A stretch of 64,000 bases of DNA from Aminobacter sp. AP02. GTDB taxonomy: Bacteria; Pseudomonadota; Alphaproteobacteria; Rhizobiales; Rhizobiaceae. The notes beneath the pieces were generated by a model. The model ran no database searches. It was not told the DNA's origin and saw only the letters and a program-made list of their open reading frames with translations. The first letter of the stretch is position 1. Each line of letters opens with the position of its first letter. The translations under genes and the position numbers were made by a program. Shown here piece after piece: positions 1-64,000 of the stretch. The DNA is taken from assembly GCF_003148805.1 (NCBI RefSeq), contig NZ_QGGX01000017.1, positions 62,001 to 126,000 on the forward strand. Reading direction: 5' to 3'.

Positions 1-977
1 GCGATGTCGTAAATTTCGCCTTCCATGACATTGTCGCCGCTCTCGGGCTTCTTCGACGAAACCTTGATCTTCTCCGGCCTGATGGCGAAGGCTACCTCGG
101 TGCCCGCCGCGGCGTCGCCGGCGTTGGCAGTGCGGATGGTCAGGCCATTGGCGCCGGCGATGGTCGCGGCCGCACCGTTTCGGTCGGCGACCTTGCCTTC
201 GAACATGTTGATGTTGCCAACGAAGTCGGCGACGAAACGCGAACCTGGCGCCTCGTAGACCTCGGCCGGCGTCGCCACCTGCATCACCTCGCCCTTGTCG
301 AGGATGGCGATACGGTCAGCCATGGTCATGGCCTCTTCCTGGTCGTGGGTGACGACAACGAAAGTAAGGCCAAGCGTCTGCTGCAGGTCCATCAGCTCGA
401 ACTGGGTTTCCTCGCGCAGCTTCTTGTCGAGCGCGCCGAGTGGTTCATCAAGCAAAAGCACCTTCGGGCGCTTGGCAACCGCACGGGCAAGGGCAACGCG
501 CTGGCGCTGGCCGCCCGACAGCTGGTGCGGCTTTCGCTTAGCGAACTGGCCAAGCTTGACCAGCTTGAGCATGTCGGCGACACGCTGTTCGATCTCGGCC
601 TTGGGCATTCCGTCCTGCTTGAGGCCAAAGGCAATGTTCTGCTCGACCGTCATATGCGGGAACAGAGCGTAGGACTGGAACATCATGTTGACCGGCCGCC
701 GGTAGGGCGGAATGCCGCGAAGATCCTGGCCATCGAGCAGGATCTGGCCTTCGGTCGGCTCTTCGAAACCCGCGAGCATGCGCAGCAGCGTCGACTTCCC
801 GCAACCCGAGGCGCCAAGCAGCGCGAAGAACTCGCGCTCGTAGATCGACAGGGAGAGGTTGTTGACGGCGGTGAAGTCACCGAACCGCTTGGTAATGTTC
901 TTGAATTGAATGTAGGGCTTGGCGTCAGGCTGGTTCCAGGGCGCAAAGTCCCTGCGGATATTGCCGAGCGATTTCAT
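1..977 (-). CDS. potG: Putrescine/spermidine ABC transporter ATP-binding protein (3' end outside window)
   Basis: This is the cytoplasmic ATPase of a polyamine importer of the PotFGHI type. The first 325 residues are present; the C-terminus lies beyond base 1. Visible motifs are Walker A GASGCGKST (about residues 55-63), signature LSGGQ (153-157), Walker B LLLDEP (174-179) and the H-loop His near 211, followed by the start of the TOBE region typical of PotA/PotG. It lies downstream of the binding-protein gene on the same strand, 66 bases apart, with a terminator-like hairpin between them. The start ATG at 977 has a purine-rich GGAGGGG stretch just upstream. The permease genes are expected to the left, outside the window. 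PotA rather than PotG is possible; the binding protein next door favours a putrescine system. Confidence 0.9.
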   Translation of the reverse strand, partial: MKSLGNIRRDFAPWNQPDAKPYIQFKNITKRFGDFTAVNNLSLSIYEREFFALLGASGCGKSTLLRMLAGFEEPTEGQILLDGQDLRGIPPYRRPVNMMFQSYALFPHMTVEQNIAFGLKQDGMPKAEIEQRVADMLKLVKLGQFAKRKPHQLSGGQRQRVALARAVAKRPKVLLLDEPLGALDKKLREETQFELMDLQQTLGLTFVVVTHDQEEAMTMADRIAILDKGEVMQVATPAEVYEAPGSRFVADFVGNINMFEGKVADRNGAAATIAGANGLTIRTANAGDAAAGTEVAFAIRPEKIKVSSKKPESGDNVMEGEIYDI

Positions 978-1001
978 GTCCCCTCCGTCCTGCCCCGGGT
1001 G

Positions 1002-1030
1002 AAAAAATCCCGGCGCCGATGGCGCCGGGA
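1002..1030 (-). terminator. Intercistronic hairpin with T-tract between potF and potG
   Basis: On the minus strand a perfect 10-bp stem (TCCCGGCGCC / GGCGCCGGGA, 1008-1030, 3-base loop) is followed by six T residues (1002-1007). This is a textbook intrinsic terminator placed between the binding-protein gene and the ATPase gene. It probably attenuates read-through so that the binding protein is made in excess. Confidence 0.75.
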
Positions 1031-1043
1031 CGATCCCCAATAA

Positions 1044-2144
1044 CTACTGCCCCGTGACGACCTTGGTCCAGCTGCGGGTCACCGCGCGCTGTGTCTTGGG
1101 ATCGTAGGGCGCCACGGTGAAGAGTTTCGCCAGCATCGCCTCATCGGGGAAGATCGCCGGATCGCCAGCGATATCCTTGTCGATGAACGGCAGCGACGCC
1201 TTGTTGCCGTTGGCATAGAAGATGTAGTTGGACGCCTTGGCCGCGACTTCCGGCTTCATCATGTAGTTGATGAACTCGTGCGCTTCGGCAACGTGCTTGG
1301 CGTCGGCCGGGATCGCCATCTGGTCGAACCACATCTCCGCACCTTCCTTGGGGATGACGTAGTTGACCACAACACCCTGGTCTGCTTCCGCTGCGCGGTC
1401 GCGCGCCTGGAAGATGTCGCCGGACCAGCCGACGGCTAGGCAGATGTCACCATTGGCGAGCGCGTTGATGTATTCCGAGGAGTGGAACTTGCGGATCGAC
1501 GGACGGATCTGGAGCAGTGCTTCTTCCGCCTTCGACAGGTCGTCGAGCGCGGTCGACTGCGGCTTGAGCCCGAGATAGTTCAGAGTGGTCGGGAAAATGT
1601 CGGTTGGAGAATCCAGGACATAGACGCCGCACTCGGCAAGCTTGGCGATCTGCTCGGGCTTGAAGACGACATCCCAGCTGTCGATCTTGTCGATGCCGAG
1701 CGCTTCCTTGACCTTCTTTTCATTGTAGCCGATGCCGACCGTGCCCCACATGTAGTTGACCGAGTACTCGTTGCCTGGGTCGTAGGCGGCAGTGCGCTCG
1801 CTGACCACGTCCCACATGTTGGTGAGATTGGGCAGCTTGGACTTGTCGAGCTTCTGGTAGACGCCCGCCTGGATCTGACGCGCCAGGAAGGGGCTGGCCG
1901 TCGGCACCACCACATCGTAGCCACTGCCGCCGGCGAGCAGCTTGGTTTCGAGAATCTCATTGGAATCGTAGACGTCGTAGACGACCTTGATGCCCGTTTC
2001 CTTGGTGAAGTCTTCGATGATCGAGGAGTCGATGTAGTCCGACCAGTTGTAGACGTTGACGACGCGCTCCTGGGCTGCGGCCGGGGTTGCGACAACGGCA
2101 ATGAGGGCTGACGCAGCTGTCAGCCAAAGCGCTCTACGGTTCAT
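1044..2144 (-). CDS. potF: Periplasmic putrescine-binding protein
   Basis: This is an extracellular solute-binding protein that delivers putrescine (or a related polyamine) to the ABC transporter encoded just downstream. It has 366 residues, close to the usual PotF length. Residues 1-24 form a Sec signal peptide ending in PAAA before Gln25. The mature protein opens with VVNVYNWSDYID, the hallmark start of PotD/PotF proteins. The ATG at 2144 was chosen over longer in-frame starts because AAAGGAG lies at good spacing upstream and the signal peptide begins there. It is first in a minus-strand operon with potG. Substrate preference (putrescine or spermidine) cannot be settled from sequence reading alone. 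The gamma-glutamylputrescine genes 12-15 kb away make putrescine use plausible. Confidence 0.9.
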   Translation of the reverse strand: MNRRALWLTAASALIAVVATPAAAQERVVNVYNWSDYIDSSIIEDFTKETGIKVVYDVYDSNEILETKLLAGGSGYDVVVPTASPFLARQIQAGVYQKLDKSKLPNLTNMWDVVSERTAAYDPGNEYSVNYMWGTVGIGYNEKKVKEALGIDKIDSWDVVFKPEQIAKLAECGVYVLDSPTDIFPTTLNYLGLKPQSTALDDLSKAEEALLQIRPSIRKFHSSEYINALANGDICLAVGWSGDIFQARDRAAEADQGVVVNYVIPKEGAEMWFDQMAIPADAKHVAEAHEFINYMMKPEVAAKASNYIFYANGNKASLPFIDKDIAGDPAIFPDEAMLAKLFTVAPYDPKTQRAVTRSWTKVVTGQ

Positions 2145-2386
2145 GACATTCTCCTTTCGCGGACGCACCAATCCCGGCAGCATCCTGATCCCTGTGCAAA
2201 TCTTGTGATGAAGGTAGCGCGCTTTCGCCGGCTTGCCACGCGGCGCAAAACGTTTTGGCGAATTACATCTGCGGACACCGAAGCCCCGGCAGTGGAACCT
2301 GGCAAGATACGCCTGTGTTGTTGTTACCCTCGGGTCGCAGCCTGCCCGCCCGACCGCCGCATTGTCAATGGTAAACAATACATTGA

Positions 2387-3346
2387 TCAATCAGGGATAG
2401 GCATGCCCGTCACGCCCGGCCTCTGGGGCCTTGCCTGGCGTCTGAATTCGAGTGACAGGTGCACCAGCAAGGCCGTGAAAATGACCGCGCCGCCAACGAT
2501 GGTGCGGACTGACGGCACTTCGCCATGGATGAGCCAAACCCATATCGGACCAAGCAGCGGCTCGAATGTACCGATCAGGGCGGCAACGGCGGCCGGGATG
2601 AGCCGCGCGCCGGTAGCGAAACAAGCGAGGCCGAGGCCGAGATTGACCACGCCGAACGCAACCAGATATCCCATGTCGCGCGGCGACACGGCCAGCATCG
2701 TGGCTTGCGACGCAGCAAAAGTCGCGGCGATCAAGGTGCCAAGGCATGTGGCGGGCGTCATGCGCACATGAGCGAACCGGCGCGTGATGACGGTGGCAAT
2801 GGAAAAGACCACGGCGATCAGCAAGGCGAGCCCGTCGCCGACCGGTGAGACCTGGCCGCTGAACGATTCGGAAACCATGATGGCGACGCCCGAGATGACG
2901 GCGAAAATCGCCACCCATGTTGCGACAGCCACGCGCTCACGAAACAACACCCAGGCAAACAACGCCGCCAGCAACGGCACGCCGGCCTGCATCAAGAGAA
3001 TGTTGGCAACGGTCGTGTAGGAAAGGGCGACGACGAAAGAGGTCGAGGCGGTGGCGAAACAGATCGCCACCAGCAGGCCAGGCAAGCCCATGTCGCGGAA
3101 TAGTTTCAGCATTCCGCGCAGACCGTCGCGCCAGACCATGAAAGCCAGCAGGAAGGCGGCTGCCCAGACCGAGCGCCAGAACACCACCGTCCAGCTGTCC
3201 GCCACCTCGATGAAGCGGGCAATGGCGCCGCCCAGGCTCCACATCAGCGCCGACATGAACACCAGGAACACGCCGAGGCGCTCCTCGCGCCGCGAGACGT
3301 GCGGCGTGGCACCTCTTGGTGACTGCGAAGCGGCGAGATCTGTCAT
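2387..3346 (-). CDS. DMT-superfamily (EamA) permease
   Basis: This is a predicted inner-membrane transporter of the drug/metabolite family, 319 residues, with two EamA repeats and about ten hydrophobic segments (for example LGVFLVFMSALMWSLGGAIA near the start and a segment ending LIGTFEPLLGPIWVWLI in the second half). The second repeat shows the family's typical glutamate-proline in FEPLLGP. The ATG at 3346 starts a short polar leader before the first membrane helix; the longer upstream frame has no membrane character. The substrate is unknown. The gene is divergent from the flavin reductase-MFS operon, and its upstream region is shared with the SoxR-like promoter, so joint regulation is possible but not shown. 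Confidence 0.8.
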   Translation of the reverse strand: MTDLAASQSPRGATPHVSRREERLGVFLVFMSALMWSLGGAIARFIEVADSWTVVFWRSVWAAAFLLAFMVWRDGLRGMLKLFRDMGLPGLLVAICFATASTSFVVALSYTTVANILLMQAGVPLLAALFAWVLFRERVAVATWVAIFAVISGVAIMVSESFSGQVSPVGDGLALLIAVVFSIATVITRRFAHVRMTPATCLGTLIAATFAASQATMLAVSPRDMGYLVAFGVVNLGLGLACFATGARLIPAAVAALIGTFEPLLGPIWVWLIHGEVPSVRTIVGGAVIFTALLVHLSLEFRRQARPQRPGVTGMPIPD

Positions 3347-3528
3347 GGCGCTAATCTCGACGACTTGCGAGCGGCACGATGCGCTCGGAACGACTGGGAC
3401 TTGCGCGTTCGCGTAAAGCAAAGTGACCTGTGCGAGGAGGTCCAGCGCTCCGATCCCATTGTGGCACAAGGCGGGCAGCCTTGCCTGTTCGCATGCCAGA
3501 GGCCCTTTCCAACAACTCAAATAACTGC

Positions 3529-3559
3529 TTGACCTCAATCTTAGTTGAGGTTTTAAAGA
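3529..3559 (+). promoter_or_regulatory. SoxR-type promoter and operator
   Basis: An 18-bp palindrome at 3533-3550 has arms CCTCAA and TTGAGG around TCTTAG. It matches the known SoxR operator (arms CCTCAA/TTGAGG) in both arms and in spacing. It sits between a -35 like TTGACC (3529-3534) and a -10 like TAAAGA (3554-3559). The spacer is 19 bases, the over-long spacing that MerR-family activators such as SoxR require. It points at the flavin reductase and MFS genes. No soxR gene is in the window. Confidence 0.8.
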
Positions 3560-3599
3560 CGTGGCTCCACACAAGCATGAAACGGAGCTACCCCAAAAA

Positions 3600-4148
3600 A
3601 TGCCTCAGAAAATCAAGCTGGCCCTGATCTATGGCAGCGCCCGCGAAGGTCGTTTCTGCGACACCGTCGTAGATTGGGCAGCAACCGAGATCCGTGGGCA
3701 CCAGCAGTTCGACATCCGATTGATCGATCCACGGGAGCTTGCCAGCAATCGAGCCGATGTCACGCGCCGGCTAGGCGAGGCCGATGCATTCATTGTGGTG
3801 ACGCCCGAATACAATCATGGCTACACCGCCGATCTCAAAGCCCTGATCGATGCCCACAGCAAAGAGTGGCAAGCCAAACCGCTGGCATTCGTGTCGTATG
3901 GCGGCATCTCAGGCGGCCTGCGCGCCGTCGAGCAGTTGCGGCTGGTCTTTGCCGAACTTCATGTCGTGGCGATTCGCGACACCGTGAGCTTTGCCTTCGC
4001 CTCAAGGCGGTTCGACGCCTCGGGCGCGCTGATCGAACCACGCGACGCGCGCAAGGCGATGTCGCTTCTGTTGGCTCGCCTGCAATGGTGGGCGATCACC
4101 CTGCGCGAGGCTCGCACCAACTCGCCCTTTCTCGAGGTGGCGGCATGA
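3600..4148 (+). CDS. NADPH-dependent FMN reductase-family flavoprotein
   Basis: This is a predicted flavodoxin-fold oxidoreductase that binds FMN and reduces flavin or quinone substrates with NAD(P)H. It has 182 residues from the ATG at 3600. Family motifs are GSAREGR (12-18, phosphate loop), TPEYNHGY (68-75) and SYGG (99-102). An in-frame GTG at 3561 would give 13 more residues. It lies almost at the end of the SoxR-type promoter, before the expected transcription start, so 3600 is preferred. The stop overlaps the start of the MFS gene (ATGA), indicating translational coupling. A SoxR box upstream suggests a role in handling redox-active compounds. The true substrate is not known. Confidence 0.85.
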   Translation: MPQKIKLALIYGSAREGRFCDTVVDWAATEIRGHQQFDIRLIDPRELASNRADVTRRLGEADAFIVVTPEYNHGYTADLKALIDAHSKEWQAKPLAFVSYGGISGGLRAVEQLRLVFAELHVVAIRDTVSFAFASRRFDASGALIEPRDARKAMSLLLARLQWWAITLREARTNSPFLEVAA

Positions 4149-5377
4149 CCGTCGCACATCAGGTTCAACTCGTGCCGGCGACTCCGTTCCCCGAGAACCA
4201 TGCCCGGCGTAATGCGACGCTGCTGCTTATCAGCACACTGACGATCATGTCGGGCGCGACCATCTCGCCCTCGCTGCCGGCGATCGAAAGCCATTTCGCC
4301 GGCAGCGACAACGTCGAAATCCTGACCCGGCTCGTGCTGACGCTGCCGGCATTGTTCATCGTCATTTGCGCACCCTTCGCCGGTGGGCTGGCAGACCGCT
4401 TCGGGCGCAGGCCGCTGCTTATCGCGGGCGCCCTGCTATACGGGCTGAGCGGCATGTCGGGCCTGCTTGCTGACAGTCTGGCTGGACTTCTTGTCGGACG
4501 CGAGCTGCTCGGTATCGCCGTTGCCGGCGTCATGACCACCGCGACAGCGCTTGTCGGCGACTATTTCGCAGGATCGGAACGTGACCGGTTCATGGGCTAT
4601 CAGTCGGCTTTCGTAGGCATTGGCGGGCTGATCTTCTTGACCGGCGGCGGCATGCTGGCCGAACTGCACTGGCGCGCGCCGTTTGCAGTATACGGCCTGT
4701 CGCTGTTGCTGATCCCTGCCGTTCTGGCTTTCATCAATGAGCCTTGGCGCAACAATCCACCAATTGCCCGCGCTCCCGAGCTAACAGGCAAGACGATCTG
4801 GGTTGCGGTCTTTGCCGTCTACATGGCGGCCGTTCTCAATAGCGTCGCCTTCTACCTGCTTCCAACGCAGTTGCCGTTCTACCTCAATGCCATGGGCATC
4901 GGCTCACCAACCGTGGCCGGGCTTGCGATCGGCCTGGGCAACATGATCGGGGCAGTTGTCGCGCTGTTTTACGCCAGCCTGCGCGCCAGGCTGGGAGTGA
5001 CCGGCGTGTTCGCCCTCGCATTTGGCTTGATGGCCATCGGATACGGCCTGCTGGGAGTGACCGATACGCTGGTGACAGTGCTGGCGGCGGCGGGCGTTGT
5101 CGGGCTGGGGCTCGGAATGATCATGCCCAATATTGCCGCTGCGGCGATGGCAGCCGCGGCGCCCAAAATGCGTGGCCGCGTTGCTGGCGGCATGACTGCG
5201 AGTATCTTTGCCGGCCACTTCATATCGCCCTTCGTCAGTCAGCCGATGATCGCGGCGTTCGGGTTTGCGAGAACCTTCCTGTATGCCGGCCTCGTCACAG
5301 CCTGTGTCGCAATCCTTGTCGGGGCAGCGACAATGATTCATGCGCGCCGTGGCCACGCGATCGAGCCGGGCTTCTGA
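4145..5377 (+). CDS. MFS efflux transporter
   Basis: This is a predicted 12-helix major facilitator exporter of 410 residues. The N-terminal half carries the motif-A sequence GGLADRFGRRPLL between helices 2 and 3, and ALLYGLSGMSGLLA follows. The start ATG at 4145 overlaps the stop of the upstream flavin reductase by four bases. The pair is behind a SoxR-type promoter, and MFS pumps are common members of SoxR regulons outside enteric bacteria, so export of redox-cycling drugs or pigments is inferred. The gene converges on the frameshifted peptidase gene with a 7-bp-stem hairpin between them. Confidence 0.85.
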   Translation: MTVAHQVQLVPATPFPENHARRNATLLLISTLTIMSGATISPSLPAIESHFAGSDNVEILTRLVLTLPALFIVICAPFAGGLADRFGRRPLLIAGALLYGLSGMSGLLADSLAGLLVGRELLGIAVAGVMTTATALVGDYFAGSERDRFMGYQSAFVGIGGLIFLTGGGMLAELHWRAPFAVYGLSLLLIPAVLAFINEPWRNNPPIARAPELTGKTIWVAVFAVYMAAVLNSVAFYLLPTQLPFYLNAMGIGSPTVAGLAIGLGNMIGAVVALFYASLRARLGVTGVFALAFGLMAIGYGLLGVTDTLVTVLAAAGVVGLGLGMIMPNIAAAAMAAAAPKMRGRVAGGMTASIFAGHFISPFVSQPMIAAFGFARTFLYAGLVTACVAILVGAATMIHARRGHAIEPGF

Positions 5378-5384
5378 ACCCCAA

Positions 5385-5402
5385 GGGGCCAGTCTTGGCC
5401 CC
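5385..5402. terminator. Hairpin between convergent MFS and peptidase genes
   Basis: The perfect 7-bp stem GGGGCCA / TGGCCCC with a GTCT loop lies between two converging genes. There is no strong T-tract on either side, so it is a weak or bidirectional terminator candidate. Confidence 0.45.
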
Positions 5403-6840
5403 TACTTGCCCTGTTTCGCCATCCTCAGAACTTCCGACATGACAGCATCATCGCCGGCGGCGTAGCTGGCGAAGGTCTGGGCAACGGGAACCTCAGGCAG
5501 CAGGGAGCCTGCAGCCGTGCCGTAGAAATAGTTCAGGAAGAAGCAGGTCCCGATCTGCAAGAGACTGCAGCCCTTCTCCCAGTCGTGGTAGGCCGTGGTA
5601 TATCGGAACGCGATCTTCGAGTTGGGCATGATCGTCGTGCCGCCTTCGCCCCACATCTGGCCGGCGTCACCCATCTCCTCCCCGACCAGCACCGCCCGAC
5701 CGCCCGAATAGTATTTCAGCCGCGACGCGATGCTGATCGCCGCCGAGAAGGTGTTGCCACTGGTCAGGATGAATATCCGGCCATTGGGTACCGCTTCGGG
5801 CAGCAGCCGCGAAAAATCGGTCGCAAGCATGTAATTGCCACCGGGGCTGTACCTGAGATCGACGATGGCATGCTTGACCTTCCGCTTGCCGGCTTCGGCG
5901 AGCAAGTCGGATAGATAGTCCGACATCGGACGTGCTTCCTGATCGCGGAAACGGTTGATCTGTACGTAAAGAATGTCGTCCGTTTCGAGATAGGAGTGCC
6001 AAAAGTTCTCATCTGGGCGTGACAGGTGGCGCGGCGCTTCAACGCCATCCAGGACATGGACCCACCCGGTGTCGCTACCTATTGGGGGAACAGGGCTCAG
6101 GTCCCGCTTTGGCCAGACGGTTCTAGCCGAAGGTTCACCCTTGTCCGACGATGCCTCAAGCATGCGCTTGACCTCGGAGCCATCGGCCTTTCGCAAGCGG
6201 AATTCGCCTTCGTCCGGCTTACCCGCCAGCGTGGCCGCGTGGAGGAGCTCAGGCGAGATCATGAAATTCGGTGCAAGCTCCCGTGCATATTGGTCGGTGC
6301 CGCCGACATATGGACGTAGCGCTTCGACCAGGCGTTCGGGCGACTGGCCGTTCACGGCCAGGACTTGCGCGCCCAAGAGATCACTATGCTCGGCAATGGC
6401 GCGGACGACAAAAGACCGTCGGCAAACCAGCCGAGACGCAGAGGAACGGCGTTGAAGCCTTGTCCGCCGGCCAGACCAAGAACGTTGGTATGCCCATTTT
6501 GCGCAAGTGCGACCGCCTTGGCTGCTCCCATCGCCAATTCAGGCCGATCGAGTTCGGAGGCCCGGGCGGCAAGCTCGTCGAGCGCTTGGCCAAACGCTTC
6601 GCTGAATTGGGCCGTAAAGCTTCGTTCGATCTGCTGCATATTGCGAAGGTGCGCCAAATCCCCGGCATTGTTGCCGGCCAATGAGCCTCCGGTGGATGAA
6701 ACCGCTGCCGGATAGGGCTTGAAGACTGGATACAAGATCAAGGTGAGTGGCAGCACAAGGATAATCAGCAACGCAAATACGGCAAGCGCTCCGCGCTTCA
6801 GCCACCGCCTCCACCTATGTCCGTCACCAGGATTACTCAT
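5402..6840 (-). pseudogene. S41-type peptidase-like protein, frameshifted
   Basis: Two overlapping minus-strand frames together encode one membrane-anchored protein of about 479 residues. The upstream part (6840 to about 6412) begins with MSNPGDGH, has a membrane segment at about residues 16-37, and contains NGHTNV, a motif seen near the start of S41 peptidase-like domains. The downstream part (about 6414 to 5402) contains VNGQSPERL, DLRYSPGGN and TSGNTFSAA, which fit the catalytic-core region of S41 (tail-specific protease-like) proteins. Reading continuity requires one extra base in the short run CAAAAG at 6410-6415. So either the gene is broken or one base is missing from the assembly. The start ATG at 6840 has GGGAGC upstream. 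The serine in TSGNTFSA is the candidate nucleophile. Confidence 0.75.
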
Positions 6841-7054
6841 AGCCCGCTCCCAAAAACTGCTCAATTTGGAACAGCACATGGGTGGCGAGCATGCGGCGTT
6901 CAATTACCCGGCAAGTCAACTGCGTATGCTGCCCGAGGGTCAGGAAACGAATCGGCAAGGTTTGCCGCCGATAACGTGGGCAAACTATTAGAATCTGTGC
7001 ATCCGCCGGCTGGAAGCGAACCAAACTTTTCGAACCGATGCACTGGAGACCGCC

Positions 7055-9106
7055 ATGCTGACCGTACTCAACTGCCTCGTCACCGAACATGACTACCGCT
7101 TTGTCGCGGCAGCATTGGCGATATGTGCCCTCGGCTGCGTGGTGTCGATGCGATTGTTCGCGCGTGCCCGCAACGTCAGGCGCGCCAAGCACGCAGCCTT
7201 CATCGTCATGGCTGGCGTCGCTGGCGGCATGACCATCTGGACGACGCATTTCCTGGCAATGCTCGGCTTCATCCCCGATGTCGAACACGGCTTCGAGCCC
7301 AATTTCACCTTGCTTTCCCTGGGCTTCGCCATAGCCACGTCGATGGCTGGCTTTCTGATCGCCGCCAGTCGCGAACGCGCCTGGATGGTCGAGGCGGGTG
7401 GCATCATCATCGGCACAGGAATTGCGCTGATGCATTTTACCGGGATGCGCGGTTTCGTCGTTGCCGGTACCGTTTCCTACGATCCTGCTTTCGTTGCCTT
7501 TTCGATCGTGGCCGGGGCGGCGCTCGGCATGCTGGCGACCAATCGCGTGGCTCGGGGAACTACAGGCCGCAGCCAGTATGTCGGCATGGGTGCGCTTATC
7601 CTCGGAATCGGCATGATGCACTTCACCGCCATGGGTGCGGTACAGATCACGCCTGACCCGCGCGTAGCCGTTCCCGGTCAACTCATGTCGGACAGCGTGC
7701 TGGCAATCCTGGTCGTCGCGGTCACCGGGCTTGTCGTGCTGCTCGGCGCCGTTACTCACCTAGCCGAGGAACAGGGCCAGCAGGATACCGTCGCGCATTA
7801 CAGGCATCTTGCCATGCATGACCCGCTGACCGGCCTGCCCAATCGTGCCGCGGTTCGCGACGAACTTCCGGTGCGCCTGAAGCAGGCCGGTGGCACGTCG
7901 CTGGCAATCATTGCCATCGACCTCAACCGCTTCAAGGAAATCAACGACGTCTACGGCCATGCCGCGGGTGATGCTGTGTTGATCCAGACCACCGCGCGAA
8001 TAAAGACGTCGTTGATCGAGGGCGAGTTCTTCGCCCGTCTCGGCGGTGACGAATTCATTGCCGTGAAGCCGTTCACCCGAGAAAACGAAGTCGAAGAATT
8101 CGCCGCTCGCATCAGCGACGCCTTTTCACGGCCCAACGAGCTTGGCAACGGGCGCTTTTCCACCAGCGCCAGCATCGGCATCGCCGTCTACCCCAAGGAC
8201 GGCGACAATGTCGACGAGCTAACAATGCGCGCCGACCTTGCCATGTACCGGTCGAAAAAGGTGTCCGACGGAAACTGGTGCTGGTTCGACGCCGATGCCG
8301 ACGAAGACGGCCGCCGGCGGGGACAGATCGCGATCGGCCTGCGCAGTGCTGTTGCCGAAGGTTCATTGCGCCTAGTGTTCCAGCCACAGATATCGATGAA
8401 GAAACGCGAGTTGCTCGGCTTCGAGGCCCTGCTGCGCTGGACCAGCAGCGCACTCGGCGAGGTTTCTCCTTCAGACTTCATTCCTGTTGCCGAGCAGACC
8501 GGCATGATCGTCGAGATCGGCGACTGGGTTCTCATGCAGGCCTGCCGCGAGGCGAGCCAATGGCCGGCACCACTCAGCATCGCCGTCAACGTGTCGCCGA
8601 TCCAGCTGATGCGGCCGAACTTCGCCGAGAGGCTCAAGGAGATCTTGACAGAGACCGGCTTGGCCGCCACCCGGCTTGAGATCGAGATCACCGAAACAAC
8701 GCTCATCGACAATCCCGGCCAGGCGCTGCTGATCCTGCGCCAGATCAAGGCGCTGGGCGTCCGGGTTGCGATGGACGACTTCGGCACCGGCTATTCGTCG
8801 CTGTCGACGCTGTTCTCCTTCCCCTTCGACAAGATAAAGGTCGACCGCAGCTTCCTCAACGCGCTCGGCCGGCAGGCGCAGGCGACCAGCGTCATCGAGA
8901 TGGTTATCGAACTGGGCCACAAGCTGTCGATCCCCGTACTGGCCGAAGGCGTCGAGAACGATTTCCAGGCAGCTTTCCTCAAGGATCGCCGCTGCGACGA
9001 AGCGCAAGGCTTCTTGTATGGGCGCCCCCTCGATTCCGGCACGGCACGCACCCTGGCCCATACCGGCCTGAGCCCCGATGAGGCGACCCCCAGGCTAATT
9101 GCCTGA
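7055..9106 (+). CDS. MHYT-GGDEF-EAL cyclic-di-GMP signalling protein
   Basis: This is a membrane protein predicted to make and/or degrade cyclic di-GMP, with 683 residues. The N-terminal MHYT sensor has about seven membrane segments and the paired His-Met motifs HFLAML (His65), HFTGM (His127) and HFTAM (His189), thought to bind a metal, perhaps copper. The GGDEF domain follows (intact GGDEF at 330-334, DPLTGLPNR upstream). The EAL domain has FEALLRW (EAL 457-459) and DDFGTGYSS. No RxxD inhibitory site is seen five residues before GGDEF. Both catalytic signatures look complete, so the net direction cannot be predicted. It is transcribed alone, with about 210 bases upstream that hold its promoter. 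Confidence 0.93.
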   Translation: MLTVLNCLVTEHDYRFVAAALAICALGCVVSMRLFARARNVRRAKHAAFIVMAGVAGGMTIWTTHFLAMLGFIPDVEHGFEPNFTLLSLGFAIATSMAGFLIAASRERAWMVEAGGIIIGTGIALMHFTGMRGFVVAGTVSYDPAFVAFSIVAGAALGMLATNRVARGTTGRSQYVGMGALILGIGMMHFTAMGAVQITPDPRVAVPGQLMSDSVLAILVVAVTGLVVLLGAVTHLAEEQGQQDTVAHYRHLAMHDPLTGLPNRAAVRDELPVRLKQAGGTSLAIIAIDLNRFKEINDVYGHAAGDAVLIQTTARIKTSLIEGEFFARLGGDEFIAVKPFTRENEVEEFAARISDAFSRPNELGNGRFSTSASIGIAVYPKDGDNVDELTMRADLAMYRSKKVSDGNWCWFDADADEDGRRRGQIAIGLRSAVAEGSLRLVFQPQISMKKRELLGFEALLRWTSSALGEVSPSDFIPVAEQTGMIVEIGDWVLMQACREASQWPAPLSIAVNVSPIQLMRPNFAERLKEILTETGLAATRLEIEITETTLIDNPGQALLILRQIKALGVRVAMDDFGTGYSSLSTLFSFPFDKIKVDRSFLNALGRQAQATSVIEMVIELGHKLSIPVLAEGVENDFQAAFLKDRRCDEAQGFLYGRPLDSGTARTLAHTGLSPDEATPRLIA

Positions 9107-9109
9107 TCT

Positions 9110-10552
9110 TTATTGGAAATCGAAAGCCGACAGGCCCGTCACCATTTCGTCGAGACCAAGCGGGCGGGTGATCGGCGGCTCTGCCCGAGACAGACAACCT
9201 GAGCGCTCGCAAAGACGGCAGGCAGGGCCGACGGGTGTTGCGGCCACAGCGCCCGGCTTGGCGCCGACAGCAGGCGCGGGCAAGGCCGCGCCATAGACGA
9301 TCTCGTCACGAAAGGCGATGTCGCAGCCAAGCAGGATCGCGGTACGCCGCGGCCGCTCGCTGAAGGCGCCCTGCGGACCTTCCAGGGTGCGGGCGACACA
9401 CAGGAATTCGGCACCATCGGGCATCTCCACCGCCTCGACGAAAATCTGGCCGGGCTGGGTAAAGGCGGCATGGACTGGAAGCTTCGGGCAGCCGCCGCCA
9501 AAACGGCTTTGCGGGAACCCTTGCGCACCGGCCTTGCGGAAGCGGTTGCCGGCATTGTCGACCTCAAGCATGAAAAACGGCACCGATGAGGTGCCCTGGC
9601 GTTGCAGCATGGTCAGCCGGTTGGCCGCTTGTTCGAACGACACGCCGAAGCGCGAGCGCAACACGTCGACATCGTAGCGGGCGCGCTGGGCCGCCGAGTG
9701 GAACGCCTGGTAAGGCATCATCAGCGCGTGCGCCGCGTAGCGGCCAAGTTCGAAACGGGCGAGCCGTCGCGCCTCGTCCGAGGTGAGTTTCAGCGACTGC
9801 AGCTCGGCCGCGACCGCCACCTGCATGCGGATCAGGCTCGCTTCCATCGCCACCTCGCGCAGTTGGTCGAACGGCGACAGGCGCTCGGACAGGAACAGGC
9901 GTTGCGAGTGCCGGTCGTAGCGGCGGCGCCAGTTGGGCATGGTGGCGACCGGCAGCACTTTCACGACAATGCCGTGCTCGCGCCTGAGCCAGCCCTTCAA
10001 CGCCCCGAACAGGTCGTCGCCGGGATCGAGCAACGAGGTGAAGGCTTCGGCTTCCTCCTCCAGTGAATTGAAGTGGTTGGGCCGGCGCTCGAACACCTCG
10101 TGGACTTCGTCGATGGGCAGGCGGGCACCCGACAGCGCCGTGGTGTGCCCCTCGCGCGCCAATAGCTCGGTTAGGTCGGACAAGCGCTCAGCCTGCTCGC
10201 GATAGGCGCGGAACAGCTTTATCACGGCCGCTGCCGCGTTGGGTGCGGCCTCTGCGATCTCCACCAGTTCCTGGTCGCCAGGCAGTTCGCCGGACAGAAG
10301 CGGATCGGCGAAGACCTCGCGAAGAGCCGCGATCGAACCGCGCGCCTCCCCCTGCAACTCGTCGGGGTCGACCTTATAGACCGAGGCGAGCTTGAGAATG
10401 AGCTGGACGGTTAGCGGCCGCTGGTTGCGTTCGATGAGGTTGAGATAGGACGGCGAAATGCCGAGCCCCTCCGCCATGGCCGTCTGGGTCAGCCCCTTCT
10501 GGTTGCGGATGCGCCGGATGCGCGGCCCGGCGAAGATTTTCTGTTCGGCCAT
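9110..10552 (-). CDS. XRE-family regulator, RamB/ScfR-like (short-chain acyl-CoA metabolism)
   Basis: This is a 480-residue DNA-binding regulator. It has an N-terminal Cro/C1-type helix-turn-helix (about residues 10-65, with the [21 protein letters not shown] recognition region), an IrrE/DUF955-like middle region, and a C-terminal DUF2083-type region ending with a cysteine cluster CRLCERSGC. This architecture is that of RamB (Corynebacterium, acts on aceA/aceB) and of ScfR-type regulators of fatty-acid and propionate use. It is divergent from aceA, and the 245 bases between them hold five TTTACA repeats. It probably controls aceA in response to an acyl-CoA or carbon source, which is inference. 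The start at 10552 is the first ATG and gives the standard N-terminus. Confidence 0.88.
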
Positions 10553-10556
10553 GGCA

Positions 10557-10627
10557 TTTACACCATTTTTACAACGAAAGTAGGGGATTTACCCTACCCG
10601 TCCTTTTACATTCTTTACAAATTTACA
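10557..10627. promoter_or_regulatory. TTTACA repeat cluster, candidate operator of aceA and its regulator
   Basis: Five copies of TTTACA in the same orientation lie at 10557, 10568, 10605, 10614 and 10622, plus a TTTACC at 10588. They fill the AT-rich part of an otherwise GC-rich divergent promoter region. RamB proteins bind AT-rich sites containing TTTGCAAA-like cores, and TTTACAAA at 10614-10621 is similar. The role is inferred from placement. Confidence 0.55.
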
Positions 10628-10797
10628 GCGACGTTCTGTCAAACGCAACACAGGTTTTCCCTATTGTATGGCCCAGTTTGTTGAATTTTCTGGCTGCTTT
10701 GGCGCCGCAATGTCAAACAAGTCACATAGAAATCGCCGCAACAAACCCAAGACGCGGTGCCGCCCCCCAAGACCAAAATGACCCGACGGAGTCGACA

Positions 10798-12087
10798 ATG
10801 ACTGATTTTTACAACCTCGTCCCTTCAGCCCCGGAAGGCCGCTTCGACGGCATCGAGCGCCCCTACTCGCCGGAGGACGTGAAGCGGCTGCGCGGCTCCG
10901 TCCAGATCAAGCAGACCCTGGCCGAAATGGGCGCCAATCGCCTGTGGAAGCTGATCCACGAGGAGAACTTCGTCAACGCGCTCGGCGCCATGTCCGGCAA
11001 CCAGGCAATGCAGCAGGTCCGCGCCGGCCTCAAGGCGATCTACCTCTCGGGCTGGCAGGTTGCAGCCGATGCCAACACGGCTTCCGCCATGTATCCGGAT
11101 CAGTCGCTCTATCCGGCCAACGCCGCGCCCGAGCTGGTCAAGCGCATCAACCGGACCCTGCAGCGCGCCGACCAGATCGAGACCTCGGAAGGCAAGGGCC
11201 TGTCGGTCGACACCTGGTTCGCCCCGATCGTGGCTGACGCTGAAGCCGGCTTCGGCGGCCCGCTCAACGCCTTCGAGATCATGAAGGCGTTCATCGAGGC
11301 GGGTGCCGCCGGCGTTCACTTCGAAGACCAGCTCGCTTCGGAAAAGAAATGCGGCCATCTCGGCGGCAAGGTTCTGATCCCAACCGCAGCACACATCCGC
11401 AACCTTAACGCGGCGCGTCTCGCTGCCGACGTGATGGGCACCTCGACGCTGATCGTCGCCCGTACCGACGCCGAGGCCGCGAAGCTTCTGACGTCCGACA
11501 TCGACGAGCGCGACCAGCCCTTCGTCGACTACGATGCCGGCCGAACCGTGGAAGGCTTCTATCAGGTGCGCAACGGCATCGACCCGTGCATTGCGCGTGC
11601 CATCGCCTACGCTCCGTTCTGCGACCTGATCTGGATGGAGACCGGCAAGCCTGACCTTGCCCAGGCGAAGAAGTTCGCCGAGGCAGTGCACAAGGCGCAT
11701 CCTGGCAAGAAGCTGGCCTACAACTGCTCGCCGTCGTTCAACTGGAAGAAGAACCTCGACGACGCGACGATTGCCAAGTTCCAGCGCGAGCTGGGCGCAA
11801 TGGGCTACAAGTTCCAGTTCATCACGTTGGCTGGCTTCCACCAACTCAACTTCGGCATGTTCGAGTTGGCCCGCGGCTACAAGGATCGCCAGATGGCTGC
11901 CTATTCGGAGCTGCAGGAGGCGGAATTCGCCGCCGAGGTCAACGGCTACACCGCGACCAAGCACCAGCGCGAGGTCGGCACCGGTTACTTCGATGCCGTG
12001 TCTATGGCGATCACTGGCGGCAAGTCGTCGACTACAGCGATGCATGAATCGACCGAACACGAACAGTTCCGCCCGGCCGCCGAATAA
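10798..12087 (+). CDS. aceA: Isocitrate lyase
   Basis: This enzyme splits isocitrate into glyoxylate and succinate, the first step of the glyoxylate bypass, in the cytoplasm. It has 429 residues, the usual length of the short bacterial form. The catalytic motif KKCGH lies at residues 183-187 (Cys185 the base), with GVHFEDQ just before it, and the substrate-binding WMETGKPDL and NCSPSFNW segments follow. The start is the ATG at 10798 with ACGGAG upstream; the longer frame to the left has no conserved sequence. The divergent RamB-like gene suggests dedicated control. A small conserved gene follows after a hairpin. Confidence 0.97.
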
Positions 12088-12107
12088 GCCTGGCGACAGA
12101 CGACAGC

Positions 12108-12131
12108 TCCGGAGGCGATCGTGCCTCCGGA
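12108..12131 (+). other. Hairpin between aceA and the downstream small gene
   Basis: The perfect 9-bp stem TCCGGAGGC / GCCTCCGGA with a six-base loop lies 20 bases after the aceA stop. No T-tract follows. It could stabilise the aceA message end or partly limit read-through into the next gene. Confidence 0.45.
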
Positions 12132-12163
12132 CAGAGCAAGGCAACACTCCGAGGAGAACCACA

Positions 12164-12406
12164 ATGGCACCGCGCACCCGCGTCAAGGAACGAGCCGAAG
12201 AACAGGCCACGACCATGAGTGCTGACCAGCAGGCCGTGATCCGCATCGTCGCCAACGACCTGCACCGACTCAACCAATCGGTCATGAAGGCCGTCGAGGC
12301 AGGCGTGTCGGTCGAACTGGTCCGCTCGGCCCGTCATCACGGTGGCGACGGCAACTGGGGCGACCTGCTGATCCCTGTCATCGTGACCCAGCAGCCGCAC
12401 GGCTAA
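12164..12406 (+). CDS. Small conserved hypothetical protein downstream of aceA
   Basis: This is an 80-residue soluble protein of unknown function. It opens MAPRTRVKERAEEQ, is rich in charged residues, and has a likely helical core (IVANDLHRLNQSVMKAVEAGVSVELV) followed by RHHGGDGNWGDLLIPVIV. No signal peptide or membrane segment is seen. The start at 12164 has a strong GAGGAG site eight bases upstream. It is 76 bases after aceA on the same strand and ends in a strong terminator, so it is probably co-transcribed with aceA. No catalytic motif is recognised. Confidence 0.75.
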   Translation: MAPRTRVKERAEEQATTMSADQQAVIRIVANDLHRLNQSVMKAVEAGVSVELVRSARHHGGDGNWGDLLIPVIVTQQPHG

Positions 12407-12439
12407 CAGTCAACCCATTCCCCTGCCCTGCCCCCCGGA

Positions 12440-12478
12440 CCCCGTTCGCAGCCTCGGCTGCGGGCGGGGTTTGTCTTT
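12440..12478 (+). terminator. Intrinsic terminator of the aceA operon
   Basis: A long stem (CCCCG..CGCAGCC / GGCTGCG..CGGGG, two mismatched bases per side) is followed by TTTGTCTTT. It lies 33 bases after the stop of the small gene downstream of aceA. Confidence 0.85.
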
Positions 12479-12649
12479 ACGTCGTCGTCGTTGGACTTTG
12501 ATTAGCAAAGAGAAATGCTGTCGCCCGCGACTAAAGTCGTATGCCATTTTCAGCGTATTACTTGACACTTCTCGCAGTTGACGCGAACGTAAGGAACCGA
12601 ACGCAACCACGCATTGAAACAGACGCCCCCCAGCTGTCGGCTAAGCCAA

Positions 12650-13096
12650 ATGAACCGGAATGACCTAGCTTCGGGCCAAGACCTGGATGCAAACGCGCGC
12701 ACTCCCGATCGCCCTATTGCCGACCTTGCAAAGGTGCTCGTCGTCGGCCGCTCGCAGATCAACCGCGTCGTCGTCGCCAAGATCGTCGAGCGCTCTGGCC
12801 TCAAGACGATATCGGAATCACCCGACACAGCCATGGCCATGCTGCGCAAGATGGCGCCAGGAACCATCATCCTGGACGGGGGTAGCGACAACAAGGACTG
12901 CGATGCGCTGATGGCGCCGATCATGTCGCTGAGGCAAGCCTCGGGCACCAATCTGCCGTCGGTGATCCTGCTCTCCAACCGTCCGGGGACACCGGAAAGC
13001 CTGTCCCTGTCGAGCGCCGTAGACATCGTGGTGGCCAAGCCGATCACACCGGAACGATTGCAGCCAGTCGTCGACAAGCTCGTCGGACGAGCCTGA
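12650..13096 (+). CDS. Stand-alone response-regulator receiver-like protein with degenerate acidic pocket
   Basis: This is a 148-residue protein with a CheY-like receiver fold and no output domain. Residues 28-36 read KVLVVGRSQ, so the usual Asp-Asp pair that holds magnesium is replaced by Val-Gly-Arg. The phospho-acceptor position is kept as Asp76 in IILDGG, and the conserved Lys is Lys130 in VVAKPIT. The first 25 residues are a polar extension. ATG 12650 is chosen; a TTG at 12614 would add 12 residues and neither has a clear ribosome site. Without the acidic pair phosphorylation is doubtful, so it may act as a protein-interaction module. It converges on the HAD gene with two bases between stops. 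Confidence 0.7.
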   Translation: MNRNDLASGQDLDANARTPDRPIADLAKVLVVGRSQINRVVVAKIVERSGLKTISESPDTAMAMLRKMAPGTIILDGGSDNKDCDALMAPIMSLRQASGTNLPSVILLSNRPGTPESLSLSSAVDIVVAKPITPERLQPVVDKLVGRA

Positions 13097-13098
13097 CT

Positions 13099-13818
13099 TC
13101 AGCCAAGCGCCTTCAAAAGTTCCGCGAGTTCGCCGAGATGCGGCAACTTGCGGAAGCGCTCGGCCGTTGTCGGCTCATCCACATGTTCATAAGCCCAGGT
13201 CAGATCGTGAGGAATGTAGACACCCCAACTGCCGGCCTCGATCGCAGGCACGACGTCCGATTTCAGGGAATTGCCGATCATCATGCTTCGGGCCGGGCCG
13301 TCGCCATGGCGAGCGAAGATGCGCTCGTAGGTCGGGCGCGACTTGTCGCTTACGATCTCGACCGCGTCGAAGAAATCGCCGAGGCCCGATTGGGCCAGCT
13401 TGCGCTCCTGGTCGAACAGGTCACCCTTGGTGATCAGCACCAGGCGATAGCGGCCGGCGAGCGCTTCGAGCGTGTCATGGACATGCGGCAGAGTCTCGAT
13501 AGGGTGGCTCAGCATCTCGCGGCCAGCGGCCAGGATCTTTTCGATCACCGGAGCCGGCACCTGGCCATCCGTGACCTCGATCGCGGTTTCGATCATCGAC
13601 AAGGTGAAGCCCTTGATGCCGAAACCATAGGTGCCAAGGTTGCGCTTTTCCGCATCGAGCAGTCTCGCCATCAAATGCTCCTGCTCGCCATGCTCGGCGA
13701 GCAGTTCGGCAAAATGCTTTTCCGTCATGCGGAAGAATTGTTCATTCTGCCACAGCGTGTCGTCGGCATCGAAGCCGATCGTGGATAGTTGGGTCGAATT
13801 GGAGCTCATGGCGATCAT
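13099..13818 (-). CDS. HAD-family hydrolase
   Basis: This is a predicted phosphatase of the haloacid dehalogenase superfamily, 239 residues, cytoplasmic. Motif I is GFDADDTLW (nucleophile Asp in DADDT), motif II is LITKGD, the motif III lysine is in SDKS, and motif IV is IGNSLKSDV. A helical cap lies between motifs I and II, as in YjjG/Gph-type enzymes. The substrate cannot be read from the sequence; small phosphorylated metabolites are usual for the family. ATG 13818 gives three extra residues over ATG 13809, and neither has a clear ribosome site. Confidence 0.85.
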   Translation of the reverse strand: MIAMSSNSTQLSTIGFDADDTLWQNEQFFRMTEKHFAELLAEHGEQEHLMARLLDAEKRNLGTYGFGIKGFTLSMIETAIEVTDGQVPAPVIEKILAAGREMLSHPIETLPHVHDTLEALAGRYRLVLITKGDLFDQERKLAQSGLGDFFDAVEIVSDKSRPTYERIFARHGDGPARSMMIGNSLKSDVVPAIEAGSWGVYIPHDLTWAYEHVDEPTTAERFRKLPHLGELAELLKALG

Positions 13819-13949
13819 CTAGGTCACAAACTGGCTCGAAACCAGCTGCTTGGACCTATCAGTTCGCCGGAATCGCCTGCCAGCCCCCCTTTTCTTCCTT
13901 CGCGGGCCACGGCTATACTCGGCAATCTGCAACGACAATCTGGTGATTG

Positions 13950-15383
13950 ATGCCGCCTGCAAAGAAGGAAGTCCGTCCGTCCAACCGGGGGGGACGAGCC
14001 CGCACGCCCGCATTTGTGAAGAACAAGCGCGGCGTGAAGAACTGGAAGGAAGCCTCCGAGTGGCTCGAGTGGCGCGGCATCGAAGACATAGAGTGCATCA
14101 CGCCTGACCAGGCTGGCGTGGCCCGCGGCAAGATGATGCCGTCAAGCAAGTTCACCTCCAACACCTCGCTGGCGCTGCCGTCCGCACCGTTCATGATGAC
14201 GATCTCGGGTGACTATCCGGAGGACGGCAACGGATTTCAGTATCCGGAGGACGATGGCGACCTGAAGCTGGTGCCTGATCTGTCGACGCTGTCGGTGGTG
14301 CCGTGGGAAGACGACCCGACAGCGCAGGTGATCTGCGACCTTGTCCATCAGGACGGCCGCAACGTCGAGTTCACCCCGCGCAACGTTCTGAAGCGCGTGG
14401 TGGCGGCCTACGACAAGCTCGGCCTCAGGCCCGTGGTGGCGCCAGAAATCGAGTTCTACCTCGTCCGCAAGAACCCCGACCCCGACTATCCGCTGACCCC
14501 GCCCGTGGGACGCTCGGGCCGCCCCATCGGCGGCGGTGCCGGCTATTCGATCGCCGGCGTCAATGAGTTCGACGAACTCATCGACGACATCTACCACTTC
14601 TCCGAGGCTCAAGGGCTCGAGATCGACACGCTGATCCACGAAGAGGGCGCTGGCCAGCTCGAGATCAACCTGCGTCATGGCGACCCGATCGAACTGGCCG
14701 ACCAGGTGTTCCTGTTCAAGCGCACGATCCGCGAGGCAGCGCTGAAGCACGATACCTACGCCACCTTCATGGCCAAGCCGATCCAGGGCCAGCCGGGCTC
14801 GGCGATGCATATCCACCAGTCGATTCTCGACAAGAAGACCGCCAAGAACATCTTCACCGCCGAAGACGGCTCGGAAACCGAAGCATTCTTCCACTTCATT
14901 GGAGGCATGCAGAAGCATGTGCCCAACGCGCTGGTGATGCTTGCGCCTTATGTGAATTCGTATCGCCGGTTGACGCAGGCTGCTTCCGCACCGGTCAACA
15001 ACAAGTGGGGCTACGACAACCGTACCACCGCCTTCCGTGTGCCTCGTTCCGATCCTGGTGGGCGCCGTGTCGAAAACCGCATCCCGTCCTCGGACGCCAA
15101 CCCATATCTTGCGCTGGCGGCATCGCTGGCCTGCGGATTGATCGGGCTGACCAACAAGCTGCCGTCCGAACCGCCAGTGCTGACCACCGCCAACGAGGAC
15201 GAGATCGATCTGCCGCGAGGGCTGCTGGAAGCGGTCGACCTGTTTGAAGGCGACGAGGAACTGGCAACGATGCTTGGGCGGTCGTTTGCTTCTACCTACG
15301 CGGCGATCAAGCGGGCTGAATTCGAGACCTTCATGGAGGTCATCAGCCCGTGGGAGCGAGAGTATCTGCTGCTGAATGTTTGA
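13950..15383 (+). CDS. puuA: Gamma-glutamylputrescine synthetase (glutamine synthetase family)
   Basis: This ATP-dependent ligase probably joins glutamate to putrescine, the first step of the gamma-glutamylated putrescine pathway. It has 477 residues and the class-III glutamine-synthetase layout: a beta-grasp domain followed by the catalytic domain with PEIEFYLV, GAGQLEINLRHGDP, GSAMHIHQS and NRIPSSDANPYLALAA. The arginine-rich NRTTAFRVPRS segment is also typical. A glutamine synthetase proper is less likely because a PuuB-like oxidase follows on the same strand. The two genes are separated by 600 bases that hold a repeat-flanked four-helix-bundle gene, an interruption not usual for this pair. 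An in-frame TTG sits just before the chosen ATG. Confidence 0.85.
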   Translation: MPPAKKEVRPSNRGGRARTPAFVKNKRGVKNWKEASEWLEWRGIEDIECITPDQAGVARGKMMPSSKFTSNTSLALPSAPFMMTISGDYPEDGNGFQYPEDDGDLKLVPDLSTLSVVPWEDDPTAQVICDLVHQDGRNVEFTPRNVLKRVVAAYDKLGLRPVVAPEIEFYLVRKNPDPDYPLTPPVGRSGRPIGGGAGYSIAGVNEFDELIDDIYHFSEAQGLEIDTLIHEEGAGQLEINLRHGDPIELADQVFLFKRTIREAALKHDTYATFMAKPIQGQPGSAMHIHQSILDKKTAKNIFTAEDGSETEAFFHFIGGMQKHVPNALVMLAPYVNSYRRLTQAASAPVNNKWGYDNRTTAFRVPRSDPGGRRVENRIPSSDANPYLALAASLACGLIGLTNKLPSEPPVLTTANEDEIDLPRGLLEAVDLFEGDEELATMLGRSFASTYAAIKRAEFETFMEVISPWEREYLLLNV

Positions 15384-15395
15384 AGGGTGAGGCGG

Positions 15396-15438
15396 TAGGG
15401 CAGTAGGGCAATAGGGCAGTAAGGCAGTAGTGCGGCAG
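15396..15438 (+). repeat. Left array of 8-bp repeat (TAGGGCAG type)
   Basis: Four 8-bp units TAGGGCAG, TAGGGCAA, TAGGGCAG, TAAGGCAG (15396-15427) and a degenerate fifth unit (TAGTGCGGCAG) begin 12 bases after the puuA stop. Each is the reverse complement of the CTGCCCTA unit that makes up the right-hand array after 15821, so the two arrays could pair with the small gene in the loop. Confidence 0.9.
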
Positions 15439-15452
15439 CGAGGGGGTTCAGC

Positions 15453-15821
15453 GTGCCGAGCGAGATCAACTCGTATCAAGACCTTGTCGTCTGGCCGCAG
15501 GCGATGGAGTTGGCGCCTGCCATCTACAGTTCGACCAAAACGTGGCCGAAAGAGGAGCAATACGGACTGACCAGCCAAGTTAGACGCGCTGCCGTCTCTG
15601 TTCCGGCTAACATTGCCGAGGGCTACGGTCGTGAAAACCGTGGCTCCTACCAACAATTCCTAAGGATTGCGCAAGGATCGCTCAAGGAGATGGAGACGCA
15701 CCTGCTGATAGCCGAGCGTGTCGGGATCACCACCCCCGATGTAGTTCGGCAAGCGATGATAATGAGCGAAAGCGTCGGCAAGCTTCTGCGCCTGCTAATC
15801 CGCAAGCTATCGAACGAATGA
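15453..15821 (+). CDS. Four-helix-bundle protein, S23/IVP family
   Basis: This is a 122-residue protein of the family found in 23S rRNA intervening sequences and related in fold to Avd of diversity-generating retroelements. Family motifs are YQDLVVWPQAMELA near the start, YGLTSQVRRAAVSVP (about 37-51), NIAEGYGR (53-60) and FLRIAQGSLKEMET (about 69-82). Start is the GTG at 15453, preceded by AGGGGG at good spacing; no ATG is available nearby. The stop TGA touches the first base of the right-hand repeat array. The molecular role of these proteins outside rRNA is unknown. Nucleic-acid binding by the basic four-helix surface is plausible, from what is known of Avd. Confidence 0.88.
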   Translation: MPSEINSYQDLVVWPQAMELAPAIYSSTKTWPKEEQYGLTSQVRRAAVSVPANIAEGYGRENRGSYQQFLRIAQGSLKEMETHLLIAERVGITTPDVVRQAMIMSESVGKLLRLLIRKLSNE

Positions 15822-15973
15822 CCCTACTGCCCTACTGCCCTACTGCCCTACTGCCCTGCTGCCCTGCTGCCCTGCTGCCCTACTGCCCTACTGCCCTGCT
15901 GCCCTGCTGCCCTGCTGCCCTACTGCCCTACTGCCCTACTGCCCTGCTGCCCTGCTGCCCTGCTGCCCTACTG
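15822..15973 (+). repeat. Right array, 19 perfect 8-bp units (CCCTACTG / CCCTGCTG)
   Basis: Exactly 19 tandem 8-bp units fill 152 bases. Two variants differ at one base (A or G at position 5) and are arranged in blocks: 4 A, 3 G, 2 A, 3 G, 3 A, 3 G, 1 A. The array starts right after the stop of the four-helix-bundle gene and ends ten bases before the puuB start. The block pattern points to expansion by slippage or unequal exchange of multi-unit segments. Confidence 0.95.
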
Positions 15974-15983
15974 AAAGCGCACC

Positions 15984-17270
15984 ATGCCTTACCTTTCTCC
16001 GATCTCTCCTGGCCTTTCCTGGTACGAAGACACTGCGGGCCCGCGTCCGGAGTATCCGGCCCTTGACGGCGACAGGCAGGCGGATGTCGTCGTCATTGGC
16101 GGCGGTTTTACCGGGCTCTCGGCAGCAGCCCATCTCGCCAAGTCCGGCACCAATGTCGTGCTGATCGAGGCGCATCGCTTTGGCGACGGCGCATCGGGCC
16201 GCAATGGCGGCCAACTCGGTACGGGCCAGCGCGCGTGGGCGGAGGAACTTGAGGGCGAATACGGCTTCACCCGCGCCAAGGCGCTGTTTGATCTCGCCGA
16301 GGAAGCCAAGGCGCATCTGTTCGATTTCGCTTCAACCCATGGCATCGACATCGACTATATGCCGGGGCAGATGTCGGTGGCGCACAAGCCGCGCTTTGTC
16401 GACGACTACAAGGCCCATGCCGAGATCATGGCGAGCCGCTTCAACTACCCGCATGTCAAGTTCATGGACGCTCGGGAGACCGCCGAGCGGCTGGGTTCGA
16501 CGCACTATTACGGCGGCACGCGCGACACCGGCACCGGGCATATCCACCCGCTCAAACTGGTGATCGGCACGGCACGGGTTGCTGCCGAGGCCGGCGCGCG
16601 GCTGTTCGAGAACACCCAGTCGATCGGCATTACCTCACAAGGCGGAAAGGTACGCGTGACAACGCCGCGCGGCACGATCACCGCGCAAAAATGCCTGATC
16701 GCCGTCAACGCCTATGGCGGTAATCTGGAACCGATAAGTGCGTCTCACATCATGCCGATCGGGTCGTTCATCGGCGCCACTGTGCCGCTGGGTGCCGACT
16801 CCAAGGTGATCCCCGGCGGCGAGTCGGTCGACGATTCCCGCTTCGTGGTGCGCTATTTCCGCAAGTCGCCCGACGGCCGACTATTGTTCGGCGGACGTGA
16901 AATCTACGGCGTCAACGACCCCAAGGACATCCATATCCACATCCGCAAGCAGATCGCCGAGATTTACCCGGCGCTCAAGGGTGTGGAAATCACCCATGGC
17001 TGGGGCGGCTATGTCGGCATCACGATGCCGCGCAAACCTTTCGTGCGCGAGGTGATGCCCAATGTCATCTCGGCCGGCGGCTATTCCGGCCATGGCGTGA
17101 TGCTGTCCAATTTCTTCGGCAAGCTCTATGCCGAGACGGTGGCCGGCAACCGCGACAGGCTCAAGCTGATCGAGGATCTAAAGATACCGCCATTCCCCGG
17201 TGGCCGGCGTTTTCGCGCGCCGCTGCTGTTCCTTGCGCTCAACTGGTTTGCCCTGAGGGATAGGATCTAG
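15984..17270 (+). CDS. puuB: Gamma-glutamylputrescine oxidase (FAD-dependent)
   Basis: This is a DAO-family flavoenzyme that probably oxidises gamma-glutamylputrescine to the aldehyde, the step after PuuA. It has 428 residues. The FAD-binding Rossmann motif VVVIGGGFTGLSAAAHL is near residues 34-50, followed by GDGASGRNGGQLGTGQ. The C-terminal GGYSGHGVMLSNFFGKL matches the family's second flavin contact. The ATG at 15984 has no good ribosome site: only AAAGCGCACC separates it from the 8-bp repeat array, so the array may have replaced the native leader. The 3' end overlaps the convergent histidine kinase gene by 32 bases. Confidence 0.88.
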   Translation: MPYLSPISPGLSWYEDTAGPRPEYPALDGDRQADVVVIGGGFTGLSAAAHLAKSGTNVVLIEAHRFGDGASGRNGGQLGTGQRAWAEELEGEYGFTRAKALFDLAEEAKAHLFDFASTHGIDIDYMPGQMSVAHKPRFVDDYKAHAEIMASRFNYPHVKFMDARETAERLGSTHYYGGTRDTGTGHIHPLKLVIGTARVAAEAGARLFENTQSIGITSQGGKVRVTTPRGTITAQKCLIAVNAYGGNLEPISASHIMPIGSFIGATVPLGADSKVIPGGESVDDSRFVVRYFRKSPDGRLLFGGREIYGVNDPKDIHIHIRKQIAEIYPALKGVEITHGWGGYVGITMPRKPFVREVMPNVISAGGYSGHGVMLSNFFGKLYAETVAGNRDRLKLIEDLKIPPFPGGRRFRAPLLFLALNWFALRDRI

Positions 17271-18720
17271 CTTCCGCAGGCATAGTCTTTGCTTCAATGA
17301 GCGGCAGACGCAGCCTGATGCGTGCCCCGCGCCACGGGCCGCTCAGGATTTCTACGCTACCGCCATGCAGGCGGGCTATCTCGCGCGCAAGATTAAGCCC
17401 AAGGCCGGCACCGCTGCTGCGCGGACGCAGGCGATAAAAGGGCTGAAATACACGTTCGTGTTCTTCGCAAGGTATGCCGGGACCTTCATCCTGGACTTCC
17501 AGGCTTCCACTCGCATGGACCAGTATCGTGATGGTCCCTTCGCCACCGCCATGGTCGATGGCGTTGCGCAACAGATTGGTGACGGCTTGCTGGACCTGCG
17601 AGGGTTGGATGCTGACGAGGACGCTCGAAGCTGCTGGCTCGAAGGAAAATTCATAGCCTGCCGACAAGGCGAGCGGCGCAAAATCGGCGGCAAGATGCCG
17701 TGCGAACTCGACAAGATCGACGACCTCGCGCGCACCGGCGGAGTGGTCGAGCACCTGCCGGTCGAGCAGTTGCTGCGCCAGATGCGACAGACGTTCGATG
17801 TCTTTGAGCAGGCGCGTGCTTTCGGGATCCTCGCGCAATAATTCGGCGCGGGTGCGCAGGATGGCGATCGGCGTGCGCAATTCGTGCGCCGCGTCGGTGA
17901 GGAAGCGGTTGCGCTGTTCGTAGCCTTGCCCAAGGCGCGAAAGCGCGTTGTTGAAGGCCTGCACCAGCGGCCCGATCTCCGCCGGCACATCGACGGTCGG
18001 CAGTTGGACTCCACGGTTGTCGATATCGATCTGCTTGGCCTGACTGGCGGTGGCGACAAGGCCGGCGAGCGAACGGCGGACGACCGCAGGTGTGGCAACG
18101 AGGGTCGTCCCGCCCATGACGATGAAGAAGGGCGCCACGAAGGCCACGATGATCAGCGCGATGGCGGGACCGATCTTCATCCAGTCGATCTGGCCCGTCG
18201 CGTAGCGCGTGCCGTCGAGGCTGAGCTGGAATACAACGTCGACGCCGTTCGTCTCCATGCGTGAAAGGATTGTCGAGGTGAGTATCTGAACCCGTCCGGC
18301 GGCGGTCGGGCGATTGGCGAGGATCGCATCAGGACGGAGATCGTGGATTGGAAAGCGCAAGAACGCGTAGTCGATCGCCCATGGCAACCCGATATGTCCA
18401 TCTTCATAAGCGTCAGGTACCTTCCCCTCCCGCAGCGACTTGCCAGCCTGGTCTCGCACGACCAGCCACAGGTTCGGATAGTTCTGGCGTGCCCAGCGCA
18501 TGTCTTCAGTGTCGCGCACGACGAGGTTGCCGCTGGCATCGCGGCTCAAGGCTGTGGCAACTGCCTCGACCGCAGTTTCGTTGTCGCTAAGCAGCCGGGG
18601 CTCGAGCAGGAACAGCACGAACCAGATGAGACCGACAAAGGCGAACAAGGTTGCCGCCTGAAGCAGGATGAGCTTGCGCACAAGCTGCCATTGGAGCGAA
18701 GTGGGGCGCGGCTTCTTCAT
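17239..18720 (-). CDS. Two-component sensor histidine kinase
   Basis: This is an inner-membrane sensor kinase of 493 residues. Two membrane segments (about 18-39 and 185-206) enclose a periplasmic sensor of about 145 residues. A HAMP-like linker follows. The H-box AAHELRTPI carries phospho-acceptor His279, the N-box is NLLRNAIDHG (about 382-391), G1 is DEGPGI (411-416) and G2 is GAGLGL (437-442). It overlaps the upstream response-regulator gene by four bases (ATGA), so the two are translated together. The signal is unknown; no known sensor domain is recognised. Confidence 0.92.
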   Translation of the reverse strand: MKKPRPTSLQWQLVRKLILLQAATLFAFVGLIWFVLFLLEPRLLSDNETAVEAVATALSRDASGNLVVRDTEDMRWARQNYPNLWLVVRDQAGKSLREGKVPDAYEDGHIGLPWAIDYAFLRFPIHDLRPDAILANRPTAAGRVQILTSTILSRMETNGVDVVFQLSLDGTRYATGQIDWMKIGPAIALIIVAFVAPFFIVMGGTTLVATPAVVRRSLAGLVATASQAKQIDIDNRGVQLPTVDVPAEIGPLVQAFNNALSRLGQGYEQRNRFLTDAAHELRTPIAILRTRAELLREDPESTRLLKDIERLSHLAQQLLDRQVLDHSAGAREVVDLVEFARHLAADFAPLALSAGYEFSFEPAASSVLVSIQPSQVQQAVTNLLRNAIDHGGGEGTITILVHASGSLEVQDEGPGIPCEEHERVFQPFYRLRPRSSGAGLGLNLAREIARLHGGSVEILSGPWRGARIRLRLPLIEAKTMPAEARSYPSGQTS

Positions 18721-19391
18721 GCCACGGCGCGCAGGAGGTAGCCAAGGTTGCGTATCGCCCTGATTTCCACGCCGGCTTTGACATCGTCGAGCTTGCGGCG
18801 CAGGCGAGAGACATGGGAATCGAGGGCATTGGAGCCGATCTCGTCGTCCATGGCATAGACCGACTCCTCGAGCGTCGCCCGCAAAACCGTGCGACCGGGA
18901 CGGCGGAGCAGCGCTTCCAGAGCCAGTTGCTCGCGGCGCAACAGCTCAAGCGGTTGGCTTCCGACGCTCGCCTCGCGGTGATGGAAATCATAGGTGAGAC
19001 GGCCGACGACCGTCTGCTCGGATCGCAGGGCGACGGGGCGGCGGTGCAGCGCCCGCAATCGCGCCATCAGCTCTTCCATCGCAAACGGCTTGACCAGGTA
19101 GTCGTCGGCGCCGGCATCAAGGCCAGTGACACGATCATTGAGGCCGCCGAGTGCGGTCAGCATCAGGACCGGCGCATCGACACGCAGCGCCCGTAGTTTC
19201 GGGATCAAGTCGAGCCCCTCGCCATCAGGCACGCGGCGGTCGAGCACGACCGCATCATAGGGCCCGAATTCTGCCGCAGCCTCGGCGTCAGCAAGAGTAG
19301 CGACATGGTCGACGATCACATTGCGGCGTGCGAGCGCGGACTTCAGCACCGAAGCCATTTCCGGCTCGTCCTCAAGCAGCAGAATACGCAT
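18717..19391 (-). CDS. OmpR-family response regulator
   Basis: This is a 224-residue transcription factor with a receiver domain and a winged-helix DNA-binding domain. The acidic pair is Glu7-Asp8, the phospho-acceptor is Asp51 in VVLDRRVP, and the conserved lysine is Lys101 in YLVKPF. The C-terminal half ends with the winged-helix signature SNALDSHVSRLRRKLDD and RNLGYLLRAV. It is the cognate partner of the histidine kinase encoded directly downstream, overlapping by four bases. No target genes can be named. The neighbouring lipoprotein gene is transcribed in the same direction upstream and may be unrelated. Confidence 0.93.
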   Translation of the reverse strand: MRILLLEDEPEMASVLKSALARRNVIVDHVATLADAEAAAEFGPYDAVVLDRRVPDGEGLDLIPKLRALRVDAPVLMLTALGGLNDRVTGLDAGADDYLVKPFAMEELMARLRALHRRPVALRSEQTVVGRLTYDFHHREASVGSQPLELLRREQLALEALLRRPGRTVLRATLEESVYAMDDEIGSNALDSHVSRLRRKLDDVKAGVEIRAIRNLGYLLRAVA

Positions 19392-19485
19392 GGGAGGCTA
19401 CCCCTTCAACAAGGCCTGGCAACGACAATCGCAAGGCCGGCTGGCGCGGATTGCATAATATCTAAATGTCTACAAGTGGACAGTG

Positions 19486-19869
19486 TCACTCGCATTCGAA
19501 CTTTGGCTTGCGGAAGTTGGTGATGTACCAGCGGCCGCCTGAAATACTGGCGTAGTAAGTGTAGAAACACTCTCTTTCTTCGACATAGCCTGGCATCGTC
19601 GTCTCTTCGTAACGTCTTCCGCGCCGAGTGTCCGTGACTTCGCCACTTGTCGAACCAGAGACTACGTTCGTCGAAATCTTGCGCCATTGGTATGCGCGTT
19701 CGCCACGGCCGAGTTCAAGCACCGCCACCGGCGGACCATAGTCCATGACGACCGACTCCACCGGCTGGCCAATGTAGGTTCTCATCGTATCGGACATGCA
19801 GCCTGAAAGAAAAACGCTGGCAGCGGCAACGAAGGCGCCGACAGCGCAGTTGGCAATGCTGGAAGACAT
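19486..19869 (-). CDS. Small hypothetical lipoprotein
   Basis: This is a 127-residue predicted outer-membrane or periplasmic lipoprotein. A signal peptide ends in the lipobox LSGC at Cys24. The mature part contains TYIGQPVESVVMDYGPP, a segment seen in many small bacterial lipoproteins that precede outer-membrane assembly-like folds, and GERAYQWRK. Function unknown. It is monocistronic as far as can be seen, 94 bases upstream of the response-regulator gene and on the same strand. Base composition is lower in GC than its neighbours. Confidence 0.75.
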   Translation of the reverse strand: MSSSIANCAVGAFVAAASVFLSGCMSDTMRTYIGQPVESVVMDYGPPVAVLELGRGERAYQWRKISTNVVSGSTSGEVTDTRRGRRYEETTMPGYVEERECFYTYYASISGGRWYITNFRKPKFECE

Positions 19870-19954
19870 GTCTGACCCTGGTTCTAAACGATATGCCAGC
19901 AGCTACGCAGCAAAGATTGCACCTACATTACAGGCCCTTGCCGCCACCATTTCC

Positions 19955-19980
19955 GGGAACTTTTTTGCCAACGCCGCATC
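19955..19980 (+). promoter_or_regulatory. Possible ECF-type promoter upstream of the cupredoxin-sigma operon
   Basis: A GGGAAC element (19955-19960) is followed after 16 bases by CATC (19977-19980), about 50 bases before the first start codon of the operon. GGAAC-type -35 elements are typical of ECF sigma factors, and this operon encodes one. Autoregulation is therefore possible. The -10 element does not match the common CGTT, so confidence is low. Confidence 0.3.
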
Positions 19981-20032
19981 CAATGGTTCGGAGCCGCCGC
20001 GTCATGCGGGGCGTTCACAGGGAGATGCTCCA

Positions 20033-20443
20033 ATGAAAATGGTTTCCGCCGCACTCGCTCTCATGCTCGCCGGCACCTGGCCCACACTCGCCCAAGAGGT
20101 GGCGAAGGCTCCACCCCCAGGCGCGTTCAAGGCGGTGAGCAGCCTAGTCAAGCTGCCGGACTTCCTGCCCGGCATGGGTCAGCTCTTCGTCGATCCGGCA
20201 ACCCTGCCAGCCGGCCCGTTCCTCGCCTACGACCATGACGGCAAGCTGGTCAGCACCATCTACATGCTGCCGATCAAGGACCTCAATCCCAACAAGCGCT
20301 TCGACGATCTCGCCTCGCCGGGCGGCAATGTCGATCACGTAAGCGTCTACTACAATGCCGGCCATCCCGGGGTAGAGGAGCCGCATGTCCATGTCGTGCT
20401 GTGGCATGTGGCCAAGGCCGACGAGGCGCGGGTAGCGAAATGA
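20033..20443 (+). CDS. Periplasmic protein of the TTHB210/DUF5602-like type
   Basis: This is a 136-residue secreted protein of unknown biochemical role. A signal peptide (MKMVSAALALMLAGTWPTLA, cleavage before QEV) is clear. The mature part has LAYDHDGKLVSTIYMLP and a histidine-rich end, VDHVSVYYNAGHP..EEPHVHVVLWHV, which could bind metal. The chosen ATG at 20033 has GGGAGA upstream and begins the signal peptide. The stop TGA overlaps the start of the following cupredoxin gene as ATGA, and an ECF sigma gene follows, so the three form one operon. Family assignment is from recalled resemblance and is moderate. Confidence 0.7.
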   Translation: MKMVSAALALMLAGTWPTLAQEVAKAPPPGAFKAVSSLVKLPDFLPGMGQLFVDPATLPAGPFLAYDHDGKLVSTIYMLPIKDLNPNKRFDDLASPGGNVDHVSVYYNAGHPGVEEPHVHVVLWHVAKADEARVAK

Positions 20444-20966
20444 TCGCGACCCGCCGACAGACAATCGAAGCCGGCGGGGGCTTTTCCTCGCCGTGCTTTT
20501 CTTCCCGCAGGCGCGCGCCACAGGCAACGACATCATCGACGTCGAGATGCATGGCAAGGACGATGGCGCCCATGTCTGGTTCGACCCTGCCGGCATTCAT
20601 GTCGAGCCGGGACAGACGGTGCGCTGGACAAATCGCGACCCGGGCAACTCGCACACGGTGACGTCATATCATCCTGATGTCTTCGACCGGCCACTGCGCA
20701 TCCCGGCAAACGCCAAGCCCTGGAATTCCGACTATCTGCTGCCGGGCCAATCCTTCTCGGTGACGCTGACCGTGCCGGGGGTGTATGACTATTACTGCGT
20801 GCCGCATGAGCACGCCGGCATGGTCGGGCGCATCGTGGTCGGCACGCCGCAGCCGGTGGCGCCCAGTGCAGTGGACCCCTCGCTCACGCCGCTGCCCGAT
20901 GTGGCGCTGAACGGGTTTCCGCCGGTCGACGAGATCATCGCCAAGGGCATCGTGCGCCGCGTCTGA
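20440..20966 (+). CDS. Cupredoxin-domain protein, apparent one-base frameshift in the signal peptide
   Basis: This is a periplasmic blue-copper-like protein. The domain carries all four type-1 copper ligands: His in GNSHTV, and Cys, His and Met in YYCVPHEHAGM. The domain frame is open only from a GTG at 20493. The natural start is the ATG at 20440, which overlaps the stop of the upstream gene. Joining the two requires one additional base in the G5 run at 20476-20480, which restores a signal peptide reading LFLAVLFFPQARA before TGND. The base is either truly lost or missing from the sequence. The product would be an electron carrier or copper-binding protein, linked to the ECF sigma gene 27 bases downstream. 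Confidence 0.75.
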
Positions 20967-20993
20967 ACGGCGACGGCAAATGGAGGCGATAGC

Positions 20994-21686
20994 ATGCAAC
21001 TGGCAATCTTGCGGCAACAGGTCGATCTCGACGGACGCCGCGACGAGGAACTGGTGGCACTCGCGCGCCAAGGCGGCGAGAACGCCATCCGCGCGCTCAT
21101 CAAACGTAACAACCAGCGGCTTTTTCGCGTCGCCCGCGCCGTCATGCGAAACGACGCGGACGCCGAGGACGTGGTGCAGGAGGCCTATGTCAGGGCTTTC
21201 ACGAGGCTCGACAGCTTCAAGGGCGATGCGAACTTTTCGACATGGCTCACACGGATCGCGCTCAACGAGGCGCTCACGCGTATCCGCAAGCGGCGGCCTG
21301 TGGCCGAGCTGGACGAACTGGATATCGCGGCCAACGGAGGCCAGGTGATCATGTTCCCGACATCGCTGACACCACCGAGTGCGGATGCCGAGTTTGGCCG
21401 CAGGCAGGTGCGCGCTCTGCTCGAACAGGCGATCGACGAGCTGCCGGCGGCCTTTCGCATCGTCTTCATTCTGCGCGACGTCGAGGAGATGAGCATCGAC
21501 GAGACCGCAACGCAGCTCGCGCTCAAGCCGGAGACGGTCAAGACGCGGCTGCACCGCGCCCGCAAACTGATGCGGGCGGCAATCGAAAAACGTCTTTCGA
21601 ACGGCTTTGCCGAGCTGTTCCCGTTCAACGGGGCGCGCTGCGAGCGCATGGCCGATCGGGTGGTCGAGCGGCTGCGCGGGCTTTAG
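20994..21686 (+). CDS. ECF-type RNA polymerase sigma factor
   Basis: This is a 230-residue group-4 sigma factor. Region 2 includes DAEDVVQEAYVRAFTRLDSF and GDANFSTWLTRIALNEALTRIRKR. Region 4 includes DELPAAFRIVFILRDVEEMS and KPETVKTRLHRARKLM. GGAGG lies seven bases before the ATG. It is last in an operon with a histidine-rich periplasmic protein and a cupredoxin. No anti-sigma gene is adjacent; the next gene is convergent. Its signal could therefore be sensed by another route. Regulation of copper or redox functions is a guess from context. Confidence 0.9.
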   Translation: MQLAILRQQVDLDGRRDEELVALARQGGENAIRALIKRNNQRLFRVARAVMRNDADAEDVVQEAYVRAFTRLDSFKGDANFSTWLTRIALNEALTRIRKRRPVAELDELDIAANGGQVIMFPTSLTPPSADAEFGRRQVRALLEQAIDELPAAFRIVFILRDVEEMSIDETATQLALKPETVKTRLHRARKLMRAAIEKRLSNGFAELFPFNGARCERMADRVVERLRGL

Positions 21687-21693
21687 CGACCGG

Positions 21694-22818
21694 TCACATC
21701 TTCCTGACGATGACGCTACCCGCCGAGTAGCCCGCCCCAAAAGAGCAGATCACGCCCAGGCTACCCACAGGCAGGTCGTCGGAGAATTTCGAAAACGCGA
21801 TGATCGAGCCGGCCGACGAGGTGTTGGCATAGTCCTGCAGCACGTTGGGCTGCTCAGCGCGTGTCGCCTCGTGGCCCAGGACGCGGGAGCCGATCAGGTC
21901 GTTCATGGCCTTGTTGGCCTGGTGCAGCCACAGCCGCGACAGGCTGGCCGGCTCTATGCCCTGGTCGGACAAATGACCGAGCATCAGTTCGGCCACCATC
22001 GGCACCACCTGCTTGAACACCTTGCGGCCTTCCTGGTGGAACTGCATGTCGCGGCGGTCGGCCATGTGGCCTTCACGCGTGCGCCTGAGGAAGCCGTTGT
22101 TGTTGCGGATGTTGTTGGAGAATTCGGTCAGGCAACGGGTGGCCAGCACCTCGTAGGCGTTGTCGGCCTTCACATCGTCGGCGCGCTGCAGGACAACCGC
22201 CGTGCAGACATCGCCGAAGATGAAGTGGCAGTCGCGATCCCGCCATTCCTGATGGCCGGAGGTGATCTCGGGATTGACCATCAAAATCGCGCGGGCCGAG
22301 CCGGTGCGGATCATGTCGGTGGCAAGCTGGATGCCGAAGGTCGCCGAGGAGCAGGCGACGTTCATGTCGAAGGCAAAGCCCTTGATGCCGAGCGCCTGCT
22401 GCACCTCGATGGCAATCGCCGGATAGGCGCGCTCATGGTTGGAGGCAGCGCAGATGACGGCGTCGATATCCGCGGCGGTCAGCCCCGCCTTCTTCATCGC
22501 CTCGTCGGCTGCTTTGACCGAAATCTCGGCCATCAGCGACAGCTCGTCCTCGGCTCGTTCGGGCAGTACGGGATGCATGATGCCCGGATCGAGGATGCCG
22601 AATTTGGAGATGACGTGACGGCGCTCGATGCCCGACGCCTTGACGATGAACTCTTCCGACGACATCGCCATCGGCTCGCGCTCGCCGGCCTCGATGGCGT
22701 CGGCGTGAAGCTTGTTTTGGCGGTGGGCATATTCGTTGTAGGCGGCCACCAACTCGGCGTTGGTGATGACTTCCTCCGGCGTGAAGATGCCGGTTCCGCT
22801 GATCGCGACCCTATGCAT
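21694..22818 (-). CDS. Beta-ketoacyl-ACP synthase III-like protein (FabH family)
   Basis: This thiolase-fold condensing enzyme has 374 residues. The catalytic triad is visible: Cys156 in NVACSSAT, His299 in WLHQANK and Asn332 in YANTSSAGS. It is longer than the usual FabH (about 320) with extra sequence after the first strand (NEYAHRQNKLHADAIEAGE), a form common in rhizobia as a second FabH. It probably condenses an acyl-CoA starter with malonyl-ACP in the cytoplasm. The ATG at 22818 starts the conserved HRVAISGTGIF; an upstream in-frame ATG adds 15 unconserved residues. It ends 7 bases from the convergent sigma factor gene. Confidence 0.85.
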   Translation of the reverse strand: MHRVAISGTGIFTPEEVITNAELVAAYNEYAHRQNKLHADAIEAGEREPMAMSSEEFIVKASGIERRHVISKFGILDPGIMHPVLPERAEDELSLMAEISVKAADEAMKKAGLTAADIDAVICAASNHERAYPAIAIEVQQALGIKGFAFDMNVACSSATFGIQLATDMIRTGSARAILMVNPEITSGHQEWRDRDCHFIFGDVCTAVVLQRADDVKADNAYEVLATRCLTEFSNNIRNNNGFLRRTREGHMADRRDMQFHQEGRKVFKQVVPMVAELMLGHLSDQGIEPASLSRLWLHQANKAMNDLIGSRVLGHEATRAEQPNVLQDYANTSSAGSIIAFSKFSDDLPVGSLGVICSFGAGYSAGSVIVRKM

Positions 22819-22927
22819 GGCGTTTCCTGCTCGTTTTGACCCATTGGAATAGGGTTCCGGCATCGCCGGTCAAGCGCAAACGCCGCAATTCAGGCTCGGA
22901 AAAGCGGTTACCTCAGGGAACAATCAC

Positions 22928-23674
22928 TTAAATGCAGCGGCCACCGTCGACTTCCATCGCCACGCCGGTGATCAGCGAAGCCTCGTCGGAGACGAGGAAC
23001 AGTGCTGCGTTGGCGATGTCGAGCGGCGTCGAGAACCGGCCGAGCGGGATCGAGGCTTTGAACTTCTCACGGATTTCAGGAGTGTCCTTGCCCATGAATT
23101 TCTCCAGCATGCCGGTTTCACCGGCCACCGGGCAGAGGCAGTTGACGCGGATGTTCTTCGGCGCCAGTTCGACCGCCATCGACTTGGTTGCGGTGATCGC
23201 CCAGCCTTTCGACGCATTGTACCAGGTGAGGCCGGGACGCGGCCTGAGGCCCGCGGTCGATGCGGTCGTGAGGATCGAACCGCCGCCCTGGCGCTCCATG
23301 ATCGGCACCACGGCACGGGCCGCATGGTAGATCGCCTTCATATTGACGGCGGTGATAAGGTCGAAGACGTCTTCTTCGACATCGACCAGGTCACCGTTGC
23401 GGTGAGTGTAACCGGCATTATTGACAATGATGTCGATGCGGCCGAATGCACTCTTGGCGGCATAGACGAGTTCGTCGAATTCGGAGCGCAGCGACACGTC
23501 CGTAGTGACAGCGATCGCGTCCTTGCCGATCTGGGCCACCACACGCTCGGCTTCCTTGGCATTCAGGTCGGCGACGACCACCTTGGCGCCCTCTTCGGCA
23601 AAGCGCTTGGCCATGCCCTCGCCGAAACCGGCCGCAGCCCCCGTGATGATCGCTACCTTGTCCTTGAGACGCAT
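22928..23674 (-). CDS. Short-chain dehydrogenase/reductase
   Basis: This is a classical SDR of 248 residues, NAD(P)-dependent and cytoplasmic. The cofactor loop is TGAAAGFG (11-18), followed by VVADLN with an Asp that favours NAD. NNAG is at 85-88 and the catalytic set is Ser139, Tyr152 and Lys156 (YNASK). It ends VDGGRCI as many glucose 1-dehydrogenase-like and 3-oxoacyl-ACP reductase-like members do. The substrate cannot be named. It is 109 bases upstream of the FabH-like gene on the same strand, so the two could be co-transcribed. Confidence 0.88.
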   Translation of the reverse strand: MRLKDKVAIITGAAAGFGEGMAKRFAEEGAKVVVADLNAKEAERVVAQIGKDAIAVTTDVSLRSEFDELVYAAKSAFGRIDIIVNNAGYTHRNGDLVDVEEDVFDLITAVNMKAIYHAARAVVPIMERQGGGSILTTASTAGLRPRPGLTWYNASKGWAITATKSMAVELAPKNIRVNCLCPVAGETGMLEKFMGKDTPEIREKFKASIPLGRFSTPLDIANAALFLVSDEASLITGVAMEVDGGRCI

Positions 23675-23935
23675 GATCTTTTCCCGCCCTGTCGATTTGC
23701 TTCCTGATCGATCTAGCCGCCGCCACAGTCCACCGCAATGCTCGTAGCGGCGTGGAGCTGGCGATGTTTAGGGCCCAGCGGCTTCTGCTTGGATTTCCAA
23801 ACGCCGAAGCCTTATGTTGGGTTGGTATAATCGCTGTGTCGAAAACGAAACTGTGACACCGAGGCACTGGCGTTTTTAAATCGATTAGCATATATCGGGC
23901 GGCGACACGACGACCGTCTTGGAAACGGATAAAAC

Positions 23936-25405
23936 ATGACCAGCCAGATCATCCCTGTCGATCCCTTCGACTTCATCATTTTCGGGGGCACCGGCGATCT
24001 GTCGGAACGCAAATTGCTGCCGGCGCTCTATCACCGCCAGCGCGACCACCAGTTTTCCGAGCCGACGCGCATCATCGGCGCATCGCGCACCAAGATGGAA
24101 GACAAGGAATTCCGCGCCTTCGCCAAGAAGGCGATCTCGGATCACGTCAAGCCGGAATACATCGAAGAAGCCGAGCTCAAGAAATTTCTCGACCGCCTGA
24201 GCTACGTCGCGATCGACGCCAAGTCGGGTGATGGCTTTGCCGAGTTGAAGAAGTCGGTGGCCGACAGCAAGCGCATCCGGGTCTTCTACCTCGCCGTGGC
24301 ACCCAGCCTGTTCGGCGACATCTCTGACCATCTCAAGGAACACAAGCTCGTCACCGCGGATTCGCGCATTGTCGTGGAGAAGCCGATCGGCCGTGACCTT
24401 GAGTCGGCCAAGGCGCTCAACGACATCATCGGCGACGATTTTGGCGAGCACCAGATTTTCCGCATCGACCACTATCTCGGCAAGGAGACGGTGCAGAACC
24501 TGATGGCGCTGCGCTTTGCCAACGCGCTTTACGAGCCGCTGTGGAACTCGGCCAACATCGACCACGTCCAGATCACCGTCGCCGAGACCGTCGGCCTCGA
24601 GGATCGTGTCACCTATTACGACAAGGCAGGCGCGCTGCGCGACATGGTGCAAAACCACATGCTGCAGCTGCTCTGCCTCGTTGCCATGGAGGCGCCCGCC
24701 TCGATGGAGGCGAATGCGGTGCGCGACGAAAAGCTGAAGGTTCTGAACGCACTGAAGCGTGTCAACGGCAATGAGGCGCCCAAGCATACCGTGCGCGGCC
24801 AGTACCGCGCCGGGGCTTCCGCCGGCGGACCGGTCAAGGGTTACATCGAGGAACTCGGTTCGGAGAGCACCACCGAGACCTTCGTCGCCATCAAGGCCGA
24901 GATCGCCAACTGGCGTTGGGCTGGTGTGCCGTTCTACCTGCGCACCGGCAAGCGGCTGGCGTCGCGCGTCTCCGAGATCGTCATCGAATTCAAGCCGATC
25001 CCACATTCGATCTTCGGCGAGAGCGCCGGGCCGATCTTCAACAACCAGCTGGTCATCCGCCTGCAACCCGACGAAGGCGTCAAGCAATTCATCATGATCA
25101 AGGATCCGGGCCCGGGCGGCATGCGCCTGCGCCAGATCCCGCTCGACATGAGCTTTGCCCAGTCCTTCGACGGTCGTGCGCCTGATGCCTATGAGCGCCT
25201 GATCATGGATGTCGTGCGCGGCAACCAGACGCTGTTCATGCGCCGCGACGAGGTCGAGGCGGCGTGGAAATGGATCGACCCGATCCAGCACGCCTGGGAA
25301 GCCAGCCGCCAGGAGGCCCAAGGATACACTGCCGGCACGTGGGGCCCATCGGCGTCGATCGCATTGATCGAGCGCGACGGCCGCACCTGGCACGAGAGCA
25401 ATTGA
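23936..25405 (+). CDS. zwf: Glucose-6-phosphate 1-dehydrogenase
   Basis: This enzyme oxidises glucose 6-phosphate to 6-phosphogluconolactone with NAD(P), feeding the Entner-Doudoroff and pentose phosphate routes. It has 489 residues, the family's usual length. [10 protein letters not shown] (17-26) is the dinucleotide-binding motif and RIDHYLGKE (176-184) is the substrate-binding signature with the active-site His following the Asp. It heads a zwf-pgl-edd operon. The region upstream (261 bases to the divergent SDR) holds its promoter; AT-rich sequence near 23870-23900 is a candidate but no operator was recognised. Confidence 0.97.
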
Positions 25406-25410
25406 ACGCC

Positions 25411-26106
25411 ATGGCCCTGCCCCGCTGGAACGAATTTGCAACACGCGAGGAACTGGCGGCAGCACTTGCCGCCAAGGTCGCCGATGCGCTTCGGACAGCG
25501 ATTGCGCAGCGCGGCGAGGCCTTCCTCGCAGTGTCCGGCGGCACCACTCCGGGCCGCTTCATGGCGGCATTGTCGCGGGAAGAGCTCGACTGGAACAAGG
25601 TCACGGTGACGTTGGTCGACGAGCGCTTCGTTCCTGAGTCTTCGCCGCGTTCCAACGCCTCGCTCGCCAAGGCGAACCTGCTTCAACACAACGCGGCGGC
25701 CGCCCGTTTCGCACCGCTCTATCACGAGGCCGCCACCGTCGAAGAGGCGGCGGCTCGCGCCGACACCGGATTTCGCGCCCTGCCCTGGCCGCTTGATGCC
25801 GCCGTCCTGGGCATGGGCGGTGACGGACACACGGCATCGTTTTTCCCCGACGCACAAGGCCTCGATGCCCTGCTCGACCCGGCTTCCGCGCGCATTGTCA
25901 TGCCCGTGCATGCCGAGAGCGCAGGCGAGCCGCGACTGACGCTTACGACCGCACCCCTGATCAATGCCAGGTTGTTGGCCGTGCATATCGAAGGTGCAGA
26001 AAAGCGTGCCGTTCTTGAAGCCGCGATGGCGGCGGAGAAGGCCCTGCCGATCCGCACCGTTCTGGACCGATCGCCACGCGCCGCCGAAATCTACTGGGCG
26101 CCCTGA
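25411..26106 (+). CDS. pgl: 6-phosphogluconolactonase
   Basis: This enzyme hydrolyses 6-phosphogluconolactone to 6-phosphogluconate, the second step of the pathway begun by Zwf. It has 231 residues of the DevB/SOL type. The N-terminal [11 protein letters not shown] segment and the [13 protein letters not shown] motif are diagnostic for the family; the [16 protein letters not shown] region fits too. It begins five bases after the zwf stop at ATG 25411. A 15-base palindrome and 148 bases separate it from edd. Confidence 0.95.
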
Positions 26107-26121
26107 GCAGGACGTCCTAAC

Positions 26122-26136
26122 GTGCCCTCAGGGCAC
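26122..26136. other. Palindrome between pgl and edd
   Basis: The 15-base inverted repeat GTGCCCT-C-AGGGCAC lies 15 bases after the pgl stop. There is no T-tract. The one-base centre makes a poor hairpin, so a protein-binding site or accidental symmetry are both possible. Confidence 0.3.
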
Positions 26137-26254
26137 TGTAGACTTTGAATTCGTGCCTGACCCTGTTTGAAAGTCGCTCCTGATTTTCATGGTCATGCAC
26201 CGGCCCGAAGCATCCTCCCAAGCTTCGGGCGCCGAGTTGAAAGGACTGAGGCCC

Positions 26255-28078
26255 ATGACCGCCAGGAACGACATCCAAGCCATCACCGAGCGCATTCGCG
26301 AGCGCTCGAAGGTCAGCCGCGAGATCTATCTCGGACGCATTGGCGACGCCGCCGGCAAGACAGCCAACCGAGGCGTGCTCTCCTGCGGCAACCTCGCCCA
26401 TGGATTTGCCGTGTGCAGCCCCTCTGAGAAGGTGGCGCTCGGCGGCGACAAGGTCGCCAATATCGGCATCATCACTTCCTACAACGACATGCTGTCGGCG
26501 CATCAGCCGTTCGAAACCTATCCGCAACTGATCAAGGACGCGGCGCGCGAAGCCGGCGGCATCGCCCAGGTGGCGGGCGGCGTGCCAGCGATGTGCGACG
26601 GCGTCACCCAGGGACAGCCCGGCATGGAGCTGTCGCTGTTTTCGCGCGACGTGATCGCAATGGCAGCAGCGGTCGGGCTCAGCCACAACATGTTCGACGC
26701 GGCAGTCTATCTCGGTGTCTGCGACAAGATCGTTCCGGGGCTGGTGATATCAGCACTGACATTTGGCCATCTGCCGGCGATCTTCATTCCCGCCGGGCCG
26801 ATGACCTCGGGCCTGCCCAATGACGAGAAGGCCAAGATCCGCCAGCTCTACGCCGAGGGCAAGGTCGGCCGCGCGGAACTGCTCGAAGCAGAGTCGAAGT
26901 CGTATCACGGCCCTGGAACCTGCACCTTCTACGGCACGGCCAATTCCAACCAGATGCTGATGGAGATCATGGGCCTGCACACTCCGGGCGCCTCTTTCGT
27001 CAATCCCGGCACGCCACTGCGCGACGCGTTGACGCGCGAAGCCGCCAAGCGCGCGCTGGCGATTACTGCACTGGGGAATGAATACATGCCGGTCGGGCGC
27101 ATGATCGACGAGCGCTCGGTGGTCAATGGCGTCGTCGGCCTTCACGCCACCGGTGGTTCGACCAACCACACCATCCACCTGATTGCCATGGCGGCGGCCG
27201 CCGGCATTCGACTGACCTGGCAGGACATTTCAGACCTGTCCGACGCTGTGCCACTACTGGCCAGAGTTTACCCGAACGGCCTTGCCGACGTGAACCATTT
27301 CCAGGCCGCGGGCGGCATGGGCTTCCTGATCCGCGAGTTGCTCGACGCCGGCCTACTGCACGAGGACGTGCAGACGGTGTGGGGCGAAGGCCTGCGTCCA
27401 TATGCAGTCGAAGCCAAGCTGGGCGCCGATGGATCTGTGGTGCGCGAGGCCGCCCCAAAGATCAGCGGCGACGAAAAAGTGCTGGCGCCCGCATCCAAGG
27501 CGTTCCAGCCGAGCGGCGGGCTCAAGGTGCTGGGCGGCAATCTCGGCCACGCGATCATCAAGACTTCGGCGGTAAAGCCCGAGCGACGCATCATCGAGGC
27601 GCCGGCTGTGGTGTTCGACAGCCAGCAAGGCCTCAACGATGCCTTCAAAGCAGGCCTGCTCGACCGGGACTTCATTGCCATCGTCCGCTTCCAGGGCCCA
27701 AAAGCCAACGGCATGCCGGAACTGCACAAGCTGACCACCGTGCTCGGCATCCTGCAGGACCGCGGCCACAAGGTCGCGCTGGTCACCGACGGGCGCATGT
27801 CGGGCGCGTCGGGCAAGGTGCCGGCGGCAATCCACGTCACGCCAGAAGCGCTCGAAGGCGGGCCGATCGGCCGTGTGCATGACGGCGACATCGTCCGGCT
27901 CGATGCTGAGGCCGGCACGCTGGAAGTCCTGGTTCCAGCAGGCGAACTCGCCGCACGGCCGAAGCCGGTCTGCGACCTCTCGGAGAACGAGTACGGCATG
28001 GGCCGCGAACTGTTTGCCGGCTTCCGCCAGATGGCAGGCCGTGCCGACCACGGCGCCAGCGTGTTCGGAACCGCCTAG
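26255..28078 (+). CDS. edd: Phosphogluconate dehydratase
   Basis: This enzyme converts 6-phosphogluconate to 2-keto-3-deoxy-6-phosphogluconate, the committed step of the Entner-Doudoroff pathway. It has 607 residues, as in other Edd proteins. Iron-sulfur-binding and active-site segments typical of the IlvD/Edd family are visible: [45 protein letters not shown] and [23 protein letters not shown]. The ATG at 26255 starts the conserved region; the longer frame to the left is unconserved. The stop codon overlaps the convergent mliC-like gene's stop. Confidence 0.96.
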
Positions 28079-28425
28079 CCAGCCTTCGTGCAGGAATGCA
28101 AGGGCGGGGCATCCTCGCCCTCGGTCAGGTCGTAAAGGTCGGCGTTGTCGCCCTTGGTCCACCAGACATATTGCTGTCCGGCGTATTTGGCGCCGGAACC
28201 GCTTAGCACAGTCACGGCAACGACGGTCTCGTCGCCCATGGTGAGCACTGCGAGAGAGTTGCTGCCGGCATTGATGTATTCGGCCTTGATGTCGCGGTCG
28301 CCGCACTTGTAGCTGACGGCCTGGCGGTCGACCGCAGCGTTGCCAGGCAATTCCAAAGTGATGGTTGACGCCAAAGCCGAGCCTGCGGCCGATGCCAGCA
28401 AGATTGCTGTCAGAAACAAGCGCAT
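28075..28425 (-). CDS. MliC-family lysozyme inhibitor-like protein
   Basis: This is a 116-residue exported protein. The signal peptide is [19 protein letters not shown]. The mature region, with [16 protein letters not shown] and [14 protein letters not shown], resembles the MliC (membrane-bound lysozyme inhibitor of c-type lysozyme) domain. The two cysteines at CGD and HSC would form the usual disulfide. No lipobox is seen, so the protein is probably soluble in the periplasm. GGAGA lies upstream of the chosen ATG at 28425. Its stop codon overlaps that of edd by three bases on the opposite strand. Confidence 0.8.
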
Positions 28426-28508
28426 TTCGGTCTCCATCGGCTCCGGTTTGCAACGATAGCATGGGGCAAAGGCCTGCCGAAACCCCGGCAAGCCTTTGCG
28501 CATCGGGG

Positions 28509-30038
28509 CTACGCTCCGTTTGTGGCCACGTCGGCGAAGAATGCGTCGGGACTCTCGACCTCAACCAGACGCTTCTTCTCGATCTGCCAGAACCGGTTGC
28601 CGACGGAGCGAACGAAGCTGCGGTCGTGCGATACCAGCAAGCAACTTGCCTCGTGCTTCAGCAGTTCGGTTTCCAGCGCTTCCTGCCCATCGATGTCGAG
28701 ATGGTTTGTCGGTTCGTCGAGCAGATAGAAGTTCGGGTTGGTCAGCCTGAGCACCAACATGCCGAGCCGCGCCTTTTGTCCACCGGACAAACGGCTGATC
28801 TGGCTCGTCTGCATGTCAACGCTCATGCCGGCACCGGCAAGCAAGGTGCGAGCACGCTGCTCGCCCAGCTCGAAGCGCCGGGTCAGAACGGCGAGTGGTG
28901 CGTCACTGTCCTTGAGATCGGAGAGACCCTGATCGCCATAGCCAAGCACCAGTGACGGCGTCGCCTTGACGCCGTCGACAGCAACATCCGGCTGGGCAAT
29001 GGCACGCCTGAGCATGTTGACGAGGCGCGTCTTGCCGGTTCCGTTGCGACCCAGCAGCACGACACGGTCGCCCTGGCGAATCCAAAGCCTGCCGGTTTTG
29101 AACAGCAGCGAGCCGTCCGGCGCTGTGACTGGTGCATCTTCCAGCGTCACCAGCACCTTGGCGTGCGTGCCACGATTGGCGAGCCTGATTGAACCGGCCG
29201 AACGTTCCTGATGGGCGGGACGAGCGGCATCCTCCAGCTTCTCGGCTCGTTCCTTGAGCTGCTTGGTCTTCACCACCAACAGGTCGCTACCCGAATTGAT
29301 GCCGATATTGTTGAGCTTGGCCGCCTGGCGCCGCAATTGCTGTGCCGTCTTCATGTCCTTCTGGAACCGGCGCTCGTCGGACGCGTCGATCTCATCGAGT
29401 GCCGACCGTGCCCTGGAATAGGGCAGCGAAAAGACCTGCGAATTCTCAGGGCGCAGGAACAGCGTCTTGTTGGTCACGGCGTCGAGGAAGGCCCGGTCGT
29501 GACTGCAGATCACCACCGGTACGTCGCGCGGCAGCGCGTTCAGCCACCCTTCGAGCTGGCTGATCCGGGCAAGATCGAGGTGGTTGGTCGGCTCGTCCAG
29601 CAGCAGCATGTCGGGCTCGGTTACCCACACACGGGCGAGCATGGCCAGCCGCTGCCAGCCGCCGCTCAGTTGCGAAAGCGGTCGTTCACGCATGACCTCC
29701 GGCACATCCAGCTCGTCGAGCACGATGTCGACGCGCCAGCTTTCGCTTTCGGCCTGTTCGGCCGGCAGTGCCCGAAGCACCGCCTCATAGAATGCCATAT
29801 CTCTCAGGCCTGGCGGCACGTCCTGCTCGACATGGCCGACGCGCAAACCACGCGCGCGGGTGATGTCGCCGATCGTTGGCTCAAAAGTCCCCGCGACCGA
29901 GCGCAACAGCGTGGACTTGCCACGGCCGTTGGCTGCAACGATGCCGAGGCGGTCGCCCGGCTCTACGGAAAGGTTGAGATTGGAAAAAAGCGGGGAGCCA
30001 AGGGTTACGCCGAGGGACCTCAGATTGATCAAAGCCAT
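28509..30038 (-). CDS. ABC-F family ATPase
   Basis: This is a soluble protein with two ATPase cassettes and no membrane domain, 509 residues. First cassette: Walker A AANGRGKST (about 35-43), signature LSGGW, LLLDEPTNHLDL. Second cassette: GRNGTGKT, signature LSGGQ, YLLDEPTNHLDI. The linker is charged and helical (RRFQKDMKTAQQLRRQAAKLNN). ABC-F proteins act on the ribosome, in translation regulation or antibiotic protection; which applies here is unknown. It precedes the MliC-like gene, 83 bases apart on the same strand. Confidence 0.92.
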   Translation of the reverse strand: MALINLRSLGVTLGSPLFSNLNLSVEPGDRLGIVAANGRGKSTLLRSVAGTFEPTIGDITRARGLRVGHVEQDVPPGLRDMAFYEAVLRALPAEQAESESWRVDIVLDELDVPEVMRERPLSQLSGGWQRLAMLARVWVTEPDMLLLDEPTNHLDLARISQLEGWLNALPRDVPVVICSHDRAFLDAVTNKTLFLRPENSQVFSLPYSRARSALDEIDASDERRFQKDMKTAQQLRRQAAKLNNIGINSGSDLLVVKTKQLKERAEKLEDAARPAHQERSAGSIRLANRGTHAKVLVTLEDAPVTAPDGSLLFKTGRLWIRQGDRVVLLGRNGTGKTRLVNMLRRAIAQPDVAVDGVKATPSLVLGYGDQGLSDLKDSDAPLAVLTRRFELGEQRARTLLAGAGMSVDMQTSQISRLSGGQKARLGMLVLRLTNPNFYLLDEPTNHLDIDGQEALETELLKHEASCLLVSHDRSFVRSVGNRFWQIEKKRLVEVESPDAFFADVATNGA

Positions 30039-30348
30039 AGTCGTTTCTCTGGTCTGTCCGGACCGTCGTCCCGCATCCGGTCATGGGATGCATATGGGGA
30101 GATTGGGCCCGGTGGATTGTCACGGTGCAGGCACGAGCTCAATGCTCAGCGCTGCATCACCACGAAGGGCAGACCAATAAAGAGATACGCTTTGGCGATC
30201 GTCTGTGGTCAGCCCTGCAAACGTATTTGCAGGGCGTGGACGGGGCCGCGCTGACGATGGTGACGAAAAAACGTGTACACGCAGCCCTCCTTTGTTTGTT
30301 TGACGAGTTGCGCTGTCTAAATAACCGCGCTTGCACCAAGTTGCAATC
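30039..30348. other. 310-base intergenic region
   Basis: No gene was recognised between the ABC-F and vWA genes. The region carries the promoter of the ABC-F gene, reading left, and the 3' end of the vWA transcript. A perfect palindrome at 30212-30235 is the only structure seen. Confidence 0.6.
30212..30235. repeat. Perfect 24-base palindrome with 10-bp arms
   Basis: Arms GCCCTGCAAA and TTTGCAGGGC flank CGTA. There is no T-tract on either side, so it is not an intrinsic terminator. It could be an operator or a REP-like element. No second copy was noticed in this window. Confidence 0.6.
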
Positions 30349-31995
30349 CTACTGGATGGTTACTTCGCTGCGCTCGCCGGCATGGACTGTGGCAATGCCT
30401 TCCTTCTTGCCGCCATTGGCCTCGCGATCGACTTCCACGACATAGTCGCCGGCAGGCAAGGTCACCTGGTGCTTCTCGTCGTAGCCTAACCCGAAGTCCT
30501 TTCGCTGGCCCTGGATGTCCTTCTTGGCCGAAAACACCTTGATCGTCTTGGCGCCCGGAGCGCTGACCGCCAAAACGCCAGCATCGAGAACCGCCGTCAC
30601 GTCGCCGCGCTCGCCCACTCGTACGTTGAAGGGTTGCTCGACTTCGGCCTGGTCCATTTTGACCACGGCGACATAGGCGCCGGCCGAAAGGTCAAACTTG
30701 GCGTCGGGTCCAAAGGCGTAGGTGACCTGTTCGCGCGTGCCATCGATCCTCTTGTCGGCCTTGTAGATCTTCACGTCGAGACCCGAGGCATCGACCTTCT
30801 CGCCACCATCGGCGTAGAGCGCATTGACCAGCACGTGGCCGACGCCGACGACGACGTCCTTTTCTATGGTCTGGCCAGCGGCAATCTGGATCGCCTCGCT
30901 CGCTTCGCCTTCTCCTATCTTGACCGTCAGCTTCTGCTCGCCGGCGGGCAGCACGATCTTTGTCTGCCCGTAATTGGTGCTGGGACCAGTGCCGCCGGGA
31001 TACTCGACGACGACGGTTGCGCCATCGTTGACCTCAGCACCTTCACTCGGGCGCGGGCGGACTATCAGCGTGCCGGCGTTGAGGACATAAAGCGGCTTGT
31101 AGACCTGGCCGGCTTCGACCTTCAGCGGCTGTTCGGCGGCTGCCTCGCCAAGCGTGGCGCGGACGATGTAATTGCCGGGTTCGAGCGAGCCCTTGTAATT
31201 GTTGTACTCGGTAGTGACGCGCTCACCTTTGGTGCCGTCGGCACCGGCTTTGTAGATTTCCCATGCGTTTCCGGCATCCTTGAGCGGTTCGCCCCCGGCG
31301 GCCATCGTCACTTCAGGCACGAAATTGAACCCGGGCTTGGCCGGCTCGACTGCCGGAACTGGGGCGGGCGCGGGTGCAACAACCGTCTGCACCAATGCCT
31401 CCTCCAGCGCCTTGGCGTCGGAGGCCTGGATGTATTTGCCGCCGGTGTTTTCAGCGAGGCAGGCAACCTGTCGACCTTCTTCCGCGGTCAGGCCGAATCC
31501 GACGACATGCGCGGTGAAGTCGACGCCCGATTGCTTGAGCTCCCTACCGAGCGCGCAAGGGTCGGCGTTGCATGTCTCCAAACCGTCCGTGATGAGGATG
31601 ACGGTCGCCTTCTCCTCGGTGTATTTGAGGTCTTCGGCAGCCAGCTTGACGGCGGCGGATAGCGGCGTCTTGCCGAGGAACCTCATGCCGTCGGCGGCAG
31701 CGGTGATCGCACTTGCCGAGCCGGACGCGGGAGGCACGACAAGTTCGATATCGGTGCAGCTGCCCTTTTCGCGGTGACCATAAGCCATCAAGCCCAGCTC
31801 GGAGTCGGCCGGCACCGTCTTCAGCACAGTGCGCAGCGCCTCGCGCGCAATCTCAAGCTTGGGCTTGCCGTCGATCTGGCCCCACATCGAACCCGAAGCG
31901 TCCAGCACGATAATGGTTCGGTCGGCGGCATCGGCTGCCGCCATTGCCGACATCATGAAGACTGACGCAAGGATGCCTCGTGTAACCGCCTTCAT
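30349..31995 (-). CDS. Secreted von Willebrand factor A-domain protein
   Basis: This is an exported protein of 548 residues with a signal peptide of about 23 residues ending ADA. The vWA domain (about 25-200) has the metal-ion-dependent adhesion motif DASGSMWG, a conserved Thr in GKTPLSAAV and the Asp in ITDGLETC. A proline/alanine linker near 208-222 leads to several beta-rich repeats with phrases such as AGVY and PAGDYVVEV, alike to carboxypeptidase-regulatory or Ig-like folds. It probably binds a partner in the periplasm or at the surface. Function unknown; neighbours give no hint. Confidence 0.88.
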   Translation of the reverse strand: MKAVTRGILASVFMMSAMAAADAADRTIIVLDASGSMWGQIDGKPKLEIAREALRTVLKTVPADSELGLMAYGHREKGSCTDIELVVPPASGSASAITAAADGMRFLGKTPLSAAVKLAAEDLKYTEEKATVILITDGLETCNADPCALGRELKQSGVDFTAHVVGFGLTAEEGRQVACLAENTGGKYIQASDAKALEEALVQTVVAPAPAPVPAVEPAKPGFNFVPEVTMAAGGEPLKDAGNAWEIYKAGADGTKGERVTTEYNNYKGSLEPGNYIVRATLGEAAAEQPLKVEAGQVYKPLYVLNAGTLIVRPRPSEGAEVNDGATVVVEYPGGTGPSTNYGQTKIVLPAGEQKLTVKIGEGEASEAIQIAAGQTIEKDVVVGVGHVLVNALYADGGEKVDASGLDVKIYKADKRIDGTREQVTYAFGPDAKFDLSAGAYVAVVKMDQAEVEQPFNVRVGERGDVTAVLDAGVLAVSAPGAKTIKVFSAKKDIQGQRKDFGLGYDEKHQVTLPAGDYVVEVDREANGGKKEGIATVHAGERSEVTIQ

Positions 31996-32072
31996 GCCGT
32001 CCCTCGCCGATTCAGGTTGATGGCGGCGAGGCTAGACAAGGGGGCACTGGCTGACAACCCCGATGCGTCCGA

Positions 32073-33035
32073 TCAATAGGTGGTGCGGCGCTCTTCGCTC
32101 GGTGGACGGCCAAACTGCAGCCGGTAGCTCTGGGCAAAGTAGGAGTGCGACGTGAAGCCCGTTGCAATCGCCACGTCAAGGATCGGCATGTTCGTTTGCC
32201 GCAAGAGCTCGCGGGCGCGTTCGAGCCTGAGGCGCATGTAATAGCGCCCAGGCGTGACGTTGAGATGGCGCAGGAACAGGCGTTCGACCTGGCGTACTGA
32301 GAGCCCGGCGGTCTTGGCGAGCTGTACCGCCGACAATGGCTCGTCGAGATGGTCGGCCATCAGTTCGACGATACGCTTGAGCTTGTCGGACTTACCGGTG
32401 AGGTCGCGTTCGGGCCCGACGCGCTGGCGGTCGCCTGCCGAACGGATACGCTCGTGCTGGAACTGGTTGGCGACTTCGTTGGCGAGGTTTGTTCCGAAAT
32501 CGCGTTTGATGATTTCGAGCATCAGGTCGATCGATGTCGTCACACCAGCACAAGTGTAACGCTTGCGATCGATCTCGAAGACATTGTTGGTACATTCTAT
32601 GTCCGGGAACTTCTCGATGAAACCGGCACGGTTTTCCCAGTGGATGGTGCAGCGGTAGCCGTCGAGCTGGCCGGCCTCGGCCAGCAGGTAAGACCCGACC
32701 GAAAGTGCGCCGAGTGCCGCGCCGCGACGACCCCATGAACGCAGCGCGCCGAGCACCTTGCTCTTGCCCGGAAACTCAGTGGCGACACCGACGCAAACGA
32801 ACATGATGTCGACCGCGGGCACATCGGCCACGGAGTAGTCAACCTTGAGCGGCAGCCCGTTGGACGCGATCACCGCCTCTCCGTCAGCGGAGACCGTAGT
32901 CCAGCCATAGACATCGCGGCCGAGCAACCGGTTGGCCGACCGACAGGTGTCGATCGCGGCAACCAGCGAGAACATCGAGAACTTGTCGACCAACAGGAAA
33001 GCGAACTGGCGACCTTCGGGATGAGGCTCTGACAT
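32073..33035 (-). CDS. GlxA-family transcriptional regulator (DJ-1/PfpI plus AraC helix-turn-helix)
   Basis: This is a 320-residue regulator. The N-terminal DJ-1/PfpI-like domain (about residues 8-190) includes FVCVGVATE and ALGALSVGSYLLAEAG, where the usual catalytic Cys elbow is replaced by Ser, so it is a ligand-sensing rather than enzymatic domain. The C-terminal AraC domain (about 225-320) has LAKTAGLSVRQVERLFLRHL and IATGFTSHSYFAQSYRLQFGRPP. Family members control quaternary-amine or arginine use, but the target here is not known. ATG 33035 is taken as start; an in-frame TTG upstream would add 12 residues. Confidence 0.88.
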   Translation of the reverse strand: MSEPHPEGRQFAFLLVDKFSMFSLVAAIDTCRSANRLLGRDVYGWTTVSADGEAVIASNGLPLKVDYSVADVPAVDIMFVCVGVATEFPGKSKVLGALRSWGRRGAALGALSVGSYLLAEAGQLDGYRCTIHWENRAGFIEKFPDIECTNNVFEIDRKRYTCAGVTTSIDLMLEIIKRDFGTNLANEVANQFQHERIRSAGDRQRVGPERDLTGKSDKLKRIVELMADHLDEPLSAVQLAKTAGLSVRQVERLFLRHLNVTPGRYYMRLRLERARELLRQTNMPILDVAIATGFTSHSYFAQSYRLQFGRPPSEERRTTY

Positions 33036-33106
33036 GGTGGCCAAATCTACAGAAAGCGCAGGCTTGGGCAAGGAAGCGGCGCCGGTATCAACAACGCCGC
33101 TTGCAT

Positions 33107-34003
33107 TCAGAGCCCCCGATATTCGAGGCCGGCATGGCGATAGGCCGAAACTAGCGTATTGGCCATCAGCATCGCGATTGTCATCGGGCCGACACCGCCC
33201 GGCACCGGAGTGATGGCGCCGGCGTTTTCGGCAGCCGAGGCAAACTCGACGTCGCCGACCAGGCGCGACTTGCCTTCGCCCTTTTCAGGTGTGGCAATGC
33301 GATTGATGCCGACGTCGATGACGGTCGCCCCTGGCTTGACCCAGTCGCCCTTGACCATTTCGGGCCGACCGACGGCGGCAACAAGAATGTCGGCGGTGCG
33401 GCAGAGCGCCGGCAGGTCCTTGGTGCGGCTATGGGCGATGGTGACCGTGGCGTTTGCGGCAAGCAGGAGATTGGCCATCGGCTTGCCAACGATGTTGGAG
33501 CGGCCGACCACGACGGCGTTGAGACCGGAAAGATCCTTGCCGTGCTTGCGCTCGATCAGCAGCATCGATCCAAACGGCGTGCAGGGCACCAGCGCCGTGT
33601 CGAGTTCGCCAGTGGCGAGCTTGCCGACATTGATGAAATGGAAGCCGTCGACATCCTTGTCGGGCGCGATCGTCTGGATGATCTTGCCGGCGTCGATATG
33701 GCCGGGCAGCGGCAACTGCACGAGAATGCCGTGGATTTCAGGGTCGGCATTGAGCGCCTCGACGAGCGCCACCAGATCGGCCTCCGAGGTTTCCGCGGAG
33801 AGCGTGTGCTGGACCGAATGAAAACCGCATTCCTTGGCGGTGCGCGACTTGTTGGCGACATAGACCTGGCTGGCCGGATCCTCGCCGACAATGACCACCG
33901 CCAGACCAGGCTTCACCCCGTGTCCGGCCAACGCTGACGCCGACTTCTTGACGCCTTCGACGACCTCGGCCGCGACACGCTTTCCGTCAATGATTTCAGC
34001 CAT
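33107..34003 (-). CDS. folD: Bifunctional methylenetetrahydrofolate dehydrogenase/cyclohydrolase
   Basis: This enzyme interconverts methylene-, methenyl- and formyl-tetrahydrofolate in one-carbon metabolism. It has 298 residues, the normal FolD length. Catalytic Tyr and Lys are in [13 protein letters not shown]; other family signatures are [29 protein letters not shown] and the closing [15 protein letters not shown]. The ATG at 34003 starts the conserved AEIIDGK. It lies 71 bases upstream of the GlxA-like regulator on the same strand. No formate-tetrahydrofolate ligase gene is in the window. Confidence 0.96.
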
Positions 34004-34114
34004 GGCTCACTCCGTCTGCTGCATCGTTCGAGGCGGCATTGTCATCAAATTTCCGACCCGCAATCTCGCCATTGCGGCGTCCGGTGCCGTAAACTCGAAA
34101 CCGCTGGGAGAATT

Positions 34115-36361
34115 TCAGAAGTAGCGACGTGTACGCCGCTCCCTGAGCTGGTTCAATTCCTTGCGAACCTCGCGCAGGCTCTCGCTGATCTCGTCAATCT
34201 GGCTTTGAGGCGCGGGCGCTTCGGCATGCGGCCGCCTGGTTGGGTACGCCGGTGGGTAGGGATACGGCGCTGCGTAACCTGCAGGGGGTACCGCAGGCCC
34301 ATAGCCCGCTTGCTGAGGCACTGTTGGGCCGTAGGCTGCCTGCGAATAGGGCGGGTATGGTGACATGATACCGCCCTCGGGAGGGTTTGGACCACCCATC
34401 GGCTGCATTGGCTGCGGCTGGACCGGTGGTGCAGGCGCTGCCTGTTCGAAAGCGGGATCCTGTGGCGCGCTGGCGATTGGCGGAGTTGCTCCCGCCACAG
34501 GCGCAGATGCTTTGGGCTCGCTATCAGCCGCCTTTTCGGGTCTACGGCGCTGCGCGGACGTGGCACGGCGGTTGGCGGTATCGCGCAGGCTGTCGAGCGC
34601 GCCGCGCAAGGCACCGATGCCGACGCCGGAGGCAAAGCCAAGCAGCATGCCGGCGATCGAGATCATGGCGCGTGACGGTCCGGTCGATTGAAGCGGCGGA
34701 GAGGCTGTGGAAATGACCGTCACGTTGGCCGAGTTGATGTCTTTTTGCTCGCCCGTTTCACGCGCTCTGAGCAGGAACGCCTCGTAGACGGCGCGCTTGG
34801 CGGCAACGTCACGTTCGAGTTCACGCAGCGTGACGAGTTCATCGCCGACGTTGCCCTGGCGCACCTTCAACTGGGCGAGTCGGGCGGCAAGCTCCTGTTC
34901 CATCTGGACAGCCCGCTTGAGCTCGACCTGGATGGAAGCAGCGACACGGCGCAGCTCGGTTGCGATACGCGCGCGGGCACCGGTCAACTGGGCCTCGACG
35001 GCCAGACGTTCGGGGTGGCGAGGACCAAGCCTCACCGCCACCCGATCGGCCTCCTGGGTGAGTGCTGCGTACTGCGCCCGCAATTCATTGATCGTGGGAG
35101 AGCTGATCGCCTCCGGCAAGGTGCCGCTTAACACCGCGTCGACGCCGAGATTGCGTGTCGACGCGGCCCGTGCATTGAGTTCCAAGGTACGTGTCCGCGC
35201 AGCGGTAAGCTGGTCGTTGACGCGCTGGATTTCGTCGTCGGTGATCAGCCTGCCTTGCGGATCGATGAGCTCATTTTCGGCCTTGAAGGCCTCGACCTTG
35301 CGCTCGGCGGCCTCGACAGACTTACGCATTTCATCAAGTCGGGCGTTGAGTTCGCCGGTCGCGCGCGCTGCTGTCCCCGACTGCAGCTCGCCAAAGGTCT
35401 GCATGAAGACTTCCGTCATCGTGTTGGCGATGAGCGCCGACTTTTCGGCATCCTCAGTCTTTGCGCCAATCGAAACGACGAACGTATTCGAGCTACGCTC
35501 GATCGTCAGTGCCTCATAGAGGTGCGCTGTTGCGAGCGTGTGCCTGCGGGAAGCCGATGCGCCGTCAGCATCGTCGCGCGAGACGAGCGAACGCAGGAAG
35601 GAGCGCAGGCTGAAACCACCGCCTGCGGTGCCATTGAACTCCGGATCTTCAGCAAGGTTGAGCTTGTCCACGACCTTGGTCAGCACCGACCCCGATGTCA
35701 GCACGCGCACCTGGTTTTCGACGATGGCAAGCGTCGCGTCCGAAGGCAGGTTGCCAACGGTCAGCTCTTGGTCGGAGAGCTTGAGGTTGCGCGGATCGAC
35801 GATCATCTCGGTCCACGCCTGGTACATCTTGGGCGTAGACAGCGCGATCGCCACGCCCATGAGTGCGCCAACCAGCGTCGTCGAGGCGATCAGCAGCTTG
35901 GAACGGCTGATGCCGCCGACGACTTTCATCGGATCGATCAGCGGCTTCCAGCGGACATCATCGAGATCGCCTTGATCCTGGTATGATGCTACATCCGGGC
36001 CCTCGGGCTGCGCCACGGCAACAGGGGCGGCTGGCCCATGCAAGCGGTCACGCCAACCACCGAGCATCGACGACGAAGCCGGCACGGCGCTTTCACTTGG
36101 CGATACCGATTCGTTGTTTGGTTGCAGGTCCGCAGCGGGCTGGCCCCCGCCGGCTGCGTCATTGTCAGTACGTTCGGCTTCACGCCGCAGGCGGGCCATG
36201 CGATGGCGGGTAGCCGGGTGCTGTGCCCTGGCCTGCTCGTGTTCGTCGACAGAAATCGAGAGAAGCGAGGCCCCCTTGGACTTTGGCGTAGCGTCGTCCT
36301 GGTCCAGCGCGAGCAGCGAGCGCTTGCGCCTCCAGTCGTCGCGATTTCCGGGTTCGGCCAT
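34115..36361 (-). CDS. Exopolysaccharide chain-length/co-polymerase protein, GumC/ExoP-like, no kinase domain
   Basis: This is an inner-membrane polysaccharide co-polymerase of 748 residues. An unusual 150-residue polar N-terminus precedes the first membrane helix (about 155-175). The Wzz region follows (MYQAWTEMIVDPRNLK), then a long coiled-coil periplasmic section (about 330-540) and a second helix near 565-590. The C-terminal cytoplasmic tail (from about 625) has no Walker motif or BY-kinase domain. It is rich in Pro, Tyr, Ala and Gln (PYPPYSQAAYGP, AAPYPYPPAYP) and ends in a short coil with arginines. Tyrosines there could be phosphorylated by a kinase encoded elsewhere. It is divergent from the flippase gene. 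Confidence 0.88.
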   Translation of the reverse strand: MAEPGNRDDWRRKRSLLALDQDDATPKSKGASLLSISVDEHEQARAQHPATRHRMARLRREAERTDNDAAGGGQPAADLQPNNESVSPSESAVPASSSMLGGWRDRLHGPAAPVAVAQPEGPDVASYQDQGDLDDVRWKPLIDPMKVVGGISRSKLLIASTTLVGALMGVAIALSTPKMYQAWTEMIVDPRNLKLSDQELTVGNLPSDATLAIVENQVRVLTSGSVLTKVVDKLNLAEDPEFNGTAGGGFSLRSFLRSLVSRDDADGASASRRHTLATAHLYEALTIERSSNTFVVSIGAKTEDAEKSALIANTMTEVFMQTFGELQSGTAARATGELNARLDEMRKSVEAAERKVEAFKAENELIDPQGRLITDDEIQRVNDQLTAARTRTLELNARAASTRNLGVDAVLSGTLPEAISSPTINELRAQYAALTQEADRVAVRLGPRHPERLAVEAQLTGARARIATELRRVAASIQVELKRAVQMEQELAARLAQLKVRQGNVGDELVTLRELERDVAAKRAVYEAFLLRARETGEQKDINSANVTVISTASPPLQSTGPSRAMISIAGMLLGFASGVGIGALRGALDSLRDTANRRATSAQRRRPEKAADSEPKASAPVAGATPPIASAPQDPAFEQAAPAPPVQPQPMQPMGGPNPPEGGIMSPYPPYSQAAYGPTVPQQAGYGPAVPPAGYAAPYPYPPAYPTRRPHAEAPAPQSQIDEISESLREVRKELNQLRERRTRRYF

Positions 36362-36522
36362 ATTTGGGCAGCTTCCAACAGAATGCGCCGGATCAATGTC
36401 CGGTCGTTAACCCAAGCTAAACAGGCATGGGAAACAAAAGGTTAACAATCGGCTTCCCTGGCTGTTTGCACCCTGTCGCGGAACGGCACATTAAGCTTTG
36501 AACCCTATCTTCCGCCCAGATC

Positions 36523-37818
36523 ATGACCCAGGCAAATGACATACCGCGCATGTCGCTGCGCAAGCGTATCGGCAGCTTCCTATCAGCTCGGCGCACGGTC
36601 CTGCGCGACTATTTCTCTGCGGTCAGCGGTTCAGCGGGACGACTGGTCTTTTCGCTGATCTATTTCGTAGCGCTCGCGAACACATTGACCATCGCCGATT
36701 TCGGTCTATTCGCGACTGCCTCGGCAGCCGGCGTGATGCTGTCGCGCACCCTCGCCTTCGGCTTCATCTCGGCCCTTTACCGCACCGCGACGATCCGTCC
36801 CCGGCTAATCGGCAGGTACACCGCAGGCTTCTTGATGCTGGCCCTGCTATCGCTGCCGCTGCTGGCGGCTGCCTCAGCGCTGACCTGGTTCCTGTTTTTC
36901 AAAAGCACATTGTCCGCCGGGATTTTCGCCACCGTCATCTTTGCAGAAGCCCTGCTTTGGCGGCCAATCGAAGTGGCGATGATCGTCAACAACGGCCTCG
37001 GACGCTTTGGCAAGGCGGCGCTTCTGGCGATTCTGACGTCAGCCATCAAAGCCGCGGCAGCCGCACTGTTCATCCTGTGGCCGACACATACGATCGAGGC
37101 ATGGGCCGGTTTCTACGTCGCCTGCAATCTCGTCTCGCTCGCCTTGGCCTTCGGCATGTTCTATCCGCGCCAGCGGCTCAGGCTGACGCCGGATCTCTAC
37201 TGGCGCAGGCTGTCGGATTCGGTCTATGTCGCCGGCGCCGAGGTGCTTTTTTATCTGCAGATGGAGTTCGACAAGTTGCTGGTGCTGGCCATGGGCGGGC
37301 CGCATCTCGCCGGCATCTATGCAATTGTCATGCGGCTGGTCGACCTTACGGCCATCCCGATCCGCACCTTCTCGATGATGCTTGTGCAACGCATAATGCG
37401 GGCGCCGCAGATGCTGGCCAGGCTGAAAGTCAAGATCGGCATCGAAGCCGGCATCCTGATCGTTTCCACCTCGGCCCTGCTGTTTCTTGCGGTCGTGCTG
37501 TACTTCTATCCCAATTTCCTTGGCCGCAATGTCTCGGAGGCTGCGCCGCTGGTCGGGCTGGCGCTGTTCGTGCCGGCCTTGCGCAATCTCGTCGAGTACC
37601 ACGCCGAGCTCTTGTTCGCGCGCGGCCAGACGTTGATCCGCGCCGGCAACCTGGCGCTTCTCGCTGGATTGAAAGCAGCTCTGCTGTCGATGCTGCTGCT
37701 CCGCGTCACCGATACCGAGACGCTGGTGTGGTCGCTGAACGGAATGTTCGCGCTGCTGTACCTCGCATCGGCAGCGGTGACCTATGCGGCGCTGCGTCGG
37801 CCGGTGCGGGCGATCTGA
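36523..37818 (+). CDS. Wzx-like polysaccharide flippase
   Basis: This is a multi-span membrane protein of 431 residues with about 12 hydrophobic segments, of the MOP/Wzx type that moves lipid-linked repeat units to the periplasm. Family features are the first segments FSAVSGSAGRLVFSLIYF and TIADFGLFATASAAGVML, and the charged EFDKLLVLAMGG loop in the middle. ATG 36523 is the only good start; it follows the divergent promoter region of the co-polymerase gene. It converges on the DUF6492 gene with three bases between stops. Confidence 0.85.
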   Translation: MTQANDIPRMSLRKRIGSFLSARRTVLRDYFSAVSGSAGRLVFSLIYFVALANTLTIADFGLFATASAAGVMLSRTLAFGFISALYRTATIRPRLIGRYTAGFLMLALLSLPLLAAASALTWFLFFKSTLSAGIFATVIFAEALLWRPIEVAMIVNNGLGRFGKAALLAILTSAIKAAAAALFILWPTHTIEAWAGFYVACNLVSLALAFGMFYPRQRLRLTPDLYWRRLSDSVYVAGAEVLFYLQMEFDKLLVLAMGGPHLAGIYAIVMRLVDLTAIPIRTFSMMLVQRIMRAPQMLARLKVKIGIEAGILIVSTSALLFLAVVLYFYPNFLGRNVSEAAPLVGLALFVPALRNLVEYHAELLFARGQTLIRAGNLALLAGLKAALLSMLLLRVTDTETLVWSLNGMFALLYLASAAVTYAALRRPVRAI

Positions 37819-37821
37819 GCG

Positions 37822-38712
37822 TCAGGCGGCGACCAGCCTGCGGATACGGCCTAGATCGGTGCCGATGAAGGATTGCATCCCGATCGCAACTTGTTCAGGC
37901 GACATATCAGCCACGAAAGCTTCGAACTGCGCATCCGAAAGCGCTTTTCCCGTCCAGTGGACCCGGCAGAATTCTTCCGAGCCGTGGTAGTGCCCTGCAC
38001 CTGCGGCAACCTCATCGACGAAGCGGCCGTAAATCATGCATTCGGAGAACTTCCGCCGCGCGCACACCGCTTCGACCCAATGCCGGCCGCTGATCTCTTC
38101 GATATGGGCGAGCATGTCGCGCGTGCTCGAGCGGCGCCAGGCGATCAATGTCGAGATGTAGTCGTGCGGGGAAACTTCAGGCGCAGCGATGCCGAGCACG
38201 GCCGCCCCGTTCGCAGACCAGACACGATGGTTGTCATGGCCCGGAGCAAGCAGGGCATCGTCTCGGCGAAACAGGCGCAGCTTGCCGTCGCGCCAAAACC
38301 GCGCGCAGTGGAACGGCCTCAGGAACGCTACGTCGGAATCGACGTAGACAAGCGTCTCCTGTTCGATCCTTTCGGCGATGGCCATACGCCGCAACTGCTG
38401 AACGTGCCAACCACGCAGCGGCGGCGCCTTGAAGCTTAACCAGATCCGGCGCCTAAACAGGCTTGTCGGGTCGGGCATGTCGCGCAGCCACGATGGCAAA
38501 AGCTCGCGCTCGTCGATTACCGTGCGGCGGCTACCTTCCAGCTGCCTGAAAAGTGCCACGTCGCGGTGTTCGACCAGAAGGTAGTGATGTGAGGCGCCTG
38601 AGACATGGCAGTCAACCGTCTCGCACAGCAGGCGGCAGCGCTCGAAATCGGCGGCATAGCTTGCCGTCACCAGGGCTGCGTCAGGAGCCACCGACGTGCC
38701 TGAAACGTTCAA
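37822..38712 (-). CDS. DUF6492-family putative glycosyltransferase
   Basis: This is a 296-residue protein with features of a GT-A glycosyltransferase: an N-terminal VTASYAADFERC and the DXD-like VYVDSDVAFLRPF, with the acidic and aromatic pattern expected of nucleotide-sugar binding. No transmembrane segment is visible. The start is a TTG at 38712: GGGGAGG precedes it at good spacing, and TTGA overlaps the stop of the WecG gene. No ATG is near the conserved N-terminus. Its place in the polysaccharide locus supports a sugar-transfer role; the donor is unknown. Confidence 0.7.
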   Translation of the reverse strand: MNVSGTSVAPDAALVTASYAADFERCRLLCETVDCHVSGASHHYLLVEHRDVALFRQLEGSRRTVIDERELLPSWLRDMPDPTSLFRRRIWLSFKAPPLRGWHVQQLRRMAIAERIEQETLVYVDSDVAFLRPFHCARFWRDGKLRLFRRDDALLAPGHDNHRVWSANGAAVLGIAAPEVSPHDYISTLIAWRRSSTRDMLAHIEEISGRHWVEAVCARRKFSECMIYGRFVDEVAAGAGHYHGSEEFCRVHWTGKALSDAQFEAFVADMSPEQVAIGMQSFIGTDLGRIRRLVAA

Positions 38713-39488
38713 GGGCGGTCCTCCCCACCATGCCCGCCAAGCTTTTGGCGCAGCACACGGAACAGGAAGAGCGGGTTGCCGATGATATAGCGCCGCCACA
38801 GCCGACTCGGTTCAATCAGCAAGCGGAACAGCCATTCGAGACGAAGCCGGCGCATCCACTCTGGCGCGCGCGGCAGCGCGCCGCTTAGGAAGTCGAGCAG
38901 CGCGCCGACGGCGATCGGCATAGTGCAATGCTCCGGTCCCAGGTTGCGCTCGATCCACATTTCCTGGCGTGGGACCCCCATGGCAACGAGCAGGATATCC
39001 GGGCGCAGCGCGCCAACATCCGCGACGACCCTGGGCTCGTCTGCAGCACTGAAAAAGCCGTCATTGATGACAACGAAACGATGCTGCGGTGCAATCTTCG
39101 CCAGCTGTTTCGCAGCCCTTTCGACATTCACGCGCTTTGCGCCGAGCAGAGCGACGGTCAGCGGTGTCCTGGTAGCCTTGATCAAGGCCGGTACGAAATC
39201 GGTGCCGTTGAGATTGTCGGGAAAAGGCGCGCCATAAAGCCAGCGCGCGGCGATATCGACACCGACGCCGTCAGCGAGAACCAGGAAGTCGTCAAGTGCC
39301 TCGGCAAACTCCTTGTCGGAACAGGCGACGTTGGCGCTATGGGCATTCAGGAATGTTACCTTGGTGAAAGTCCTGTCCTGGAGCGCCCGAGACAGATGAG
39401 CGATCGCCGCGCCGTGCCGCAGACTGGCGACCCGTACGCCGAGGATACCCCGGACCGGGATCGCCGCGCTGGCAACAGTGACGTTCAC
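38709..39488 (-). CDS. WecG/TagA/CpsF-family glycosyltransferase
   Basis: This is a GT26-type enzyme of 259 residues that transfers a sugar (N-acetylmannosamine or glucose types are known in the family) to a lipid-linked acceptor. Motifs are TFLNAHSANVA, LADGVGVDIAARWLYG with the catalytic-loop Asp, LLGAKRVNVERAA, DILLVAMGVPRQEMW and EWLFRLLIEPSRLWRRYIIGNP, which anchors it to the membrane face. Start is a GTG at 39488; the upstream gene's stop overlaps it as GTGA. It is the middle of three overlapping minus-strand genes. Confidence 0.9.
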   Translation of the reverse strand: MNVTVASAAIPVRGILGVRVASLRHGAAIAHLSRALQDRTFTKVTFLNAHSANVACSDKEFAEALDDFLVLADGVGVDIAARWLYGAPFPDNLNGTDFVPALIKATRTPLTVALLGAKRVNVERAAKQLAKIAPQHRFVVINDGFFSAADEPRVVADVGALRPDILLVAMGVPRQEMWIERNLGPEHCTMPIAVGALLDFLSGALPRAPEWMRRLRLEWLFRLLIEPSRLWRRYIIGNPLFLFRVLRQKLGGHGGEDRP

Positions 39489-40660
39489 GCCGCCACCTCT
39501 TGCGCGCCGGCCCCTAGTCTTGCGACCCCAAGCGCTACCGCGCGGTCAAGTGCCGCGATCTGCCGGCGATGGAAATCACTGCCATCGACGTCGGCGACCC
39601 GCTGATCAACTGTTTGCTCGAGTGCCTTGGCGAAGGCTTGGGGATCGTCGGTCATGATGCAATTCTGAGGTTTGTGGGCAATGCCGCGCAGCGAATGCGC
39701 AGTTGCCACTGAAGGCAGGCCAAGTTCGAAGGTCTCGATGGTTTTGAGCTGGACGCCGCTGCCCGAAGTGCTGATGAGCGGGATGACGGCGGCGCTGCGA
39801 ACAAATGCGCGGGCATCCGGCACCCGGCCCACGAACTTGACACCAGGATGCGGCGACGACACGCCCGCAGGGACGCTGCCGGCGATATGGATGCGAAAAT
39901 CTTTGCGCAGGTGTGGAACAACCTTGCCGAGGAACCAGTCGAGGCCGATGCGATTGGGCTCCCAGGTCCAGGTGCCGATCAGGGCCGCGTCGCATTCGAT
40001 CTTTCGTTTGCAATGCGCGGTTGAAATCTCCGAACGAGTGACCAGCGGAAGCGCCACGGAACGCGTGTCGGAGGCAACGCCTAGCTCGGCGCGATCTTCC
40101 TCGGCCAGCGTGAAGACGAAGCGCGCATTGCGGCACAAACGCTTCTCGATCACTTCGAGCAGTCTTGATTCCCGCCGGAACAATGCACGTTGAATCGCGC
40201 CGCTGGCGGCTTGCGCGTTCTGCGCCGCCGATCGGAACTCGACATTGTGTGCAACGAAGATCGAAGGCCTGTTCTGAAAGACCTTTTCGAACGCCGCCGC
40301 CATCTGGACCGAATTGAGGATGTAACCGTCGAACGGTCCCGCTGCGTCAATCGCATGGCGTACCGAATCATCAGAAACGACGCGCAGCTTGGCCGAGGCG
40401 AAAGTCAGCCCTGAGGCTACCGCGTTCGCAAGCCAGGCCAGTTTTCGCGGCAAGGGGGCCGCGTCGGTGCGCACATCGATCGAACCGAGGAGAATGGTGT
40501 TTTCGGGATCGGACGGCGCTTTGCCCGGCCAGCCAAAACCGAGCACGGTTACGCGCACTCCAGCACGGCGCAGCGCTTCGATGATCGCTCGATTGGCGAT
40601 TTCGTAGCCCGAAGAAAGCGCTCCGTCAGGCACGATGGATGTGGCAAACAGCAGATGCAT
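39485..40660 (-). CDS. Glycosyltransferase (GT4-like fold)
   Basis: This is a cytoplasmic glycosyltransferase of 391 residues with GT-B architecture. The N-terminal half opens HLLFATSIVPDGALSSGYEIAN, and the C-terminal half has DAALIGTWTWEPNR, KVVPHLRKDFRIHIAG, VGRVPDARAFVRSAAV and the donor-site GSGVQLKTIETFELGLPSVAT. It starts at ATG 40660 and overlaps the WecG-type gene by four bases. It heads the minus-strand branch of the exopolysaccharide locus, opposite a GT2 gene 164 bases away. Confidence 0.88.
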   Translation of the reverse strand: MHLLFATSIVPDGALSSGYEIANRAIIEALRRAGVRVTVLGFGWPGKAPSDPENTILLGSIDVRTDAAPLPRKLAWLANAVASGLTFASAKLRVVSDDSVRHAIDAAGPFDGYILNSVQMAAAFEKVFQNRPSIFVAHNVEFRSAAQNAQAASGAIQRALFRRESRLLEVIEKRLCRNARFVFTLAEEDRAELGVASDTRSVALPLVTRSEISTAHCKRKIECDAALIGTWTWEPNRIGLDWFLGKVVPHLRKDFRIHIAGSVPAGVSSPHPGVKFVGRVPDARAFVRSAAVIPLISTSGSGVQLKTIETFELGLPSVATAHSLRGIAHKPQNCIMTDDPQAFAKALEQTVDQRVADVDGSDFHRRQIAALDRAVALGVARLGAGAQEVAA

Positions 40661-40824
40661 CTAACTTATTCCTGCCTATGCCGTAGCAGCGTGCGGTGAA
40701 GTCTTCTTTAAGGAATTCGGTCCAGCTGCGGAACCCGACAGTCGAATGGCACTCGCCGGTTGTTTAACTGACCGTTATCGTGCCGGTGTTAGGCAGGGGC
40801 ATCAAAAGTCGGCGCGCCCTTTCA

Positions 40825-41823
40825 ATGAATTCTCTTCCACCACTCAGATCCGTGACCATTGCAGGCATGTCGCCCGCATTGGCGGTGGACGATGTGGAAG
40901 TGGTGGTCACGCTGCCGACTTTTCGCCGGCCACAGCAGTTGCTGGCAGCGCTCGATTCGCTTGCCAAGCAAAAGACCGCACGCCGATTCGCAGTCATCGT
41001 CATGGAGAACGACGACGAAGGCAAAGAGGGAATGCGCGCGGCATTGCCTGTGTTTGAAAGCGGGCGGATGTCAGGGCTGGTCATCGTCGCGCACGAGCGT
41101 GGCAACTGCAGCGCCTACAATGCCGGCTGGCACACGGCACTCCTCCGCTTTCCGAACTTCACCAGGCTTCTTGTGATCGACGACGACGAGCTGGCCGATC
41201 CGCTTTGGCTGGAAACGATGTGCAAAGCTGCCGATAGCCTTGGCGTCGACATCGTCGGTGGCCCCCAGCAGCCCGTCTTTGCCGATCCAGCACACCAAGC
41301 GTGGGCCACGCATCCCGTTTTCGCGCCGCCCTACTCCACCACCGGGCCGGTCGCAGCACTCTACTCGTCCGGCAATCTTCTCGTCAGCCGCCACGTGCTC
41401 CTGACGATGGGCCCGCCCTTCCTCGACCTGCGCTTCAATTTCATGGGTGGTGGCGACTCGGATTTCCTCAGCCGAGCTGGGCAAAAGGGTTTCAAGCTCG
41501 GCTGGTGCGCGGAAGCAAAACTGTTCGAGACGGTGCCGGCGCGGCGACTCGAACCCGACTGGATTCGGGCCCGGTCGTTGCGGAATGGCGTCATTTCCAC
41601 ACTGGTTGCCAAGAAGAAATATGCAGGCACGGCATTTGCCAATACGCGCGTGTTCTTCAAAAGCCTCGCACTACTTGCAGCGTCGCCGCTACGTGCCTTG
41701 CTGCGCCTGCTCGTCACCGGCTCGCCCTCGGTGGCAATCTATCCGATCCATGTGGCGCTCGGTCGCGTGATGGCCGATTTCGGTTATGCCAATGAGCAAT
41801 ACCGCCAGCCTGAAAAGAACTGA
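40825..41823 (+). CDS. Family-2 glycosyltransferase
   Basis: This is a GT-A glycosyltransferase of 332 residues. The family features are VVVTLPTFRRPQQLLAALDSL at the start, NCSAYNAGWH, the metal-binding VIDDDE and the ED-like GGGDSDFL. The start at ATG 40825 is chosen; an in-frame GTG at 40780 would add 15 residues and a later ATG at 40867 would drop 14. A hydrophobic stretch near the C-terminus (SLALLAASPLRALLRLLV) suggests membrane association. The downstream polymerase gene overlaps its end by 38 bases. Confidence 0.85.
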   Translation: MNSLPPLRSVTIAGMSPALAVDDVEVVVTLPTFRRPQQLLAALDSLAKQKTARRFAVIVMENDDEGKEGMRAALPVFESGRMSGLVIVAHERGNCSAYNAGWHTALLRFPNFTRLLVIDDDELADPLWLETMCKAADSLGVDIVGGPQQPVFADPAHQAWATHPVFAPPYSTTGPVAALYSSGNLLVSRHVLLTMGPPFLDLRFNFMGGGDSDFLSRAGQKGFKLGWCAEAKLFETVPARRLEPDWIRARSLRNGVISTLVAKKKYAGTAFANTRVFFKSLALLAASPLRALLRLLVTGSPSVAIYPIHVALGRVMADFGYANEQYRQPEKN

Positions 41824-43105
41824 CACGGCGCCGCTTTCGGCGGCGTTCACACCCGCGGGCATCGCCACGGCGGTCGCTTCGGTCGTGCTGACCGTCGTCA
41901 TCGTATCGTTCCGGCCGTTCCAGCCGGCGAGCGCCAATCTCGATGGCGGCGGCGATATCGTCAACCAGCTCGGCTTCGGATCGCTCGGCGCGTTTGCCAT
42001 GTTCTCGCTGCTGACACTTGCCGGTCCTGGCAGGCTGCGCGCGCTGGCGAGCCTGCCCTGGCTGCTGCTTTTGTTTTTCTTCATGATTTCGGTTGCCAAC
42101 GCCATCGATCCCAATGCAGCGTTCCGGGCCGCGGTATTCACCCTCATCGGCATCATTGCCATGGCTACCGTGCTGGCGCTGCCGCGTGACGGCGAGGCTT
42201 ATTCGACCGTGCTGGCCTTTGCCGGCTTCGTCGTCGTCGGGTTAAGCTATGGCGGCGTCATTTTCTACCCGAGCGTTGCCATCCATGGCACCGGCGGCTT
42301 CGAGCCCGAACATTCCGGGCTTTGGCGCGGCGCGTTCTCCCACAAGAACATCGCAGCGCCCGTCATGGCCGGATTCAGCTTCGCCGCCATCTATCTGTTC
42401 CGCCGCGGCTGGCGCTGGTCGGGCGTGATCCTGTTTCTGCTGGCCATGGTCTTCATGGCGCATACGGGATCGAAGACTACGGCGGGCCTTGTCCCGCTGT
42501 CGATCCTGCTGGTGCTCGTGCCCGGAATGATCGGAATGCGGCTTGGTGTGCCCTTGGTGTTTGCGCTTGCCGTGACCGGCACCGCGCTTGCCACGCTCGG
42601 CATCGTCTTCATCGACCCTCTCAAGCAGCTTGCGGCTCACCTGTTTCCAGACCTCACCTATACCGGACGCACGACGATCTGGGAGTTTGCGGGCAAGATG
42701 ATCGCCAAACAGCCTTGGCTCGGCTACGGCTATGAAAGCTTCTGGGGCACGCCCATCGTCACCCGGATCGACCAGACCTTCGACCAGGGCTGGGACATCA
42801 GCGGGATCGTGCATGGTCACAATGGCTACATCGATCTCTCGGTGGCCATGGGACTTCCGGCACTCGTCGTGGCGGTCTACGTTTTCCTGATCGCGCCGAT
42901 GCGCGACTACATGCGTATCCCGCTCTACAAGGAAAACGTCTTCCTCGGCGACTTCTTCATGATGGTGGTGCTGTTCACCTCCCTCAACGCCTTCCTCGAA
43001 AGCTTCTTCTTCCGTCGCACCGACCCGGTGTGGATGTTCTTTGTCTTCGGCGTGCTCGGGCTCAGGCTGGTGTCACGGACAGTCATCCACAAATCGAGCG
43101 CCTGA
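41786..43105 (+). CDS. O-antigen ligase/polymerase-family membrane protein
   Basis: This is a 439-residue membrane protein of the Wzy/WaaL family with about ten or more hydrophobic segments. The large loop contains WRGAFSHKNIAAPVMA, where the HKN motif is typical of O-antigen ligase-domain proteins, and a second region has GYGYESFWG and HGHNGYIDLSVAMG. It most likely polymerises the repeat units exported by the flippase. ATG 41786 overlaps the GT2 gene; ATG 41792 is an alternative six bases on. It is followed closely by the metallophosphoesterase gene. Confidence 0.88.
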   Translation: MPMSNTASLKRTDTAPLSAAFTPAGIATAVASVVLTVVIVSFRPFQPASANLDGGGDIVNQLGFGSLGAFAMFSLLTLAGPGRLRALASLPWLLLLFFFMISVANAIDPNAAFRAAVFTLIGIIAMATVLALPRDGEAYSTVLAFAGFVVVGLSYGGVIFYPSVAIHGTGGFEPEHSGLWRGAFSHKNIAAPVMAGFSFAAIYLFRRGWRWSGVILFLLAMVFMAHTGSKTTAGLVPLSILLVLVPGMIGMRLGVPLVFALAVTGTALATLGIVFIDPLKQLAAHLFPDLTYTGRTTIWEFAGKMIAKQPWLGYGYESFWGTPIVTRIDQTFDQGWDISGIVHGHNGYIDLSVAMGLPALVVAVYVFLIAPMRDYMRIPLYKENVFLGDFFMMVVLFTSLNAFLESFFFRRTDPVWMFFVFGVLGLRLVSRTVIHKSSA

Positions 43106-43149
43106 GCCGCGCTCTTGATCCTGCGCGGCGAGCGAGACATTCTCGCGCC

Positions 43150-44265
43150 ATGATGAGGGCAGTTTCCAGACGCCAGATGCTGGCCCAGACGCTGGGCATC
43201 GGCCTCGCCTCGTTGCTCAAGGTGCCGGCGGCACGCAGTGCCAGCTGGCCGAAGATCGATGCGACCTTCCTGTTTTCCGCCGATATCCATGCCTGCCGCA
43301 TGGCCAGCGGTCTCAGCCCCGACTGCCAGGCCGAAGGCAAGACTGACGAAAACCTGCGCCGGCATATCGCCGCATTGAACAAGGTCGGCGAATTCGAATG
43401 GCCGCGCGAGGTCGGCGGAGCGCAGAGCGGATTGGCAGGCGCAGGTCAATGGATCGGCCGTTCGCTCGGCCTGGTCATCGGCGGCGATGCTACCGATGAC
43501 GGCGGCGGCCAAGTAACGCAGCCGCATGAAGGCACCCAGCTTCTGCAATTCAGCCAGCGCTACCAGCAGCGCAACGGCTCCGACCGTGTGCATGTACCTG
43601 TCTATGTCGGACTCGGCAATCACGACCTCGACCAGGACGGCCCGCCGCCGCATGTCGACTGGTACCGGCGCGAGATGCGCGACTATGTCGAAATCAATCA
43701 TCGTCCAAGCGTGTTCTTCAAGCCGCCGGTGCCGGCCACCAACTACGATGCGCCATCCGACTGCTATTCATGGGACTGGGGCGGCCTGCATCTGGTCCAG
43801 TCCCACAGGTTCGCCGGCGATACCGCCAAGGGCGCGATCAGCGGCCTTGAATGGCTCAAGCAGGACCTGAAGACGTTTGCCGGCGACGGGCGTCCGGTGA
43901 TCCTGTTCCAGCACTATGGTTGGGATCCGTTCTCGATCGAGCGATGGGACGCGGATGCCCACACATTCAATGACACCGGCAGCGGCAAGCCGCACTGGTG
44001 GAGCGATGACGACCGGCGCGCGCTGTTGGGAGCGATCGAAGGTTACAATGTCGTCGGTGTATTCCACGGCCACCAGCACGAGACCGCCATGATCTACCGG
44101 CGCGACGGGCTCGACCTGTTCAAGCCCAAGGCCGCCTTTATGGGCGGTTTTGCCGTGGTGCGAGTGACCGACACCTCGATGGACGTCGTTTTGGCGGAAG
44201 CCGGCCCGCGAGGAAGCGTCACCTTCACCAACGCTTTCAGCAAGGTGCTGGACGACACACGCTGA
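43150..44265 (+). CDS. Tat-exported metallophosphoesterase
   Basis: This is a calcineurin-like phosphoesterase of 371 residues. The N-terminus MMRAVSRRQMLAQTLG carries a twin-arginine signal (SRRQML) with a hydrophobic stretch and an AxA-type cleavage site (AARSA). The metal-binding blocks are FSADIHACR, VIGGDATDD, GLGNHDLD, FQHYGWD and GVFHGHQHE, all conserved for a two-metal site. The folded, metal-loaded enzyme would be exported to the periplasm. It lies 44 bases after the polymerase gene, so a role in processing a phosphate-bearing polysaccharide or lipid carrier is possible but unproven. An extra N-terminal start further upstream lies inside the polymerase gene and is less likely. Confidence 0.85.
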   Translation: MMRAVSRRQMLAQTLGIGLASLLKVPAARSASWPKIDATFLFSADIHACRMASGLSPDCQAEGKTDENLRRHIAALNKVGEFEWPREVGGAQSGLAGAGQWIGRSLGLVIGGDATDDGGGQVTQPHEGTQLLQFSQRYQQRNGSDRVHVPVYVGLGNHDLDQDGPPPHVDWYRREMRDYVEINHRPSVFFKPPVPATNYDAPSDCYSWDWGGLHLVQSHRFAGDTAKGAISGLEWLKQDLKTFAGDGRPVILFQHYGWDPFSIERWDADAHTFNDTGSGKPHWWSDDDRRALLGAIEGYNVVGVFHGHQHETAMIYRRDGLDLFKPKAAFMGGFAVVRVTDTSMDVVLAEAGPRGSVTFTNAFSKVLDDTR

Positions 44266-44330
44266 CATTGCGGTGTACCCTTCCGCCGGGCCCCAAGAAG
44301 GGTTATGTGAGGTGCCTCGGAGGGCTTTGC

Positions 44331-45146
44331 ATGACCATCAGACTGATCCTCGCCGGCTGCGGCAACATGGGCTACGCCATGCTCACGGGCTGGCTCCATT
44401 CGGGCAAGCTCGCGCCGGAGGAAACCTTCGTGGTCGAGCCCAATGCCGAACTGCGGACGCGCGCCGCTGCCCTTGGCAGCCGGGTCGCCTCTGAGGTCGC
44501 CGGCATTCCTGCCGATGCAGATCCCGAAATTGTGGTCATCGCTGTCAAGCCGCAGGTCATTCGCGAGGTCACCGCAGGATACCGCCGCTTCGGCAACGGT
44601 CGCACGACCTTCGTCAGCGTTGCAGCCGGTACGCCCGTCACCACTTTCGCCGAAATCCTCGGCAGCCAAACGCCCATCGCGCGCTGCATGCCCAACACGC
44701 CAGCTGCCATCGGCAAAGGCATGATGGTGGTCTATTCTAACGAACACGTCACCGAAAAGACCAAGGCCGTCGTAGGCGACCTGTTGTCGGCCAGCGGCGA
44801 AGTCGCGACTATCGCCGACGAAGGGCTGATGGATGCGGTGACGGCGGTTTCCGGATCCGGACCGGCCTACATCTTCCATTTCATCGAATGCCTGACGGCA
44901 GCGGCGGAGAATGCCGGTCTTCCCTCGAAAACGGCGTCGCTCCTGGCGATGCAGACGGTCTACGGGGCAGCGAGCCTTGCTGCGGAAAGCCGCGAAGACC
45001 CAGCGGTGTTGCGCCGGCAGGTGACCAGCCCCAATGGCACCACCGCCGCGGCGCTTGGCGTATTGATGGGCGAGGACCGCCTCAAAAACTTGTTGTCCGA
45101 GGCCGTCGAGGCAGCCCGGCTGCGCTCGATAGAACTCGGCAAGTAG
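44331..45146 (+). CDS. proC: Pyrroline-5-carboxylate reductase
   Basis: This enzyme catalyses the last step of proline synthesis, reducing pyrroline-5-carboxylate with NAD(P)H. It has 271 residues. The Rossmann motif ILAGCGNMGYAML is at the start, followed by VVIAVKPQV, ARCMPNTPAAIGKGM and the C-terminal signature VSGSGPAYIFHFIECLTAAAENAGL with TSPNGTTAAAL. ATG 44331 has CGGAGGG upstream. It converges on the ModE-like gene with no bases between stops. Confidence 0.95.
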   Translation: MTIRLILAGCGNMGYAMLTGWLHSGKLAPEETFVVEPNAELRTRAAALGSRVASEVAGIPADADPEIVVIAVKPQVIREVTAGYRRFGNGRTTFVSVAAGTPVTTFAEILGSQTPIARCMPNTPAAIGKGMMVVYSNEHVTEKTKAVVGDLLSASGEVATIADEGLMDAVTAVSGSGPAYIFHFIECLTAAAENAGLPSKTASLLAMQTVYGAASLAAESREDPAVLRRQVTSPNGTTAAALGVLMGEDRLKNLLSEAVEAARLRSIELGK

Positions 45147-45488
45147 CTATTTGGCGTCAGCCTCGGCTTGCAGCGCCTCGATGTGAGGTGCAGCAGCCTC
45201 ATTGACCGCGCGCTCCATGTCGCGGAACTGGCGTACGACCTCTTCGCCGACAGTCGTAAGTTCGGCGCCGCCGCCATGCTTGCCGCCGGTCTTGGCGGCG
45301 ACCAATGGCTTGCCGAACATGTCCTTCATCTCTTCGACCAGGTCCCAGGCGCGCTTGTAGGACATTTCCATGGCGCGAGCCGCCGCCGAAATCGAGCCGG
45401 TGGCAGCAATCTGTTCGAGAAGCTCAACCTTGCCCGGTCCCAGGCGGCCCTTCGGGTCGAGATACAAGCGCAAGGTCAGAGACGGCAT
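45147..45488 (-). CDS. ModE-like winged-helix regulator (DNA-binding domain only)
   Basis: This is a 113-residue protein equal to the N-terminal DNA-binding part of ModE: LDPKGRLGPGKVELLEQIAATGSISAAARAMEMSYKRAWDLVEEM matches the family helix-turn-helix, and GGKHGGGAELTTVGEEVV is the wing region. The molybdate-binding (TOBE/MOP) domains of full ModE are absent. It lies at the end of the modABC gene block, 12 bases from modC, and a Mo-box-like site lies before modA. So it probably regulates the transporter, with molybdate sensed by another protein or not at all. A stand-alone short ModE is common in rhizobia. Confidence 0.85.
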   Translation of the reverse strand: MPSLTLRLYLDPKGRLGPGKVELLEQIAATGSISAAARAMEMSYKRAWDLVEEMKDMFGKPLVAAKTGGKHGGGAELTTVGEEVVRQFRDMERAVNEAAAPHIEALQAEADAK

Positions 45489-45500
45489 CGGCTACTCCAG

Positions 45501-46616
45501 TCAGTCGCTGGTTAGCACAAGCGGCGCCCCTGGAGAAAGATTGGCGCGATCGAATGCAACGGTCTTGATGACGGCAAAGACGTCGCGGCCGACACGGAGC
45601 TGAAGTGTCTCCAGCGACTGGCGGGTGATCCGCGAGACGAGCATGTCGCCGTGGCAGTCGAGCCGAAGGTCTATCTGCGCACCGTTGACCTTGCCTATCT
45701 CGGCGATGCGGCCGGGCAGGATGTTGAGCGCGCTTAACCCCTGCGGCCGTTCGGTTGCGATCATCACGTCGCGCGCCCTCACCCGGACGCGAACGGTCGT
45801 GCCTTCGGCCAGCCCGATGCGCGGTACACGCATTTCGCCAGCTGCAGCGCCAAGGACGGTCATGCCAAAAATTTCGTCATGGTGCAGGACTTTCATGTCG
45901 AGCACGGCACCACCCTCGCCCACCTCTTCGGGCGGCAACAGGTCTAGGCGCTGCATGATCTCGATTGTCGGCCCGGACGCCGCAACCTTGCCCTCGGCCA
46001 TCACCACGATGTCGGTAGCAAGCCGCGCCACCTCCGCAATGGAGTGGCTGACATAAACGATCGGAATCCTGGTCTCGTCGCGCAAGCGCTCGAGATACGG
46101 CATGATCTCGGCCTTGCGGGCATCGTCGAGCGACGCCAGCGGCTCGTCCATCAAAAGCAATCTCGGGCTCGCCAGCAACGCGCGGCCAATGGCGACACGT
46201 TGCTTTTCGCCACCCGAAAGCAGTGCCGGTCGCCGCGCCAGCAAATGACCGATGCCGAGCATGTCGACGACACGCTCGAACTCCGCGTAGCGTTCGCTGC
46301 GCGGCGTGAACCAGCGACCGTACAGCAAGTTGGAACGCACGTTGAGGTGCGGGAACAGCCGCGCGTCCTGGAAAACGACGCCGACCCGGCGCCTGTGCGC
46401 AGGTACGAACTTTCGAGCCGCCGTATCGACCAGCGTCCTATCGCCGATGACGATGCGGCCGGCATCGGGGCGAATCAGGCCCGCAATGATGTTGATGAGC
46501 GAGGTTTTCCCCGAGCCGGATGGGCCGAACAATGCGGTCAGATGGCCCGCACTTTCGAAACTGGCTTCCAGGTTCAGCGCGCCGAGGCGGTGGCGGACAT
46601 CGACGAGCAGGGTCAT
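45501..46616 (-). CDS. modC: Molybdate ABC transporter ATP-binding protein
   Basis: This is the ATPase of the molybdate importer, 371 residues. Walker A GPSGSGKT is at residues 31-38, followed by RRVGVVFQDARLFPHL, LSGGEKQRVAIGRALL and LLLMDEPLASLD. The C-terminal region (about 295-360) is the MOP/TOBE domain that binds oxyanion, with GLSALNILPGRI. ATG 46616 overlaps the stop of modB by four bases (ATGA); longer in-frame sequence to the right belongs to the modB region. It is third in the modABC operon, upstream of the short ModE-like gene. Confidence 0.95.
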   Translation of the reverse strand: MTLLVDVRHRLGALNLEASFESAGHLTALFGPSGSGKTSLINIIAGLIRPDAGRIVIGDRTLVDTAARKFVPAHRRRVGVVFQDARLFPHLNVRSNLLYGRWFTPRSERYAEFERVVDMLGIGHLLARRPALLSGGEKQRVAIGRALLASPRLLLMDEPLASLDDARKAEIMPYLERLRDETRIPIVYVSHSIAEVARLATDIVVMAEGKVAASGPTIEIMQRLDLLPPEEVGEGGAVLDMKVLHHDEIFGMTVLGAAAGEMRVPRIGLAEGTTVRVRVRARDVMIATERPQGLSALNILPGRIAEIGKVNGAQIDLRLDCHGDMLVSRITRQSLETLQLRVGRDVFAVIKTVAFDRANLSPGAPLVLTSD

Positions 46617-47314
46617 CCGACGTCCACGCGTTGGCCGATGCGGCGCGCGAAGATCTCGGAGACGATCAGCGCGATCATCGAAATGGCGATCGAAATGAGC
46701 GTCAGCCGCATGGCGCCGGCGTCGCCACCGGGCACCTGGGTGAAGGTATAGATTGCCGACGGCAGCGTCTGGGTCTCGCCGGGAATGTTGGACACGAAGG
46801 TAATGGTGGCGCCGAACTCGCCCATCGCCTTGGCAAAGGACAGGATCATGCCGGCGACGACGCCTGGCAGGATCAACGGCAGCGTCACGGTCAAAAACAC
46901 CCACAGCGGGCTTGCGCCGAGCGTACCTGCCGCCGACTCAAGGCGCCGATCGACCGCCTCGATGGACAAGCGGATGGCTCGCACCATCAGCGGAAACCCC
47001 ATGACCGCGCAGGCAAGGGCGGCACCGGTCCAGCGGAACGAAAAAACGATGCCGAAATGCTCGTCGAGGAATGATCCGATTGGCCCGCGTCGACCGAAGC
47101 TCAAGAGCAAAAGATAGCCTGTGACGACGGGGGGGAGGACGAGCGGCAAATGGACAACGCCATTGAGCAGCGACTTGCCCCAGAATTTGCCACGCGCCAG
47201 CAACAGGGCAATCGCAATGCCGAAAGGTAGGCTGGCGGCCATCGCCCACAGCCCAACCTTGATCGACAGGTGGACCGCATTCCATTCGTCAGGAGTGAGG
47301 TCCAGCCATGTCAT
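46613..47314 (-). CDS. modB: Molybdate ABC transporter permease
   Basis: This is the inner-membrane permease of 233 residues with about five to six helices. The family signature is the cytoplasmic EAA loop ESAAGTLGASPLWVFLTVTLPLILPGVVAG, which docks with ModC. LVLPPVVTGYLLLLSFGRRGPIG is also typical of ModB. It lies 18 bases after modA and overlaps modC by four bases, so the three are one transcription unit. Confidence 0.95.
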   Translation of the reverse strand: MTWLDLTPDEWNAVHLSIKVGLWAMAASLPFGIAIALLLARGKFWGKSLLNGVVHLPLVLPPVVTGYLLLLSFGRRGPIGSFLDEHFGIVFSFRWTGAALACAVMGFPLMVRAIRLSIEAVDRRLESAAGTLGASPLWVFLTVTLPLILPGVVAGMILSFAKAMGEFGATITFVSNIPGETQTLPSAIYTFTQVPGGDAGAMRLTLISIAISMIALIVSEIFARRIGQRVDVG

Positions 47315-47332
47315 GCGTCAGTCTGAATGCCT

Positions 47333-48139
47333 TTAGTTGGAAGCGACGGGCGCAAGCATAGTGAAACCTTGCGCTTCGAACAGCTCCTTGGCCTTGGCGG
47401 ACTGAAGATGTTTCACGTACGCAGCTGCGTCAGCGCTCTTCGAACCCGCCGTCACGCCAACCGGATAGACGATGGGAGGATGCGAGTCTTCCGGGAAAAT
47501 GCCAACGATCTTCACGCCAGGCTCGGCGGCCGCGTCGGTCTGGTAAACGATGCCGAGCGGGGCTTCGCCGGTCGAGACCAGCTTGAGGGCCGCGCGCACG
47601 TTTTCAGCCTGGGCGATCTTGCCTTCGACCGACGACCAGACGCCGAGCTTTTCCAGCGCCGCCTTGCCGTATTTGCCGGCGGGCACCGCCTTGACGTCGC
47701 CCATGGCGAGACGGCCGTCGCCAAGAAGTGCTGCGAGGTCGAAATTCGGGGCGATCTCGGCCTTGGCGGCGGAATCCTTCGGCGCAACCAGCACGATGCG
47801 GTTGCCGAGCAGCTTCACTTCGGAGCCATCCTTGATGAGTTTCTTGTCGGAGAGATACTTCATCCAGTCGAGGTCAGCGGAGATGAACACGTCGGCCGGG
47901 GCGCCCTCTTCGATCTGCTTGGCGAGCGCGGAGCTGGCGGCATAAGAGGCGGTGGCGGACTTGCCACCTTCGGCCTTCCAGGCAGCATCGACGGCATCAA
48001 GCGCGTTCTTGAGGCTGGCTGCGGCGAACACGACGACGTCGCCATCGGCGCGCGCTGCCGGCAGGCCGAGCGACAGCACGGCTGCAAGGCCACCCACCAT
48101 CGCGGCAAGCCGCACCCCAAATCCCCTACGCGTGAACAT
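47333..48139 (-). CDS. modA: Periplasmic molybdate-binding protein
   Basis: This is the substrate-binding protein of the molybdate transporter, 268 residues. A signal peptide (MFTRRGFGVRLAAMVGGLAAVLSLGLPAARA) is followed by VVVFAAASLKNALDAV, the family's oxyanion-binding start. Later regions ADVFISADLDWMKYL and LVSTGEAPLGIVYQTDA contribute to the site. GGAGGA lies upstream of ATG 48139. A Mo-box-like inverted repeat 45-69 bases upstream suggests repression by a ModE-like protein. Tungstate may bind as well. Confidence 0.95.
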   Translation of the reverse strand: MFTRRGFGVRLAAMVGGLAAVLSLGLPAARADGDVVVFAAASLKNALDAVDAAWKAEGGKSATASYAASSALAKQIEEGAPADVFISADLDWMKYLSDKKLIKDGSEVKLLGNRIVLVAPKDSAAKAEIAPNFDLAALLGDGRLAMGDVKAVPAGKYGKAALEKLGVWSSVEGKIAQAENVRAALKLVSTGEAPLGIVYQTDAAAEPGVKIVGIFPEDSHPPIVYPVGVTAGSKSADAAAYVKHLQSAKAKELFEAQGFTMLAPVASN

Positions 48140-48184
48140 CGTCAGTCCTCCATGACTATTCTGGCTGCGGTATAGCAGCCGGTT

Positions 48185-48208
48185 CGTTATATTCTTATGG
48201 ATATAACA
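48185..48208 (-). promoter_or_regulatory. Mo-box (ModE-type operator) upstream of modA
   Basis: Arms CGTTATAT and ATATAACA flank an 8-base spacer. The E. coli ModE consensus has arms of the form CGxTATATA / TATATAACG with a 6-8 base spacer, so one base on the second arm differs. It sits 46 bases before the modA start, a place to block transcription. Confidence 0.75.
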
Positions 48209-48404
48209 CATTTCAAGCAACCACCCATCGGGGTGGTTTTCAGCGAAACTGCTACGATGTTTTGACGGCCAATCGACCCGGAGCCTGGCTTGGCATTCAG
48301 GGGGAGACTGACAGGATGCTTCGTGCCATATGTGGCGCCGCTAACCTAGGGGGAGGCCGAAGGACGCGCCGCGCCCTGCAGACCCAGCCCCTCATCACTA
48401 TCGC

Positions 48405-49271
48405 ATGAGTTTCCCAGACATGGCCGGCATATCGACGTATGAAATCATCTGGCTCGCCATCGCATTGCTGAGTGCAGGCGCAGTCACCGGCCTTCTGGCC
48501 GGCGTGTTCGGCGTCGGCGGTGGCACCGTCATCGTGCCGGTACTGTACGAACTGTTCCAGGCTGTCGGCGTGCCGGAAGAAGTGCGCATGCCGCTCTGCG
48601 TCGGCACCTCGCTCGCCATCATCATTCCGACCTCGATACGTTCCTTCAAGGCCCACCACGCCAAAGGCGCAGTCGATATGGCAATTCTGAAGCAATGGGC
48701 GGTGCCGGTTGTGGTGGGCGTAGCCATGGGCAGCGTGATCGCGCGCTACGCACCCGCCGACCTTTTCAAGGCGGTGTTCGTCATCGTCGCCGGCTTCTCG
48801 GCGATCCGTCTTCTGTTCGGCAAGGATTCATGGAGGCTCGGGCTGGACATGCCAGGCAAGCTCATCATGAACATCTACGGCTGGATCATCGGCGTGCTGT
48901 CGAGCCTGATGGGGATCGGCGGCGGCCAGCTTTCCAACCTGTTCATGACCTTCTACGGCCGGCCGATCCATCAGGCGGTGGCGACGTCGTCAGGCCTGGG
49001 CGTGCTGATCTCCATCCCCGGAGCGCTCGGCTACATCTATGCCGGCTGGCCGCGTGCGGCCGAGTATCCCGACGTCGCCGCACTGCAGTTCCCGCTCTCG
49101 CTGGGCTATGTCTCGCTCGTCGGCCTGATCCTGTTCGTTCCTACGAGCGTGCTCACGGCCCCTTTGGGCGCACGGCTCGCGCATTCCCTGTCGAAACGAA
49201 AGCTCGAAGTCGCCTTCGGCATCTTCCTGCTCTTGATCAGCCTACGCTTCCTCTTCAGCCTGATCGGCTAG
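48405..49271 (+). CDS. TauE/SafE-family (sulfite exporter-like) permease
   Basis: This is an inner-membrane protein of 288 residues with about eight helices. Its two halves repeat the family motif: GLLAGVFGVGGGTVIVPVLYEL near the start and GVLSSLMGIGGGQLSNLFM near the middle, with the glycine-rich loops characteristic of TauE/SafE. Members export sulfite, sulfoacetate or related small organic anions; the substrate here is unknown. It is divergent from modA and ends in a strong bidirectional terminator shared with pcaF. Confidence 0.9.
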   Translation: MSFPDMAGISTYEIIWLAIALLSAGAVTGLLAGVFGVGGGTVIVPVLYELFQAVGVPEEVRMPLCVGTSLAIIIPTSIRSFKAHHAKGAVDMAILKQWAVPVVVGVAMGSVIARYAPADLFKAVFVIVAGFSAIRLLFGKDSWRLGLDMPGKLIMNIYGWIIGVLSSLMGIGGGQLSNLFMTFYGRPIHQAVATSSGLGVLISIPGALGYIYAGWPRAAEYPDVAALQFPLSLGYVSLVGLILFVPTSVLTAPLGARLAHSLSKRKLEVAFGIFLLLISLRFLFSLIG

Positions 49272-49299
49272 TTCCAACAACGGCGCGACGCTGACAAGA

Positions 49300-49325
49300 A
49301 AACGCCCGGCAACTACCGGGCGTTT
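49300..49325. terminator. Bidirectional intrinsic terminator
   Basis: The perfect 10-bp stem AAACGCCCGG / CCGGGCGTTT with a six-base loop has T residues on the right (CGTTT) and A residues on the left. It sits between the convergent TauE/SafE and pcaF genes and can serve both. Confidence 0.85.
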
Positions 49326-49353
49326 CGATGATCGGCAGATGGAAAGGCCTGGC

Positions 49354-50551
<1,198 letters not shown>

Positions 50552-50559
<8 letters not shown>

Positions 50560-51361
50560 CCTTGGATCCTCTCTTTGCGCCAACCGCCTCGCCCTTGTGG
50601 GCGGCATCGGTGCGTGCCTTGAGATCACGCAGCGTATTCAGTTCCAGTTCGGTCGGCGCAGGCGTTTCCTCAAGCGTGTCGGCAAACTTGACGGTCCAGC
50701 CGCAGGTCTCTTGCACCTTGTCGCGGGTGACACCCGGATGCAGCGAAACGACGGTGAACTCCTTGGTCTCAGGGTCAGGCTTCCAGATCGCCAGATCGGT
50801 GATCAAGAGCGTCGGGCCCTTGGTGTCGATGCCGAGACGCTGGCGATGATCGCCGCCCTCGCCGTGACCGAAGGAGGTGTAGAAGTCGATCTTTTCGACC
50901 ATGCCGCGCTTGGTCTGCGCCATGGTGATGTAGATTTCCTTCGACGAGGTCGCGATCTCCGGCGCGCCGCCGCCACCCGGCAGGCGGGTCTTGGGGTGGG
51001 CGTAGTCGCCGATGACCGTCGTGTTGATGTTGCCGAACTTGTCGAGTTGCGCAGCACCGAGGAAGCCAATCGAAATACGACCGCCCTGCAGCCAGTAGCG
51101 GAACATCTCGGGTACCGAGACGGTGGTGACGGCAGTGTCGCAGAGCTCGCCGTCGCCGATCGACAGCGGCAGCACGTCGGGTGCGGTGCCAATGGTGCCC
51201 GATTCGTAGATCAGAGTGATGTCGGGCGCATGCGTCAGCCGCGCGACATTGCAGGCGGCCGAAGGCGCGCCGATGCCGACGAAGCAGACGTCGTCGCCCT
51301 TGAGCGCGCGCGAGGCGGCAATCGTCATCATCTCATTGGGGGTGAAGCCGAGTTCGCTCAT
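50552..51361 (-). CDS. pcaJ: 3-oxoadipate CoA-transferase subunit B
   Basis: This is the beta subunit of the CoA-transferase that activates 3-oxoadipate with succinyl-CoA. It has 269 residues. LIYESGTIGTAPD probably carries the catalytic Glu, as in glutaconate CoA-transferase-like enzymes, and LGAAQLDKFGNIN is a family segment. It overlaps pcaI by four bases and pcaF by eight, forming one translational block. The family also contains steroid-ring degradation CoA-hydrolases (IpdB-like). The neighbouring thiolase and IclR regulator favour the protocatechuate route. Confidence 0.88.
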
Positions 51362-52215
51362 GCGACGTTCCTCAGGTGTTCGACGCGGGCCGCGAAATCG
51401 TCGGCGCTCTTTTCGATGACGTTCTCTTGCATCCACTCACGGAAGCGATCGCGGTCGGCAGCGATCTCATCCCATTCGAGATAAGAAGCATTGTCGCGGA
51501 TGTAATAGCCATGCGCGTAAGATGGGTGCGCCCCGCCCGGCACGACGGAAATGGCCGTCACCGACCAGTTGGGCAGCACTGTCAGGTTCGGGTGCAGGTC
51601 GTCGAAATTGTCGACCACCTCCTCGACCGTGACCACGGCGCGCTTCGCGGCAAGGGCTGCTTCCTTCTGGATGCCGATGATACCTTCGACCAGCACGTCG
51701 CCCTTCTTGTTGGCCTTCTGGGCGTGGATGAAAGTGACGTCAGGACGAACCGAAGGAACGGCCGCCAGCACCTCGCCGGTGAACGGGCAGGTCACCGACT
51801 TGATGTTCGGGTTGACCTGGGCGAGTTCGGCGCCGCGATAGCCACGGAAGATCGCGCAAGGCAGGCCGGCGGCTCCCGCCTCATAGGCGTTGGCCATGGC
51901 GGCGTGGCTGTGCTCCTCGATCTCCAGCGCATGCGGAAAACCGTTCTCGACGGCGTCGCGCAGGCGGCGCAGCAGGCCAACGCCGGGATTGCCGGCGTAG
52001 GAGAACACCGCCTTCCTGGCCATGCCCATGCCGATCATCTGGTCGTAGATCAGGTCAGGCGTCATGCGGACCAGCGTCAGGTCCTTGAAACCCTGGCGGA
52101 TCGCCTCATGCGCGGCAGCAGTTGGAATGAGGTGCGTGAACCCTTCGAAGGCCACGGTGTCGCCGTTATTGAGATTGTCGGCGACCGCCTGCGACAGGGG
52201 GAGAAATTTGGTCAT
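51358..52215 (-). CDS. pcaI: 3-oxoadipate CoA-transferase subunit A
   Basis: This is the alpha subunit, 285 residues. Typical segments are LSQAVADNLNNGDTVAFEGFTH at the start and GNPGVGLLRRLRDAVENGF. It is the first gene of the pcaIJF operon, transcribed leftwards from the promoter region shared with pcaR. The reaction is transfer of CoA from succinyl-CoA to 3-oxoadipate. The assignment shares the caveat noted for subunit B. Confidence 0.88.
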   Translation of the reverse strand: MTKFLPLSQAVADNLNNGDTVAFEGFTHLIPTAAAHEAIRQGFKDLTLVRMTPDLIYDQMIGMGMARKAVFSYAGNPGVGLLRRLRDAVENGFPHALEIEEHSHAAMANAYEAGAAGLPCAIFRGYRGAELAQVNPNIKSVTCPFTGEVLAAVPSVRPDVTFIHAQKANKKGDVLVEGIIGIQKEAALAAKRAVVTVEEVVDNFDDLHPNLTVLPNWSVTAISVVPGGAHPSYAHGYYIRDNASYLEWDEIAADRDRFREWMQENVIEKSADDFAARVEHLRNVA

Positions 52216-52239
52216 CGCGTTTCGTCCCGTTTATCCAAA

Positions 52240-52266
52240 GTTCGCTCGAAAGTTCGTATTGCGAAC
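52240..52266. promoter_or_regulatory. PcaR-type operator between pcaI and pcaR
   Basis: GTTCG-TATTG-CGAAC (52252-52266) is an imperfect-spaced inverted repeat, and a further GTTCG lies at 52240-52244. The known PcaR/CatR-type IclR-site core in Pseudomonas starts GTTCG and ends with a CGxAC half-site, so the match is good. It lies 25 bases from pcaI and 92 bases from pcaR, a place to control both genes. Confidence 0.6.
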
Positions 52267-52358
52267 ATTTGTTTTCTATGCGATACATTTTTGAGCCAAG
52301 ATCACGCTGGAGTCAATGAGATGACTTCGCTGCACAGCTATTTCCTGAGGAATGCCGC

Positions 52359-53132
52359 ATGAGCGACGCAGAAACCGGCCGAGATCATGTCACTTCGCTT
52401 GAGCGCGGCCTCGCCGTCCTGGAAATCCTGGCCGCCAATCCTGCCGGACTGACGCTCACCGAAACCGCCGAAAAGGCAGGCCTCACCCGCGCGGGCGCCC
52501 GGCGATTCCTGCTGACGCTGGTTGCAACGGGCTATGCCGTGCAGGCAGGCCGCAACTTTTCGCTGTCACCCAGGCTCTTGGCGCAAGCCCGCATCTGGCT
52601 GCATGGCGTGCCGCTATGGACCTTCGCAGAGCCTTTCATGCGCAAGACCGCGGCCAAGCTGCACGAGTCCTGTTCGGCGGCGATCCTGTCGGGCGAAGAC
52701 ATGGTCTACGTCGCGCGCGTCCCCGGCCCGCGGATCATCGCGGTGGACCTGCAGGTCGGCGCACATTTGCCCGCCCACTGCACGGCCATGGGGCGCGTTC
52801 TACTTTCGGGCCTCAAACAAGGTGAGATCGAAACGTTCCTGACGCGGGCAACGATCACACAACGCACGCCCAAAACCACGACAGACAGGACGCTGCTCGC
52901 CGCCATCATCGCAAAAGTGCGGGCGGACGACTTCGCCATCGTCGATGAAGAGCTGGAAATCGGCCTACGTTCCATCGCCGTACCGTTGCGCGATCGCTCG
53001 AATGCGATCATCGCCGCGATCAACGTCTCGACGCAGACCTCCCGTCATTCGCCTGCCGACATGGAAACCGAAATCCTGCCGATCCTCAGGCAGATGGCTC
53101 AGCGGATCAGCGACTTCTTCGTCGTGCAGTAA
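52359..53132 (+). CDS. pcaR: IclR-family regulator of the pca genes
   Basis: This is a 257-residue transcription factor. The N-terminal winged helix (about 10-75) includes RGLAVLEILAANPAGLTLTETAEKAGLTRAGARRFLLTL. The C-terminal effector domain carries DMVYVARVPGPR, GAHLPAHCTAMGRVLLSGL and DEELEIGLRSIAVPL, the ligand pocket segments of the PcaR/PcaU/PobR group. It is divergent from pcaIJF with the operator-like sequence between. The effector is likely 3-oxoadipate, as known for PcaR. It ends two bases before the convergent CoA-transferase gene. Confidence 0.9.
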   Translation: MSDAETGRDHVTSLERGLAVLEILAANPAGLTLTETAEKAGLTRAGARRFLLTLVATGYAVQAGRNFSLSPRLLAQARIWLHGVPLWTFAEPFMRKTAAKLHESCSAAILSGEDMVYVARVPGPRIIAVDLQVGAHLPAHCTAMGRVLLSGLKQGEIETFLTRATITQRTPKTTTDRTLLAAIIAKVRADDFAIVDEELEIGLRSIAVPLRDRSNAIIAAINVSTQTSRHSPADMETEILPILRQMAQRISDFFVVQ

Positions 53133-53134
53133 CG

Positions 53135-54661
<1,527 letters not shown>

Positions 54662-54761
54662 TCAACCGTTGCGCTTCGTTCCTCGCCCCCCAATCGAGGC
54701 TACCTGATATGACATCCGCCTGTCGGTGCAAGGGGTGATTGTGACGCGGCGCGGCTATGCG

Positions 54762-55598
54762 TCAGGCAGCCTCGGCGAGGCCGTTGCGCCTGGCGTTCAA
54801 CCTGATGACGGCCCTAATCGGCAGGTGGTCGGAGGCGATGCGCGCAAGCGCAGTGTCATGCGCTTCGAGCTCGGTGAGCAAGTTGTGCGGCCTGGCCATG
54901 ACGCGATCAAGCGCCAATACCGGGAAGCGCGAGGGAAAACTCGGCACGATCGCATGCATCGGCCCGAAAGCCGGTTCCAGGCTGCGCAGCGACGAGCGCT
55001 TGCCTAGCCGCCACTCGTTGAGATCGCCAACGAGCACCGTCGGCTTGTCGCTGTGCAACTCGGCCGCCGAAAGCAGCGTGCCGGCCTGTAGCTTGCGCGA
55101 GTGACGCAACAGGCCAAAATGGGCGGCGATGAGGCGCAAAGGGCCAGCGTCCAGCTCGAGGTCGACGACGACCGCCCCACGTGGCTCGGCCCCGGGCAGC
55201 ACGATCTGGCGCGCGGCGCTCACCGAACCCTTGCGGAAAAGCACGACATTGCCGTGCCAGCCATGGCTCTTGAGACGGCCGGCCAGCGGAACCGGAACAA
55301 GCCCGGTCTCACGCTCGACCGCATCCAGATCGAGCAAGCCGGCTCGGTCGCCAAAGCGCTGATCGGCCTCCTGTAGCGCGATCACGTCGGCGCCGATCTC
55401 GGAGATCACCTCCATGGTGCGCTGCGGATCGAAACGACGATCCAGTCCAACACATTTATGGACGTTGTAGGAGGCAACTACGATTTCGCTGTGGGTGCCT
55501 GTTGCAGCGGTCGAAGACGCATCCTGCCTGGCATGTGCTGCGGGCGGGTGCCCGGCACTTGTTGCAGCGGGAATCTTTAAGCCTTGCTTGCTAGCCAT
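54762..55598 (-). CDS. Endonuclease/exonuclease/phosphatase-fold protein
   Basis: This protein of 278 residues has the EEP fold used by nucleases and lipid phosphatases. Motifs are VASYNVHKCVG (Asn), ALQEAD with the metal-binding Glu, LVGDLNEW with Asp-Leu-Asn and IASDHLPIRAVI with the terminal Asp-His. ATG 55598 gives an N-terminal polar tail of about 40 residues and no export signal. The substrate is not known. It is divergent from the phospholipase D-like gene. Confidence 0.85.
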   Translation of the reverse strand: MASKQGLKIPAATSAGHPPAAHARQDASSTAATGTHSEIVVASYNVHKCVGLDRRFDPQRTMEVISEIGADVIALQEADQRFGDRAGLLDLDAVERETGLVPVPLAGRLKSHGWHGNVVLFRKGSVSAARQIVLPGAEPRGAVVVDLELDAGPLRLIAAHFGLLRHSRKLQAGTLLSAAELHSDKPTVLVGDLNEWRLGKRSSLRSLEPAFGPMHAIVPSFPSRFPVLALDRVMARPHNLLTELEAHDTALARIASDHLPIRAVIRLNARRNGLAEAA

Positions 55599-55770
55599 CA
55601 CTCGTCTGGAATCTCTGGGAAATTCATGTTCAGTTGCGGCAGGCGTTGTTGCCAACTGTAACCCATATGGTCGTGGTGTTCGAGATTTTCCACATGCGTC
55701 ACGATGGCCTTCCACCAAAATGGTATCGTGAGGTTATGGTTCCATCCTTAACAGATTGGCCGCCCGACGC

Positions 55771-57321
55771 ATGAAATTCATCGCAATCGCCATAGCTGTC
55801 GTCGGAACGCTCGTCCTTGCCTCCCTTCTGGCGGTCTATGCCTATGGCCGCTTTGCCAAACGTGCTCGCGGCGCGCCGTCCCAGGCGCTGCCGACAGCTG
55901 AAAACGATACCCAGTTCGATGCGCTGGTGGCCCCGCTTCTGTCAAACCGCCCGCGTCAGAGCGGGCTGGCGCTGCTTTCCTCCAATCTGCACGCCTTTGC
56001 CGTACGCGCCTATACGGCGCGCAACGCACAGCGCAGTCTCGACCTGCAATATTACTATTGGAAGGACGACCTGACCGGCGGCCTTTTGGCGCGCGAGGTG
56101 CTCACTGCCGCCGATCGCGGCGTGCGCGTAAGGCTGATGCTCGACGACATCAACGCCAAGGGGTACGACCCGAATTATCTCGCACTCGACAGCCACCCCA
56201 ACATCGAGGTCCGCCTGTTCAATCCGAGCTGGGCACGGGCCTTCGGCCTGCAGCGCGGGCTGGAACTTTTGCTGCGCGCGGTGCGGACGACTCGGCGCAT
56301 GCACAACAAGGCCTGGATCGCCGACGGCAGGCTGGCCATCGTTGGCGGACGCAATATCGGGGATGCCTATTTCGACGCGTCCGAGGACGCCAATTTCCGC
56401 GACATGGACCTTTTGCTCGTCGGCGACGTGGTCGACCAGACGGAAGCTATTTTCGACCGGTTCTGGAACAGCGAAGCGGTGCTGCCAATCCGTCATGTCA
56501 CCGGCATGGCGAAAGGCGACCTGCCAGCCCTACGCGTCCGCCTTGAGCGCACGGCGACCACCGGCCTGGCCGAGCCTTACATCCATCGTGTTACCGAAGA
56601 GAGCCGGCAATGGGCGTCGTCGGGCATGGGCAAGCTGCGCTGGACAATCGAGGCTGAAGTCGCCTCCGACCCACCGGAAAAGGCCTATGGCGGAGGTCAG
56701 GACAGCTGGCTGATGACGGCTATCAGACCAATATTGGCTTCAGCGAAGCGCGAGCTGAAGATCGTTTCGCCCTATTTCATCCCCGGCGAGGCTGGCACCC
56801 ATCAGTTGACGACACTGGCCAAGGATGGGGTTGCGGTCACCGTGCTGACCAATTCGCTCGCCGCCACCGACGTCGCCGCGGTCCACGGCGCTTATGTTCG
56901 ATACCGCAAGCCACTGCTGAAAAGCGGCATCGAAATCTACGAATTGAAGCCCGACGACGAGCGCACCGACATGTCGCTGTTCGGCTCCAAGGGCGCGAGC
57001 CTGCATACCAAGGCGTTCATCGCCGATGGACAGGCAGGCTTCGTCGGATCCTTCAACTTCGACCCGCGCTCGACCTCACTCAACACCGAGATGGGGGTGC
57101 TGTTCCGCCAAAACGATTTGGCCGGCGAAGTGGAAGCGGTGATCGCGGCACAGATCTCACCGCGCGGCAGCTACAAACTTTCGCTGCAGGGCGGCAAACT
57201 GACCTGGAGCGACCGTGCTGCCAACGGCGCACGCGAACTCACGCACGAACCACGCGCCAGCCTCCGGCGTCGCCTGCTGGCCAAGGTCATCAGCTATCTG
57301 CCGATCGAGTCGCAGCTGTGA
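55771..57321 (+). CDS. Phospholipase D/cardiolipin synthase-like protein
   Basis: This is a membrane-anchored protein of 516 residues with two HKD domains. An N-terminal hydrophobic helix (IAIAIAVVGTLVLASLLAVYA) is followed by the first HKD motif, HNKAWIAD (His178, Lys180, Asp185), and the second, HTKAFIAD (His412, Lys414, Asp419). It probably works on phospholipids, either as a cardiolipin synthase (ClsC-like) or a phospholipase. ATG 55771 is preferred over a TTG 15 bases upstream. It is divergent from the EEP-fold gene; both could act in lipid turnover, which is only a suggestion. Confidence 0.88.
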   Translation: MKFIAIAIAVVGTLVLASLLAVYAYGRFAKRARGAPSQALPTAENDTQFDALVAPLLSNRPRQSGLALLSSNLHAFAVRAYTARNAQRSLDLQYYYWKDDLTGGLLAREVLTAADRGVRVRLMLDDINAKGYDPNYLALDSHPNIEVRLFNPSWARAFGLQRGLELLLRAVRTTRRMHNKAWIADGRLAIVGGRNIGDAYFDASEDANFRDMDLLLVGDVVDQTEAIFDRFWNSEAVLPIRHVTGMAKGDLPALRVRLERTATTGLAEPYIHRVTEESRQWASSGMGKLRWTIEAEVASDPPEKAYGGGQDSWLMTAIRPILASAKRELKIVSPYFIPGEAGTHQLTTLAKDGVAVTVLTNSLAATDVAAVHGAYVRYRKPLLKSGIEIYELKPDDERTDMSLFGSKGASLHTKAFIADGQAGFVGSFNFDPRSTSLNTEMGVLFRQNDLAGEVEAVIAAQISPRGSYKLSLQGGKLTWSDRAANGARELTHEPRASLRRRLLAKVISYLPIESQL

Positions 57322-57480
57322 ACTGACAAGCTCGGCCAAACGCACCAATCGACGTCACATCAAAAGCCGCGCACTGAACAAAAAGATGCAATGCAGGCGC
57401 AATGCGGCTCGCCCTTTAGATCGCCCGGCCGGTTCCAGAATTCCGCGGAACCGGCGCAGGCAGTCTAAAGGAGCCTTCCC

Positions 57481-58455
57481 GTGCGACATGAATGGAAGCC
57501 GGAACTGGATCAGTGCGTCGCGCCGGTCCAATCATTGCCGGCACACGCCACGAGGCGGCCCTCGGTCTTCCTCCAGACGCTCGGCCTTGGCGCACGCATT
57601 TCGCGCAAGCGCTCGGTGGTGTTTTGCCTGCGATTCGCCTGCCGTCCGGTCAGCACCTTTGGCTGGATAAAATTCCTCGACGTTTTTTCGCGACAGCACT
57701 CGCTTGGCCGTCCGCATGACGACCTGTTGCGCAAGTCGCTGGATGTCTTTTTTGTCCAGGGGATCCCAAGCCCCGTTCGTCTCAAGCTGATGACGGAGCA
57801 TTTCCGTATCGCGGCCATGATGCTGAGGCACGACGATCTCGCGGCCCTTTGGCGGGGCGAGCGCCTCGATCTCGGCAGCGTCAGCGGACGCGGCGAAAAC
57901 TACAACATGCAGATGCTGCTGGCCGCTCATTGCGGCAGCCGTCACGAAGGCGTCTTCGCCCTCAAAATGTCGCGAGCGAGCGACGATTACAGCTTATGGA
58001 CGGCCAGCTTCGTCTTCGTTCGTGGCGCAGACGGCACCCCCAGCCTGGCGATCGGCGGCATGCAAGGCCCCAAGGGCACCGAGGCGAAGCGCTCGGTCAT
58101 CACCGCAACCCGTTGCCTTGGCGGGTTGCGGCCCAAGGATGCGATGTTGCTCGTGCTTCATGGCCTGGTTTCGGTGACCAATGCGCCGCACATCATGGCC
58201 GTTTCCAATGCAACGCATGTCATCAACCAGCGCCGCCGCAAGCGCCGGCGGCTGATGCAGGCCGATCTGGACGAATACTGGACCGAACGCAGAGGCACCG
58301 CCGCAGAACCGTTCGGCTTCCAATTGCCTGCGCCATCAGCACCTCAAATCGACAGCCCAAACAGGCGCGAGCAAAGCAAACGGGCTTTTTGGGACATCGG
58401 CATCGGGATTTGCAGTGCGTCGGGCAGAGATGCGGTGGCCCACTGGCACAAATGA
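57481..58455 (+). CDS. VirK/YbjX (DUF535)-family protein
   Basis: This is a 324-residue protein of the DUF535 family. Recognisable segments are LKLMTEHFRIAAMML, GENYNMQMLLA, LYS-type FALKMSRASDDYSLWTASF, AIGGMQGPKG and ISNATHVINQRRRKRRRL..ADLDEYWTERRG, the last a strong family mark. No export signal is seen. Homologues (VirK in Shigella, YbjX) affect virulence or phage/polymyxin responses, but the molecular function is unknown. The start is a GTG at 57481 with AAAGGAG nine bases upstream. It is preceded by 159 bases without a gene. Confidence 0.8.
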   Translation: MRHEWKPELDQCVAPVQSLPAHATRRPSVFLQTLGLGARISRKRSVVFCLRFACRPVSTFGWIKFLDVFSRQHSLGRPHDDLLRKSLDVFFVQGIPSPVRLKLMTEHFRIAAMMLRHDDLAALWRGERLDLGSVSGRGENYNMQMLLAAHCGSRHEGVFALKMSRASDDYSLWTASFVFVRGADGTPSLAIGGMQGPKGTEAKRSVITATRCLGGLRPKDAMLLVLHGLVSVTNAPHIMAVSNATHVINQRRRKRRRLMQADLDEYWTERRGTAAEPFGFQLPAPSAPQIDSPNRREQSKRAFWDIGIGICSASGRDAVAHWHK

Positions 58456-58498
58456 CGTTCCGCAAATATCCTAGGCCCTCAGACTCGCCCTTCCAATG

Positions 58499-59254
58499 TT
58501 ACTCAATCGAAAACTGCCGATAGTTATAGATTGCACCATCCACTTCCCATCTGCTGATCGACAGACTGATCTCGCCTACCAGCTTGCGGCGGAGAGCGGT
58601 CGCGTAGTCTCCCTTGGCGGCAGGCGTGAGAACGAAAGCGTTCGGACCGCCAATGACATTCGCAACAAAATAGCTGGCGAGCTCATATTTTACCCCACGT
58701 AGACGCGGCGACACTGCGATTGCATTAATTGTATACCACTTCGCGATCGCCTGAGTTCGGCTCTGCTGAACGGGCAAGCCGTCGTTGTTGGTGCCATTGG
58801 CAGAGATATCAATTATCTTTCTGGTCGCCGCTCCAGGGAACTGGTCGAGAAGTAGACTTCCCTGGTCAATGGCGAAGGAAATGGATGTATCGCCACCAAC
58901 GCGACCGGTGGGCGAACCGCTTTTGAGGATAATCGAAGCCGCGGTTTTCGCGTCCTCCAGCCCACATACCGTTGACCACGGCAAAACGTTGCGCAAATGC
59001 CCGTGGCTGGACCACTCAAAATAGGTGATCCCCACGCATCCAAAATAGTTGCGGGCAATTGCTGCGAGGACCTCTGGCGCCACCAATGCTTCTGCATGGC
59101 CCTCGCGCTGCATATCAGCTGTAGATGCATCGACAGACGATGATACATCGACCGCGAAAGCGATCGCGACATCTACATCGGCGGAATGTGCGGGCAGCGC
59201 GACAAATGTGGCTGCGCCGACCCCCATGAGAACGCCAAGCGACTGGACGTTCAC
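58499..59254 (-). CDS. DUF1194 (von Willebrand A-like) secreted protein
   Basis: This is an exported protein of 251 residues. A signal peptide (to about residue 24, AHSA) is followed by VDVAIAFAVDVSSSVDAS, an adhesion-site-like DVSSS motif, and the DUF1194 fold. The start is a GTG at 59254. The gene is clearly lower in GC than the flanking genes and codon use is looser, so recent acquisition is possible. It lies 3'-side of the tRNA-Thr gene. Function unknown; a vWA-like domain suggests protein binding. Confidence 0.82.
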   Translation of the reverse strand: MNVQSLGVLMGVGAATFVALPAHSADVDVAIAFAVDVSSSVDASTADMQREGHAEALVAPEVLAAIARNYFGCVGITYFEWSSHGHLRNVLPWSTVCGLEDAKTAASIILKSGSPTGRVGGDTSISFAIDQGSLLLDQFPGAATRKIIDISANGTNNDGLPVQQSRTQAIAKWYTINAIAVSPRLRGVKYELASYFVANVIGGPNAFVLTPAAKGDYATALRRKLVGEISLSISRWEVDGAIYNYRQFSIE

Positions 59255-59520
59255 CTTGGCCTCCGGTCAGCCCCCGGCCTCATCTCAACAATACGTTATA
59301 TTCCAAGTTTTGGTAGATCGCCGCTTCGCGGTTTGATGCCCGCCAGCCGAAGCTCCTTCCGAATCGCAAGACAAGCGAAATAGCCGCCCGCCTCGATTGA
59401 TGTGATGCCGAACCTTGCCAGCCATCGATTCCCACGCTGATTTGTTACAGGACTTGTAACGTCAGAATGGGCGGCAACCCCGCAGCGCAGGATCCAACGA
59501 TTTCAATTTAGGGAGGAGAA

Positions 59521-59595
<75 letters not shown>

Positions 59596-59753
59596 AACCG
59601 TGAACGGGGCGGCTTGTGCCACATGATTCCCGGGAGCGCAAGTTATGAGTTGCACCAAATCGTGTATCATTTTCCACAGGCCCGCTTACGCCACAATACT
59701 GGCCATTTCCATTGCCAAGCCGCTATGAACGATCGACAAGCGGGGACCACCAC

Positions 59754-59942
59754 ATGTCTTCGAAACCAAAAATGCCCTCTAGCGGTGCCGACAAGCGTCA
59801 GGCGCGGCTCGCAGCCGAGTTGCGCGCCAACCTGATGAAACGCAAGGCGCAGGCCCGATCGCGACGCACAGGCGAAGCCGATGCGAGGCCGGAAGGCCTT
59901 GCCGCAGCCGAGGGAGAGACGGAAAAACCCGAGAAAGCCTGA
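59754..59942 (+). CDS. Small basic conserved protein upstream of murA
   Basis: This is a 62-residue hydrophilic protein, MSSKPKMPSSGADKRQARL followed by LRANLMKRKAQARSRR and an acidic tail. It has no membrane segment or known domain. Small lysine/arginine-rich proteins of this size occur before murA in many rhizobia. ATG 59754 gives the conserved-looking start, and in-frame sequence further upstream is less likely to be coding. It is 129 bases before murA on the same strand. Confidence 0.55.
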   Translation: MSSKPKMPSSGADKRQARLAAELRANLMKRKAQARSRRTGEADARPEGLAAAEGETEKPEKA

Positions 59943-60071
59943 CCGGCGACGGCAGGCGCTTGGCGCACAGACCGGCAAAACCGGGTTTCTTGAACCTGAA
60001 AGCGCGATGGTCTAGACGGCGGCAAGAAAATTTCTCGCCAGAACCGGGTTCCCCCGGAGAAACGACGGCCA

Positions 60072-61361
60072 ATGGATCGCATCAGAATTGTCGGCGGCAA
60101 CGAGCTGACCGGAATCATCCCGATCTCGGGCGCGAAGAATGCAGCCCTTCCCCTGATGATCGCCTCGCTGCTCACCGACGATACGCTGACGCTCGAAAAC
60201 GTGCCGCATCTGGCCGATGTCGAGCAGCTGATCCGCATTTTGGGCAATCATGGCGTCGACTATTCCGTCTCCGGCCGCCGCGAGCGCCAGGGCGAAGGTT
60301 ATTCGCGCACCATCTCGTTTACCGCCCGCAACATCGTCGATACGACAGCTCCTTATGAGCTGGTCTCCAAGATGCGCGCCAGCTTCTGGGTCATTGGACC
60401 GCTGCTTGCCCGCATGGGCGTAGCCAAGGTGTCGTTGCCGGGCGGTTGCGCCATCGGCACGCGGCCGGTCGACCTGTTCATCGACGGCCTGCAGGCGCTT
60501 GGCGCCAAGATCGAGGTCGAAAACGGCTACATCCTGGCTTCAGCCAAGAACCGCCTCACCGGCAATCGTTACACCTTCCCCAAGATTTCGGTCGGTGCCA
60601 CCCATGTGCTGATGATGGCAGCAACGCTTGCGCGTGGCGAAACAGTGCTTGAAAACGCCGCGCGCGAGCCGGAGGTCGTCAATCTTGCCGAGTGCCTCAA
60701 CGCCATGGGCGCCAGAATCACCGGCGCAGGCACTTCGACAATCACCATCGAAGGCGTCGATTCGCTGTCGGGCGCACGCCACCGCGTCATCCCCGACCGC
60801 ATCGAGACCGGCACTTATGCCATGGCGGTCGCCATGACCGGCGGCGACGTTCTGCTCGAAGGCGCGCGCGCCGACCTCTTGCAGGGCGCGCTCGACGTGA
60901 TCTCCCAGACCGGGGCCGAGATCATCGAGACCAATTCCGGCATCCGCGTGCTGCGCAACGGCTCGGGCATTTCACCGGTCGACGTCACCACCGAGCCATT
61001 CCCAGGCTTCCCGACCGATCTGCAGGCGCAGTTCATGGGCCTGATGACCATGTCGAAGGGCAAGTCGAAGATCACCGAGACGATCTTCGAAAATCGCTTC
61101 ATGCATGTGCAGGAGCTCGCCCGCCTTGGCGCCCACATCACGCTTTCTGGCCAGACGGCGATCGTCGAAGGCGTTTCCAAGCTCAAGGGCGCGCCCGTGA
61201 TGGCGACCGACCTGCGCGCTTCGGTGTCGCTGGTCATCGCCGGCCTTGCCGCCGAAGGCGAAACGACGGTCAACCGCGTCTACCATCTCGACCGCGGCTT
61301 CGAGCGGCTGGAAGAGAAGCTGTCGCGCTGCGGCGCGGTCATCGAGCGCATCAGCGGGTGA
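60072..61361 (+). CDS. murA: UDP-N-acetylglucosamine 1-carboxyvinyltransferase
   Basis: This enzyme adds enolpyruvate to UDP-N-acetylglucosamine, the first committed step of peptidoglycan synthesis. It has 429 residues. The nucleophile is Cys126 in [12 protein letters not shown], so fosfomycin sensitivity at this residue is expected. GAKNAALP near the start and [11 protein letters not shown] in the second half are family signatures. It is followed by a repeat-bearing intergenic stretch before the DUF2948 gene. Confidence 0.97.
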
Positions 61362-61363
61362 TT

Positions 61364-61435
61364 TAAGGCAGTAGGGCATCAAGGCAGTACTGCAGTAGCT
61401 CTGCTGCCCTATTCCCATACTACCCTACTCCCCTC
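61364..61435. repeat. Gene-less copy of the 8-bp inverted-repeat element after murA
   Basis: Left units TAAGGCAG, TAGGGCAT, CAAGGCAG and TACTGCAG (61364-61395) are followed directly by right units of the opposite orientation, CTGCCCTA (61404-61411), CTACCCTA (61420-61427) and degenerate copies to 61435. This is the same 8-bp unit as at 15396-15973 without the four-helix-bundle gene. It begins two bases after the murA stop. The units are more diverged than in the occupied locus. Confidence 0.8.
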
Positions 61436-61513
61436 ACGCGCGGTTGCGCGCTGCACCAAGACCGCCTAACAAAGCCGGACGCATCACCTTCCCGCACAGG
61501 CAGCCGACCGGAC

Positions 61514-61948
61514 ATGAATCAGCTCAAGCTAGTCGCCCTCGACGAAGAAGACCTGGAGATCGTCTCGGCGCATGTGCAGGATGCGGTGATCAAGGTCGGC
61601 GACCTCGCATTCGATGCGCCCGCCAAGCGCTTTGCGCTGGCGATGAACCGCTTCGCGTGGGAAACCAAGAAGGGCTTTTTCAGCCCGAAATATGAGCGCC
61701 GGCGCTCGATCCTGCATTTCGACCGCGTGCTGTCGGTCAAGATGTTCGGCATTTCGCGCACCAAGACCGACGAGGTGCTGGAGCTTCTGGCCATCGGTTT
61801 TGCGCAGGACGAAGATCCAGCCGGCGAGATCGAATTGCTGTTTTCGGGCGACGCCGCGATCCGGCTCGAGGTCGAGTGTATCGAAGCGCGGCTGACCGAC
61901 ACCGGTGCTGCCTGGCAGGCCTCCTCCCGCCCCATTCACAAGACCTGA
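61514..61948 (+). CDS. DUF2948-family protein
   Basis: This is a 144-residue soluble protein of unknown function. It opens NQLKLVALDEEDLEIVSAHVQDAV and contains RFAWETKKGFFSPKYERRRSILHFDRV, a run typical of DUF2948. It lies between murA and hisD, an order kept in many alphaproteobacteria, and shares its strand with both. Translation coupling to hisD (10 bases apart) is likely. Confidence 0.85.
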   Translation: MNQLKLVALDEEDLEIVSAHVQDAVIKVGDLAFDAPAKRFALAMNRFAWETKKGFFSPKYERRRSILHFDRVLSVKMFGISRTKTDEVLELLAIGFAQDEDPAGEIELLFSGDAAIRLEVECIEARLTDTGAAWQASSRPIHKT

Positions 61949-61957
61949 GCATTTTCC

Positions 61958-63250
61958 ATGGCCATCACGCTTAGCCAATCCGCCGCCGATTTCGAGAAGC
62001 GCTTCGCTGCCTTCCTGACCACCAAGCGCGAGGTTTCGCCCGACGTCGATGCGACGGTGCGCGCCATCATCGACGACGTGCGCATGCGTGGCGACGCGGC
62101 CCTGATCGACTACACCAAGAAATTCGACCGCGCCGACCTCACCGCGCTCGGTATCGCCGTGACCCGCGCGGACATCGACCAGGCCTATGTCGACGCCGAT
62201 CCGGAAATCGTCGAAGCGCTGCGTTTTGCGCGCGACCGCATCCGCTCCCACCATGCCCGCCAGATGCCCACGGACGACCGCTATGTCGATGCGGTCGGCG
62301 TCGAGCTCGGTTCGCGCTGGACCGCCGTCGAAGCGGTCGGGCTCTATGTTCCCGGCGGCACGGCGAGCTATCCGAGTTCGGTGCTGATGAATGCGGTTCC
62401 GGCCCAGGTTGCCGGCGTCGAACGCATCGTCATCGTGGTGCCCGCCACCGGCGGCGTCATCAATCCGCTGGTGCTGGTTGCAGCCGACCTCGCCGGCGTA
62501 TCCGAAATCTACCGCGTTGGCGGCGCGCAGGCGATTGCAGCCCTTGCCTATGGCACCGAAACCATCCGCCCCGTCGCCAAGATCGTCGGGCCCGGCAACG
62601 CCTATGTCGCGGCTGCCAAGCGCCAGGTGTTCGGCACCGTCGGCATCGACATGATCGCCGGCCCCTCCGAAGTGCTGATTGTTGCCGACGCCGACAACGA
62701 TCCGGACTGGCTTGCCGCCGACCTGCTGGCCCAGGCCGAGCATGACGTGTCGGCGCAGTCGATCCTGATCACCAACGATGCCGCGTTCGGCAAATCGGTC
62801 GAAGCGGCTGTCGAGCGCCAGATCAAGCTCTTGCCTCGCGCTGAAACCGCTGCCGCAAGCTGGCGCGACTTCGGCGCGGTGATCCTGGTCGAGGACTTCG
62901 ACAAGGCGATCCCGCTGATCGACCGAATCGCTGCCGAACATCTCGAACTTGCCACCGCCGAGCCGGAAGCATTGCTTGCGCGCGTCCGCAACGCTGGATC
63001 GATCTTCGTGGGCAAGCATACGCCCGAAGTCATCGGCGATTATGTCGGCGGTCCGAACCATGTACTGCCGACGGCACGTTCGGCGCGCTTTTCCTCCGGG
63101 CTGAGTGTGCTCGATTTCGTCAAGCGCAGTTCGATCCTGAAGCTCGGTCCAGAGCAATTGCGTGCGCTCGCACCCGCGGCCATCGCCCTTGCCAAGGCCG
63201 AAGGTCTCGACGCCCATGCGCGCTCCGTCGCCATCAGATTGAACATGTAG
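61958..63250 (+). CDS. hisD: Histidinol dehydrogenase
   Basis: This enzyme oxidises L-histidinol to histidine in two NAD-dependent steps, the last of histidine synthesis. It has 430 residues. Zinc-ligand and catalytic segments include GPSEVLIVADADNDPDWLAADLLAQAEHD (with the catalytic Glu and His), AAEHLELAT and TGGVINPLVLVAADLAGV. ATG 61958 is ten bases after the DUF2948 stop. It is followed by UPF0262 and an LMW phosphatase gene, the usual rhizobial order. Confidence 0.97.
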   Translation: MAITLSQSAADFEKRFAAFLTTKREVSPDVDATVRAIIDDVRMRGDAALIDYTKKFDRADLTALGIAVTRADIDQAYVDADPEIVEALRFARDRIRSHHARQMPTDDRYVDAVGVELGSRWTAVEAVGLYVPGGTASYPSSVLMNAVPAQVAGVERIVIVVPATGGVINPLVLVAADLAGVSEIYRVGGAQAIAALAYGTETIRPVAKIVGPGNAYVAAAKRQVFGTVGIDMIAGPSEVLIVADADNDPDWLAADLLAQAEHDVSAQSILITNDAAFGKSVEAAVERQIKLLPRAETAAASWRDFGAVILVEDFDKAIPLIDRIAAEHLELATAEPEALLARVRNAGSIFVGKHTPEVIGDYVGGPNHVLPTARSARFSSGLSVLDFVKRSSILKLGPEQLRALAPAAIALAKAEGLDAHARSVAIRLNM

Positions 63251-63256
63251 GCCGCG

Positions 63257-63742
63257 ATGTCCGACAAAGGCCACGCACGCTCCCGCCTGGTCGACGTCGA
63301 ACTCGACGAATCGATCGGCCGTTCGACGCCCGACGTCGAGCATGAGCGCGCGGTCGCGATCTTCGACCTGATCGAGGAAAACTCGTTCCACCCGATCAAT
63401 GACGATGGCCACGGCCCCTACCGGCTCAAGCTGTCGCTGGTCGACGCCAGGCTGGTCTTCGCCATCTCGCGCGAGCATGGCGAGGCAGTGGTCACCCACA
63501 TCCTGTCGCTGACGCCATTCCGCCGCATCGTGAAGGACTACTTCATGATCTGCGAAAGCTACTACGAGGCGATCCGCTCCTCGACGCCCAGCCAGATCGA
63601 GGCGATCGACATGGGCAGGCGAGGCCTGCACAATGAGGGATCGCAAACGCTGCTCGACCGCCTGGCCGGCAAGATCGAGATCGACTTCGACACAGCCCGC
63701 CGCCTTTTCACGCTGATCTGCGTGCTTCACTGGCGCGGATGA
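63257..63742 (+). CDS. UPF0262-family protein
   Basis: This is a 161-residue cytoplasmic protein of the UPF0262 family. It carries [38 protein letters not shown] near the start and [42 protein letters not shown] later. Function unknown; it is encoded next to hisD in most alphaproteobacteria. It begins six bases after hisD and ends three bases before the phosphatase gene, so the three are co-transcribed. Confidence 0.9.
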
Positions 63743-63745
63743 CAT

Positions 63746-64000
63746 ATGGCGGCAAACGGCAGCTCCCCGCGCTCCATCTTGTTCATGTGCCGAATGAATT
63801 CGGTTCGCTCACCGATGGCCGAAGCGATTGCCCGTCACCAACTGCCGCCCTCGATCTTCGTCGCCTCGGCCGGCGTGCGCGCCGGCGACCGTGACCCGTT
63901 CGTCGATGCCGTGCTTGCCGAAGAGGGCATGGGGCTGAACGAGCACCAGCCCCGCACAATCGATGATCTCGAAGACGACTATTTCGATCTGATCGTCACG
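63746..64000 (+). CDS. Low-molecular-weight phosphotyrosine phosphatase-like protein (3' end outside window)
   Basis: The first 85 residues are present. The phosphatase loop CX5R is intact: Cys15 and Arg21 in CRMNSVRSPMAEA. The next conserved parts, SAGVRAG and HQPRTIDDLEDDYFDLIV, fit the LMW-PTP/ArsC fold. It is translated from ATG 63746 and continues the hisD-UPF0262 operon. In related genomes infA and maf follow; they would lie beyond the window. Whether it acts on protein tyrosines or arsenate is unknown. Confidence 0.88.
   Translation, partial: MAANGSSPRSILFMCRMNSVRSPMAEAIARHQLPPSIFVASAGVRAGDRDPFVDAVLAEEGMGLNEHQPRTIDDLEDDYFDLIVT

Follow-up and report, generated by a model that had tools for sequence, protein, structure and literature searches.

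An S23 gene enclosed by inverted short-repeat arrays at an operon junction, a probable IVS-type mobile element in mRNA

The genome of Aminobacter sp. AP02 carries, between two protein-coding genes, a unit in which a gene of the S23/IVP family is enclosed by inverted arrays of one short repeat. This unit (positions 15396-15973 of the 64,000-nucleotide stretch that was analysed, hereafter the window), of which S23 is the only gene, is probably a mobile element of the intervening sequence (IVS) type that lives in mRNA and is exchanged as a unit. Comparison of genome sequences establishes the anatomy of such units, the coupling of gene and repeat and their site-tied, mostly sense placement, as well as their replacement, with the upstream gene undisturbed, at two junctions described below (nuo and alpha-E). 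The observation behind the original prediction, made from the letters of the window, has been confirmed, and its interpretation as an IVS-like element outside rRNA that could move between sites is partly supported.

The element in the window

The following features were delineated.

13947-15383, plus strand: upstream neighbour, glutamine-synthetase family, puuA-like (PF00120, E 4.9e-101; ORF)
15396-15435, plus strand: left arm, five purine-rich 8-bp units of the TAGGGCAG type (sequence, TRF, minimum-energy RNA fold)
15440-15446, plus strand: likely Shine-Dalgarno sequence GAGGGGG, six bases ahead of the GTG (inferred from sequence)
15453-15821, plus strand: S23/23S_rRNA_IVP four-helix-bundle gene, GTG start, 122 aa (PF05635, NF008911; solved relative 2gsc)
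15822-15973, plus strand: right arm, 19 units CCCTACTG/CCCTGCTG, inverted relative to the left unit (TRF)
15984-17270, plus strand: downstream neighbour, FAD-dependent oxidoreductase, puuB-like (PF01266, E 2.3e-65; ORF)
61364-61434, no strand assigned: gene-free hairpin of the 8-bp unit type of the window element (sequence; pattern match with two mismatches at C17:123364; TRF row 61407-61434)

Membership of the 122-aa GTG-started ORF in the S23/IVP protein family, a trait of 23S rRNA IVSs, is borne out by profile searches, which gave 118.3 bits for PF05635 (cut-off 33.8), 178.5 bits for NF008911 and 113.3 bits for TIGR02436, each above its own cut-off; the family first assigned to this gene was the right one. 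The nearest solved structure is that of XCC0516 (2gsc, E 6.1e-23), which contains five chains and which we take to be a pentamer. Pooled pN/pS of S23 is 0.125 (12 close pairs, which are not fully independent), so that purifying selection acts on the protein, which is in use.

The units of the left arm are, in order, TAGGGCAG, TAGGGCAA, TAGGGCAG, TAAGGCAG and TAGTGCGG, where TRF places 5.0 copies at 15391-15430 (84% match); in the right arm, it finds 19.0 copies of CCCTACTG over 15822-15973 (95% match). These five and 19 units agree with the four to five left copies and 19 inverted right copies that had been counted around the gene. Inverted repeats closing a stem around the ORF, another trait of 23S rRNA IVSs, are present at this locus. 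In the minimum-energy RNA structure of 15384-15983, the arms are paired around the gene (-246.2 kcal/mol, z -3.4), a stability equalled in 1 of 100 dinucleotide shuffles. The proposed RNA stem with the gene in its loop is upheld by this fold, but not by the centroid structure, which leaves the arms open. Wobble asymmetry between the two arms, examined as a possible mark of selection on the RNA stem, amounted to 123 versus 76 when pooled and to 38 versus 26 by loci (p 0.17).

The stop codon of the puuA-like gene occupies 15381-15383 and the left array begins 12 bases beyond it. Since the best puuA model for this neighbour (NF045547, 217 bits) stays under its cut-off of 650, the neighbours are named puuA-like and puuB-like; the placement claimed between puuA and puuB thus holds as a junction of co-directed genes, under looser gene names. 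The location of 23S rRNA IVSs within an rRNA gene is not shared, both neighbours being protein-coding, and the unit is therefore filed as IVS-like rather than as a 23S IVS. An Rfam scan of the window at gathering threshold returned one tRNA and nothing else. Inspection of the elements by eye revealed no target-site duplication.

The same genome (G000) holds two PF05635 genes, and the second one, on contig C8, also lies within inverted arrays, made of the 7-bp units TAGCGAA/TAGTGAG. Both unit types also form hairpins that contain no gene and have short, differing loops: the 8-bp type on contigs C2, C5, C9, C51, C6 and C17 (two, including 61364-61434), with paired matches to it on C19, and the 7-bp type as paired matches on C2, C3, C9 and C21. 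Several of these gene-free hairpins start at or near an apparent stop codon, as judged by eye. The hairpin at 61364-61434 begins two bases past such a codon.

S23 genes, repeat units and their junctions

Of 247 genomes from the bacterial family to which G000 belongs, 80 encode PF05635, and 96 of the 104 matching loci were fetched, leaving out eight fragments, weak or contig-end matches and keeping six S23 pieces of <100 aa. Arms were defined as an inverted repeat with a score of ≥28 between the 300 bases on each side of the S23 gene, and windows shifted within the same loci served as controls. With this threshold, which was picked after the scores were known, arms flank 89 of 96 family loci against 1 of 209 control windows, nearly all being 7/8-bp arrays, in line with the IVS-like S23-in-stem unit outside rRNA that had been put forward. 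Loci of the same phylum, drawn from 60 of 398 genomes, pass in 41 of 59 cases (controls, 0/51), or in 33 of 51 without seven same-family loci and one duplicate (L218 = L181); L180 and L215, which are one locus, pass yet are not repeat arrays, and L217 is too short. Among 80 named loci from many phyla, drawn from an alignment headed by a Nostoc S23, 55 pass (controls, 1/298), or 50 of 75 without five that equal family loci (L235, L249, L263, L268 and L283). Passing loci include those of cyanobacteria, Acidobacteria, Planctomycetes, Bacteroidetes, Clostridia, a Chloroploca and a Kaiserbacteria genome, and a Methanophagales archaeon locus passes at score 29. At threshold 34, 76/96, 34/59 and 41/80 loci pass, against 0/209, 0/51 and 0/298 controls. 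No arms at score ≥28 were found in about a third of the distant loci (18/59 and 25/80). On plasmids, counted without control windows, 13 of 15 loci reach 28 while L137 and L138 stay below (16 of 44 records were fetched, and L135 was cut at the record start). Mismatched arm pairs were dropped as a control that is too harsh, 24% of them reaching 28, because unit types are shared between loci. The S23-in-arrays arrangement is thus general for the protein family and not peculiar to the window locus.

The unit types in family loci are TAGGGCAG, TAGGGGAG, TAGGCAG, TCGGCAG, TAGCGAA, TGGTGAA, TAGTGAG and TAGGGAA. Of the 87 loci where a unit class could be called left and right, 72 have the same class in both arms (shuffled mean 9.9, maximum 24 in 2000 shuffles). 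S23 is in sense with both neighbours in 91 of 96 family loci according to an ORF heuristic that is noisier in AT-rich genomes, and a separate count gave 55 of 77. Rfam found no rRNA in 40 S23 loci scanned, so that the connection with rRNA comes from published papers. In three of the plasmid loci (L130, L131 and L134), all cyanobacterial, S23 lies in sense inside a CRISPR operon, between cas6/cas4 or between cas10 and a cmr3-type gene.

The 96 family loci occupy eight junctions, whose genes were identified by Pfam on representatives: nuoC/nuoD (44 loci, the upstream gene being nuoC by reading), puuA-like/puuB-like (23), a circularly permuted ATP-grasp/alpha-E gene pair (the alpha-E site, 22), an acyl-CoA-dehydrogenase/NAD-binding-dehydrogenase pair (3) and four single-locus sites. 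There were nine sites until L047 was merged into the nuo site. An earlier notion, in which every S23 copy had inserted independently, was abandoned once the loci had grouped on these nine sites.

On the S23 tree, where resolution is low and 44 of 93 inner branches stay open, the site label changes 8 times, against a minimum of 7 and 45 when shuffled, the 7/8-bp period changes twice and the unit class 22 times (shuffled mean 64, minimum 56). Within the nuo site, unit class changes 10 times (shuffled mean 24.7, minimum 18) and within the alpha-E site 5 times (13.2 and 9); inside the puu-like site, the coupling lies within the shuffle range (4 changes; mean 7.7, minimum 3). Units of 8 bp are found at 26 of 27 loci of the puu-like site and the four single-locus sites (22 of 23 at the puu-like site itself), and units of 7 bp at all remaining called loci (66/66). 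The tree test replaced a comparison of each S23 with its nearest counterpart at another site, which shares the full unit class in 25 of 93 cases, a weak signal (shuffled mean 12, maximum 22), and the unit period in 72 of 93, the latter counted without shuffles.

The following counts take no account of genome relatedness, and their carrier sets were put together by hand from the loci. Among the 24 genomes with puu-lineage S23 (one of which has 7-bp units), 19 contain the 8-bp unit as an exact dimer, compared with 7 of 223 others; the places of this dimer were listed for all but seven of the genomes that have it. When S23's own arms are excluded, the dimer is found in at least 10 of the 24 carriers and at most 7 of the 223 others. 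For TGGTGAA, a dimer is present in 10 of the 11 genomes whose S23 has this unit class versus 16 of 236 other genomes, and the crosswise counts, each in carriers of the other class, are 0/8 and 2/21. Across these genomes, the arrays follow S23 carriage and unit type, which substantiates the expected link between arrays and S23-family genes in relatives; arrays without a gene are nevertheless common.

Gain, loss and exchange at homologous junctions

Among 18 genomes in which the puu-like junction was read, S23 is present in two (G000 and G008) and a decayed S23 lies between arrays in one (G016); eight have gene-free hairpins, all in one genus (8 of its 10 members), five a short empty spacer and two a longer array-less spacer. 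Syntenic sites lacking the unit, as anticipated, do exist. The gene-free hairpins (L142-L147, L149 and L150) are made of 7-bp units, whereas the S23 loci of G000 and G008 have 8-bp units, and three of these hairpin genomes carry a 7-bp-unit S23 at the alpha-E site (L032, L033 and L034). Either the 7-bp hairpins were placed at the puu-like junction in trans or their units were overwritten.

The nuoC/nuoD junction was readable in 68 of 70 loci: S23 is found in seven and a gene-free hairpin in one, in 29 no more than 38 bases separate the nuoC stop from a conserved motif where nuoD begins, and 31 have other genes or spacers. As the sample combined the 30 best matches with 40 further loci and nine known S23 carriers were skipped when choosing the 40, these proportions show that empty alleles exist and not how frequent they are. 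Sporadic presence with empty alleles in relatives, a further trait of 23S rRNA IVSs, is thus also found here. A different, small and array-less gene was noticed at this junction in many relatives (GFA by Pfam in L311; L301, L336-L338 and others resemble it on inspection by eye). Insertions in general may thus favour the nuoC/nuoD junction as a hotspot.

Both neighbours are ≥90% identical in 27 same-site pairs, which share members (L049/L109/L111; L001/L032/L033) and hence are not independent. Thirteen of them keep an S23 that is ≥80% identical, the unit class differing in three (L035/L121, L101/L106 and L072/L115; S23 81-94% identical). In eight others, with neighbours 92-99% identical, S23 is 52-67% identical and the units differ every time; one more S23 stands at 79% and the S23 alignment is too short in five. 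Three species of one genus (L049, L109 and L111), the neighbours of which are 96-99% identical, contain three different S23/unit combinations. All eight swapped pairs are located at the nuo and alpha-E sites and none at the window's puu-like site, where both close pairs retain their element. In the swapped pairs, identity reaches the upstream stop codon and returns at or just before the downstream start, the downstream side having been judged by eye only.

Ordinary homologous recombination could swap junction alleles between species without the element having any mobility of its own. This explanation, which we hold to be a tentative possibility, is consistent with exchange at homologous junctions and with well conserved flanking genes. 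However, the eight replaced pairs show no clear increase in upstream-gene divergence near the element: in the successive bins from 0-15 to 120-240 bases, it is 10%, 6.7%, 9.2%, 7.1% and 7.0%, compared with 8.5%, 10.3%, 11.8%, 10.6% and 9.2% in 11 of the 13 retained pairs (two being outside the alignment filter). This flat profile implies that the swapped stretch reaches no more than a few bases from the upstream stop. Recombination is also at odds with L037, which occupies a site of its own. Its nearest S23 is the puu-site S23 of its genome (83%), with a different unit class (A versus B), and it is likely a jump to a new site.

It is unlikely that the element is instead resident and not mobile, S23 and its repeats having occupied few junctions since the family ancestor with frequent loss, the arms changing together by slippage and template switching between palindrome arms and the protein evolving fast. 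Such a history would fit the clustering of S23 proteins by site, the variable array length, the differing unit class in 3 of 13 retained pairs despite similar S23 and the agreement of S23 with its neighbours at the puu-like site, where S23 and downstream-gene identity correlate with rho 0.58 (0.18 at the nuo site, which exceeds all 999 permutations, and 0.23 at the alpha-E site). It is difficult to reconcile with the same-genus species whose S23 genes have diverged to 52-67% between nearly identical neighbours, with other units and mostly in other tree groups, when equally close pairs keep S23 at 81-98%, or with the kinship of L037 to the puu-site S23. Of the three large sites, the window's puu-like one gives the stronger impression of vertical inheritance. 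These comparisons support exchange as a unit well at the nuo and alpha-E sites and less so at the window's site. The mobility proposed at the outset thus draws on empty, decayed and gene-free alleles at the puu-like junction and on swaps at two other sites, but its own site offers the more vertical picture.

In a further alternative, a repeat-driven hotspot, the mobile part would be palindromic heptamer arrays, REP- or MITE-like, shifted by unrelated host machinery, with S23 as a passenger. Many gene-free hairpins, and the 7-bp hairpin in 8 of 10 genus members at a junction where S23s have 8-bp units in 22 of 23 cases, speak for it; it is made improbable by arrays that follow S23 carriage and unit type, by the arms of most S23 genes of other phyla (55/80) and by purifying selection on S23. 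Finally, a host regulator, in which the hairpin would serve stability or termination inside the operon and S23 would be a beneficial RNA-binding protein kept in certain operons, would agree with purifying selection and with the mostly sense placement at nuo, acc, puu-like and cas operon junctions, but is unlikely in view of the patchy presence (80/247 genomes), the frequent empty junctions and the unrelated operons.

Proposed mechanism and relation to known systems

For the IVS-type element exchanged as a unit, the following mechanism can be proposed. An S23 gene placed between inverted arrays of one short unit would, because the arrays are inverted copies of that unit, give a transcript in which the arrays pair as a stem and the gene forms the loop. 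The element would settle at the junction of two co-directed genes, 0 to ~12 bases beyond the stop of the upstream gene, with the arrays and S23 travelling together and each lineage tending to its own unit type and particular junction. At a given junction, the element could be gained, lost, replaced by that of another lineage or reduced to a gene-free hairpin. By analogy with 23S IVSs, the RNA stem may be cut by RNase III, which would render the insertion tolerable in an operon and, as first suggested, might part the puuA-like from the puuB-like message. S23 may bind the stem, as suggested by its relative Avd, which works with RNA, and the length and sequence of the unit are probably what S23 recognises.

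REPIN/RAYT systems and MITEs combine many gene-free palindromes with few gene-bearing copies, the repeats being matched to the protein lineage. Similarly, gene-free palindromes accompany gene-bearing copies here, with identical arm type in G000, and the repeats are matched to the S23 lineage. In contrast to these systems, the S23 unit contains no transposase and consists of tandem 7/8-bp units of variable sequence with site-tied lineages; a scan of ten neighbouring genes, two of them without a match to any family, revealed no transposase, whereas REPIN/RAYT systems have a Y1-type partner. A resemblance of PF05635 to Avd of diversity-generating retroelements in sequence and structure has been described (PMC10053308). 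No reverse transcriptase was found in the ten neighbouring genes scanned with Pfam.

To our knowledge, IVSs have been regarded for decades as rRNA oddities, and the role of the S23 protein has not been settled. For the Coxiella 23S IVS, the published report describes heptamers upstream of the S23 ORF, which vary in copy number at its 5' side, a 28-bp stem, RNase III cleavage in vitro at the first repeat and an S23 thought not to be expressed (PMC4990558). The window element resembles 23S rRNA IVSs (Coxiella, Leptospira) by its S23 ORF, which forms the loop above a stem of terminal inverted repeats, and by its sporadic distribution, and that of Coxiella by heptamer-type repeats beside the ORF. 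Unlike them, it lies in mRNA between protein-coding genes and has tandem arrays on both sides, the right one being long; its S23 evolves under purifying selection, whereas the Coxiella protein is, according to that report, probably not expressed. Among the matches listed in a literature search, whose coverage excluded subscription journals and preprints, the Coxiella paper was the only one to bring S23 together with heptameric repeats.

Heptamer repeats have also been reported on their own, namely GGGAATC in Xanthomonas, with 70-75 inverted pairs near gene ends, and GGGGA(C/T)T in Nostoc (PMC4692102), TAACTGA repeats (PMC4679880) and heptamers in P6b of Nostoc trnL (PMC4476775). Like the arrays described here, these are 7-bp tandem units and mostly intergenic, and arms of the Xanthomonas heptamer GGGAATC at L216, and of GGGATTC at L193, flank an S23 gene. 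By Pfam, L216 stands between genes for a biotin carrier and a biotin carboxylase, accB/accC by reading, and PF05635 matched there over positions 1-64 only. A text search of two heptamer-repeat papers, PMC4692102 among them, found neither S23 nor four helix, and the trnL and TAACTGA repeats would be tied to S23 arrays by analogy only.

A broader reading, which as a whole we offer as speculative, is that S23 genes and heptamer arrays form widespread site-specific homing elements for which no nuclease, integrase or reverse transcriptase is known. The target junction would be set by the lineage of S23, which would also recognise its own repeat unit in trans, so that gene-free hairpins of the matching unit would spread along with it, and rRNA IVSs together with many cyanobacterial and xanthomonad heptamer repeats would belong to this class or be relics of it. 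If S23 genes do generally live and move in short-repeat hairpins at operon junctions, IVSs would represent a corner of a large mobile class, the heptamer repeats of several phyla would gain a candidate partner protein and S23 would gain a testable role, the recognition of the hairpin in which it lies. This question can be tested now, given that gene and repeat types are matched, that empty alleles occur naturally and that same-genus species have swapped elements.

Minor observations concern sequences beside the arrays and S23 genes. Near the S23 genes L189, L192 and L198 of one family (f68), GCTTCGCT-like repeats occur with no clear inverted pairs. In L109 and L111, a short palindrome, GGCGGAGCCGCC, separates the right arm from the next start codon, and similar tails, GCGGAGCGC, precede nuoD in L086 and L112.
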